DNA of 36,515 nt from an uncultured Lachnospiraceae bacterium (GTDB lineage: Bacteria; Bacillota; Clostridia; Lachnospirales; Lachnospiraceae). Made by a program: the position numbers and the translations under genes. Positions 1-36,515 of the stretch are shown piece by piece. The notes beneath the pieces were generated by a model. It was given only the letters and a program-made list of their open reading frames with translations, was not told the DNA's origin and searched no databases. Numbering within the stretch: position 1 is the stretch's first letter; each line of letters starts with the position of its first letter. The stretch covers positions 1-36,515 of the forward strand of contig CANRHU010000035.1 of the NCBI GenBank assembly GCA_947630485.1, in the 5' to 3' direction.

Positions 1-72
1 GATGAGGCCGGGTTTCTGGCAGTTTAGAAACATCATGGAACGTCTGAGTCTTTTCTTATAAGGATGGCTCAT
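1..72 (-). CDS. citE: Citrate lyase beta subunit, N-terminal 24 codons
   Basis: The start of CitE, the citryl-ACP lyase subunit that cleaves citryl-ACP to oxaloacetate and acetyl-ACP. The visible residues include RLRRSMMF and QKPGLI, the usual N-terminal signature of CitE (LRRxMMF...xxPG), which precedes the TIM-barrel core. Its ATG overlaps the citD stop as ATGA, so the two are translationally coupled. The gene leaves the window at base 1, so the catalytic residues cannot be checked. Identification rests on a short stretch plus the citD context. Confidence 0.85.
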   Translation of the reverse strand, partial: MSHPYKKRLRRSMMFLNCQKPGLI

Positions 73-368
73 TTGATTACACCTCCCCACGGAAGATTCT
101 CCGTAATATCGTTGGAGCGGTACACCGCGCACTCTACGCGCGCCTTCAGCGTGCAGTCAAGCGCGCCCTTGTCCACCACTGTCACCTTCGCGTCCGTCAC
201 GTCGAGACGGTTCAGGGTCTCAAGGATGGTGGCTTTGATCTGCTTTCCGAACTGATGAATTACACTGCTCTCGATGGAAAGCTCGATCTTACCGTTGCCT
301 GGCTCCACGGTAACCTGGGCGTCGCTGGACTCCAGGGTGCCGGCCATGGCGGCCTTCTTAACTTCCAT
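69..368 (-). CDS. citD: Citrate lyase acyl carrier protein (gamma subunit)
   Basis: CitD, about 99 residues, the small acyl carrier subunit of citrate lyase. It carries the phosphoribosyl-dephospho-CoA group that shuttles acetyl and citryl thioesters. The motif AGTLESSD lies at residues 9-16, and Ser14 fits the family's prosthetic-group attachment site. The family-typical KGALDCTLKARVE is near the C-terminus. The start at 368 is chosen because GGAGG lies about 7 nt upstream and the family begins here; an in-frame upstream ATG would add 24 unrelated residues. It overlaps citE by 4 nt. citX, encoded at 6805 on the other strand, should modify this protein. The length is normal. Confidence 0.93.
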   Translation of the reverse strand: MEVKKAAMAGTLESSDAQVTVEPGNGKIELSIESSVIHQFGKQIKATILETLNRLDVTDAKVTVVDKGALDCTLKARVECAVYRSNDITENLPWGGVIK

Positions 369-433
369 ACTGCGTCCTCCTTCTTCTTTTCTGGACATAT
401 CGCTACAAAATACGCACCAGAAATAATTAAAAA

Positions 434-463
434 CTATCATTTTTAATATATTAAATCTATCAT
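434..463. promoter_or_regulatory. Operator-like palindrome flanked by heptamer repeats
   Basis: A perfect 14-bp palindrome (TTTAATATATTAAA, 442-455) is flanked by two direct copies of CTATCAT (434-440 and 457-463). The heptamers are 23 bp apart, about two helical turns. The site lies in the citD leader, between a possible -10 near 517 and the citD start. It could bind one of the two LysR-type regulators or another regulator; the sequence does not say which. Confidence 0.4.
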
Positions 464-516
464 TTTCTTAATGATTATTCAAATACATAAATACTTATAA
501 CGACTATAAGGCAGAT

Positions 517-522
517 ATTATA
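517..522 (-). promoter_or_regulatory. Possible -10 element for citDE
   Basis: The minus strand reads TATAAT in an AT-rich stretch about 150 nt upstream of citD. No good -35 lies at the expected distance, so activation by a regulator or an alternative promoter nearer the gene is possible. The surrounding 369-681 interval contains no gene, only this element, the operator-like site at 434-463 and the hairpin at 619-651. Confidence 0.35.
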
Positions 523-618
523 ACATTTTTCACGAAACATAATGTGGAGATTATCTGTGACCAATACAAACGGAGCGTCACTGGCGCGTTTTTTGCATAC
601 TGACGTAATACAAAATAC

Positions 619-651
619 GCGGAAAAGGCCGCCTTCCGGCAGCCCTTCCGC
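619..651 (-). terminator. Hairpin after the hydratase gene
   Basis: On the minus strand a strong GC-rich stem (GCGGAAGGGCTGCC paired with GGCGGCC...TTCCGC) has a GGAA loop and lies 31 nt past the hydratase stop. The following bases (GTATTTTGTATT) are only moderately U-rich. It may act as a partial terminator or attenuator between the hydratase and citD rather than as a full stop. Confidence 0.55.
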
Positions 652-681
652 TACTATATTTAGAGGCAATTCATGGATTGA

Positions 682-2988
682 TTACTTGTTCTTCCGGTTC
701 CTGTTGAAGTTGATCAGGCAGCCGGCCTTGACGATATTCCGCTCGTTCTCGGTCATTTCCTTGCAGTAGAGGCTGATCGGAGCGGCCTTTCCGTCCTTGA
801 TCACATAGGCCGTGATGTCGTCGAGACGGTCGTCGGTCAGGGCCTGGCGGATACCCGGCACGTAGATGTAATCGTCAACCTCGAACATCGTGGGCTCGCC
901 TTTCAGATGGAACGGAAGCATACCCCAGTTCATAACGTTGGAGCGATACCGCTTGGTGGCGTAGTCCTGCGTGATATTGGCCAGGGCGCCGATGACTCTC
1001 TGGCAGGAAGCGGCCTGCTCGCGGGCGGAGCCGTCGCCGGGCTTATTGGCGTAGATCGTGGAACCGATCTCCGTCTCTTCCATTTTCACGTTCTCCTGGC
1101 CGGGGATCGTGTTGATCACGCGGAAGACTTCCGTAAGCTCCGGAGCCATAGCGGCGATATCTTCACCCTTCTCCCTTGCGACTTCCAGGGCGTCCACGGC
1201 CTTCGTCTTGCCCACATAGGCCGGATCGCGGCGGGACAGGGTGAACTCAGCCAGTCCCAGCGGATTGGAGCGGTAGGAGGAGGTCTCGCCGGACGGAATC
1301 AGCTCGTCGGTGGTGGTCACCTCGTCCAGAATCTTGGAGCAGACCTTCAGGAGGATATTCTCGCCCAGAGGCGCTCTCTCCGGCCAGTCCTTGATGTTCG
1401 GTCCGTAGAACAGCGGCTCGTCCGGATTCGCCTTGCCGAAGCCCTGGTAGACTCTCGCGTCGTAGGACTCGCGGCTGAAATGGTACTCAGGCACATTGCC
1501 GAACACATCCGCGTACTGCTCCGCGGAGGTCAGAACGCCGCCGTTTGCCGCCGTCGCGGCGATGGAGCGGGCGTCCATTAAGGCAACCGCAGCCATCTGG
1601 CCGTTGCCGGGCTTGGAACCCTCGCGGTTCGGGAAGTTGCGGGTCGTGTGGCGGATGGACAGGCCGTTGTGGTTGGGCGTGTCTCCCGCGCCGAAGCACG
1701 GTCCGCAGAACGCGGTCTTCACGACGGCACCGGCGTTCATCAGATCGCCGATAATTCCCTTGTTCGCCAGATCCACATAGACCGGCATGGAGGACGGATA
1801 GACCGACAATGTGAACTCGCCCGCGCCGATCATCTTGCCCTTCAGCAGGTTGTTGGCCTCCACCACGTTGGTGTAGTTGCCGCCCGCGCAGCCTGCGATG
1901 ATTCCCTGCTGCACATGAAGCTTTCCGTCCTTCACCTTGTCAAGCAGGGTGTATGGGGCCCGGCCCTGAGCCACAGCCTCGGCCGCCTTCTCCGTCTCAC
2001 GGAGAATATCTTCCAGATTCTCATAGAGAGCGTCGATCTCGTAAGCATTGGACGGATGGAACGGAAGGGCGATCATGGGCTTCACCGTGGACAGATCGAT
2101 GTACACGCAGCCGTCATAATATGCCACATCCGCGGGGTTCAGCTCCCTGTAGTCCTCGCCTCTGCCGTGCTCGGTTAAGAATGCCTTCGTATCCTCGTCG
2201 GTTCTCCAGATGGAGGACAGGCATGTGGTCTCGGTGGTCATAACGTCCACGCCGTTGCGGTAGTCGGTGGTCATGGAGGAGACGCCGGGACCGACAAATT
2301 CCATCACTTTATTCTTCACATAGCCGTTCTTGTAGACGGCGCCGCAGATGGCCAGGGCGATGTCGTGCGGGCCGACCCAGGGATTGGGTTTGCCGGTCAA
2401 ATAGATCGCGATCACTCCCGGATAGCTGTTGTCCCAGGTGTCGCCCAGGATCTGCTTATCCAGCTCGCCGCCGCCTTCGCCGACCGCCATGGTACCCAGC
2501 GCGCCGTAGCGGGTGTGGGAATCGGAGCCTAAGATCATCTTGCCGCAGCCCGCGTACATTTCGCGCATGAACTGATGGATGACCGCCACATGCGGGGGAA
2601 CGAAGATGCCGCCGTACTTCTTGGCGGAGGTCAGACCAAACATGTGGTCATCCTCGTTGATGGTTCCGCCTACCGCGTTTAAGGAGTTGTGGCAGCAGGT
2701 CAGCACATAGGGCATCGGGAACGTATCCATTCCTGACGCTCTCGCCGTCTGGATGATGCCTACGTATGTAATGTCGTGGGATGTCAGGGCGTCGAACTTA
2801 ATCTGCAGATTGTCCATATCGCCGCTCTGATTGTGATCCTTTAAGATCCCGTAGGCGATGGTGCCCTTCTTCGCTTCCTCCTTGCTCACGCTCCTGCCGG
2901 TCAGCGCGGTCACCTTTGCGGCCTCGCTCTCCGTAACTACCTCCGTCCCGTTCACCAGATAGACGCCGCCGTCGTACAACTTAACCAT
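682..2988 (-). CDS. Aconitase-superfamily hydratase (YbhJ-like)
   Basis: A 768-residue member of the aconitase superfamily, closest in feel to the poorly characterised YbhJ-type hydratases rather than to classical AcnA/AcnB. The [4Fe-4S] cysteine pattern is recognisable: GCAGG at about residue 365 and CGPC at about 427-430. Together these match the three cluster ligands of aconitases. The N-terminal half has substrate-domain motifs such as [20 protein letters not shown]. The start at 2988 has GGAGG 8 nt upstream; the longer open frame adds 19 residues with no ribosome site. It precedes citD-citE in the same orientation, which suggests it feeds or drains a tricarboxylate for citrate lyase. True substrate unknown: citrate, aconitate or a substituted tricarboxylate are all possible. 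Confidence 0.85.
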
Positions 2989-3047
2989 GAAAATACCTCC
3001 TGCTTTGTTTTTTTCGAGTAACTTTGCGTTATCTCTTTGTTGCATTT

Positions 3048-3076
3048 ATCATAACACAATGCTATAATATTGTAAA
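3048..3076 (-). promoter_or_regulatory. Promoter of the hydratase gene
   Basis: The minus strand has TTTACA (3071-3076), a 17-bp spacer and TATGAT (3048-3053), a good sigma-A match about 60 nt before the hydratase start. The very AT-rich tract just upstream (3060-3110) lies between the divergent hydratase and LysR genes, the usual place for a LysR-type operator. The rest of the 2989-3244 interval shows a small GAACC/GGTTC hairpin near 3160 and nothing else recognised. Confidence 0.65.
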
Positions 3077-3244
3077 ATACTATTATTATAATATATTTCA
3101 TAGTTTTTTCCTATATTCCAGGTCGTTAAAACATTTCAGCTGCGTCGCTGGTCCCGCGAACCAAAGGTTCATAGCAGCGGCAAATGCGAAGCAGAACGAT
3201 AAAACAGGAAAGATTCATAAATACGCAGAAGAAAGGTGATCCCC

Positions 3245-4174
3245 ATGACAAGCAGAGAACTTCTTTACGTCAAAACCATAGCCGATGAGAAAAGCATCAC
3301 CGGCGCGGCCCGGAAGCTCTACGTGGCCCAGCCGTCCTTAAGCCAGGCCCTTCAGAAGCTGGAGGAGCAGATCGGCACGCCTCTTTTCAAGCGCACCACC
3401 GGCGGGCTCATGCTCACCTACGCGGGCGAGCGCTACTATTATATGGCCTGCCAGATCCTCAAGATGTACGAGAATTTTGAGATCGAGGTCAGCGACATCA
3501 ATAACTTAAAGACCGGCCGCATCCATTTCGGCATCACAAACCACCTGGGAATGCTTCTCCTGCCCCAGACCATGAAGCGGTTTCAGGAAATCTGTCCGTT
3601 CGTGGAGGTGCAGGTGGCCGAGGACACCACCGCGATCCTGGAGAAACGCCTGCTGTCCGGCGAACTGGATTTCCTCGTGATGCACGCCCCGGCCCAGATT
3701 CAGGAGACGCGCATCCAGTACGAGATCCTGCAGCGCGATCCCTTCGTGGTGGTCCTGTCGCCGGAGCACCCGTTAGTAAAAAAGGCGGTCCCTCGCGAGG
3801 ACTCGCCCTATCCGGTTCTGGATATCCGCCTTCTGGCAGATGAACCCATGATCCGCCTGAATCCCGAGCAGCGCATCCGCCAGGTGACCGACGCGGTTTT
3901 AAGGCGCGCCGGAATCCGGGACATTAAGACCGTCATGACGCTGCGGAACCACATCACGGCCCAGCTTCTGGCGTCCGAAGGCGTAGGCATTACCATGGTG
4001 CCGCTCCAGTATTCCAGACTTACCACCGAACACCGCCGTCCGCCTCTCCTTCTGTCCATCGAAGACCGCTACAGGGCCTGGTGGGATCTGTGCATCGCCA
4101 CGACCCAGGACAGCTTTCTCTCCAAGGCGGATCAGCTGTTTCTGCGCTGTATGAAGGAAGTCGCTATTGATTGA
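3245..4174 (+). CDS. LysR-family transcriptional regulator
   Basis: A 309-residue LysR-type regulator. Its winged helix-turn-helix at residues 1-60 includes SITGAARKLYVAQPSLSQALQKLEEQIG and ends in LFKRTTGGLMLTYAGE. A co-inducer-binding domain resembling periplasmic binding proteins fills the rest. The ATG at 3245 is 7-9 nt after an AAGG ribosome site; a GTG three codons earlier overlaps that site and is less likely. It is divergent from the hydratase-citDE genes and is likely their regulator, with a citrate-like co-inducer. Full length for the family. Confidence 0.9.
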   Translation: MTSRELLYVKTIADEKSITGAARKLYVAQPSLSQALQKLEEQIGTPLFKRTTGGLMLTYAGERYYYMACQILKMYENFEIEVSDINNLKTGRIHFGITNHLGMLLLPQTMKRFQEICPFVEVQVAEDTTAILEKRLLSGELDFLVMHAPAQIQETRIQYEILQRDPFVVVLSPEHPLVKKAVPREDSPYPVLDIRLLADEPMIRLNPEQRIRQVTDAVLRRAGIRDIKTVMTLRNHITAQLLASEGVGITMVPLQYSRLTTEHRRPPLLLSIEDRYRAWWDLCIATTQDSFLSKADQLFLRCMKEVAID

Positions 4175-4195
4175 AACCGTTTCCTATGGTATACT
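4167..4195 (+). promoter_or_regulatory. Promoter of the second LysR gene
   Basis: TTGATT (4167-4172), a 17-bp spacer and TATACT (4190-4195). The -35 overlaps the last codons of the first LysR gene. The leader to the next start is about 155 nt and GC-rich, with no recognised structure. Confidence 0.6.
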
Positions 4196-4356
4196 TTTCA
4201 TAATCTTCTGAAACATGATACGCACGGTCTGACGCGTCCGGACGCATCGTTTTCGGCGTCTCCCGCTTCGTCAGCCGCGCCAGACATCCGCGGTGTAAAA
4301 GCCGGCGCCCCCGTTCTGCCGGACCGCACCGCCTTACTAAGGAGCCAACCAGTAAA

Positions 4357-5271
4357 ATGAATGTCAAACACGCCCAGTACATGCTTACGATCCTCCAGGA
4401 AGGCAGCATCACCGCCGCCGCCCGTAAGCTCTATGTCTCTCAGCCCTCTTTAAGCCAGATGGTAAAACTTGTGGAAAATAACCTGGGAACGCCCATCTTC
4501 AACCGCAGCACCGATCCCATCACGCTGACCTATGCCGGCCAGAAGTACATGGAAGCCGCCCGCCAGATCCTGACCATCAACCAGAACCTGGCCAAGGAAA
4601 TCCTGGAGATCAACCAGGAAGACCACGGCACCATCGAGCTCGGCATTCCGGTTCAGCGGGCCATGCAGGTAATGCCATACGTAATGCCCCGCTTTATGCA
4701 GATGTATCCTCATGTGGAGATCACCACCCATGAATTCGGCTCCGCTACTTTAGAGTCCCTGGTGCTGGAAGGCCATGTGGATTTCGCGTGCCTGACCACA
4801 TTTCCACGCCATGAGGAGCTGGAATATATTCTGATTGAGACCGAAGACCTGGTGCTTCTGACCGGAACCGGTTCCGCCATCGCAAGACGCATCCCGGCCG
4901 GCACGCCCATCGATATCACCGAGGCCAGGGACGAGATGTTCGTCAATATCAAATCCGGCCACAGCGTCCGCACCACACAGGATCTGCTCTTCGTCCGCAA
5001 GAATATGCATCCGAAGATCCTTCTGGAAACCATGAGCATCGAAGTGGCCAAGCGCACCGCCGTCGCCTGCAACGCGGTCATGATCTGCCCGCAGAACTAT
5101 ATCGAGATGACGCCCGAGCTGCTGCCGGACTGCGTCATGTACCCGCTTCTTGATATCGACAGCCGGAGAAGCTTCTACATCTGCCACCGCAAGGACCGGT
5201 ATCTTCCCAAGTACATGCGGGATTTCATGCGGATCCTGACAGAGAAGGAGCGGCCGTTCATCGCGGAATGA
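4357..5271 (+). CDS. LysR-family transcriptional regulator
   Basis: A 304-residue LysR-type regulator, paralogous to its upstream neighbour. The DNA-binding domains share the SITAAARKLYVSQPSLSQ-type recognition helix and the LTYAGQ wing, while the C-terminal ligand domains differ clearly. It has its own promoter inside the end of the preceding gene. AAGGAG lies about 12 nt before the ATG, a rather long spacing. It converges on the ChrA-like pair, and citX lies beyond. It may control the transporter pair or share targets with the first LysR. Effector unknown. Confidence 0.9.
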   Translation: MNVKHAQYMLTILQEGSITAAARKLYVSQPSLSQMVKLVENNLGTPIFNRSTDPITLTYAGQKYMEAARQILTINQNLAKEILEINQEDHGTIELGIPVQRAMQVMPYVMPRFMQMYPHVEITTHEFGSATLESLVLEGHVDFACLTTFPRHEELEYILIETEDLVLLTGTGSAIARRIPAGTPIDITEARDEMFVNIKSGHSVRTTQDLLFVRKNMHPKILLETMSIEVAKRTAVACNAVMICPQNYIEMTPELLPDCVMYPLLDIDSRRSFYICHRKDRYLPKYMRDFMRILTEKERPFIAE

Positions 5272-5295
5272 TTCGACAGTCATCCGCCGACTCAT

Positions 5296-5865
5296 TTACC
5301 CGATCAGCAATCCCAGCACCGCCGCGATCAGAATCGTCTTCGGAATGGAAAGCTTGAATTTCAGCAGAATCACGCCGGTGACGACCGCAATCAGCACCAG
5401 ATTCCACGAGATTCCGCCCAAAAACGCCGGGAGCGAAAATCCGCTTACATCGATCACGCCGCCCGCCGCGAAGGTGGACACGCTCAGCGTCACAGCCGCG
5501 GCCGCCAGCATCCCAAGGCTTGCCGGACGCACGCCGCGCATCGCGCTCTCCAGATATTTGTTGCCCTTCATATGCAGGATGAAATGGGCCGCCAGCATCG
5601 ACAGTGTCAGCGACGGCATCATGACGCCAAGACTTGCGAAAAGCGCCCCCGGAATCCCCGCCGTCCTAAGACCCACAAAGGTGGCGCAGTTGATTCCCAG
5701 CGACCCCGGCGTCATCTCCGCCACTGCCACGATGTCCATGACCTCCGCCGCCGTCATCCATCCGTAACGCAGCACCTCGTCGTTGATGACCGGGATCATG
5801 GTCATACCGCCGAAGCTGCAGAATCCGATCTTCATAAAAGAGATAAATAATTTAAGATAAATCAT
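5296..5865 (-). CDS. Half-size ChrA-family (CHR) transporter, second subunit
   Basis: A 189-residue membrane protein with the CHR-family N-terminal motif KIGFCSFGGMTMIPVI and about five or six hydrophobic segments. It is one of two short CHR proteins encoded in tandem; such pairs are thought to form the equivalent of one full-length ChrA. The start at 5865 has GGAGG 7 nt upstream and overlaps the previous gene by 14 nt, which suggests coupled translation. Chromate or sulfate export is the textbook role of the family. Beside citrate lyase genes another anion, such as a carboxylate, is a fair alternative, but nothing in the sequence fixes the substrate. Confidence 0.85.
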   Translation of the reverse strand: MIYLKLFISFMKIGFCSFGGMTMIPVINDEVLRYGWMTAAEVMDIVAVAEMTPGSLGINCATFVGLRTAGIPGALFASLGVMMPSLTLSMLAAHFILHMKGNKYLESAMRGVRPASLGMLAAAAVTLSVSTFAAGGVIDVSGFSLPAFLGGISWNLVLIAVVTGVILLKFKLSIPKTILIAAVLGLLIG

Positions 5866-6409
5866 CGCTTATCCTCCCTCTCCAGATCAGAAGTCCCAGC
5901 GCCAGCGCAATCAGAATCAGAAGAAGCTTGCTGAAGCCGGTCAGCGTACACACCACGAAGCTGACGATCAGAATCACCCAGGCCGATTTCCCGCGGATCG
6001 CGGTGCCCCGCATCCGCAGGCAGGCGCTGATGATGATCGGGATGACCACGCTCCGCACGCCGTTTAAGATTTTCGCCACATAGATATTGTCCCGCAGGGA
6101 CTCATAGAAATACGTCACCACCGCGATGGCAACAAGCGCCGGCAGCGACAGCCCGAAGGCCGCGGCCACGGCTCCCGCCGCGCCGGCCATGGTATAGCCG
6201 CAGAAGACCGACATATTGATGATCATAATCCCCGGAAATGATTTGGCCAGGGACATATAGTCCACGATCTGCTCCTCTGTCATCCAGCCCTTTTTGTCCA
6301 CGAATTCATTCTGAATCTGAGCGATAATACTCCACCCGCCGCCGAAGGTAAATAAGCCGATCTTCGCCATAATAAAGAAAATGGCCGGCAGCCGTTTGGT
6401 CTTTTCCAT
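5852..6409 (-). CDS. Half-size ChrA-family (CHR) transporter, first subunit
   Basis: A 185-residue membrane protein with the CHR signature KIGLFTFGGGWSIIAQIQ near residues 16-33 and a GWMTEEQIVD segment typical of the family, followed by four or five hydrophobic helices. It is the upstream half of a two-gene transporter and overlaps the downstream half by 14 nt. A strong promoter (6456-6484) lies about 50 nt ahead. Substrate specificity cannot be read from the sequence. Confidence 0.87.
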   Translation of the reverse strand: MEKTKRLPAIFFIMAKIGLFTFGGGWSIIAQIQNEFVDKKGWMTEEQIVDYMSLAKSFPGIMIINMSVFCGYTMAGAAGAVAAAFGLSLPALVAIAVVTYFYESLRDNIYVAKILNGVRSVVIPIIISACLRMRGTAIRGKSAWVILIVSFVVCTLTGFSKLLLILIALALGLLIWRGRISDDLS

Positions 6410-6455
6410 CTTCCGTCACCCTTTCTCTTCCGTCACTTTCGGTTTGCATTTTTTA

Positions 6456-6484
6456 ATCATACCGCCCTTTTTTCTCCCCGTCAA
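6456..6484 (-). promoter_or_regulatory. Promoter of the CHR transporter pair
   Basis: On the minus strand TTGACG (6479-6484), a 17-bp spacer and TATGAT (6456-6461) form a near-consensus sigma-A promoter with an expected transcript start about 40 nt before the first CHR gene. Confidence 0.75.
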
Positions 6485-6520
6485 ATAGGTTTTCTTCATA
6501 GCTGCCATAGCCAAAGCCTA

Positions 6521-6646
6521 TATAACCGAAAGACGCGCGGTTCACCCGGTTATACTTTACGCGTTTCGGAACAAACAGCGATAACCCGGCATCTATAGAC
6601 ACCATAAACGATTATGTATTTGTCATCTTACCGATTCGCGGTTATA
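6521..6646. promoter_or_regulatory. Repeated CGGTTATA sites between chr and citX
   Basis: The 8-mer CGGTTATA occurs at 6547-6554 and 6639-6646 on the plus strand and at 6521-6528 on the minus strand. A related GATAACCC is at 6580-6587. The last plus-strand copy overlaps the citX -10. The 6521/6547 pair forms an inverted repeat. These look like operator sites for a shared regulator of the divergent chr and citX genes. Alternatively each is an alternative -10 with a common upstream CGGT. Confidence 0.4.
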
Positions 6647-6648
6647 AT
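6620..6648 (+). promoter_or_regulatory. Promoter of citX
   Basis: TTGTCA (6620-6625), a 17-bp spacer and TATAAT (6643-6648). The leader to the ATG at 6805 is about 150 nt. It can fold into small hairpins, including a perfect TTCGGA/TCCGAA stem near 6676-6691 and an AGCGATCGCT palindrome near 6723. No known riboswitch class is recognised there. Confidence 0.7.
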
Positions 6649-6804
6649 GATAAACTGATAAGCGTTAACCTGCATTCGGATCGCTCCGAAAGCCTGCCGC
6701 CGCTTCGGAAAACAGCTTCGAAAGCGATCGCTTCACTCCAATTTCTGCCAGGAAAACAGTGGATTTTTTCCGAGGAAAGCAAGCGACAAACGGAGGACAC
6801 ATTC

Positions 6805-7323
6805 ATGGAAAACGTCAGTTTAATGGATATGCTGAATGCGAGGGAGGCGCGGTGCCGGCTCCAGCAGAGACTTCTAAACGCCCATCAAAAGCCTCTGATC
6901 TGCCTGACCCTAAATATCCCGGGTCCGGTGAAGATACTGCCCGGCATACCGGAGGCCTTTGAGACCGGATGCGGAAGGATCGAATCGGTTCTCAGCGAAA
7001 ATCAGATCCCCACGCTCCGCTCAGAGGCGGTACGGGAAAAGACCGGCTGCGAGGCCTTCTACTGCGTAGACGCATCGCCGGAGACGGTGAAAAAACTGAT
7101 GATCGCCTTAGAGGATCAGGACCGCCTCGGGCGGCTTTTCGACATCGACGTGCTGCGCACGGACGGCACAAAGGTATCCCGCGAGGAGCTGGGCTTCGCC
7201 CCGCGCCGCTGCCTTCTGTGCGGCCAGCCGGCCCACGTATGCAGCCGCAGCCGCGCCCACAGCGTGGCGGAACTGACAGAAGAAATTACACGAATTTTAA
7301 AGCCGCTACTTCCCGATTGCTGA
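6805..7323 (+). CDS. citX: Citrate lyase holo-ACP synthase (CitX)
   Basis: CitX, 172 residues, the apo-citrate lyase phosphoribosyl-dephospho-CoA transferase. It loads the CoA-derived prosthetic group on the CitD serine. Family signatures near the C-terminal end are GRLFDIDVL and RRCLLCGQPAHVCSRSRAHS. GGAGG about 8 nt upstream supports the ATG at 6805. It stands alone with its own promoter, far from citD and on the opposite strand, which is unusual because citX is often inside the cit operon. Its presence indicates that a working citrate lyase is made. CitG, which makes the precursor, is not in the window. Normal length. Confidence 0.93.
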   Translation: MENVSLMDMLNAREARCRLQQRLLNAHQKPLICLTLNIPGPVKILPGIPEAFETGCGRIESVLSENQIPTLRSEAVREKTGCEAFYCVDASPETVKKLMIALEDQDRLGRLFDIDVLRTDGTKVSREELGFAPRRCLLCGQPAHVCSRSRAHSVAELTEEITRILKPLLPDC

Positions 7324-7335
7324 AGCAGCGGCTTT
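7299..7335. terminator. Bidirectional terminator between citX and the sugar operon
   Basis: A perfect 9-bp stem (AAAGCCGCT, 7299-7307, with AGCGGCTTT, 7327-7335) contains an inner CTTC/GAAG pairing. It overlaps the citX stop. TTTCTATTT follows on the plus strand, and the other side reads CTTTAAAATT, so it can serve both convergent transcripts. Confidence 0.85.
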
Positions 7336-7339
7336 CTAT

Positions 7340-8179
7340 TTAATTTCCGATTCCCGACTGCTTATCCAGGAAATGGTGGAACAGCTCCCATATCTGCGCG
7401 CTCCAGAAATTTCCCTCGTGAACTCCGCCTTCCACACAGATCAGGCTGACGTCCGCACCGCACTCCTCCAGGAGATCGGCCATTCTTTGACTGTCAGAGA
7501 ACGGAACTACTGAATCAATATCTCCATGAGCAAGCATAAACGGCACATAGGTCTTGCCTGGCTGCACAAGAGAAATGGGACTCAGGCGCCGCAGAAGCTC
7601 CGGATCCGCCTCACCGCCGCAGAACGCAGGGACATGATCCTTCAGCGTGGCGGGATCCTCCAGCCATCTCATCAGATCCGTAGGACCAAAGCAGTCGATG
7701 ACGGCGTCCACATGATCCGAATATTCCGCATACTCTTCCGTGCGGTATTCCTCCATATCCCCAGTAAGCCCCAAAAGCAGAGCTGTGCATCCGCCCGACG
7801 AAGTGCCAAACGCATAAACGCGGTCGGAATCAATATGATACTTCGCCGCATTGGCCCGCAGGAAACGGATCGACGTCTTTACATCCTGCAGAAAAGCGGG
7901 CGCAGGAAACCCGTCCGAAATATTTCTGTGCGTAACGGCGGCCACCGCGTAGCCGGCGCGGGCCAGATCAGCCAGCTGCAGAATCTCCCCGCGAATATCC
8001 GGAAAATGAAAACCGCATCCCTGAATAAATACTACCAGCGGGAACCTGGCATTCTCAGCAGGCGCCCACGGCAGAAGCAGATCCATGGAAATCTGTTTCC
8101 CGCCAGCTGTGGAATAGATAATATTCGGATGATGAAACGCCTGCCCCTTCAGTGAAGGATTACTACTAATTCTAAGCAT
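7340..8179 (-). CDS. Alpha/beta hydrolase, copy 1
   Basis: A 279-residue alpha/beta hydrolase of the BD-FAE/esterase-lipase type. The nucleophile elbow is GTSSG (Ser127). An oxyanion-type motif FIQGCGFHF lies near residues 51-59. Asp222 (HGDIDSVVP) and His254 (GGVHEGN) complete a likely triad. There is no signal peptide, so it acts in the cytoplasm, perhaps removing acetyl or feruloyl esters from imported sugars. It is the last gene of the carbohydrate cluster. The protein is about 91% identical to copy 2 at 11820, with changes clustered in residues 165-240. The start at 8179 matches that paralogue; an ATG two codons earlier is also possible. Confidence 0.85.
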   Translation of the reverse strand: MLRISSNPSLKGQAFHHPNIIYSTAGGKQISMDLLLPWAPAENARFPLVVFIQGCGFHFPDIRGEILQLADLARAGYAVAAVTHRNISDGFPAPAFLQDVKTSIRFLRANAAKYHIDSDRVYAFGTSSGGCTALLLGLTGDMEEYRTEEYAEYSDHVDAVIDCFGPTDLMRWLEDPATLKDHVPAFCGGEADPELLRRLSPISLVQPGKTYVPFMLAHGDIDSVVPFSDSQRMADLLEECGADVSLICVEGGVHEGNFWSAQIWELFHHFLDKQSGIGN

Positions 8180-8212
8180 AATCATTTACCCCTCTTTTTA
8201 TTAAAATTATGG

Positions 8213-10102
8213 TCACTCTACAGACAGAATGGACACGCTGTAAGCCGGCACCGTCCAGCTTCCTTCCGTCCATACCTCCCGGATCGACTGCTGACGCGCT
8301 GTGTTATAGTCCTCCGGGTCATTCGCCACGATACTGCTGCACGTAACTGCGCGATCCTTAAGTTCCTCGCAGCAAAGCTCAATTTCAACCGGATACGGAT
8401 TGACTACGGCAATCGTGATCTTTCCTGTCGGCAGATCCAGAGCCGCACTGACGCTCAGATATCCATCATAATCGGCCTTACAGGAAACCGCCGCCGTACC
8501 CATCAGCCGTCTGTACATGGACAGCACATACCCGCCGCCCTGCATCACAGCATCCGTGTCCGTCGTAGTGATGCATCCCTGTGTCGCGTTAACCGTACTG
8601 GAATATGCCGCGCCCTTGACAACATCCGCATTATTTATCATCACGTTCATGAATACGCCAATACCCAGGGCATCTTTGAGCCGTGAGGGACAGAATACAT
8701 TGTTGTAAGCGTATTCCAGCAGCATCATGCCCACGTCGGAAGCCTCGCTGTCAGCGCCAATGATCTCGCGGTGCTTGCTGATCCGTCCGGACAGATTTCT
8801 CTCTACGTCGCGGACGTGCGCCTCAATGTCCGTCTCGAAACGCTGCGAATACATATGCTCGTCCACATAATCAACATACTCCGGACACGTTTCAAGCAGC
8901 TCTTTCGTCCAGTCGACAACGTTGTCGCCCACACCGATAATCGTAATGGAATCATCACGTTCAAGCATCGCCTTCGCAAATTCAGCATGCCGCGGCGCAT
9001 AGGCGCTGATTTCCATATGTCCAAGCTGCCAGTCCCCGAACATCTCATTGCCCACGCCAAACAGTTTCGCTCCGTAGGGCTGTTCATGGCCGTTTTCAGC
9101 TCTCTTTCTGCCCCAGACAGTATCCGTTCCGCCGTTAAGGTATTCTACCTCGTCCGCCGCGTCCTCTACAGTTCCCAGGCCGCTGTTGACAACAACCATC
9201 GGTTCGCATTCCAGATAAGCGCACATTGCCAGGAACTCATCCAGTCCGAAATCATTCGGCTCGATTCCTCCGTAAAAGCCAAGTCCTTTCAGTTTTTTCT
9301 GATCGGACTGACGCATCTGCTCCGTTGTCTCAAAAGAAGATTCCAAACCCATGTAATGCAGATTGCGCTCAGAGGTACGCCAATCCCTGTCCCCAATACC
9401 GTCTTTCCAGTCATAACCGCTGACAAAATTGCCTCCCGGCCAACGGTAAAACGAAGCATTCAGTTTCTTAAGCTGCGCCAGCGTATCGGCGCGCATACCG
9501 CCGATGTTGTCATCCGGCATCAGGGAAAGGCTGTCGATCACGCACGCGCCATTCTCCGCAAAAACCTCAAAAATGCCATACTCGCCGGCCTCAGTAAAAT
9601 CAAAGCGGAAGTCATGTCTGCAAAGTTGCCCGCCTGACACAGAAATCACCGTCTCCTGCCTCGTTCCATAAAGCGTACGCATCACGACCCGCAGATCTGC
9701 TTCTCCGCCGTCAGGACATGCCGCCCAGAGCGACCCCGTATATCCCCGCGCCTCGAACGTGATCCCCTTTTGGCTGATCCCTCCGCCGTCTTCCATACGC
9801 ACCGCCATCGCATCTCCGCAGGTAAGCGCAGTCTCCATAGAGATATTTTCATTCCCGGCCGCGCCCCACGGCGACAAATCGGTATCTCCGACCTCATAAT
9901 AGAACTTACGGTCCAATATCATTTCAGACCAGATACCGTTGTAAATGCAGCTCTCGATATGCTCAATGAACTGTCCGTACAGATAAGGGGAAATTTCATC
10001 AATCTGCTGATCGGGATTAACTGTAAGCACCGCCGTCTTCACCCCGGCAGGATTATCATTCGGGGCTGTATTTCGTTTCCGCATATGTTTATCCCAATTC
10101 AT
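8213..10102 (-). CDS. Alpha-L-arabinofuranosidase, GH51
   Basis: A 629-residue GH51 enzyme releasing terminal L-arabinofuranose from arabinan or arabinoxylan fragments. Signatures are LYGQFIEHIESCIYNGIW near the N-terminus, RWPGGNFVSGYDWKDGIG in the middle, the acid/base glutamate in GVGNEMFGDW, and a probable nucleophile in MLLEYAYNN, in place of the more usual FDEWN. No signal peptide is seen, so it is intracellular and acts on oligosaccharides brought in by the ABC system. It overlaps the GH32 gene by 14 nt. A second ATG at 10084 is an alternative start and gives a protein beginning nearer the family consensus. Confidence 0.92.
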   Translation of the reverse strand: MNWDKHMRKRNTAPNDNPAGVKTAVLTVNPDQQIDEISPYLYGQFIEHIESCIYNGIWSEMILDRKFYYEVGDTDLSPWGAAGNENISMETALTCGDAMAVRMEDGGGISQKGITFEARGYTGSLWAACPDGGEADLRVVMRTLYGTRQETVISVSGGQLCRHDFRFDFTEAGEYGIFEVFAENGACVIDSLSLMPDDNIGGMRADTLAQLKKLNASFYRWPGGNFVSGYDWKDGIGDRDWRTSERNLHYMGLESSFETTEQMRQSDQKKLKGLGFYGGIEPNDFGLDEFLAMCAYLECEPMVVVNSGLGTVEDAADEVEYLNGGTDTVWGRKRAENGHEQPYGAKLFGVGNEMFGDWQLGHMEISAYAPRHAEFAKAMLERDDSITIIGVGDNVVDWTKELLETCPEYVDYVDEHMYSQRFETDIEAHVRDVERNLSGRISKHREIIGADSEASDVGMMLLEYAYNNVFCPSRLKDALGIGVFMNVMINNADVVKGAAYSSTVNATQGCITTTDTDAVMQGGGYVLSMYRRLMGTAAVSCKADYDGYLSVSAALDLPTGKITIAVVNPYPVEIELCCEELKDRAVTCSSIVANDPEDYNTARQQSIREVWTEGSWTVPAYSVSILSVE

Positions 10103-11579
10103 ACTTTACAACATTCATTTTCACAGTCCCGTCCGCGAAAAAGGAAATCCCGTCCGCCGACCGCTCTGTGTAAAAAACAGTCGTGAGTACCTGCTCCCCA
10201 TCGTTTACGAATACTTCCGCGCTGTACCAATCCAGCAGGATCCTCAACCTCAGCTTTCCACTATCATTGTTTACATGGCAGCGCCGCTGATGAACGATCA
10301 TTCTTCTGGAACCGGAATACTTTCGATCCACTTTCAGGACAGAACTCTCCGGCCGAAAGCTTACGGAAGTCCGGTATATCTCATTCCTGGCAAAACGCAC
10401 CGCAAACTTCCGGTACATCGTCTCTCCATCTGCCGGAGCGATCTCCAGTTCCATATCAACTTTCCTGCCGCGAATCCCATCCAGGCTCATTTCGCCGCTA
10501 AAAACCACGTTCCGGTACTCTGTCCTTCCATGCCGCAGCGTCTCAAGCTCCCGAACCGGCTTCTGACACAGTCTTCCGTTTCTGACGGAAAGCTCCCTGG
10601 GCAGAGTCATCTGCCCAAACCAGTCCAGATCGCCGCGATGCCGGTCACAGCTTTCCCAGCTCTGCATCCAAGCGATCATCACCCGCCTGCCGTCCGGCAG
10701 CAGCGCAGTCTGAGGTGCATAAAAATCCAGTCCGTAGTCAACCGTCTGATCATTCTCCTCCGTAAAATCGTCCGTCGTCGGATCATACGTACCGATCAGG
10801 CACAGCGTCCCGCTTCCGTTATGATATTCATACTCCTTCGGAAACATGTCCTGCGGGCTGACCAGCAGTACGCCTTTTCCGTCCAGCTCAAAAAAGTCCG
10901 GACACTCCCACATTTTGCCGAAACGGTTTTTGTTGCGGACAAGTACCTTTTTGAAAGACCAATGAAACCCGTCGGGACTCGCAAACAGGAGGATCTGTCC
11001 GCTGCCGTCCCCCGGGCGGTTTCCCACCACGCTGCGGTATGTACCGTCCGCCTTCCGCCAAATCTTCGGATCCCTGAAATCATAACGGCTTGCGTCCTCC
11101 GGCAGATCGCAAGCGGTCAGCACCGGATTGTTTTCATACTTCTCATAATCCACACCGTCGCCCACGGCAAGACACTGCGGCGTCTGCAGCAGGCGCTGTT
11201 TCCCGTTCTCATCCGTAACGACCTGCACGCCGGTATACATCAGAAGATGCCTTCCGTCCGGCAATTCCACTGCGCTTCCCGAGAAACAGCCGCCCCTGTC
11301 ATAGTCTTCATCCGGCGCCATCGCTGCCGGAAGATAATCCCAATGAAGAAGATCATCGCTCACCGCATGTCCCCAGTACATAAGGCCGTGACGTTTCTCA
11401 AACGGATGATACTGGTAGAACAGATGATATTTTCCTCCGTAATAGGAAAAACCATTGGGGTCATTCATCCAGCCGATCCGGGGAGACAAATGAAACGCGG
11501 GGCGGTCCTCCTGACGGATCCGTTTTTCTTCTCTTTCCTCAAACTCACGGGCACTCTGCAGTAATTGACTCATCATCAT
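10089..11579 (-). CDS. Glycoside hydrolase family 32 (beta-fructofuranosidase type)
   Basis: A 496-residue GH32 enzyme. All three catalytic motifs are present: the nucleophile in WMNDPNGF, the transition-state stabiliser in FRDPKIW and the acid/base in WECPDFF. A C-terminal beta-sandwich module follows, ending in the usual SAEVFVNDGEQVLTTVFY region. No secretion signal is visible, so sucrose, sucrose phosphate or short fructans would be cut inside the cell. Three consecutive ATG codons follow GAGGG, so the exact start is uncertain by one or two residues. It is in the carbohydrate operon, overlapping the arabinofuranosidase gene. The pairing of fructosidase with arabinofuranosidase suggests mixed plant glycans. 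Confidence 0.93.
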   Translation of the reverse strand: MMMSQLLQSAREFEEREEKRIRQEDRPAFHLSPRIGWMNDPNGFSYYGGKYHLFYQYHPFEKRHGLMYWGHAVSDDLLHWDYLPAAMAPDEDYDRGGCFSGSAVELPDGRHLLMYTGVQVVTDENGKQRLLQTPQCLAVGDGVDYEKYENNPVLTACDLPEDASRYDFRDPKIWRKADGTYRSVVGNRPGDGSGQILLFASPDGFHWSFKKVLVRNKNRFGKMWECPDFFELDGKGVLLVSPQDMFPKEYEYHNGSGTLCLIGTYDPTTDDFTEENDQTVDYGLDFYAPQTALLPDGRRVMIAWMQSWESCDRHRGDLDWFGQMTLPRELSVRNGRLCQKPVRELETLRHGRTEYRNVVFSGEMSLDGIRGRKVDMELEIAPADGETMYRKFAVRFARNEIYRTSVSFRPESSVLKVDRKYSGSRRMIVHQRRCHVNNDSGKLRLRILLDWYSAEVFVNDGEQVLTTVFYTERSADGISFFADGTVKMNVVKYELG

Positions 11580-11602
11580 CCATTCCCTCTTTTCCCGTTG
11601 TC

Positions 11603-11704
11603 TTATCCTGCTGAATCATTCACCACTCGATAGGAATCCAGTTTGTCTGCCAGGTAACGCGCACGCACCGCCATAAAATGGGTCGCTTCCCGCATGAAGT
11701 CCAT
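11603..11704 (-). CDS. Possible 33-residue small protein
   Basis: A short reading frame of 33 codons between the second alpha/beta hydrolase and GH32. Its ATG follows AAGGGG at a good 7-nt spacing. The predicted peptide is charged and helix-prone (REATHFMAVRARYLADKLDSY) and is not recognised. The same frame stays open upstream into the hydrolase gene, so it may instead be the tail of a decayed gene left by the duplication that shaped this cluster. Low confidence as a real gene. Confidence 0.25.
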   Translation of the reverse strand: MDFMREATHFMAVRARYLADKLDSYRVVNDSAG

Positions 11705-11772
11705 CTCAAAGCCCCTTAACTCATATATATACTTTCCCTTTCGCTCTTCGGATACAGAAATTTCCCTTTTAA

Positions 11773-11795
11773 GGCAGGCAGAAGATCTGCCTGCC
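11773..11795. other. Perfect intercistronic hairpin
   Basis: A 10-bp perfect stem (GGCAGGCAGA with TCTGCCTGCC, 3-nt loop) lies 25 nt after the second hydrolase gene. There is no U-tract, so it is more likely an mRNA-stabilising or processing element, or a partial attenuator, than a terminator. It would separate the transport and PHP genes from the downstream glycosidases. Confidence 0.5.
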
Positions 11796-11819
11796 CAACA
11801 TTGACCGACAGACGTAAAT

Positions 11820-12659
11820 TTATGCGCCGATGCCTGACTGCTTATCCAGGAAATGGTGGAACAACTCCCATATCTGCGCGCTCCAGAAATTTCCCTCGTG
11901 AACTCCGCCCTCCACACAGATCAGGCTGACATCCGCGCCGCACTCCTCCAGGCGGTCGACCATATTTTTGCTTTCAGAGAACGGAACTACCAGATCGGCA
12001 TCCCCGTGGGCAAGCAAGAACGGCACATAGGTCTTGCCCGGCTGCACATAAGAAATAGGACTCAGGTGCCGCAGAAGCTCCGGATCCGCCTCACCGCCGC
12101 AGAACGCAGGGACATGTTCCGCCATCAGCGTGGGATCGTCAAGCCAGCTCGTCAGATCGGTAGCACCAAAACAGTCAATGACGGCATCCACATGATCCGA
12201 ATATTCCGCATATTCTTCCGTGCGGTATTCTTCCATATCCCCGGTAAGTCCCAAAAGCAGGGCTGTGCATCCGCCCGACGAAGTGCCAAACGCATAAACA
12301 CGGTCAGAATCAATATGATACTTCGCCGCATTGGCCCGCAGGAAACGGATCGATGTCTTCACATCCTGCAGAAAAGCGGGTGCGGCAAATCCGTCCGAAA
12401 TATTTCTGTGCGTAACGGCCGCCACCGCATAGCCGGCGCGGGCCAGATCAGCCAGCTGCAGAATTTCCCCGCGAATATCCGGAAAATGGAAGCCGCATCC
12501 CTGAATAAATACTACCAGTGGGAATCTGGCATCCTCCGGAGGCGCCCACGGAAGAAGCAGATCCATGGAGAGCTGTTTTCCGCCTGCTGTGGAATAGATA
12601 ATATTCGGATGATGCATCGCCTGACCCTTCAATGACGGATTACTGCTAATTCTGAGCAT
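11820..12659 (-). CDS. Alpha/beta hydrolase, copy 2
   Basis: A 279-residue alpha/beta hydrolase, near-duplicate of the gene at 7340 (about 91% identical protein, very similar DNA). The same triad is visible: Ser127 in GTSSG, Asp222 in HGDADLVVP and His254 in GGVHEGN. The differences concentrate in residues 165-240, the lid or acyl-pocket side of this fold, so the two copies may prefer different esters. It follows the PHP genes and precedes GH32. It is probably cytoplasmic, with no signal peptide. Confidence 0.85.
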   Translation of the reverse strand: MLRISSNPSLKGQAMHHPNIIYSTAGGKQLSMDLLLPWAPPEDARFPLVVFIQGCGFHFPDIRGEILQLADLARAGYAVAAVTHRNISDGFAAPAFLQDVKTSIRFLRANAAKYHIDSDRVYAFGTSSGGCTALLLGLTGDMEEYRTEEYAEYSDHVDAVIDCFGATDLTSWLDDPTLMAEHVPAFCGGEADPELLRHLSPISYVQPGKTYVPFLLAHGDADLVVPFSESKNMVDRLEECGADVSLICVEGGVHEGNFWSAQIWELFHHFLDKQSGIGA

Positions 12660-12696
12660 AATAAATCACTCTTCCTTTTCCAATTATGAAAGCATC

Positions 12697-13614
12697 CTAT
12701 AGAAAAATCGGATTGCTCCACGCATAGTTCCCATCCCTGTCAATCACACTCACCCGAACATATGCCCAACCGTTGACCGAAAACTCAGCTCGTGTCAGAG
12801 AGGCATTTTCTGAAATCTTCATTACGGTGGGATGCATATCACTCTGAAAACGGATTCTTGCAGCCGGAGAACATTCCACCACCGCTTTTCCATCCTCCAC
12901 ATAGAAATTATAGATCTCAGGGCCACAGGAGGAGTAAAACGCTCCCGCTTTCAGGGCATTGAGAATCGCATTTATGTTGTTTTCTGCATTTACCATCACC
13001 CAGCCATGGCAATGCTGCTCCATCGGATGTCCGTCATCCGTGGCTACACCATAAATGATCTTTCCCTGACCAAGCAGTTCATCCCAGTAGGATGCGTCAC
13101 GATCCATATCGCAGCCCATAACACTGGAGCTGTTCCAAATCTCCATCGCAAAGTTTCCGGTCAGCTTATCAAAATATCTTGCCGGTGTAGAACTCCATTC
13201 AGGGTGGCAATAAAACGTCAGATTCCCTTTGGCATGAAATTCATCCAGATACTTCTGATATTCCTCCTGATTTTTTGCCGTCCCGGAGGTCAGTCGTTCA
13301 TCCTGTTCAAAACCATTGCCATCTTCCTTCGACGGTCCGATACAAACTGTATGGAATGTGCGAAATCCTCGGTTTTTCACCTCGAAATCATTGTCAAATT
13401 CCATACCGGGAATAATTGTAACCGGTACGTCCGGTGCATAATTTTTAAAATTATAAAACCTATGATCAGTGATTGCCAAAAAGTCATACCCATGCTCATA
13501 GTGATAACGGATTACTTCTTCCGGTGTACCGCGCCCATCCGAACGGGTTGTATGGCAATGAAGGCCTCCTTTAAGCATCCTTTTTGCTTCTGTAAATGCC
13601 TGCTGTTGTATCAT
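12697..13614 (-). CDS. PHP-domain metallohydrolase, copy 1 (CehA/McbA type)
   Basis: A 305-residue PHP-fold protein resembling the CehA/McbA group. Metal ligands are visible: His19 and His21 (GLHCHTTRSDG), Asp26, TDH at 49-51, Glu72 (GMEFD), a histidine in FYCHPEW and DDGH at about residue 196. PHP proteins hydrolyse phosphoesters or other esters with two or three metals. In sugar operons their substrates are not established. The C-terminal 80 residues form a small beta-rich domain. It is 87% identical to the next gene upstream, a tandem duplicate. No signal peptide. Confidence 0.85.
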   Translation of the reverse strand: MIQQQAFTEAKRMLKGGLHCHTTRSDGRGTPEEVIRYHYEHGYDFLAITDHRFYNFKNYAPDVPVTIIPGMEFDNDFEVKNRGFRTFHTVCIGPSKEDGNGFEQDERLTSGTAKNQEEYQKYLDEFHAKGNLTFYCHPEWSSTPARYFDKLTGNFAMEIWNSSSVMGCDMDRDASYWDELLGQGKIIYGVATDDGHPMEQHCHGWVMVNAENNINAILNALKAGAFYSSCGPEIYNFYVEDGKAVVECSPAARIRFQSDMHPTVMKISENASLTRAEFSVNGWAYVRVSVIDRDGNYAWSNPIFL

Positions 13615-13652
13615 AAATTCTCCTCTCCGTTGTTTACAACATTAATCTAATT

Positions 13653-14582
13653 TTATAAAACACCCTTCATAAAGATTGGATTGCTCCATGCGCACTTCCC
13701 GTCCTTATCAACTACAGTTACACGGACATACTCCCATTCATCGACTGGATGCTCCGCATGCGTCAGGGAAGCGTCCTCTGAAACATACACTCTGTTGAAA
13801 TGCATATCACTCTGAAAACGGATTTTTGCAGCCGGAGAACATTCCACCACCGCTTTCCCGTTCTTTACGTAGAAATCATAAATCTCCGGACCGCAGGAAG
13901 AGTAAAATGCCCCCGTTTTCAATGCTTTGAGGATCGCATTTATGTTGTTCTCCGCATTTACCATCACCCAGCCATTACAATGGTGTTTCATCAAGTGGCC
14001 GTCATCCGTCGCTACGCCATAAATGACCTTTCCCTGACCGAGCAGTTCATCCCAATAGGATGCGTCGCGATCCATATCTATTCCAAGCGCACAGCCACTG
14101 TTCCAGATTTCCATCGCAAAATTCCCAGTCAGCTTTTCAAAATATCTTGCCGGTGTAAAACTCCATTCAGGGTGGCAATAAAACGTCAAATTCCCCTTGG
14201 CATGAAATTCATCCAGATACTTCTGATATTCCTCCTGATTTTTTGCCGTCCCGGAGGTCAGTCGTTCATCCTGTTCAAAACCATTGCCATCTTCCTTCGA
14301 TGGGCCGATACAAACCGTATGGAATGTGCGGAATCCTCGGTTTCTTACTTCAAAATCATTGTCGAACTCCATACCGGGAATAATTGTAATTGGTACGTCC
14401 GGTGCATAATTTTTAAAATTATAAAACCTGTGATCAGTAATTGCCAAAAAGTCATACCCATGCTCATAGTGATAACGGATTACTTCTCCCGGTGTACCGC
14501 GCCCATCCGAACGGGTTGTATGGCAATGAAGGCCTCCTTTAAGCATCTTTTTTGCTTCTGTAAATGCCTGCTGTTGTATCAT
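13653..14582 (-). CDS. PHP-domain metallohydrolase, copy 2 (CehA/McbA type)
   Basis: A 309-residue PHP-fold protein, the upstream member of a tandem pair. The N-terminal 150 residues are almost identical to copy 1 and include all metal ligands (HCH, TDH, GMEFD, CHPEW, DDGH). Changes cluster around residues 165-175 (SGCALGID against SSSVMGCD) and in the last 50 residues, which may alter substrate choice. It follows the ABC permease genes by about 100 nt in the same orientation and is presumably co-transcribed. Confidence 0.85.
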   Translation of the reverse strand: MIQQQAFTEAKKMLKGGLHCHTTRSDGRGTPGEVIRYHYEHGYDFLAITDHRFYNFKNYAPDVPITIIPGMEFDNDFEVRNRGFRTFHTVCIGPSKEDGNGFEQDERLTSGTAKNQEEYQKYLDEFHAKGNLTFYCHPEWSFTPARYFEKLTGNFAMEIWNSGCALGIDMDRDASYWDELLGQGKVIYGVATDDGHLMKHHCNGWVMVNAENNINAILKALKTGAFYSSCGPEIYDFYVKNGKAVVECSPAAKIRFQSDMHFNRVYVSEDASLTHAEHPVDEWEYVRVTVVDKDGKCAWSNPIFMKGVL

Positions 14583-14686
14583 AAATTCTCCTCTCCGCCG
14601 TCTTACGGCATAACTGCGATTTTCAATAACCGCTTTTTATTGGATTTCCTGCTCATATCAAACTCATCTTTATAATACAAATAATA

Positions 14687-15589
14687 TCAGCCCTTAACAC
14701 CGCCCAAAACAATCCCTTTTACGAAATATTTCTGCATAAAAGGATAAACACATAAAATTGGTATCATTGCCACAAGAATCTGCGCACACTTGAGCGTATC
14801 ATCTGATAAAAGCTGCAAAAGCGAGTAATCATCTCCTATGAACTGAGACATATCCATCTGAATGACAACGCTCCGTAAGTAAGTCTGTAACGGTCTCTTC
14901 TCCGGTGATGTCATATAAATCATACCGCTAAACCACCCATTCCAATGGCCGACCATACAAAATAATGCTATTGTCGCCACCGCGGGCTTTGACAGAGGCA
15001 CATAAATCGACCATAGAATCTTCATAGGTCCTGCCCCGTCTATTCGTGCCGTATCTTCCAGTTCTATCGGTATCTGACGAAAGAAATTAATCATAAGCAC
15101 CGTATTGAAGATTGGCAGCGCTCCCGGCAGTACCAATGCCCATATTGTATCTCTCAACCCCAGCTGGGATACCAGTACATACGTGGGGATCAGACCTCCC
15201 CCTATCAGCATTGTGAAGAAAAAATACCAGGCATAAACGCCCCTTCCTGTAAGCCGGTCAGACGTCTTTGACAAGGGATAGGCCGTCATCATAACCATCA
15301 CCAGGTTAATGGTTGTCCCTAACGCGGTCACCTTTACTGACATGAAAAATGCGTCCCAAAACACTTTCTTTGTAAGCAGATACTCATAAGCTACCGTAGA
15401 AAATCCCTTCGGCCAGAATGTCACCTCTCCTGCCTGCACAAATGCTTTCCCACTGAGAGACACTGCAATCACATACATAAGCGGAAGAAAGCAACTCAAG
15501 GCCGCCAGTGTCAGCAGAGTAATGTTACATACATTGAATATCTTCCTCGATGTAGAGGTGCGGATCTTTTTATGCTTTGTCTTTTTCAT
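14687..15589 (-). CDS. Sugar ABC transporter permease (LplC/YtcP type)
   Basis: A 300-residue inner membrane permease with about six hydrophobic segments. The EAA loop, which contacts the ATPase, is LEDTARIDGAGPMKILWSIYVPL. It ends in the family-typical KYFVKGIVLGGVKG. It pairs with the permease gene immediately upstream (10-nt gap). GGGGGAGG just before the ATG supports the start. No ATPase gene is present in the window, so a shared MsmK-like ATPase encoded elsewhere probably powers it, as is usual for this class. Likely imports plant oligosaccharides. Confidence 0.92.
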   Translation of the reverse strand: MKKTKHKKIRTSTSRKIFNVCNITLLTLAALSCFLPLMYVIAVSLSGKAFVQAGEVTFWPKGFSTVAYEYLLTKKVFWDAFFMSVKVTALGTTINLVMVMMTAYPLSKTSDRLTGRGVYAWYFFFTMLIGGGLIPTYVLVSQLGLRDTIWALVLPGALPIFNTVLMINFFRQIPIELEDTARIDGAGPMKILWSIYVPLSKPAVATIALFCMVGHWNGWFSGMIYMTSPEKRPLQTYLRSVVIQMDMSQFIGDDYSLLQLLSDDTLKCAQILVAMIPILCVYPFMQKYFVKGIVLGGVKG

Positions 15590-15599
15590 GGTCCTCCCC

Positions 15600-16514
15600 C
15601 TAGAAAAGTTTATAATCGAACAACTTATATGCCAGGTAATACGCTATACAAACCAGAAATGACTGAATCAGAGCTTGTGCCAATCCCGCAGCTGCAGCCG
15701 GACCATATTGCCCGCCTTGCAAACCCATCCGATAGATCATTGTACTCAGAACATCTCCTGTTTTATATACAACCGGACTATACATATTGTAGATTTGGTC
15801 AAAGCCCGCATTAAATATATCGCCTATACTCAGCAGTACTTTAAGTGCGATAATCCCCCGCATTCCGGGAAGTGTCACATGCCAGGCCTGCCTGAGCCTT
15901 CCTGCACCATCTATAGCCGCTGCCTCATATAAGTTCTGGTCTACAGAAGCGATGGATGCCAGATAGACAATCGTCCCATAGCCAAATCCTTTCCAGATAT
16001 CGGTAACGATCATCGTCCCCTGAAAATAGCGGTTGTCTCCGAGGAAAAAATAAGGTCCCAGCCCAAAATAACCTAATAATTGGTTTATTATCCCCGAGGA
16101 AGGGGACAAAAGATCGATTAGGATGGGACTCAGAATGATCCAGGACACGAAATGTGGAAAATAAATTACAGTCTGCACGACCTTCTTAAACCGCAGATTC
16201 GTCAACTCATTAAGCAATAAGGCTGTCAGGATGGTAATCACAAGGCTCAGAACGATTTTCGACACTGCAATCGTAACGGTATTCTTTATCACGTTAAAAG
16301 TATTCGACAAAGAAAACAAATACTCAAAATTGCCCAGCCCTATCCACTGCTGCTCACCAAATAACCCTTTCGCTGGGACAAAACGCTGAAATGCGATCAC
16401 AATCCCAGCCAGGGGGATGTAGTGGAAGATGAATACCACTACGATCCCCGGCAGCAGCATCAGATGCAGGGGCAGCTCCCGTTTTATTTTTCGGAGCCTT
16501 TTCTTTTTATCCAT
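15600..16514 (-). CDS. Sugar ABC transporter permease (LplB/YteP type)
   Basis: A 304-residue permease with six predicted membrane helices. The N-terminal family motif is LLPGIVVVFIFHYIPLAGI, and the EAA loop is YEAAAIDGAGRLRQAWHVTLP. It is the first of the two permease subunits, 55 nt after the solute-binding protein gene. The order binding protein, LplB-like, LplC-like is standard for LipO/Lpl-type importers of oligosaccharides or uronate-containing sugars. Confidence 0.92.
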   Translation of the reverse strand: MDKKKRLRKIKRELPLHLMLLPGIVVVFIFHYIPLAGIVIAFQRFVPAKGLFGEQQWIGLGNFEYLFSLSNTFNVIKNTVTIAVSKIVLSLVITILTALLLNELTNLRFKKVVQTVIYFPHFVSWIILSPILIDLLSPSSGIINQLLGYFGLGPYFFLGDNRYFQGTMIVTDIWKGFGYGTIVYLASIASVDQNLYEAAAIDGAGRLRQAWHVTLPGMRGIIALKVLLSIGDIFNAGFDQIYNMYSPVVYKTGDVLSTMIYRMGLQGGQYGPAAAAGLAQALIQSFLVCIAYYLAYKLFDYKLF

Positions 16515-16569
16515 ATATTTACCTCGCTTTTCTCAAAACAGGATAAAACTGCCGCCTGTCTGTTAAAAA

Positions 16570-18456
16570 TTACTTGTTTGTCATTGTTCCCATTTCGGCA
16601 GCCCATTCATTCGCATACGCAGTCATCTCATTTCCCTTCAGGGAATCGAATACATCCAACCACTGTTGGAATCCATCGTCTACAGAAAGATTACCAAGCA
16701 TGATATCGGTAAAAATCTGTTCCTGTTCGGAACTAATGGATGGCATATTATCCTGGAACAACTGAGTTTGCACACCGTAAAAGCTGGATAAAAGAATGTT
16801 TCCGGCTTGCCACTCCTGGTCTGCATAACCGCATGTGCCGCCAGGCCCATATACAACTACATTGCCCCACCGTACATTTTCATCCTCAACAAACTGATTT
16901 TTCCAATAAGCTCTTGACTTAGCGTCTACATCCTTTCCTAAAGCCTCCGGATCATCGCTCTCATAGCACTTCTGTACAAACCTGTATGCTGCTAAAGTGC
17001 TCTCACTGCCTACAGGATACATGCCTATACCACTGGGTGGTATCGTAGAAACCTGCCCATATATAAGCCAGTCTGAAAGAGTACTTGCATTACCGATACC
17101 TACCATGGTATCAAAAGAAAGAATTTTAACAGCAGCTTCCGGATGTTCAAAGTTTTTATTGACACATAACCATCTGCCTACATTCGGAGAGACATAACTT
17201 TTAACCGGCTCACCTGTAGTATAAGGAATCCGAAGGATTTTAAGCCGTGCATCCGGATCCATCTCATGCAAAGAGGTAAGACTCTGCGGTGAATAGAACG
17301 TCCAATAATATATACCCACTTTTCCGGATACGATCTGTTCTCTTAATTCTGCATCATTGTATACGACAAACTCCGGATCGATGTATCCCTCTTTATACAA
17401 ATCTGCCAGAAAAGAAAGATACGGTTTTACCTTTTCACTTGTACCGCCGTATATTACCTGGCCATCCTCCTCAACCCACATTTTCGGATCCGCACCGAAG
17501 GCGTTTGCGATACCTCTCGTATAATACAGCATACTTTTAGTCATACCCAATCCCCAGGTATCATCCACTCCATTACCATCTGGATCCTGCGTCATAAACG
17601 CATCCATAATACCCTTCAGCTCCTCAAGATTCGTTGGATATTCCAGCCCCAGTTTTTCCATCCAGTCATCCCGAATCCATAGAAACGAAGTCGGATCCAC
17701 GATATTATAACAATCAGGAAGTCCGTATAACCTTCCGTCAATGGTTCCTCTGGCTAAAGCTGCATCGCCGTCTTCTGCATATTTCGCCTTTAAATGATCC
17801 GTCGCATACTCATTGTAGACGTCTGTCAGATCCCAGATTAAATCCGCTTCCTGCAATGCCCGCAGATCGTATTCGCTGATTACCGTAAATATATCCGGCA
17901 ACTCTCCGGCAGTCATTCCTAATCGGAGCTGCTGCGAATAATCTGCCTGAAGCGATGTCCAGTCATACTGAAGATCTATATTGAAAAACTGCTTATACAA
18001 ATCGTTCCATCTGTTATCAGTCAGTGTTTCTCCATAGAGTTTCGTATAATAATCGGTATCATCTACATTAGCTTGATTATAATAAAGCGATGTGTGCACA
18101 GTAAGCGGCTCATCATATCCGGTTAATTTAGTATTAAGTTCGCCAGTCTCAGAAAAATAGTTTTCCACATCCGATAGCACCGTAGCTATATTCTGATTAT
18201 ATGTCTCCGGATCTGTTCCGCTTGCCTTAAAATTCGATTCATACAGCTTTCTCTCCGTCGTCTCCCCGGCCTGTGCCGCCTCTGTAGCCTGATTTGCTGC
18301 AGGTGCCTGTGTTGCTTCTGTAGCCTGGGTTCCTCCCGCCGCTGTGGTACTACTTCCGCCTGAATTTGATCCATTTCCGCCGCAGCCAGCAGCTGAAAGC
18401 ACTAAAGCCGCACTCAACATAAATGCCAGACCACTGGTTATTCTCGTTCTCTTCAT
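16570..18456 (-). CDS. Extracellular solute-binding lipoprotein (LipO-like)
   Basis: A 628-residue substrate-binding lipoprotein. A signal peptide with basic start (MKRTR) and hydrophobic core ends at Cys25 in the lipobox-like SAAGC. A low-complexity Ser/Gly/Ala/Thr/Gln tether follows to about residue 70. The mature part has family 1 binding-protein features (AGELPDIFTV, GRLYGLPDCYN, FLWIRDDWMEKLGL). The length is in the range of the large LipO group. GGAGG 7 nt upstream supports the start. It captures oligosaccharide outside the cell and hands it to the two permeases. Confidence 0.93.
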   Translation of the reverse strand: MKRTRITSGLAFMLSAALVLSAAGCGGNGSNSGGSSTTAAGGTQATEATQAPAANQATEAAQAGETTERKLYESNFKASGTDPETYNQNIATVLSDVENYFSETGELNTKLTGYDEPLTVHTSLYYNQANVDDTDYYTKLYGETLTDNRWNDLYKQFFNIDLQYDWTSLQADYSQQLRLGMTAGELPDIFTVISEYDLRALQEADLIWDLTDVYNEYATDHLKAKYAEDGDAALARGTIDGRLYGLPDCYNIVDPTSFLWIRDDWMEKLGLEYPTNLEELKGIMDAFMTQDPDGNGVDDTWGLGMTKSMLYYTRGIANAFGADPKMWVEEDGQVIYGGTSEKVKPYLSFLADLYKEGYIDPEFVVYNDAELREQIVSGKVGIYYWTFYSPQSLTSLHEMDPDARLKILRIPYTTGEPVKSYVSPNVGRWLCVNKNFEHPEAAVKILSFDTMVGIGNASTLSDWLIYGQVSTIPPSGIGMYPVGSESTLAAYRFVQKCYESDDPEALGKDVDAKSRAYWKNQFVEDENVRWGNVVVYGPGGTCGYADQEWQAGNILLSSFYGVQTQLFQDNMPSISSEQEQIFTDIMLGNLSVDDGFQQWLDVFDSLKGNEMTAYANEWAAEMGTMTNK

Positions 18457-18547
18457 ATGCTTTTTCCTCCTACTATTCCTCTCTTTGAAATACCGTTTTT
18501 ACATGTTCACTATTTCATCAGTACCATCGCAGTTTTTAACCTACGAA

Positions 18548-18553
18548 ATTATA
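18548..18553 (-). promoter_or_regulatory. Possible -10 for the ABC transporter genes
   Basis: In the 206-bp gap between GH2 and the binding-protein gene the minus strand reads TATAAT about 90 nt before the lipoprotein start. No convincing -35 is present. The operon may therefore be read from the GH2 promoter, from a weak or activated promoter here, or both. No terminator hairpin is obvious in the gap. Confidence 0.35.
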
Positions 18554-18662
18554 ATGCCCGATTTCACCTCCCTATATGAAAAAGTAGTATTCTTTTAAGA
18601 CCCACTCCAAGGTCACGGTTTTCGCTGTCTCAGGTACTGCATCTGCAAACGCAGCGTTTATT

Positions 18663-20375
18663 TCACTCCTCAATCGCCGCTTTCCGGCTGTTAATCGCCC
18701 GGATCACTTCCATATCAAACTTAGGTTTCCGGCCATATGTATATAATCCGTTCATCTCCTGCTCCACATCATAAAGCTGTGTGTAGCAGAAGCCGAACAT
18801 CCGGGGATGATCTAACAGAGTATCGATCAGCCCCTTATAACGCGTCAGGAATTCCTCCTCCGTCGCCGGACCTTCTCCATAGCCCCAGCTTAACTCATTG
18901 ACACCTTCTATATCCCACTTAATCCCGCCGTATTCACTGATAAAAACCGGAATACCCTCGATGAATTTCTGCCGGTTTGCCAGTGGGTCGCAGGGTTTTC
19001 CACCTGCCGCAAAGTCCGCATAATGGGCCGCAAAAGCTTTCGGATCCTGCGTATAATCGTGAAGATCAAAGATATCTGATTCCACATGATAATTTCCGCT
19101 GGTATCGATGCAGGGACGAGTAATATCTGCCAGCTTCGTCATCCGGTAAACGATGGAAAGCAGTTCGTCATCCTGCTTCCGTCCCTGGTAATCCCAAGTC
19201 TCATTGAACGGACACCAGCCGATGATGGCTGGATGGTTGAAATCTCTATAAACCGCCTCCATCCATTCCGGAAGGATATGCTTTAATCCGTCCGGAACGC
19301 TTACATCCAATCCCCAGCTGGCCTGTTCTCCCCAGACCAGATACCCCAGTCGGTCACAATGATACAAAAAGAGTGGTTCAAATACCTTCTGGTGCAGCCG
19401 GGCTCCATTGAAGCCTGCATCCATCGACAGACGGATGTCCTGAATAAGCGCTTCCTCTGTAGGTGCCGTATAAATCCCGTCCGGATAAAAACCCTGATCC
19501 AGTACCAGCCTCTGGAAAACGCTCTTCCCATTGATCAATACCCGTTCTCCCTCGATCCGCACATCCCGCATCCCGAAATAACTGTAAACCAGATCGTCAC
19601 CAAACCGCAGCTCCAGGTCAAAAAGTCTTCCGTTCCCCGGTTCCCAGATATGCTTCTCCGAAAGAGGGAGCGTCAGTGTTACATACCCTGCACTCGCAAC
19701 CGCTTCTGCCCTTCCGCAGTTCCTGCCTTCATAGGAAGCCTTCACGCAAAGCGTTCCGGTTCCTTTCACCTCTGCCAGCACGGTCACCGTATTCCCCACA
19801 GTATTGGGATAATAACGGACATTCCTGATATACTCTTCCGGAACGAATTCCAGCCATACCGTCTGCCAGATTCCCGTGGTTCTGGTGTAATCACAGACAT
19901 GGGACGCGTAGAGTCCGGACTGCTTGCCCTTCGGCTGCTTTCCGCTTCTTGTATCATCTCCGGCATAGACGGACAGACTGTTTTCTCCCGACCGCACTAG
20001 CTTTGTTATGTCGAACACGAAGGACGTGTAGCCGCCCTTATGAACCCCCGCCTTCTGACCATTCACCCACACCCGGCACTCATAATCTACCGCGCCGAAA
20101 TGAAGCAATACTCTTCCCTCAGTTTGTTTATCTGTGAGCGTAACCACTCTGTGGTACCATACCGCACGCATGAAATCCTTATAGCCGATTCCGCTCAGTT
20201 CACTTTCCGGACAAAACGGTACAAGGATCTTCCGATCCAGCGCCTCTCTTTCGTAGAGTTTTCTGTCGATCCCGCTATTTCCAAAGTCGAACATGAAATC
20301 CCATTCCCCATTCAGATTCATCCAGCTTTCTCTCCGCATCTGAGGCTGCGGATGTTCCGGCCTTGGTATCATCAA
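18663..20375 (-). CDS. Glycoside hydrolase family 2 (beta-galactosidase/glucuronidase type)
   Basis: A 570-residue GH2 enzyme: an N-terminal jelly-roll (LNGEWDF, FGAVDYECRVWVNGQKAGVHKGGYTSF in segments), an immunoglobulin-like middle domain and a TIM barrel. The acid/base glutamate is in WCPFNETWD and the likely nucleophile is in FISEYGG. It is shorter than classical LacZ and near the length of beta-glucuronidases, but the glucuronidase-specific N-x-K motif is not evident, so the sugar is unassigned. No signal peptide. It is divergent from the AraC gene and is the first gene of the carbohydrate run. Confidence 0.9.
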   Translation of the reverse strand: MMIPRPEHPQPQMRRESWMNLNGEWDFMFDFGNSGIDRKLYEREALDRKILVPFCPESELSGIGYKDFMRAVWYHRVVTLTDKQTEGRVLLHFGAVDYECRVWVNGQKAGVHKGGYTSFVFDITKLVRSGENSLSVYAGDDTRSGKQPKGKQSGLYASHVCDYTRTTGIWQTVWLEFVPEEYIRNVRYYPNTVGNTVTVLAEVKGTGTLCVKASYEGRNCGRAEAVASAGYVTLTLPLSEKHIWEPGNGRLFDLELRFGDDLVYSYFGMRDVRIEGERVLINGKSVFQRLVLDQGFYPDGIYTAPTEEALIQDIRLSMDAGFNGARLHQKVFEPLFLYHCDRLGYLVWGEQASWGLDVSVPDGLKHILPEWMEAVYRDFNHPAIIGWCPFNETWDYQGRKQDDELLSIVYRMTKLADITRPCIDTSGNYHVESDIFDLHDYTQDPKAFAAHYADFAAGGKPCDPLANRQKFIEGIPVFISEYGGIKWDIEGVNELSWGYGEGPATEEEFLTRYKGLIDTLLDHPRMFGFCYTQLYDVEQEMNGLYTYGRKPKFDMEVIRAINSRKAAIEE

Positions 20376-20441
20376 AACAATTTCCTCCTTTCACCCACCT
20401 TTTCAGTATAATCATAGCAAACTTCCCTTTTTCGCTATGCA

Positions 20442-20507
20442 ATTATATCATAGTCTCTTTTTTGCTAAAAACCATGGGAAATATGCTTGTAAATGTACGA
20501 AAAAGTG
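20442..20507 (-). promoter_or_regulatory. GH2 promoter with shared AraC-type element, copy A
   Basis: On the minus strand TATAAT (20442-20447) has a poor -35 and is preceded by a block (20451-20507) that matches 22721-22777 at 48 of 57 positions without gaps. The best-kept core is CCATGGGAAATATGC. The block overlaps the -35 region and extends upstream, as expected for an activator site. The plus-strand AraC promoter overlaps its far end, so autoregulation is plausible. Confidence 0.6.
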
Positions 20508-20514
20508 CTATAAT
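20487..20514 (+). promoter_or_regulatory. Promoter of the AraC-type gene
   Basis: TTGTAA (20487-20492), a 16-bp spacer and TATAAT (20509-20514) give a good sigma-A promoter about 80 nt before the regulator gene. The -35 lies inside the conserved block shared with the MFS promoter. Confidence 0.65.
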
Positions 20515-20600
20515 GTATACCGTAGAATGTTATTTTTGGTAAATAGCAAGCCGAAATGTTTATTTCACTGCATTATGACCAGTAGGGGGGGAGCAATCCG

Positions 20601-21494
20601 ATGACAAAAAGCCAAAACCTGACCAAAACAGGAAGAGAAGATCTGTTTTTTTATACTGGACCGACTTCCACTCATCTTTCCCCCATCCTTTCCGGAATTA
20701 CTTATCAGAGTCCTTTTTATGAGATTCGTCGTCCTGGCGGCAGTTTTTATGTGTTTGAATATGTGATAAGTGGAACCGGACATGTACAACACGGAAATCA
20801 GAACTACATTATGCGTGAAGGCGATGCCTATATCCTGCACGACGGACAGTTGCATCACTATTTTTCAGGCAAAAAAGATCCCTGGAAGAAGATATGGTTC
20901 AATGTAAACGGCAGTCTGGTTCGCCATCTGCTCTCTGACTATGGTTTGGATTCCGTTGTGAAGATTCCATCCTTTGGAAATCCAGGCTTTCTTTCAGAAA
21001 TCACGCGAGTCATGGACAATGATCCCGTTCACTGTGGCGAAGAGCTGGCCATCCTGCTGCACCGACATATTCAGGCACTATCCGCATTCCTGGGAGACCA
21101 AACTGCAGAGCACTCTCCTGCGCAGCTCATGAAAAGCTATATCGAACAAAATCTGACCCGCGCCCTCAGCATCGAAGAGATTGCTGCACAGGTGCATCTT
21201 TCCCGTTCCAGAGCGATCCATCTCTTTAGGGAAGCGTATCAGACCACACCCTATCAGTATTACCTAACTCAGAAGCTGCAGTTGGCTCAGACGCTTCTGG
21301 AAAGCACTAATCTGTCCATTCAGGAGATATCCGAACGGCTGGGGTTTTCAGACTACCACCATTTTTCCGACGCTTATAAAAAGTGGTGCGGCATCTCTCC
21401 TTCTGGATACCGCACCGATAAAAATACCTCTGTAAAAAAAGAAATATTGTCTGTCATTCCCTGTTCCGAAATTCCTTGTACGGAAGAGAAATAA
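20601..21494 (+). CDS. AraC-family transcriptional regulator
   Basis: A 297-residue regulator. The N-terminal 160 residues form a cupin-type sugar-sensing domain (GTGHVQHGNQNYIMREGDAY). The C-terminal 100 residues carry two helix-turn-helix motifs (SIEEIAAQVHLSRSRAIHLF and SIQEISERLGFSDYHHFSDAYKKWCGISPSGYR in segments). GGGGGGAG 7 nt before the ATG supports the start. It is divergent from GH2 and probably activates GH2, the downstream sugar genes and the MFS gene through the shared 57-bp element. Its 3' end overlaps the MFS gene tail to tail by 41 bp. Confidence 0.93.
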   Translation: MTKSQNLTKTGREDLFFYTGPTSTHLSPILSGITYQSPFYEIRRPGGSFYVFEYVISGTGHVQHGNQNYIMREGDAYILHDGQLHHYFSGKKDPWKKIWFNVNGSLVRHLLSDYGLDSVVKIPSFGNPGFLSEITRVMDNDPVHCGEELAILLHRHIQALSAFLGDQTAEHSPAQLMKSYIEQNLTRALSIEEIAAQVHLSRSRAIHLFREAYQTTPYQYYLTQKLQLAQTLLESTNLSIQEISERLGFSDYHHFSDAYKKWCGISPSGYRTDKNTSVKKEILSVIPCSEIPCTEEK

Positions 21495-22671
21495 GCACCC
21501 CCGCCGCCATCAGACCGCACCACACCATAATGAGCCTCCCCCACCCGATCTGCGTGATCGCGTGCGCAAACAGGGTACTTGACACCGACGCAGCGAGGTA
21601 GCTCGTGAAATCGAGAAATCCGGTTGCCGCGGAAACCATGCCCGTATCCCGAAGGCCGGGGCAATACCGGCTGTACAGCATCGTCGACGCCCCGCCCGAG
21701 GCCATGACTCCCAGCACCATACACGTCATGTTCAGCACCGGCTGCCGGCAGACCGCCATCAGGAAGAAGAACAGTCCCGCAAAGGTAAACATGAGCAAAA
21801 TTGTCAGATCCATATTCCCCTTCAGAAGCTTCTCGTAAATGAAAATCGTGATAAACGCTGTCGCGGAGATAACAAACGTCGCAGCCGTAAAGATAAGAGC
21901 AGCCGTATCTGCCGGGAAGCCCAGATACTGGGATATGTACGTGGGCATCCAGAAAACCACCGTCGTCCTCACAACCCCGGTAATCATGGCGATCAGCGTG
22001 AATTTAATAATTCCATGCCGAAGAAGGGCCCGGACGCCCCCGCCCTGCTCTCTGCCGCGGATGTACTGATTGTATTTAACAATTCCCCTTGTCTCCATAT
22101 TGCGGAATATGAAAAAACAGCCGGCCGCCATGATCCCGAGGAAAACACTTCCCGAAACCATAACGCCCTGCCAGGTCAGCGCGGCAGCCGCAACGCCCGC
22201 CATTGGCGAGCCGAAAAAGGACGCGAAGGTATATCCGAGACTGCATCTCGTGGCGTAAACCGGCTCCGTATTCTCCGCAACTACCTTTGTCATTGGTCCG
22301 TAAATCATCGAAAGGAAAAATCCCATCATACCGTACGCCAGTATCGCGGCGGACGGAACCGCGTTCACTGAGAAACAAAACAGAAGGTTGAATACGCCGG
22401 CCAGCAGAAGCCCCGCACATATCATATATCTGGCCTTGACACGCTCTCCGACTGCGCCGTTGATCAGCTGCCCTACCGCATAAGCGATAAAATAGAGAGA
22501 GGACGCCCTGCCGATATACTCTTCGGAGTATCCCGCCCCGATCATCTGCGGAGTAACTGCTCCCAGTATGTTTCTCGCAAAATAGACCGCAAGATACGCA
22601 ACTGAACACAGGGAACCGATGCAGACTGCGTTTATAACCTTTTCATCCTTTCGTAAACTGATATCCCGCAT
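21454..22671 (-). CDS. MFS transporter
   Basis: A 405-residue major facilitator with about 12 membrane helices and motifs reminiscent of the organophosphate or sugar-acid permeases (YFIAYAVGQLINGAVGERVKARY between helices 2 and 3). The ATG at 22671 has AGGAGG 6 nt upstream; the GTG two codons earlier overlaps the ribosome site. It is divergent from the IlvD/Edd-family dehydratase and carries the AraC-type element in its promoter. Together they suggest uptake of a sugar acid or glycoside product. It overlaps the AraC gene by 41 bp at the 3' ends. Substrate not determined. Confidence 0.88.
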   Translation of the reverse strand: MRDISLRKDEKVINAVCIGSLCSVAYLAVYFARNILGAVTPQMIGAGYSEEYIGRASSLYFIAYAVGQLINGAVGERVKARYMICAGLLLAGVFNLLFCFSVNAVPSAAILAYGMMGFFLSMIYGPMTKVVAENTEPVYATRCSLGYTFASFFGSPMAGVAAAALTWQGVMVSGSVFLGIMAAGCFFIFRNMETRGIVKYNQYIRGREQGGGVRALLRHGIIKFTLIAMITGVVRTTVVFWMPTYISQYLGFPADTAALIFTAATFVISATAFITIFIYEKLLKGNMDLTILLMFTFAGLFFFLMAVCRQPVLNMTCMVLGVMASGGASTMLYSRYCPGLRDTGMVSAATGFLDFTSYLAASVSSTLFAHAITQIGWGRLIMVWCGLMAAGVLISLPYKEFRNRE

Positions 22672-22711
22672 TTTCACCCTCCTGCCTCCCCGGCAGCCGT
22701 TACCGTTACAA

Positions 22712-22777
22712 TGTATATCTTAATCTCTTTTTCACAAAAAACCATGGGAAATATGCCTGCGAATGTGCAAAAAAGTG
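22712..22777 (-). promoter_or_regulatory. MFS promoter with shared AraC-type element, copy B
   Basis: On the minus strand TATACA (22712-22717) plays the -10 role and the conserved block (22721-22777) sits at the same spacing from it as copy A does upstream of GH2. Nine of 57 positions differ. Both -35 regions are weak, fitting an activator-dependent promoter. Confidence 0.58.
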
Positions 22778-22782
22778 TCCGC

Positions 22783-22819
22783 TCCTGATTTGCAGAATCA
22801 ATCGGACGATTGATCAGGA
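22783..22819. promoter_or_regulatory. Inverted repeat upstream of the dehydratase
   Basis: TCCTGAT (22783-22789) pairs with ATCAGGA (22813-22819). Inside it CAATC (22799-22803) pairs with GATTG (22808-22812). It lies just upstream of the -35 of the dehydratase promoter, so it is more likely an operator than an RNA structure. Confidence 0.4.
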
Positions 22820-22832
22820 AATAGAAAAGTTC

Positions 22833-22861
22833 TTGAACTATATTCCTAAATATCTTATATT
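22833..22861 (+). promoter_or_regulatory. Promoter of the IlvD/Edd-family gene
   Basis: TTGAAC (22833-22838), a 17-bp spacer and TATATT (22856-22861), about 65 nt before the start codon. Confidence 0.6.
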
Positions 22862-22927
22862 TGAATCACAGAGGAAGAACCATTATTGATATTTCGCTAA
22901 GTAAAGAAGAAAGGAAGAACGCGCCCT

Positions 22928-24736
22928 ATGCTGAACAGTCAGAAAATGCGCCAACTTGCTCCGGAAATGGATCCGCTCCGTCTGGGAATCGGCTGGACAA
23001 CGGAAGATCTAAGCAAGCCGCAGGTATTTATTGAAAGTACGTTTGGAGACAGCCATCCCGGCTCCGGACATCTGGATAGGCTGGTAGAGGCGGCAAGAGA
23101 AGGCGTTGCGGAAGCCGGAGGGCACGGCGCCAGATACTATTGTACGGATATGTGCGATGGGGAAAGCCAGGGTACGGACGGAATCAATTTCTCCTTGGCA
23201 AGCAGAGAGATGATCGCAAATATGATCGAGATTCAGGCCAGCGCCACGCCTTTTGATGCCGGCATCTTTATAGCTAGCTGCGACAAAGGGATGCCAGGAA
23301 ACCTGATGGGCCTGGCCCGGGTGAACATTCCTTCCGTAGTGGTTACAGGGGGGACTATGGCCGCGGGGCCTGAACTGCTCACACTGGAACAGCTTGGAAT
23401 GTATTCCGCCAGGTATGAGCGCGGTGAGATCAGCGAGGAAAAACTGAACTGGGCGAAGCGCAACGCCTGTCCGGGCTGCGGAGCCTGCTCTTTCATCGGG
23501 ACAGCTTCCACGATGCAGATTATGGCTGAAGCCCTTGGCCTTGCCCTGCCCGGTTCTGCCCTTCTGCCCGCTGCCAGCCCCGATTTGACTGAGTACGCCA
23601 GAAAAGCCGGAAAGCTGGCGGTAAAGCTGGCAGCTATGGAACATATGCGTCCAAATGATATCGTAACCATGGAAAGCTTTGAAAACGCGATTCTCGTTCA
23701 TGCCGCCATCTCCGGTTCCACAAACTGCCTGCTTCATTTACCGGCGATCGCTCACGAATTCGGTATTGAGATTACAGGCGATACCTTCGACCGCCTTCAC
23801 AGGGGCGCCCATTATCTGCTGGATGTCCGTCCTGCCGGCCGCTGGCCTGCCGAATTCTTCTATTACGCGGGGGGCGTCCCGGCGATTATGGAGGAAATCA
23901 AAGGCGTGCTGCACCTGGACGCCAGGACGGTCACCGGGAAGACCCTGGGGGAAAACCTGGAGGAGCTGAAGCAAAATGGCTTTTATGACCGCTGCCAAAA
24001 GCGGCTCGACCAGGCCAATCAAAAGTATGGCATTAACCTCAAAAGGACTGATATCATCCGCCATTATGATCAGGCCATTGGGACGGACGGTTCCATTGCC
24101 GTTCTCAAAGGCAATCTGGCCCCTGAGGGCGCCGTGATCAAGCATACCGCATGTCCGAAAGAAATGTTCTCCGCCGTTCTTAACGCCCGGCCGTTTGACA
24201 GCGAGGAAGCGTGCATCGATGCCGTTCTTCATCACAAGGTGAAACCCGGCGACGCGGTATTCATCCGCTATGAGGGGCCAAAAGGCGCCGGAATGCCGGA
24301 AATGTTCTATACCTCCGAAGCGATCTCGTCGGATCCGGAATTAGCCCGGAGCATTGCGTTGATTACGGACGGGCGTTTTTCCGGAGCGTCCACCGGTCCT
24401 GTGATCGGGCATTGTTCCCCCGAAGCCCAGGCGGGAGGCCCCATTGCGCTGGTGGAAGAAGGCGACCTTATCCACCTGGACGTACAGCGGCGGGTTCTGG
24501 AGATCGTCGGAGTTAAAGGCCAGCACAAGACCCCGGAGGAGATGGAAAATATTCTCGCTGAGCGGAAGCAGCACTGGCAGCCCAGGCCCGCCAAATACCC
24601 AAGCGGCGTTCTGCGTTTGTTTTCAGCTCTGGCCGCCTCTCCCATGAAAGGCGCGTATCTGGACTATGAGACGAATGGCAGCGGTTATGAGAGTACTTAT
24701 CGGGGCAAAAATTTCCGGAAAACAATCCGCGGATAA
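22928..24736 (+). CDS. IlvD/Edd-family dehydratase, probable sugar-acid dehydratase
   Basis: A 602-residue iron-sulfur dehydratase. Family motifs are CDGESQGTDG near residue 75, SCDKGMPGNLMG near 115, CPGCGACSFIGTASTM near 180 and ITDGRFSGAS near 475, which holds the catalytic serine. These cysteines fit the cluster ligands of the family. The usual housekeeping IlvD has different flanking sequence. With a divergent MFS transporter and an AraC-type sugar regulon next door, a pentonate or hexonate dehydratase is the better guess; branched-chain amino acid synthesis is the alternative. AAAGGAAG about 10 nt upstream supports the start. Confidence 0.85.
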   Translation: MLNSQKMRQLAPEMDPLRLGIGWTTEDLSKPQVFIESTFGDSHPGSGHLDRLVEAAREGVAEAGGHGARYYCTDMCDGESQGTDGINFSLASREMIANMIEIQASATPFDAGIFIASCDKGMPGNLMGLARVNIPSVVVTGGTMAAGPELLTLEQLGMYSARYERGEISEEKLNWAKRNACPGCGACSFIGTASTMQIMAEALGLALPGSALLPAASPDLTEYARKAGKLAVKLAAMEHMRPNDIVTMESFENAILVHAAISGSTNCLLHLPAIAHEFGIEITGDTFDRLHRGAHYLLDVRPAGRWPAEFFYYAGGVPAIMEEIKGVLHLDARTVTGKTLGENLEELKQNGFYDRCQKRLDQANQKYGINLKRTDIIRHYDQAIGTDGSIAVLKGNLAPEGAVIKHTACPKEMFSAVLNARPFDSEEACIDAVLHHKVKPGDAVFIRYEGPKGAGMPEMFYTSEAISSDPELARSIALITDGRFSGASTGPVIGHCSPEAQAGGPIALVEEGDLIHLDVQRRVLEIVGVKGQHKTPEEMENILAERKQHWQPRPAKYPSGVLRLFSALAASPMKGAYLDYETNGSGYESTYRGKNFRKTIRG

Positions 24737-24737
24737 A

Positions 24738-24758
24738 AACGGAATCGGCAAATCCGTT
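24738..24758 (-). terminator. Terminator after paaK
   Basis: On the minus strand the stem AACGGA/TCCGTT is followed by TTTTTAT, immediately downstream of the paaK stop. The stem is short (6 bp). It lies in the 23-bp gap between convergent genes and could also slow the plus-strand transcript. Confidence 0.55.
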
Positions 24759-24759
24759 C

Positions 24760-25995
24760 CTATTCGTATCTTTCGTCAATCACACGCTTCGATTTCTTCT
24801 CGCTCCGCGGCAGGACGCCAAGCTCCACCACCTTCACCAGCGGGGTAAAACCGATGCGGCTTTTCACCCTTACCGCGATCCGATCGCTCAGATCCGCGAA
24901 GTTCACGCTTCCGTTGGTTTCCACATAGATGCGCATGGTATCTTTTCCGTCCAGGTGGGAAATCCGGATCTGGTACTCGCTGGATACCTCCGGGAATTCA
25001 CGAAGCAATTCTTCAATCTGGCTCGGGAATACATTGACCCCTTTAATCTTCATCATATCATCGGTTCTGCCCATGATAACGTCAATCCGCGGGAACCTGC
25101 TTCCGCAGGGGCACTCGCCGGGGATAATACGGGACAGATCATGGGTACGGTAACGGATCAGCGGCGCGCCTTCCTTCACAAGAGTCGTGAGCACGATCTC
25201 GCCAAGTTCCCCGTCCGGCACCGGTTTAAGCGTCTGCGGATCCACGATCTCAATATAAATATAGTCGTCCCAATAGTGCATACCCGTCTCATATTTGCAG
25301 TTGACACCGATGCCCGGACCGTAAATCTCCGTCAGGCCGTAAATGTCATAAAGCTCAATGCCAAGTTCGGTGCGGATCCGCTGGCGCATCTTCTCACCCC
25401 AGCGCTCCGAGCCGATCACGCCCTTCTTTAAGCAGATCTGATCCCGCAGGCCCCTTTTCTGAATCTCCTCAGCCAGCAAAAGGGCGTAGGATGAGGTGGC
25501 GCAGATAACCGTAGACTTCATATCGATCATCATCTGAAGCTGTTTATCCGTATTGCCGGGTCCCATGGGAATCGCCATGGCGCCCAGTTTTTCGGCTCCG
25601 TTCTGGAAACCGATCCCGGCTGTCCACAGGCCATACCCCGGAGTAATCTGGATGCGGTCCTTATTGGTGATGCCTGCCGTCTCATAGCAGCGGGCAAACA
25701 TGATCGCCCAGTCGTCCACATCCTTGGCGGTATATGGAATGATAACCGGAAGCCCCGTAGTTCCGGAGGAGGAATGGATCCGCACGATCTTCTCCTCAGG
25801 GGCCGTCATAAGCCCCAGCGGATAGGCCTCCCGAAGGTCGCTCTTCTCCGAAAAGGGCAGCCTCTCGAAATCTTCCGGGGTGGACACGCCCGAGATGCCG
25901 GCCTCCTCCAGCTTCTTCCCATAGAAGCTGCCCGCCTTTCTCAGCGCCCTGATCTGGTTATTTACCTGGCTGATCTGTAACTCTGAAATCTTCAT
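24760..25995 (-). CDS. paaK: Phenylacetate-CoA ligase family (aryl-acetate CoA ligase)
   Basis: A 411-residue adenylate-forming ligase of the PaaK group. The nucleotide loop is SSGTTGLPVIIPYTAKD near residue 75, YGLTE lies near 220, and the C-terminal lid is GRTDDMMKIKGVNVFPSQIE. It interconverts phenylacetate or indoleacetate and the CoA thioester with ATP. Lying after iorA-iorB, it probably handles aryl-acetyl-CoA made by that enzyme and may run in the ATP-gaining direction in amino acid fermentation. It is 97 nt after iorB. AAAGGA 10 nt before the ATG supports the start. Confidence 0.9.
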   Translation of the reverse strand: MKISELQISQVNNQIRALRKAGSFYGKKLEEAGISGVSTPEDFERLPFSEKSDLREAYPLGLMTAPEEKIVRIHSSSGTTGLPVIIPYTAKDVDDWAIMFARCYETAGITNKDRIQITPGYGLWTAGIGFQNGAEKLGAMAIPMGPGNTDKQLQMMIDMKSTVICATSSYALLLAEEIQKRGLRDQICLKKGVIGSERWGEKMRQRIRTELGIELYDIYGLTEIYGPGIGVNCKYETGMHYWDDYIYIEIVDPQTLKPVPDGELGEIVLTTLVKEGAPLIRYRTHDLSRIIPGECPCGSRFPRIDVIMGRTDDMMKIKGVNVFPSQIEELLREFPEVSSEYQIRISHLDGKDTMRIYVETNGSVNFADLSDRIAVRVKSRIGFTPLVKVVELGVLPRSEKKSKRVIDERYE

Positions 25996-26078
25996 GGTTG
26001 ATTAATCCTTTCTGATTGATTTATCTTTTCTGCCCCGCACGGTTTCACGCGTCTACAGGGCTTCTGTCTCAAAATGAT

Positions 26079-26139
26079 CCGTTTCTTTCCGCTCACGCGC
26101 GTAACTGACCCGTTTCTTTCCGCTCACGCGCGTAGCTGA
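26079..26139. repeat. Tandem 30-bp duplication at the end of iorB
   Basis: Two nearly identical 30-bp units (26079-26108 and 26110-26139, period 31) begin CCGTTTCTTTCCGCTCACGC and differ at one base (GTAACTGA against GTAGCTGA). Because 31 is not a multiple of three, the extra copy shifts the iorB reading frame at its end. Confidence 0.9.
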
Positions 26140-26695
26140 GGGCGCGGAAATTGATCTCATGGAATTTTTCCGGAAGCCGCTCCTTAATGACCTCCCGAAG
26201 CTCATCCTCTGTAAATCCCAGGGCGCCGCTTTCGACTGCCGCTCCCAGAAGAAGGATATTAAGTACCTTGGGCGAACCGAGCCTGCGGCACGCCCGCTCC
26301 CCATCTACCACACAGAGGCCGCGAACCTGCTCCCTCAGATATGCAGTCATCGCGTCTCCGCTGTAGGAGGAACCGGAAAGCGTGGCGGTTACCGGCATGA
26401 TGGCACGGCTGCTCACCACAACCTGCCCATCCGGCTTCAGGTAGGGAAGCATACGCACCGCCTCGCCGGGTTCAAACCCCAGTATCAGGTCGGCTGTGCC
26501 TCTGGCTATCATAGGGGAACAGATTCCCTCCCCTATGCGCACATGGCTGAACACGCTTCCGCCTCTCTGGGCCATACCAATGGTCTCGGCGCTCATAACA
26601 GGAATGTCTTTCTTCATAGCGGCCGCGGCGATCAGTTTGGAAGCAAGGATCGTGCCCTGGCCGCCGACGCCGCAAAGTATGATATTCTTATTCAT
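26093..26695 (-). CDS. iorB: Indolepyruvate ferredoxin oxidoreductase, beta subunit
   Basis: A 200-residue IorB, the pyruvate-ferredoxin-oxidoreductase gamma-domain-like subunit that works with IorA to decarboxylate aryl pyruvates oxidatively to aryl-acetyl-CoA. Motifs are ILCGVGGQGTILASKLIA at the N-terminus and MAQRGGSVFSHVRIG. The ATG at 26695 has GGAGG 8 nt upstream and overlaps the iorA stop by 8 nt; an upstream in-frame ATG inside iorA is less likely. The last few codons are altered by a tandem duplication: the present end is KETGQLRA, while removal of one unit would give KETDHFETEAL ending at 26053. The catalytic part is intact. Confidence 0.92.
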   Translation of the reverse strand: MNKNIILCGVGGQGTILASKLIAAAAMKKDIPVMSAETIGMAQRGGSVFSHVRIGEGICSPMIARGTADLILGFEPGEAVRMLPYLKPDGQVVVSSRAIMPVTATLSGSSYSGDAMTAYLREQVRGLCVVDGERACRRLGSPKVLNILLLGAAVESGALGFTEDELREVIKERLPEKFHEINFRALSYARERKETGQLRA

Positions 26696-28631
26696 TGCCG
26701 TCACCTCCTCCAATGGCCTTTACCGGACATACCTGGGCGCAGAGCCCGCAGCCGGTACAGAGGGAAGCGTCCACGCATACGCGGCCGCTGTCTGTGACCA
26801 GCGCCGGACAGCCCAGCTCCCGGATACATTTCCCGCATCGGATACAACGGTCCTGGTCGATATGCAGACAGCCCGATGGTTTTGTTATGGCAATACAGGG
26901 CGACCTAAACAGAATGGCCTTTACGCCGGGCTCCGCCGCTACACGCTTTACACAGGCGACAGCTGCGGAAAGGTCCAGGGGATCTGCCGTCTCCACCACG
27001 GAAACGCCGATACCCCGCAGAACAGCCTCAATGCTGACCTTGGCCGTCACGTCGCCCATTACGGTGCGGCCGGTGCCCGGATGCGGCTGATGGCCGGTCA
27101 TGGCGGTGGTGGAATTGTCCAGCACCACAAGGGTCATATTCGCCTGATTGTACACGGCGTTCACTACGCCCGTGATGGCGGAGGCGAAAAACGTAGAATC
27201 GCCTACGAAAGCAAAGCAGCAGGTATCCGGCTCAATCCGCCCTACGCCCTGGGCAATGCCAAGTCCCGCGCCCATGCACAGGCAGGTATCCACCATGTCC
27301 AGAGGCATGGCGTTTCCCAGGGTGTAACAGCCGATATCCCCGCAGAAAATCGTCTTTTTCCCCTTCATGGCGGTTTTTACCGCGTAGAAGGACGCCCGGT
27401 GAGGGCATCCCGCACAGAGCACCGGAGGACGCACCGGAAGGGACGGCTGGGAAGATGGATGGGGGGATGGCTGGAAAGACAGTTGGGAGGATGATTGGGC
27501 CAGGGATCCGGCAATATCCTCCTGTCCCGCCGCTTTGCCGAGAAAATCAGCGATATTCCGATTCACACTGTCCCGGCTGTTCTCCCCGGCGATCTTCACA
27601 TGATGCGTCAGTTTCCCATATATTCTGACCGGAAGATGATGCTTTCCGCACAGATAGGTCAGTTCACGCTCAATGACCGGATCCAGCTCTTCCAGACAGA
27701 GAACCTCATCCAATCCGTCTAAGAATTCCAGCGCCAGCCTTTCCGGGAAAGGAAAGGGCGTGGCAACCTTAAAAAGCCTCGCCGGCTGCGGACTGTCCTT
27801 CAGCGCTTCCATGGCGTAGGTAAAGCTGATCCCTCCGGCGGCTATCCCTTTTTTCCCTATGCTGCCGGACGGATTGAGACCAGATGCACCATCCCCGCCC
27901 GCGGCTGTCCCCAAGCCGGACGCACCGCCCCTTCCGCCAGACGGATAAATACAATTTCTGCCATAGGAAGAAAAAACTTCGGAAAGGGCCTCATTCCTCG
28001 CTTCGATCTTTTCATGATTCCGAAGGGACAGGCGGGGGAAAATCACCCATCGGCCGGAATCTTTGACAAAGCCCTCCGGCCTGTTGACCCGGTATTCGTC
28101 CGCGTCCTTCACCGTTACCGAAGCGTATCCGTGGCAGACCCTTGTGGTGGGCCGCAGGAAAACGGGTGTGCCGTATTTTTCCGAATAGTCAAAGGCCTCC
28201 TGGACCATCTCATAAGCCTCCTGAGCGGAGCACGGATCAAAACATGGCACCTTGGAGAATGCGGCAAAATGTCTCGTATCCTGCTCGGTCTGAGAGGAAA
28301 TGGGCCCCGGATCGTCCGCCACCAGCACCACCATGCCGCCCTTGACGCCGATATATTCCAGGCTCATAAGCGGATCTGAGGCCACATTCAGACCAACCTG
28401 CTTCATCGTCACCATGACGCGGGCCCCGGCATAGGCGGCCCCAGCCGCCACCTCCATAGCGGCCTTCTCATTCACCGACCACTCTACATAAGTTCCGCGG
28501 GGACGCCGCTTCGCCACCGTCTCCAGGACTTCGCTGGAAGGAGTACCGGGATATCCCGCCGCGAGATTAATTCCGGCGGCAATGGCTCCCAGTGCAATCG
28601 CTTCATTTCCCATTAAAAATTCCTTGTGCAT
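26688..28631 (-). CDS. iorA: Indolepyruvate ferredoxin oxidoreductase, alpha subunit
   Basis: A 647-residue IorA with an N-terminal pyrimidine-binding domain (GNEAIALGAIAAGINLAAGYPGTPSSE in segments), a thiamine diphosphate domain (CGDIGCYTLG, DNSTTAMTGHQPHPG) and a C-terminal ferredoxin domain with two Cys clusters (CIRCGKCIRELGCP and CTGCGLCAQVCP). With IorB it converts indolepyruvate and other aryl pyruvates to acyl-CoA while reducing ferredoxin. Two low-complexity inserts, Gly/Ser-rich near residue 235 and Ser/Gln/Pro-rich near 385, lie in linkers. AGAGGT before the ATG at 28631 supports the start. It begins only 17 nt after the restriction specificity gene, so its native promoter seems to be missing. 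Confidence 0.94.
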   Translation of the reverse strand: MHKEFLMGNEAIALGAIAAGINLAAGYPGTPSSEVLETVAKRRPRGTYVEWSVNEKAAMEVAAGAAYAGARVMVTMKQVGLNVASDPLMSLEYIGVKGGMVVLVADDPGPISSQTEQDTRHFAAFSKVPCFDPCSAQEAYEMVQEAFDYSEKYGTPVFLRPTTRVCHGYASVTVKDADEYRVNRPEGFVKDSGRWVIFPRLSLRNHEKIEARNEALSEVFSSYGRNCIYPSGGRGGASGLGTAAGGDGASGLNPSGSIGKKGIAAGGISFTYAMEALKDSPQPARLFKVATPFPFPERLALEFLDGLDEVLCLEELDPVIERELTYLCGKHHLPVRIYGKLTHHVKIAGENSRDSVNRNIADFLGKAAGQEDIAGSLAQSSSQLSFQPSPHPSSQPSLPVRPPVLCAGCPHRASFYAVKTAMKGKKTIFCGDIGCYTLGNAMPLDMVDTCLCMGAGLGIAQGVGRIEPDTCCFAFVGDSTFFASAITGVVNAVYNQANMTLVVLDNSTTAMTGHQPHPGTGRTVMGDVTAKVSIEAVLRGIGVSVVETADPLDLSAAVACVKRVAAEPGVKAILFRSPCIAITKPSGCLHIDQDRCIRCGKCIRELGCPALVTDSGRVCVDASLCTGCGLCAQVCPVKAIGGGDGNE

Positions 28632-28648
28632 AGCGTTACCTCTTTTTC

Positions 28649-29731
28649 TTACAAAATACATGAAGCTACTTTCTTTTCGACTATTCGCATATAATCTTCC
28701 ATAAATCGATAATCTGGCTCATTTTTATTTGACCTGCTTACTGGAAGCATAATCTCCACCGTTTTAAGTTTATTCCATGTCGCCATATTATCATAAGAAA
28801 ACAGCAATGGCAACTTACTCATCTGTCCAATAAGATATAATCCAACATACTTATTCTTTATTACTTCTCCGCTAAGCGAAAAAACATGATTATGAGTTGC
28901 CATCTTATACGGGAAATCCCTATAATATGCATTTCCCCAAAAATCTATCGTAATAGTGTTCGCAGGAAATATCTTCGCTTTTCTGTCTGTTTTCCCTTTA
29001 ATTCCATTATTCTCGGCACCGCTATTTATAAAATATTCTCCTCTACCATTAACATCTTTCTGCTGTAAATCAACGTCACCTGTTTCAGCTTTAAACAATT
29101 TCCCAAGCTTAAACTTTGCAAATTCTCTATTCTTTCCAAAATGAGATTGATAAAGCTTTTCTTCTTGAGGTGTAATAGTACAATCTTTGATTCCAATGCG
29201 TTCTAAAAATACATCTAGTCTTTCATTTCCTGATTCCATTAAATCGCATATATACCTTTTCATATAATCAAAATCTATTTGATTATCGTTATTCTTTACA
29301 ACAGGCAACATTATTTCTTCGTTCTCAACACGATTATCCCAAGTTGCGAGATTCTCTCTCGAGTACTTTGGATAAATAACATGTTCAATAACTATTGCCA
29401 TATATAAATTTGCTTCAAATGGAATATCTTTAACATTCTTTATTCGTATCAGGTAGCTTTCTGCCAGAATTCCAGTTTTTCTCTCCTGAGCGTATACTTT
29501 TCCTGCAGATATTACTCCATTATAAACTATAGAAATCACATTGTTATAAGTCGTAAAGTCATTTTTTTTGCCCCAATACATAATTCCATTATCACCGTAT
29601 TTTGCATATACAACTGGAATACAGTATTCATTATCAGGAGATTTTTTCAAATTCTGTTTTTTCGCCTTTTTAACAGGGAGTTTTTCAAATATATCTCCTA
29701 GTCTAAATTTTTTGTAAGGAATATCAGTCAT
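28649..29731 (-). CDS. Type I-like DNA specificity (S) subunit of a BcgI-like system
   Basis: A 360-residue protein with two similar halves, each resembling a target recognition domain of HsdS type. The first begins KKFRLGDIFEKLP and has LATWDNRVENEEIMLPV. The second begins AKFKLGKLFKAETGD and has MATWNKLKTVEIMLPV. The repeats should read the two halves of a bipartite site. Length and gene order match the BcgIB-type B subunit. It overlaps the methyltransferase-nuclease gene by 8 nt. DNA is much AT-richer than iorA next to it, consistent with transfer. Confidence 0.85.
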   Translation of the reverse strand: MTDIPYKKFRLGDIFEKLPVKKAKKQNLKKSPDNEYCIPVVYAKYGDNGIMYWGKKNDFTTYNNVISIVYNGVISAGKVYAQERKTGILAESYLIRIKNVKDIPFEANLYMAIVIEHVIYPKYSRENLATWDNRVENEEIMLPVVKNNDNQIDFDYMKRYICDLMESGNERLDVFLERIGIKDCTITPQEEKLYQSHFGKNREFAKFKLGKLFKAETGDVDLQQKDVNGRGEYFINSGAENNGIKGKTDRKAKIFPANTITIDFWGNAYYRDFPYKMATHNHVFSLSGEVIKNKYVGLYLIGQMSKLPLLFSYDNMATWNKLKTVEIMLPVSRSNKNEPDYRFMEDYMRIVEKKVASCIL

Positions 29732-31781
29732 CGAACTCTTCTCCTCTCAGAATTGAGCTTACTTTCCATGCCAAATAATTATTTACCGCGGATTTAAAAT
29801 CTTCTTCTGTAGGTAATGTATTCACGTTTTTATGCTGATTAAATGTCCAATCATTTCCATTCAAAGAAATACAATCCTTGATAACTAATCCATTTTTCTC
29901 CGTATAGTAATTGGTTTTTGGTTTTTTCCCTAAAACAATCGCTTCAACCTCAGCGTATCTTTCAGCTGCATTATCTATATCTTTAAGATTTACTTCCTGT
30001 GTAGATTTTTTTCTATTCTGTCGACCATAACCATCAAATGAAAAATCAACAAAAGTAACTATATCATCTTCTTCGTGAGGTCTCGCAACCTTAAATAAAT
30101 ATATAGCTGTTTGAACGCTTGATTTCCCTGTAAACAATTTATCAGGCATATGAATGCTCGCAAGTAAAGTATTCTTTTCAAGAATCTTCTTAGTATAAAC
30201 GTCTCCCTGTCCAGAGCCCGCGTTTTCTTGTATAAGAATACAGGCGTATCCATTAGCCATCTGACCGAGCGCTTTTTCTACAAAATTGAACCCTTTTCCT
30301 GGTGCACTATACGGAGGGTTTAATAAAAAGACATTTGCCGGAAAGTTTCCATTATACTTAAAACTATCGTCATTTATCATATTCGATGAACCGTCCCCCA
30401 TAAGAATCATATTAAGAACAGCCAACAAATATATATTGCCAAGTATTTCGATACCCAGTAATTGATTCTCCTTAATGTTTCTAATTTTAGCTTCCAGTTC
30501 ATCTTTATCTTTCATTTTTGATTGTGCATCTTTTATCATTATGTCCATAGCGGATACGAGAAAACCTGCTGAACCCATAGCCATATCCCACACAAAACTG
30601 TCTTTGTCTGTTCGAGCAAGATGCGCCATAAACGCTGTTACATATCTGGGTGTTAATACAACGTCATTTTGCTGATCGTTGTCTATACTCACCCAATCGT
30701 TGAGAGAATTGAAAATTTTACCAGTAAAATCAAGATGAAGGTTCGATTCCAGACAAGGAATAATATCATCTTTAACCTGCCGATATAATTCCTTAACCGA
30801 GCTTTCTCCGTTAATCGGCTTCCATAATGCTTCCTTTTCAAAAACTGGATTAAGCAATCCAGCAATCATTCTTATTTTATCTTCACTACATTTTTTCTTT
30901 TTCAAAAATGCTTTAATTCTTTTTGTTATTATTGTCGAATCATTATCTTCCTTATCATCATTCCCTTTAAAATCTGGCATAACAATAGGAGCTAGTCCTT
31001 CCGTTGATAATCCAGCCATTATTAGCCCAGTAAACAAATATAATTTTTCATTTGTTGTCAGATAGTTTTTGAATCTCTCATTATCATAAAGACTTTGATG
31101 AATTGCTTTAATCTTTTCTTCAAGAGTTGCTTCTACTTTTTTTGCAAGCGCCTCTTTCTCTTTTTCTGATAATACCAACTTATCTAGTTCTTCCGCCAAA
31201 TTATCTACGTTCGACTGTTTCAAGAAAGCTAGGTTTTTATACGCCGCAATTCTTTTAGGCATACGACTGTTTTTTTCAGAAACATAGAAAGCATCTAATT
31301 CAACCTCTATACTTCCGTCTGAAACAATATAACCGTTCACTCCTATTGCAATTACCTCATCATATCCTTTTCCATCAAGAATCGCATTTGCATAATGAAT
31401 AGCACCATTTACAGCATAATCTCGAATAGTCGAATAATTATCATCTCCTGCTTTATGCGGATTCTTTGCATCTGGCTTTGAATCAGTTGCCCATTTAGTT
31501 ACCAATTCAATGTCTGTACCACCCTTAGCATATTTTATTAACTTATTCTTTGTACCCTTAACTTCTATCATTACAGGTATTCTTCTCATACTAGAAGTTT
31601 CTATAAGGACACGTATGTCAGGATAATTATTTCCACTTCCACCTGACTTTGATACAGAATTCTTCAATGCATTATCAATAGAAGGATTAATTGATTCTGT
31701 TTTCGTATAATGCTTTATCTTATATCCATCTAATTGCTTTTTAAATATTTCTTCTACCTTTTCTTCAACGCTCTTCGCCAT
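29724..31781 (-). CDS. BcgI-like fused endonuclease-methyltransferase (A subunit)
   Basis: A 685-residue protein that seems to join a nuclease and an N6-adenine methyltransferase. The N-terminal part has a PD-(D/E)XK pattern: PDIR at about residue 55, then EVKGTK about 17 residues later. The methyltransferase has motif I as DMAMGSAGFL (usually DPxxGSGGFL) and motif IV as NPPY. Long helices around residues 195-230 likely form a coupling segment. This layout plus a separate S subunit matches BcgI-type IIB/IIG enzymes, which cut on both sides of a bipartite site. ATG at 31781 has the better ribosome spacing; 31793 is an alternative. Confidence 0.82.
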   Translation of the reverse strand: MAKSVEEKVEEIFKKQLDGYKIKHYTKTESINPSIDNALKNSVSKSGGSGNNYPDIRVLIETSSMRRIPVMIEVKGTKNKLIKYAKGGTDIELVTKWATDSKPDAKNPHKAGDDNYSTIRDYAVNGAIHYANAILDGKGYDEVIAIGVNGYIVSDGSIEVELDAFYVSEKNSRMPKRIAAYKNLAFLKQSNVDNLAEELDKLVLSEKEKEALAKKVEATLEEKIKAIHQSLYDNERFKNYLTTNEKLYLFTGLIMAGLSTEGLAPIVMPDFKGNDDKEDNDSTIITKRIKAFLKKKKCSEDKIRMIAGLLNPVFEKEALWKPINGESSVKELYRQVKDDIIPCLESNLHLDFTGKIFNSLNDWVSIDNDQQNDVVLTPRYVTAFMAHLARTDKDSFVWDMAMGSAGFLVSAMDIMIKDAQSKMKDKDELEAKIRNIKENQLLGIEILGNIYLLAVLNMILMGDGSSNMINDDSFKYNGNFPANVFLLNPPYSAPGKGFNFVEKALGQMANGYACILIQENAGSGQGDVYTKKILEKNTLLASIHMPDKLFTGKSSVQTAIYLFKVARPHEEDDIVTFVDFSFDGYGRQNRKKSTQEVNLKDIDNAAERYAEVEAIVLGKKPKTNYYTEKNGLVIKDCISLNGNDWTFNQHKNVNTLPTEEDFKSAVNNYLAWKVSSILRGEEFDD

Positions 31782-31950
31782 TTTCTTTTCCATCCTTCTC
31801 TGATTTCTTAATTACCGCTTCCGCTTCAATAAGTGCTGTTCGACGAATAAACTCGCTATATGATGAATAAGCTTCAAGACGAGCTGCTCTCTTTAGCTTT
31901 TCCAGTTCTTCTTCACTAACCCTTATACTCATGGAAATCGTCTTATTCAT
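31765..31950 (-). CDS. Ribbon-helix-helix protein, possible controller
   Basis: A 61-residue ribbon-helix-helix protein. The beta strand (TISMSIRVSEEELEKLKRAA) is followed by helices with SSYSEFIRRTALIEAEAVI, similar to CopG/TacA-type antitoxins and repressors. Its charged tail (KKSEKDGKENGEER) overlaps the start of the nuclease-methyltransferase gene. The ATG at 31950 sits 8 nt after GGAGG; a TTG two codons earlier is less likely. It is first in the restriction operon and may repress the promoter at 31971-31999, delaying nuclease expression on entry into a new host. Function is inferred from position. Confidence 0.8.
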   Translation of the reverse strand: MNKTISMSIRVSEEELEKLKRAARLEAYSSYSEFIRRTALIEAEAVIKKSEKDGKENGEER

Positions 31951-31970
31951 ACGCAAATCCTCCTGACGAT

Positions 31971-31999
31971 ATTATACGTCAAATGTAGCACATTCTCAA
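31971..31999 (-). promoter_or_regulatory. Promoter of the restriction operon
   Basis: On the minus strand TTGAGA (31994-31999), a 17-bp spacer and TATAAT (31971-31976) give a strong promoter with a very short leader before the ribbon-helix-helix gene. GACG/CGTC arms flank the -10 (inverted, 16 bp overall), a possible operator for that protein. Confidence 0.75.
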
Positions 32000-32029
32000 T
32001 ACATTTCGCCACACAAAAGCTATAAAATA

Positions 32030-32053
32030 GAATCCCCCAAGCAAGAGGGATTC
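32030..32053 (-). terminator. Terminator between the AAA gene and the restriction operon
   Basis: The stem GAATCCC/GGGATTC with a 10-nt loop is followed on the minus strand by TATTTTAT. It would end transcripts coming from the AAA-ATPase gene. In the 271-bp gap 31951-32221 the only other feature is a direct repeat of TTTACGACC on the minus strand near 32079-32099. Confidence 0.65.
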
Positions 32054-32221
32054 CATTTATAAACGTGTTCTCCTATTTGGTCGTAAATCGGTCGTAAATT
32101 TCAACATTGCCTACCTCTAACCGTTGAACCTACCGGCTTTTTTAATTGCAATGGCTGAAGACGTCTCTACTAGTCTCTCTGTCCGCCCACTGCCCTGCAT
32201 ATCGCTTTCATGCCAGCAGCA

Positions 32222-33913
32222 CTATCCATCCGCCAGTTCCACCCGGCACCGCTTCTTGTAGCAGGCAATGCCATATTTCAGCACGTGCTCGATGCCATCG
32301 TCTGCAAACGTTTCGTCATAGCGTCTCGTCTCTATCTGCGCAAGCGCCGCCTTCGCCGCAGACTCCAGGTCGCCGTCCTCGGCGTATTTCACCTCGATAA
32401 CGATCCCCAGACTGCCGTCCTCAGCCTCCACAAGGATGTCGCTGTAGCCGTCACCGCTCTCACGGTTACTGGTCACGATCCAGTCCGCCTTGTACGCCAG
32501 AAGCCCCATCAGGATCCCGTGGTAGAAGTTCTCCTTCCGGGCCTTCCTTACCGACGTGTCCCGGATACTGATCGCACGCCGCAGGTAGCCATTGAATGCC
32601 TTCTCCACCCCGGCCGCATCGCCGGCTGCGAACGCGCCGCACAGCTGCTTCAGCGATTCCCCGTCGTTCCTCGTCTTCTCCCGGAACAGCTCCATGATCT
32701 GGTCCGCGAAGATTGCGCGGATCTCGCGGTTCGGGATGGTCAGCGGTATCCCGTCCTCATCCGGTTTCCCGGCGCTCGTCAGGTATCCGGTCATGTAGAG
32801 CAGGCTCCACAGGTTCTCCACCGTCGTATACATCTCCCGGTACGTCAGCTCCTGGTGGATCCGTTTCTTCACCATACCGCCGTCTGCCAGCACCTGAAGC
32901 TCCCGACGCGCCGAACCGGCGTCCATCCGCCGCACAAACTCCCGCACCGCGTCGTTGCTGCTGGAATTGGCCCAGAAATTCTGCGGCGGGGCCTGCGGAT
33001 CCGCCTGGAGCAGATCCATATAGTTGATGACGTCCCACGGGCAGTAGATCTCCTGATCCCCGAACCGGTACCCATCGTACCACTCACGAACCACGTCCCA
33101 TGCGTCCGACAGACCATAGTATTCCAGAAACTGTCTGACCTCGCAGTCGGTAAATCCGAAATAACTGCTGAACCGAGGATCCGCGATCGTCAGCACACGC
33201 AGGTTATTCATCCCCGTGAAGATACTCTCCTTCGAGATCCGCAGGCACCCGGTCAGCACCGCGAACGCAAGACTTCCATTTGTCTTAAGCGCCTGCGCGA
33301 ACATACTGCGGATCAGCTGCACCATCTCGTCGTAATACCCAGCAAAGAAAGCCTTCTGCAGCGGCACATCGTACTCATCAATCAGCAAAATAACCTTCTG
33401 CCCATAATGCTTTTCAAGAAAATAGCAAAGGTTTCCCAGGCTTCCGGCCAGTACATCCGGATCCATATCCCAGCTGCACAGCTTTTCATACTGCTCCTTC
33501 TGCTTCTCTGTAAGGGCCGAACTGGTTCTGAGGAAATCAAAACGGGATGCCTCCTGACTGATCTTATTCGCAGCCATCCGGCAGGCAGTCCGAAAATCCT
33601 TTCCCTCTATATCCTTCATCGTCACAAATATCACCGGGTACTTCCCCAGGTGCCGCTCGCACAGTTCCCTTTCCCGGGAGATCGCCAGTCCTTCAAAGAG
33701 CGACGGATCCGTTCCGTCCTCAAAGAAGCATTTTAACGTCGTCATCGCCAGCGTCTTTCCGAACCGCCGCGGCCGCGTGAACAGCGTCACCTTAGCCTGA
33801 CTGCGCAGAAGTTCCGCGATCAGCCCGGTCTTATCCACATAATAACACTCTTTTTCCCTTAACTCATCAAAAAATTCTGTCCCGATTGGGAGCGGTTTTT
33901 TCTTAAGAGACAT
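32222..33913 (-). CDS. AAA-ATPase-like protein with PD-(D/E)XK domain (DUF1703 type)
   Basis: A 563-residue protein of a family common in gut Firmicutes and Bacteroidetes. The N-terminal ATPase has the family's Walker A variant RPRRFGKTLAM near residue 47 and Walker B VILLIDEYDVPL near 185. The C-terminal PD-(D/E)XK domain includes SGDGYSDILVEAEDG and VIEVKYA. The family is multi-copy and thought to belong to selfish or defence-like elements, but no activity is established. The start at 33913 follows GGAGG; a longer open frame adds 46 unlike residues. Its own promoter is at 33980-34008. Confidence 0.88.
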   Translation of the reverse strand: MSLKKKPLPIGTEFFDELREKECYYVDKTGLIAELLRSQAKVTLFTRPRRFGKTLAMTTLKCFFEDGTDPSLFEGLAISRERELCERHLGKYPVIFVTMKDIEGKDFRTACRMAANKISQEASRFDFLRTSSALTEKQKEQYEKLCSWDMDPDVLAGSLGNLCYFLEKHYGQKVILLIDEYDVPLQKAFFAGYYDEMVQLIRSMFAQALKTNGSLAFAVLTGCLRISKESIFTGMNNLRVLTIADPRFSSYFGFTDCEVRQFLEYYGLSDAWDVVREWYDGYRFGDQEIYCPWDVINYMDLLQADPQAPPQNFWANSSSNDAVREFVRRMDAGSARRELQVLADGGMVKKRIHQELTYREMYTTVENLWSLLYMTGYLTSAGKPDEDGIPLTIPNREIRAIFADQIMELFREKTRNDGESLKQLCGAFAAGDAAGVEKAFNGYLRRAISIRDTSVRKARKENFYHGILMGLLAYKADWIVTSNRESGDGYSDILVEAEDGSLGIVIEVKYAEDGDLESAAKAALAQIETRRYDETFADDGIEHVLKYGIACYKKRCRVELADG

Positions 33914-33979
33914 AGCTTCCCATCCTCCTTCCCGTTCTGACATTTCTGAACATCTTACGCGCACACAAACTCTATATTC

Positions 33980-34008
33980 AGTATATCGGAAATGCCGGGA
34001 AACCGCAA
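33980..34008 (-). promoter_or_regulatory. Promoter of the AAA-ATPase gene
   Basis: On the minus strand TTGCGG (34003-34008), a 17-bp spacer and TATACT (33980-33985), giving a leader of about 60 nt. Confidence 0.6.
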
Positions 34009-34021
34009 GGGGATAAAAAAG

Positions 34022-34060
34022 AAAAGCCTGCGGACCACAATCTGTGATCAACAGGCTTTT
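34022..34060. terminator. Terminator after the toxin-antitoxin operon
   Basis: A 9-bp perfect stem (AAAAGCCTG with CAGGCTTTT) followed on the minus strand by CTTTTTTAT. It ends the Phd/PIN transcript and insulates the AAA-ATPase gene. The interval from here to the PIN gene (34061-34173) shows nothing else. Confidence 0.85.
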
Positions 34061-34173
34061 GTATAGTATATATCAGTTTTCATCGGATACGGCATCACAT
34101 TGCAGATCCCCTCGTCTGCATACCGGTATGGTACAAGTAATGAAGGACTCCCACAAGACAGGATAACCTTCCG

Positions 34174-34581
34174 CTAAAGCCGCGCCAAAAACTCCGCCGG
34201 CGTATAGGCGGCAACCCGGCTCTTTTTGAAATCGCGGATATTTCTGGTGATAATGTGATCGGCATGCACCCGCTCCGCTGTGGCCGCCTGCAGGGCATCC
34301 TCAAAATCCTCCCATCTCATTTCGGCCGCATTTGTCATATCCGCTGTGCTTAATCCCGTAAACCGGAAAATAAGGGCGAGCCTTTTCAGCACATCCTCAA
34401 TCAATTCCGGGGAAAGCTCCTTACGCATGACATACACAAGATTCGCAAATGTCAGCGCTGAAACAACCCCTTCCACCTGGTCCGTTTCACATAATTTCCA
34501 TATCCTGACCGAATCTTCAAAATGCGGTTCGCGCTTCTGCAGAACGTCCAGGATGACATTTCCATCAATCAGTAGTCTCAT
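34174..34581 (-). CDS. PIN-domain toxin (VapC-like)
   Basis: A 135-residue PIN-domain ribonuclease, presumably the toxin of the pair. The N-terminal metal site is LLIDGNVILDVLQKREPH; the common form is DTN, here DGN. Later acidic residues lie in WEDFEDALQAA and HADHIITRNIRDF. PIN toxins cut RNA using Mg/Mn held by acidic residues. It overlaps its antitoxin gene by 17 nt and has only a weak ribosome site, so translation is likely coupled to the antitoxin. Confidence 0.88.
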   Translation of the reverse strand: MRLLIDGNVILDVLQKREPHFEDSVRIWKLCETDQVEGVVSALTFANLVYVMRKELSPELIEDVLKRLALIFRFTGLSTADMTNAAEMRWEDFEDALQAATAERVHADHIITRNIRDFKKSRVAAYTPAEFLARL

Positions 34582-34810
34582 ATTTTTCTCTCAGTCTTTC
34601 TCCCTTCGCCTGTTCCAGATCAGCATCCCCTCTCAGTATACCAACAAGAGAGTCTGTCAAAAAGGAGACCGCCGCATTCCTTGGGATTAGACGGGCCACC
34701 TCTTTTCCATTTTTGGTCACAATGACCTCTTTGCCCGCCGCGACAATGCTGAGGTACCTTCCGAAATTGTTCTGCATTTCAGTTGCAGTCGCAGTTTCCC
34801 CAACCATCAT
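34565..34810 (-). CDS. Phd/YefM-family antitoxin
   Basis: An 81-residue antitoxin. The Phd/YefM fold is evident from ATEMQNNFGRYLSIVAAGKEVIVTKNGKEVARLIP in segments, and the C-terminal toxin-binding tail is rich in charge. Several ATGs are clustered at 34816, 34810 and 34807. AAGG at 6 nt from 34810 makes that or 34807 likely. It precedes and overlaps the PIN toxin gene and should repress the operon through the TTAGCT sites in its promoter. Confidence 0.9.
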   Translation of the reverse strand: MMVGETATATEMQNNFGRYLSIVAAGKEVIVTKNGKEVARLIPRNAAVSFLTDSLVGILRGDADLEQAKGERLREKYETTD

Positions 34811-34826
34811 TATCATCCTTTCTATA

Positions 34827-34874
34827 TTAGCTATAATTATTATACACTTTTTTAGCTAATTTGCAAAGAGCTAA
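34827..34874 (-). promoter_or_regulatory. Toxin-antitoxin promoter with TTAGCT operators
   Basis: On the minus strand TTGCAA (34861-34866), a 16-bp spacer and TATAAT (34839-34844). The sites TTAGCTA at 34827-34833, TTAGCTAA at 34852-34859 and AGCTAA at 34869-34874 surround the promoter. The first two form an inverted repeat around the -10. This is the usual design of Phd autorepression. Confidence 0.7.
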
Positions 34875-34952
34875 CTGAACAAATCCAGTAAAATCTTTTG
34901 TTTCACTGATTTCAACAGCAATTCCATCTGCTATTTATTGGCGCAAAAAACA

Positions 34953-34974
34953 GCCATCCTCAAAATGGGATGGC
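34953..34974 (-). terminator. Terminator after the PBECR4-like gene
   Basis: A 7-bp stem (GCCATCC with GGATGGC) followed on the minus strand by TGTTTTTT, 10 nt after the stop codon. Confidence 0.85.
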
Positions 34975-34983
34975 CAATAATAT

Positions 34984-35646
34984 CTATTTCGTCTCATCTG
35001 TCTTCTCTGTTTCTGTTTTAGGAAGTAGCTCTGGGACAATCATTGCTTTGACTTCTTCTGGAAGGTTCTCCATATTAGCTGACTTATCCATAAACAGAAT
35101 CTCTGTATATTGGGAAGTATCATTTGGTCGTGAAAAAATATGGGTCACAATATAAGCATTTTTACTCTTTGAAAAGCAGTCTTCATCTCGCAGGGACTGA
35201 GCAACATAACAATCCCCTTTTTCATTTCCCTGGGCGTCCAGTTCCTTATTCATGCACAGTGTAAAATTTAGATCCGTTGTCCCAAATCTATAGTTCTGCG
35301 TGTTTGTCACGATTTCCTCTAAAATGAAATTCTCTGATGTAGCCATTTGAGCTATATCTCCAATATGCTGTACCTTTCGGACGCATAAATCATAGGGATG
35401 CACTTCATTAAACCAAAATTGCGAAAGGCTCAGTTTCCCCTGCAAAGCATATTTAAAGAATCTATCTGCAGATAGGTAAGTATCCACTCCGGTCAAATGG
35501 CGAAAATTTTCCTTTTTGAATATTACCTCTATGTACTTACCTTCAAAGACATACAAAAACCGTTTACCAACCAGTTTGCTCTTGTATAAATTTGCAGCCG
35601 CTTCAATTTTTGCTTTGAGAACGAGTCTGTCTTGTTTCTTGCTCAT
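34984..35646 (-). CDS. Probable PBECR4-type nuclease-fold protein
   Basis: A protein of about 220 residues that resembles the PBECR4 group, a branch of the barnase-EndoU-colicin-RelE-like nuclease fold found on phages and mobile elements. Supporting segments are FEGKYIEVIFKKENFRHLTGV, LQGKLSLSQFWFNEVHPYDL, and YRFGTTDLNFTLCMN followed later by YVAQSLRDEDCF. If correct it may be an RNase-like toxin or a factor acting on host RNA. No catalytic residues are assigned with certainty. The start may be 35646 or 35655. The gene begins 37 nt after a terminator hairpin that ends a structured RNA, so its expression may depend on read-through. Confidence 0.6.
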   Translation of the reverse strand: MSKKQDRLVLKAKIEAAANLYKSKLVGKRFLYVFEGKYIEVIFKKENFRHLTGVDTYLSADRFFKYALQGKLSLSQFWFNEVHPYDLCVRKVQHIGDIAQMATSENFILEEIVTNTQNYRFGTTDLNFTLCMNKELDAQGNEKGDCYVAQSLRDEDCFSKSKNAYIVTHIFSRPNDTSQYTEILFMDKSANMENLPEEVKAMIVPELLPKTETEKTDETK

Positions 35647-35669
35647 CTTTCCCATATCCTATGTGCTTT

Positions 35670-35709
35670 ATAAAATAAGAATGCGCCGGACAACATCGTC
35701 ATCCAGCGC
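35670..35709 (-). terminator. Terminator hairpin of the structured RNA
   Basis: On the minus strand an 8-bp stem (GCGCTGGA with TCCGGCGC, extended by weaker pairs) is followed by ATTCTTATTTTAT. It lies between the structured RNA and the PBECR4-like start codon. Confidence 0.7.
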
Positions 35710-35921
35710 TTATATTCAAATTGGCGGTTTTCTGCTGGCTGTCAGCCGCGACGTCCTTGCGAACATCTGTAGCCGCCGGAAATTTTAGTCCCCGGCGCGG
35801 ACCCGCCGTCTCTCCCTGGCGTGGGCGCGATATCCTTCCGAATATCTAGTCAGCCTTGGTAATTACCCTGCCCAAGCGCAGTACAGCTTTTACGTGCCGC
35901 CACACGAAGCCTTTCGACTTA
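35683..35921 (-). ncRNA. Candidate structured non-coding RNA, about 240 nt
   Basis: The minus strand between a consensus promoter and a terminator has no reading frame but dense structure. A 5-bp stem with a GAAA loop (35907-35920) starts at the predicted +1. A CGTG/CACG hairpin follows (35893-35906). A GC-rich 9-bp stem is at 35774-35797. Two 18-nt hairpins (35829-35846 and 35750-35767) share the form GATnTTC-GNAA-GGAnnTC. Between the two, A-T changes to G-C and T-A to T-G while pairing is kept. A CTGC/GCAG loop carrying GCTTGG could pair with CCAAG downstream as a pseudoknot. Size, Firmicute host and GNRA loops fit large ncRNA classes such as raiA-type RNAs. HEARO (IscB guide RNA) shares a few short motifs. 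The class is not settled. Confidence 0.65.
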
Positions 35922-35926
35922 TCTTT

Positions 35927-35954
35927 ATTATACTCAAAATCGCCCAAAAATCAA
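35927..35954 (-). promoter_or_regulatory. Promoter of the structured RNA
   Basis: On the minus strand TTGATT (35949-35954), a 16-bp spacer and a perfect TATAAT (35927-35932). The predicted start falls at about 35920, exactly where the first hairpin begins. Confidence 0.7.
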
Positions 35955-36215
35955 CCTGTCAGAACAATTTTTCAAAGAAATTTAAGGAAAAATATATTTG
36001 ATGGCTCATCACCATTTATAACCAGTATATTGCATAGATCCAAAATTAAAGCGCCAGAGAAAAATCCCAGGGCATCTCATAATGAACGTCCTGCGCTATT
36101 CCTGGTTATCGTCTGTCCCGCTTAAAAGGTATCTTCATCAAATACATCAAGTTTCAAATCTTCCTCGGCTTATCTTCACTCTCCCCCCCATGTCACGACT
36201 ATTGGATTCTGCTGC
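35955..36215. other. Intergenic stretch with nothing recognised
   Basis: About 260 bp between the RNA promoter and the last coding fragment. No reading frame, hairpin with U-tract or repeat stands out on either strand. A poly-C run lies at 36183-36189. Confidence 0.5.
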
Positions 36216-36506
36216 CTAATATCCCGTCAGATCATGCAGCATTTTCTGTCTTAAGGTCTTTCGCTTCTCTTCCGGCTTTATCGGGCCGAAGAAATTCTCA
36301 ATCAACTCCTCGGGCGTACCAATGCCCATTCGCACCATTTCGTCAATCTTTTGGGGACAATACTGTTGGGCATTTTTCAGTAATCGGTACGCTTCTTCCG
36401 AATGCAGTTCATACCGCTGTTCCAAGGCCAGCTGTCTAACATTGTCTACCATGCCAGCGCGGGCATGAAATCGGATCCGGCAGTCCTCAGGGGAAACACT
36501 GCTCAT
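36216..36506 (-). CDS. Unrecognised protein, probably the C-terminal part of a longer one
   Basis: At least 96 residues, rich in charged helix (LALEQRYELHSEEAYRLLKNAQQYCPQK, then PEELIENFFGPIKPEEKRKTLRQKML in segments). An ATG at 36506 is possible, with a weak GGA upstream. However, the frame stays open to the window edge, so this is more likely the end of a larger gene. No family was recognised. Its position beside a mobile-type region suggests a mobile element or phage protein, but the sequence gives no direct sign of function. Confidence 0.5.
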   Translation of the reverse strand: MSSVSPEDCRIRFHARAGMVDNVRQLALEQRYELHSEEAYRLLKNAQQYCPQKIDEMVRMGIGTPEELIENFFGPIKPEEKRKTLRQKMLHDLTGY

Positions 36507-36515
36507 ATTGATTCC

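Follow-up and report, generated by a model that had tools for sequence, protein, structure and literature searches.

A structured RNA encoded upstream of a PBECR4 gene in a Lachnospiraceae genome: a proposed type III-like RNA antitoxin/toxin module

Type III loci of the ToxIN, CptIN and TenpIN families share a simple organisation, in which a promoter is followed by a repeat-bearing pseudoknotted RNA, a Rho-independent terminator and then an endoribonuclease gene (PMC5086642). Two systems with other kinds of toxin have also been described. In Clostridioides difficile, RCd22, one ncRNA with two motif copies, neutralises the prophage toxin AbiF in trans by direct binding (PMC12373285), while AvcID, a type III system acting in phage defence, has a deoxycytidylate deaminase as toxin and no predicted terminator between its genes (PMC10511110). 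In addition, the PBECR domains of polyvalent phage proteins, which also occur as solo phage proteins, have been presented as a set of predicted RNases (PMC5512222), and the Pfam name PBECR4 points to that set. The main text of that paper does not contain the term "noncoding RNA", and its passages on PBECR mention no RNA partner. The open-access literature, which includes few of the subscription papers and bioRxiv preprints, yielded nothing on PBECR4 and no RNA partner in the papers on PBECR; its work on new type III systems concerns ToxIN-type systems, AvcID and AbiF, with nothing on PBECR4. An earlier description of an RNA-PBECR4 pairing may exist outside it. The locus analysed here combines a structured RNA with a PBECR4 gene, and we consider it probable, from the comparative analysis described below, that the two form a type III-like module of RNA antitoxin and protein toxin.

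The window, i.e. the whole stretch of DNA analysed, comprises 36,515 nucleotides and is one entire contig (CANRHU010000035.1) of an uncultured Lachnospiraceae bacterium. The unit lies on the minus strand and runs from 35954 to 34951 in the order promoter, RNA, terminator, PBECR4 gene and second terminator. The promoter (35927..35954), with its -35 box TTGATT at 35949-35954 and its -10 box TATAAT at 35927-35932 separated by a 16-nt spacer, was the best match of the region in the minus-strand scan (10/12), and the expected transcript start, at about 35920, is the first base of the hairpin P1. The first-pass annotation had already pointed to this consensus -10 and to a start on the first base of a GAAA-capped stem, and both held. 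The RNA, the proposed antitoxin, spans approximately 240 nt (35680..35920), its ends being set by the positions of promoter and terminator, and is supported by homologues and covariation. The boundary with the toxin gene is formed by an intrinsic terminator (35683..35709) with a 12-bp stem and a T-rich tail, as had also been noticed before. The PBECR4 gene, the proposed toxin (34984..35655, 223 amino acids, matching PF18813), begins 27 nt past the terminator stem, with an alternative possible start at 35646, and past its stop codon a terminator-like hairpin detected by sequence scan (34951..34976) closes the unit. No promoter reached the scan threshold on the minus strand between RNA and gene, so that the gene is presumably expressed by read-through. 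These signals recur among the homologous RNAs described below. Of the 101, 92 have a box resembling the -10 and 65 a -10 paired with a -35, and, as read from sequence, 50 of 52 intact loci have a terminator-like hairpin at the equivalent position. Hidden coding was considered and rejected, the longest ORF being of 19 amino acids in the window RNA and of 4 to 51 in 24 other RNAs; on the opposite strand, a 90-amino-acid ORF overlaps part of the RNA. As for the surroundings, the first minus-strand ORF beyond the downstream end of the unit to reach 90 amino acids encodes a PIN_3-domain protein (34174-34581), genes with N6_Mtase and Methylase_S domains, parts of a type I restriction-modification system, lie at 28649-31793 of the same contig, and a short ORF near the contig end (36216-36506) gave a weak PADLOC match to PDC-M62B (E 0.0021).

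Homologues of the RNA were sought with a DNA pattern made from its most conserved stretches, which gave 105 matches among some 85,000 species genomes and a further 8 in IMG/VR. Thirteen loci were excluded as chance hits or as unproven (L068, L072, L075, L078, L089, L094, L109, L112, L114, L115, L128, L133 and L143), among which L094 may be a true RNA, and four of the ten loci found with a first viral pattern were likewise chance matches. Together with previously collected records, 105 RNAs were left after these exclusions, 101 of them unique once four RNAs identical to others had been removed from the counts, the window itself not being counted. According to the record titles, many of them of draft metagenome bins, the carriers are Lachnospiraceae, Oscillospiraceae, Selenomonas, Erysipelotrichaceae and a Collinsella MAG, while plasmid records gave no DNA match to the window RNA region. 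For 15 of the 101 the sequence ends too early to judge the downstream gene; in the other 86, with at least 720 nt downstream, the next gene is an intact PBECR4 gene in 52, a fragment or frameshifted remnant in 12 and no PBECR4 gene in 22. The first protein relatives came from IMG/VR phage contigs and had the same RNA directly upstream (77% identity in L013, about 74% in L014 and L015), the pair sitting in L014 between portal- and terminase-like genes, so named from their translations. In a genome of the window's own genus (G007, contig C82; L012:3215-3530) the RNA is 98% identical and only the first few codons of the PBECR4 gene are left, so this copy is apparently an orphan antitoxin RNA. There the broken toxin gene runs into other sequence, and an AAA-ATPase-type gene, like the window's, stands further on.

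Such toxin-less copies, of which L038 is another, could speak for a stand-alone RNA, for instance of the raiA type, lying beside PBECR4 by accident. The first-pass annotation had indeed called the RNA stand-alone and named raiA as a candidate, and neither part was borne out: in the window, the RNA opens a unit that continues with the PBECR4 gene, this linkage recurs in 52 other intact loci and extends to distant genera and phages, and the raiA covariance model (RF03072) found no match in the window or in its own genome, although the control genomes also lacked a match and the own-genome search alone therefore proves little. Accidental neighbourhood is consequently hardly credible, and the toxin-less copies apparently represent loci where the toxin gene was lost. 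More generally, no Rfam family reached its gathering threshold, whether in the window or in the 11 related loci searched, and at E values up to 10 the window gave only an unrelated 12-nt match on the plus strand.

The fold of the RNA was derived from a structure alignment in which 67 of 87 RNAs were kept, each below 93% similarity to the others, without L054, L063, L094 and L143 and with L012 replaced by the nearly identical window copy. Pairing was kept in 97.5% of cells for 35 pairs in 8 helices, 3 of them pseudoknot helices, with changes on both sides at 23 of the 35 pairs. The covariation score was 0.431, as against 0.193 for shuffled alignments (0 of 500 as good) and at most 0.103 for slid partners. 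The single-sequence fold of the window RNA is only moderately above chance (z -2.36, with 2 of 200 shuffles folding equally well), and the comparative support is much stronger than that from single-sequence folding. Four elements, P1, P6, hp2 and PK1, are outside the column count, because two clades are out of register there, and were assessed by swapping strands among RNAs, the own pair being better in 72 to 82% of comparisons, and in 71 to 73% within clade. In contrast, the swap test says little about P4, P7 and P9, where the own pair was better in 40, 42 and 17%, since these helices are nearly invariant.

All elements lie on the minus strand. The RNA opens with P1 (35907..35920), the AAGTC-GAAA-GGCTT hairpin with the GAAA loop, and P2 (35893..35906, 99.6% paired), and appears to continue with two diverged units, each composed of a hairpin whose loop pairs downstream and of a second hairpin. 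In unit 1, the loop CUUGG (35872-35876) of P4 (35868..35881, supported in the column count) pairs with CCAAG at 35855-35859 as PK1, and the repeat hairpin hp1 with its GGAA loop follows at 35829..35846. In unit 2, the loop CGCCG (35793-35797) of P7 (35787..35803; 98.8% paired, with compensatory changes at 5 of 5 pairs) pairs with CGGCG at 35774-35778 as PK2 (97.0% paired, compensatory changes again at 5 of 5), followed by the repeat hairpin hp2 with its GCAA loop at 35750..35767. A linker hairpin, P6 (35804..35821), separates the units, and P9 (35734..35746), supported by covariation, lies beyond unit 2. Two long-range links are supported as well. PK3 would join the loop of a 5' hairpin to the 3' tail, the P2 loop GCGG (35897-35900) pairing with CCGC at 35724-35727 (89.6% paired, compensatory changes at 3 of 4 pairs); its support by swapped strands is weaker (76% overall, 54% within clade), and no single pair of it is broken in more than 10 of the 67 RNAs. 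PK4 would pair GYUG (35884..35887) with CARC (35738-35741) in the P9 loop and is 100% paired, the combinations in the 67 RNAs being GUUG/CAAC in 37, GCUG/CAGC in 29 and GUUG/CAGC in 1. The conservation of the motifs GYUG, CUG and CUGACARCCAG in this set follows from their use in the search pattern, which fixed GYUG and CARC as motifs and left the agreement between their variants free. The structured RNA is confirmed as real. Of what had been proposed from the bare sequence, the pseudoknot between the GCTTGG loop and CCAAG (own strands better than swapped ones in 82% of comparisons, 73% within clade, 67 RNAs), the two 18-nt hairpins with compensated stems (79 nt apart, start to start) and the reading as a large non-coding RNA of a new class were all upheld, the last by strong covariation in 67 homologues and by the lack of an Rfam family. 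The PBECR4 gene, three further pseudoknot helices and the membership of the two hairpins in larger repeated units had gone unnoticed.

The apical parts of hp1 and hp2 vary from RNA to RNA. Within one RNA they resemble each other (similarity 0.612; 0.415 after permutation within clade, with none of 2000 permutations as high), an effect that is smaller in the outer stems (0.322 against 0.244, 1 of 1000). This likeness suggests that hp1 and hp2 both face one and the same surface of the protein. Among the aligned RNAs, 40 have a toxin, and in these the distance between loops follows that between proteins with r 0.63, mostly through shared ancestry; when the rest of the RNA is controlled for, a partial correlation of 0.19 remains, a value reached by 9 of 2000 permutations.

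The protein of the window matches PBECR4 (PF18813) at 86.7 bits, with a cut-off of 27, over positions 1-187 of 188, this being the only Pfam family above cut-off, with neither a ToxN-type nor an Abi_2 match. Its AlphaFold2 model has a pLDDT of 94.6, and a BECR-type endoribonuclease is predicted, with the invariant residues H53, K94 and R156 as candidates for the active site. PADLOC gave no match for it, NCBIfam none for three PBECR4 proteins and the phage records none for the window protein, while in PHROGs PBECR4 proteins fall in families of unknown function; in the protein scan of viral contigs, the L024 toxin matched nothing and the L045 toxin its own record only. Kinship with ToxN was examined at the sequence level and rejected, as neither Pfam nor, at E values up to 10, any PDB chain gave a match.

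The association was also approached from the protein, by searching 397, 391 and 392 genomes, IMG/VR and plasmids. The toxin clade of the window, defined by a clade score of at least 127 bits, comprises 14 loci including the window itself, and in 11 of them the class 1 RNA, as the RNA described above is called, was found by profile. L018 and L186 have a promoter (11/12), a folded stretch and a terminator and no RNA profile match, the folding of their upstream stretches exceeding that of all 200 shuffles (z -2.67 and -4.13); L018 carries two 32-nt repeats 74 nt apart, and L186 none. The L186 stretch (L186:2236-2474, on the Butyrivibrio plasmid pCY360), which lies before an intact toxin of the window's clade and is unlike the other RNA classes, is perhaps a fifth RNA design. 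L016 has no RNA, on a contig that lacks the toxin N terminus (approximately the first 28 residues). Four further viral loci found from the protein, L013, L014, L015 and L037, do have the RNA. At L023:1958-2095 and L164:1293-1430 the RNA has lost the part running from one repeat hairpin to the other, as if the two had recombined, and the toxins are truncated as well. No intact PBECR4 gene with enough upstream sequence was met without an RNA-like stretch, about ten loci being judged by inspection without a profile match (L018, L035, L036, L160, L172, L184, L185, L186, L217 and L218); the loci without RNA evidence have 5'-truncated toxin genes (L016, L169), a 66-amino-acid fragment (L029) or a contig edge (L171). 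RNA without toxin is thus common, and no intact toxin was met that clearly lacks RNA, an asymmetry expected of an antitoxin and its toxin, to which decay of the toxin gene alone could contribute.

This asymmetry bears on an alternative in which the RNA is a guide, scaffold or activator and PBECR4 is active only as an RNA-protein complex, in line with what has been discussed for AbiF in its relation to Cas13. The elaborate conserved fold goes well beyond a simple inhibitor, the loops match between units and track the protein, and an AbiF homodimer with two ncRNA copies has been reported (PMC12373285), all of which would suit such a complex. Nevertheless, frequent toxin-less RNAs fit an antitoxin better, and the AbiF RNA itself acts as an antitoxin (PMC12373285), so that a guide or activator appears unlikely. 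Another possibility is that of a cis-acting leader, a ligand- or phage-sensing attenuator setting read-through into the PBECR4 gene. The terminator placed directly before the gene in nearly all intact loci agrees with it, and control of read-through has also been proposed for RCd22/AbiF (PMC12373285). Yet the conserved pairs that were counted all lie outside the terminator, duplicated hairpins with matching loops would be unexpected in a leader, and the RNA persists in 22 of 86 loci without the gene. As the sole function of the RNA it is quite improbable, although such control could be an extra layer on the proposed antitoxin rather than its rival. Finally, an RNA adjoining a predicted toxin gene might act in the type I manner, as an antitoxin that base-pairs with the mRNA of the toxin. 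Its position is not antisense, the duplexes between RNA and mRNA of the same locus (mean -79.6 kcal/mol) are close to those of pairs from different loci (-77.9 kcal/mol), and the own duplex was the best of nine in 2 of 24 loci, with no own-locus preference, which leaves this reading with a very slim chance.

Other PBECR4 lineages are preceded by differently built RNAs. Class 2 consists of two repeats of about 50 nt, with double changes at 10 of 14 consensus pairs (20 sequences), the covarying pairs including those of the first-repeat loop with the start of the second repeat. Class 3 is conserved and has no plain repeats, with double changes at 17 of 31 consensus pairs (15 sequences), terminator stem included, and class 4, recognised by inspection in L035, L036, L160 and L172, carries short repeats some 35 nt long. 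A sample of 299 genomes from the window's family, searched with Pfam, gave PBECR4 matches in 57, 50 above the Pfam cut-off, and loci were taken from 30 of the 73 listed matches (L007, L011 and L189-L216). Profiles built from 6 seeds for class 2 and 7 for class 3 matched upstream of 28 of 28 fetched loci and of 0 of 80 control loci; since four of the 28 are class 3 seeds and four are the same places as class 2 seeds, the figure for non-seed loci is 20 of 20. The second and third conserved architectures upstream of the PBECR4 genes of L189-L216 are candidate new Rfam families. In the window's genus, PBECR4 was found in 9 of 26 genomes with an upstream RNA at 9 of 9 loci, five of them used as seeds and one (L010) with only a remnant, at a contig edge. 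A direct-repeat test, weaker evidence than the RNA profiles, was positive for 27 of 28 PBECR4 genes under 190 bits, for 36 of 54 in the window's clade and, in the Pfam set, for 11 of 29, compared with 11 of 133 genes used as controls. Class 3 accounts for 16 of the 18 negatives in the Pfam set.

PBECR4 genes also occur on plasmids of Enterococcus, Pediococcus and Butyrivibrio and in phages of Streptococcus, Erysipelothrix, Lactococcus and Latilactobacillus, where upstream RNAs were identified by inspection (L184, L185, L217, L218) or by profile (L187, L219, L220), and 76 Enterococcus plasmid records carry a PBECR4-related protein. On the Enterococcus saigonensis plasmid pVE80-1 (L187, about 2180-2330), the PBECR4 gene is preceded by a terminator and by a pair of repeats, almost equal and each about 55 nt long. 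In P335 lactococcal phages, among them phiLC3 (L218) and 50101 (L221), the gene stands shortly after the lysin gene, at a position where the phiLC3 record annotates only small ORFs. The resistance of LC3 lysogens has been ascribed to repressor and Sie genes, in passages where the PBECR4 gene goes unmentioned (PMC7693887).

The resemblance to ToxIN, CptIN and TenpIN as described in PMC5086642 is close. One promoter, a pseudoknotted repeat RNA, a Rho-independent terminator and then a predicted endoribonuclease gene are common to both, as is occurrence on phages, plasmids and chromosomes. Of the type III traits, a repeat RNA on the same strand upstream of the toxin gene is present, as two diverged units in class 1 and as plain tandem repeats in other PBECR4 lineages, class 3 excepted; a single upstream promoter and a terminator between RNA and toxin gene are present, as predicted from the DNA, and the pseudoknots PK1-PK4 are supported by covariation. 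In contrast to ToxIN, the class 1 RNA is longer, with its two diverged units and extra long-range pairings, and the toxin lacks a sequence match to any PDB chain or ToxN-type Pfam family. Since it has no recognisable sequence relation to ToxN, the PBECR4 unit is kept outside the ToxIN, CptIN and TenpIN families. With AbiF/RCd22 it has in common a promoter, one ncRNA with two motif copies, a terminator and a prophage-borne toxin gene (PMC12373285). AbiF, however, is an Abi_2/HEPN protein whose RNA family, RF03085, has no match in the window RNA or the 11 related loci searched, and neutralisation in trans by direct binding has been demonstrated for AbiF, whereas binding of PBECR4 is proposed here by analogy. 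AvcID likewise combines a toxin of non-ToxN kind with a long RNA antitoxin, of just under 300 nt (PMC10511110), the differences being its deaminase and the lack of a predicted intergenic terminator, as compared with the predicted RNase and the terminator of the PBECR4 unit.

The layout shared with type III loci, together with the precedents of AbiF/RCd22 and AvcID, leads to the proposal that the RNA binds and silences PBECR4. One promoter would give rise to the 240-nt RNA, most transcripts stopping at the terminator, while a minority would read through and yield the PBECR4 protein, RNA thus exceeding protein. The RNA would fold, as covariation indicates, into two diverged units of H-type pseudoknot and hairpin held by two long-range pairings, and each unit may bind and block one PBECR4 molecule. 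By analogy with ToxIN, AvcID and AbiF, loss of the RNA, whether through shut-off of transcription by a phage or through loss of the element, would free PBECR4, which would then cut RNA and arrest growth, a toxic activity that could serve in phage defence. The PBECR4 relatives of Bacillota may follow the same scheme with their differently built RNAs.

Toxin-binding RNA antitoxins are known for few kinds of toxin. PBECR4, formerly just a predicted RNase family, is now found behind structured RNAs (at every one of the 28 fetched loci), so that proteins annotated as "PBECR4 domain-containing" gain a testable role and the linked RNAs suggest new RNA families. The class 1 RNA, moreover, with its four pseudoknot pairings and its naturally occurring series of loops, lends itself to the study of RNA-protein specificity. 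The RNA-PBECR4 unit is proposed to work like a type III system, with a toxin unrelated to ToxN by recognisable sequence. The pairing recurs in bacteria of the gut, in phages and in plasmids, and seems to represent a type of RNA-controlled toxin that is widespread and has so far gone undescribed. On balance we favour, with some reserve, a broader view in which the whole PBECR4 family (PF18813) in Bacillota would consist of ribonuclease toxins silenced by RNA. This superfamily, found in roughly one fifth of the genomes sampled in the window's family and on many phages and plasmids, would draw on at least four antitoxin RNAs of different construction and may constitute a large overlooked arm of RNA-gated phage defence.
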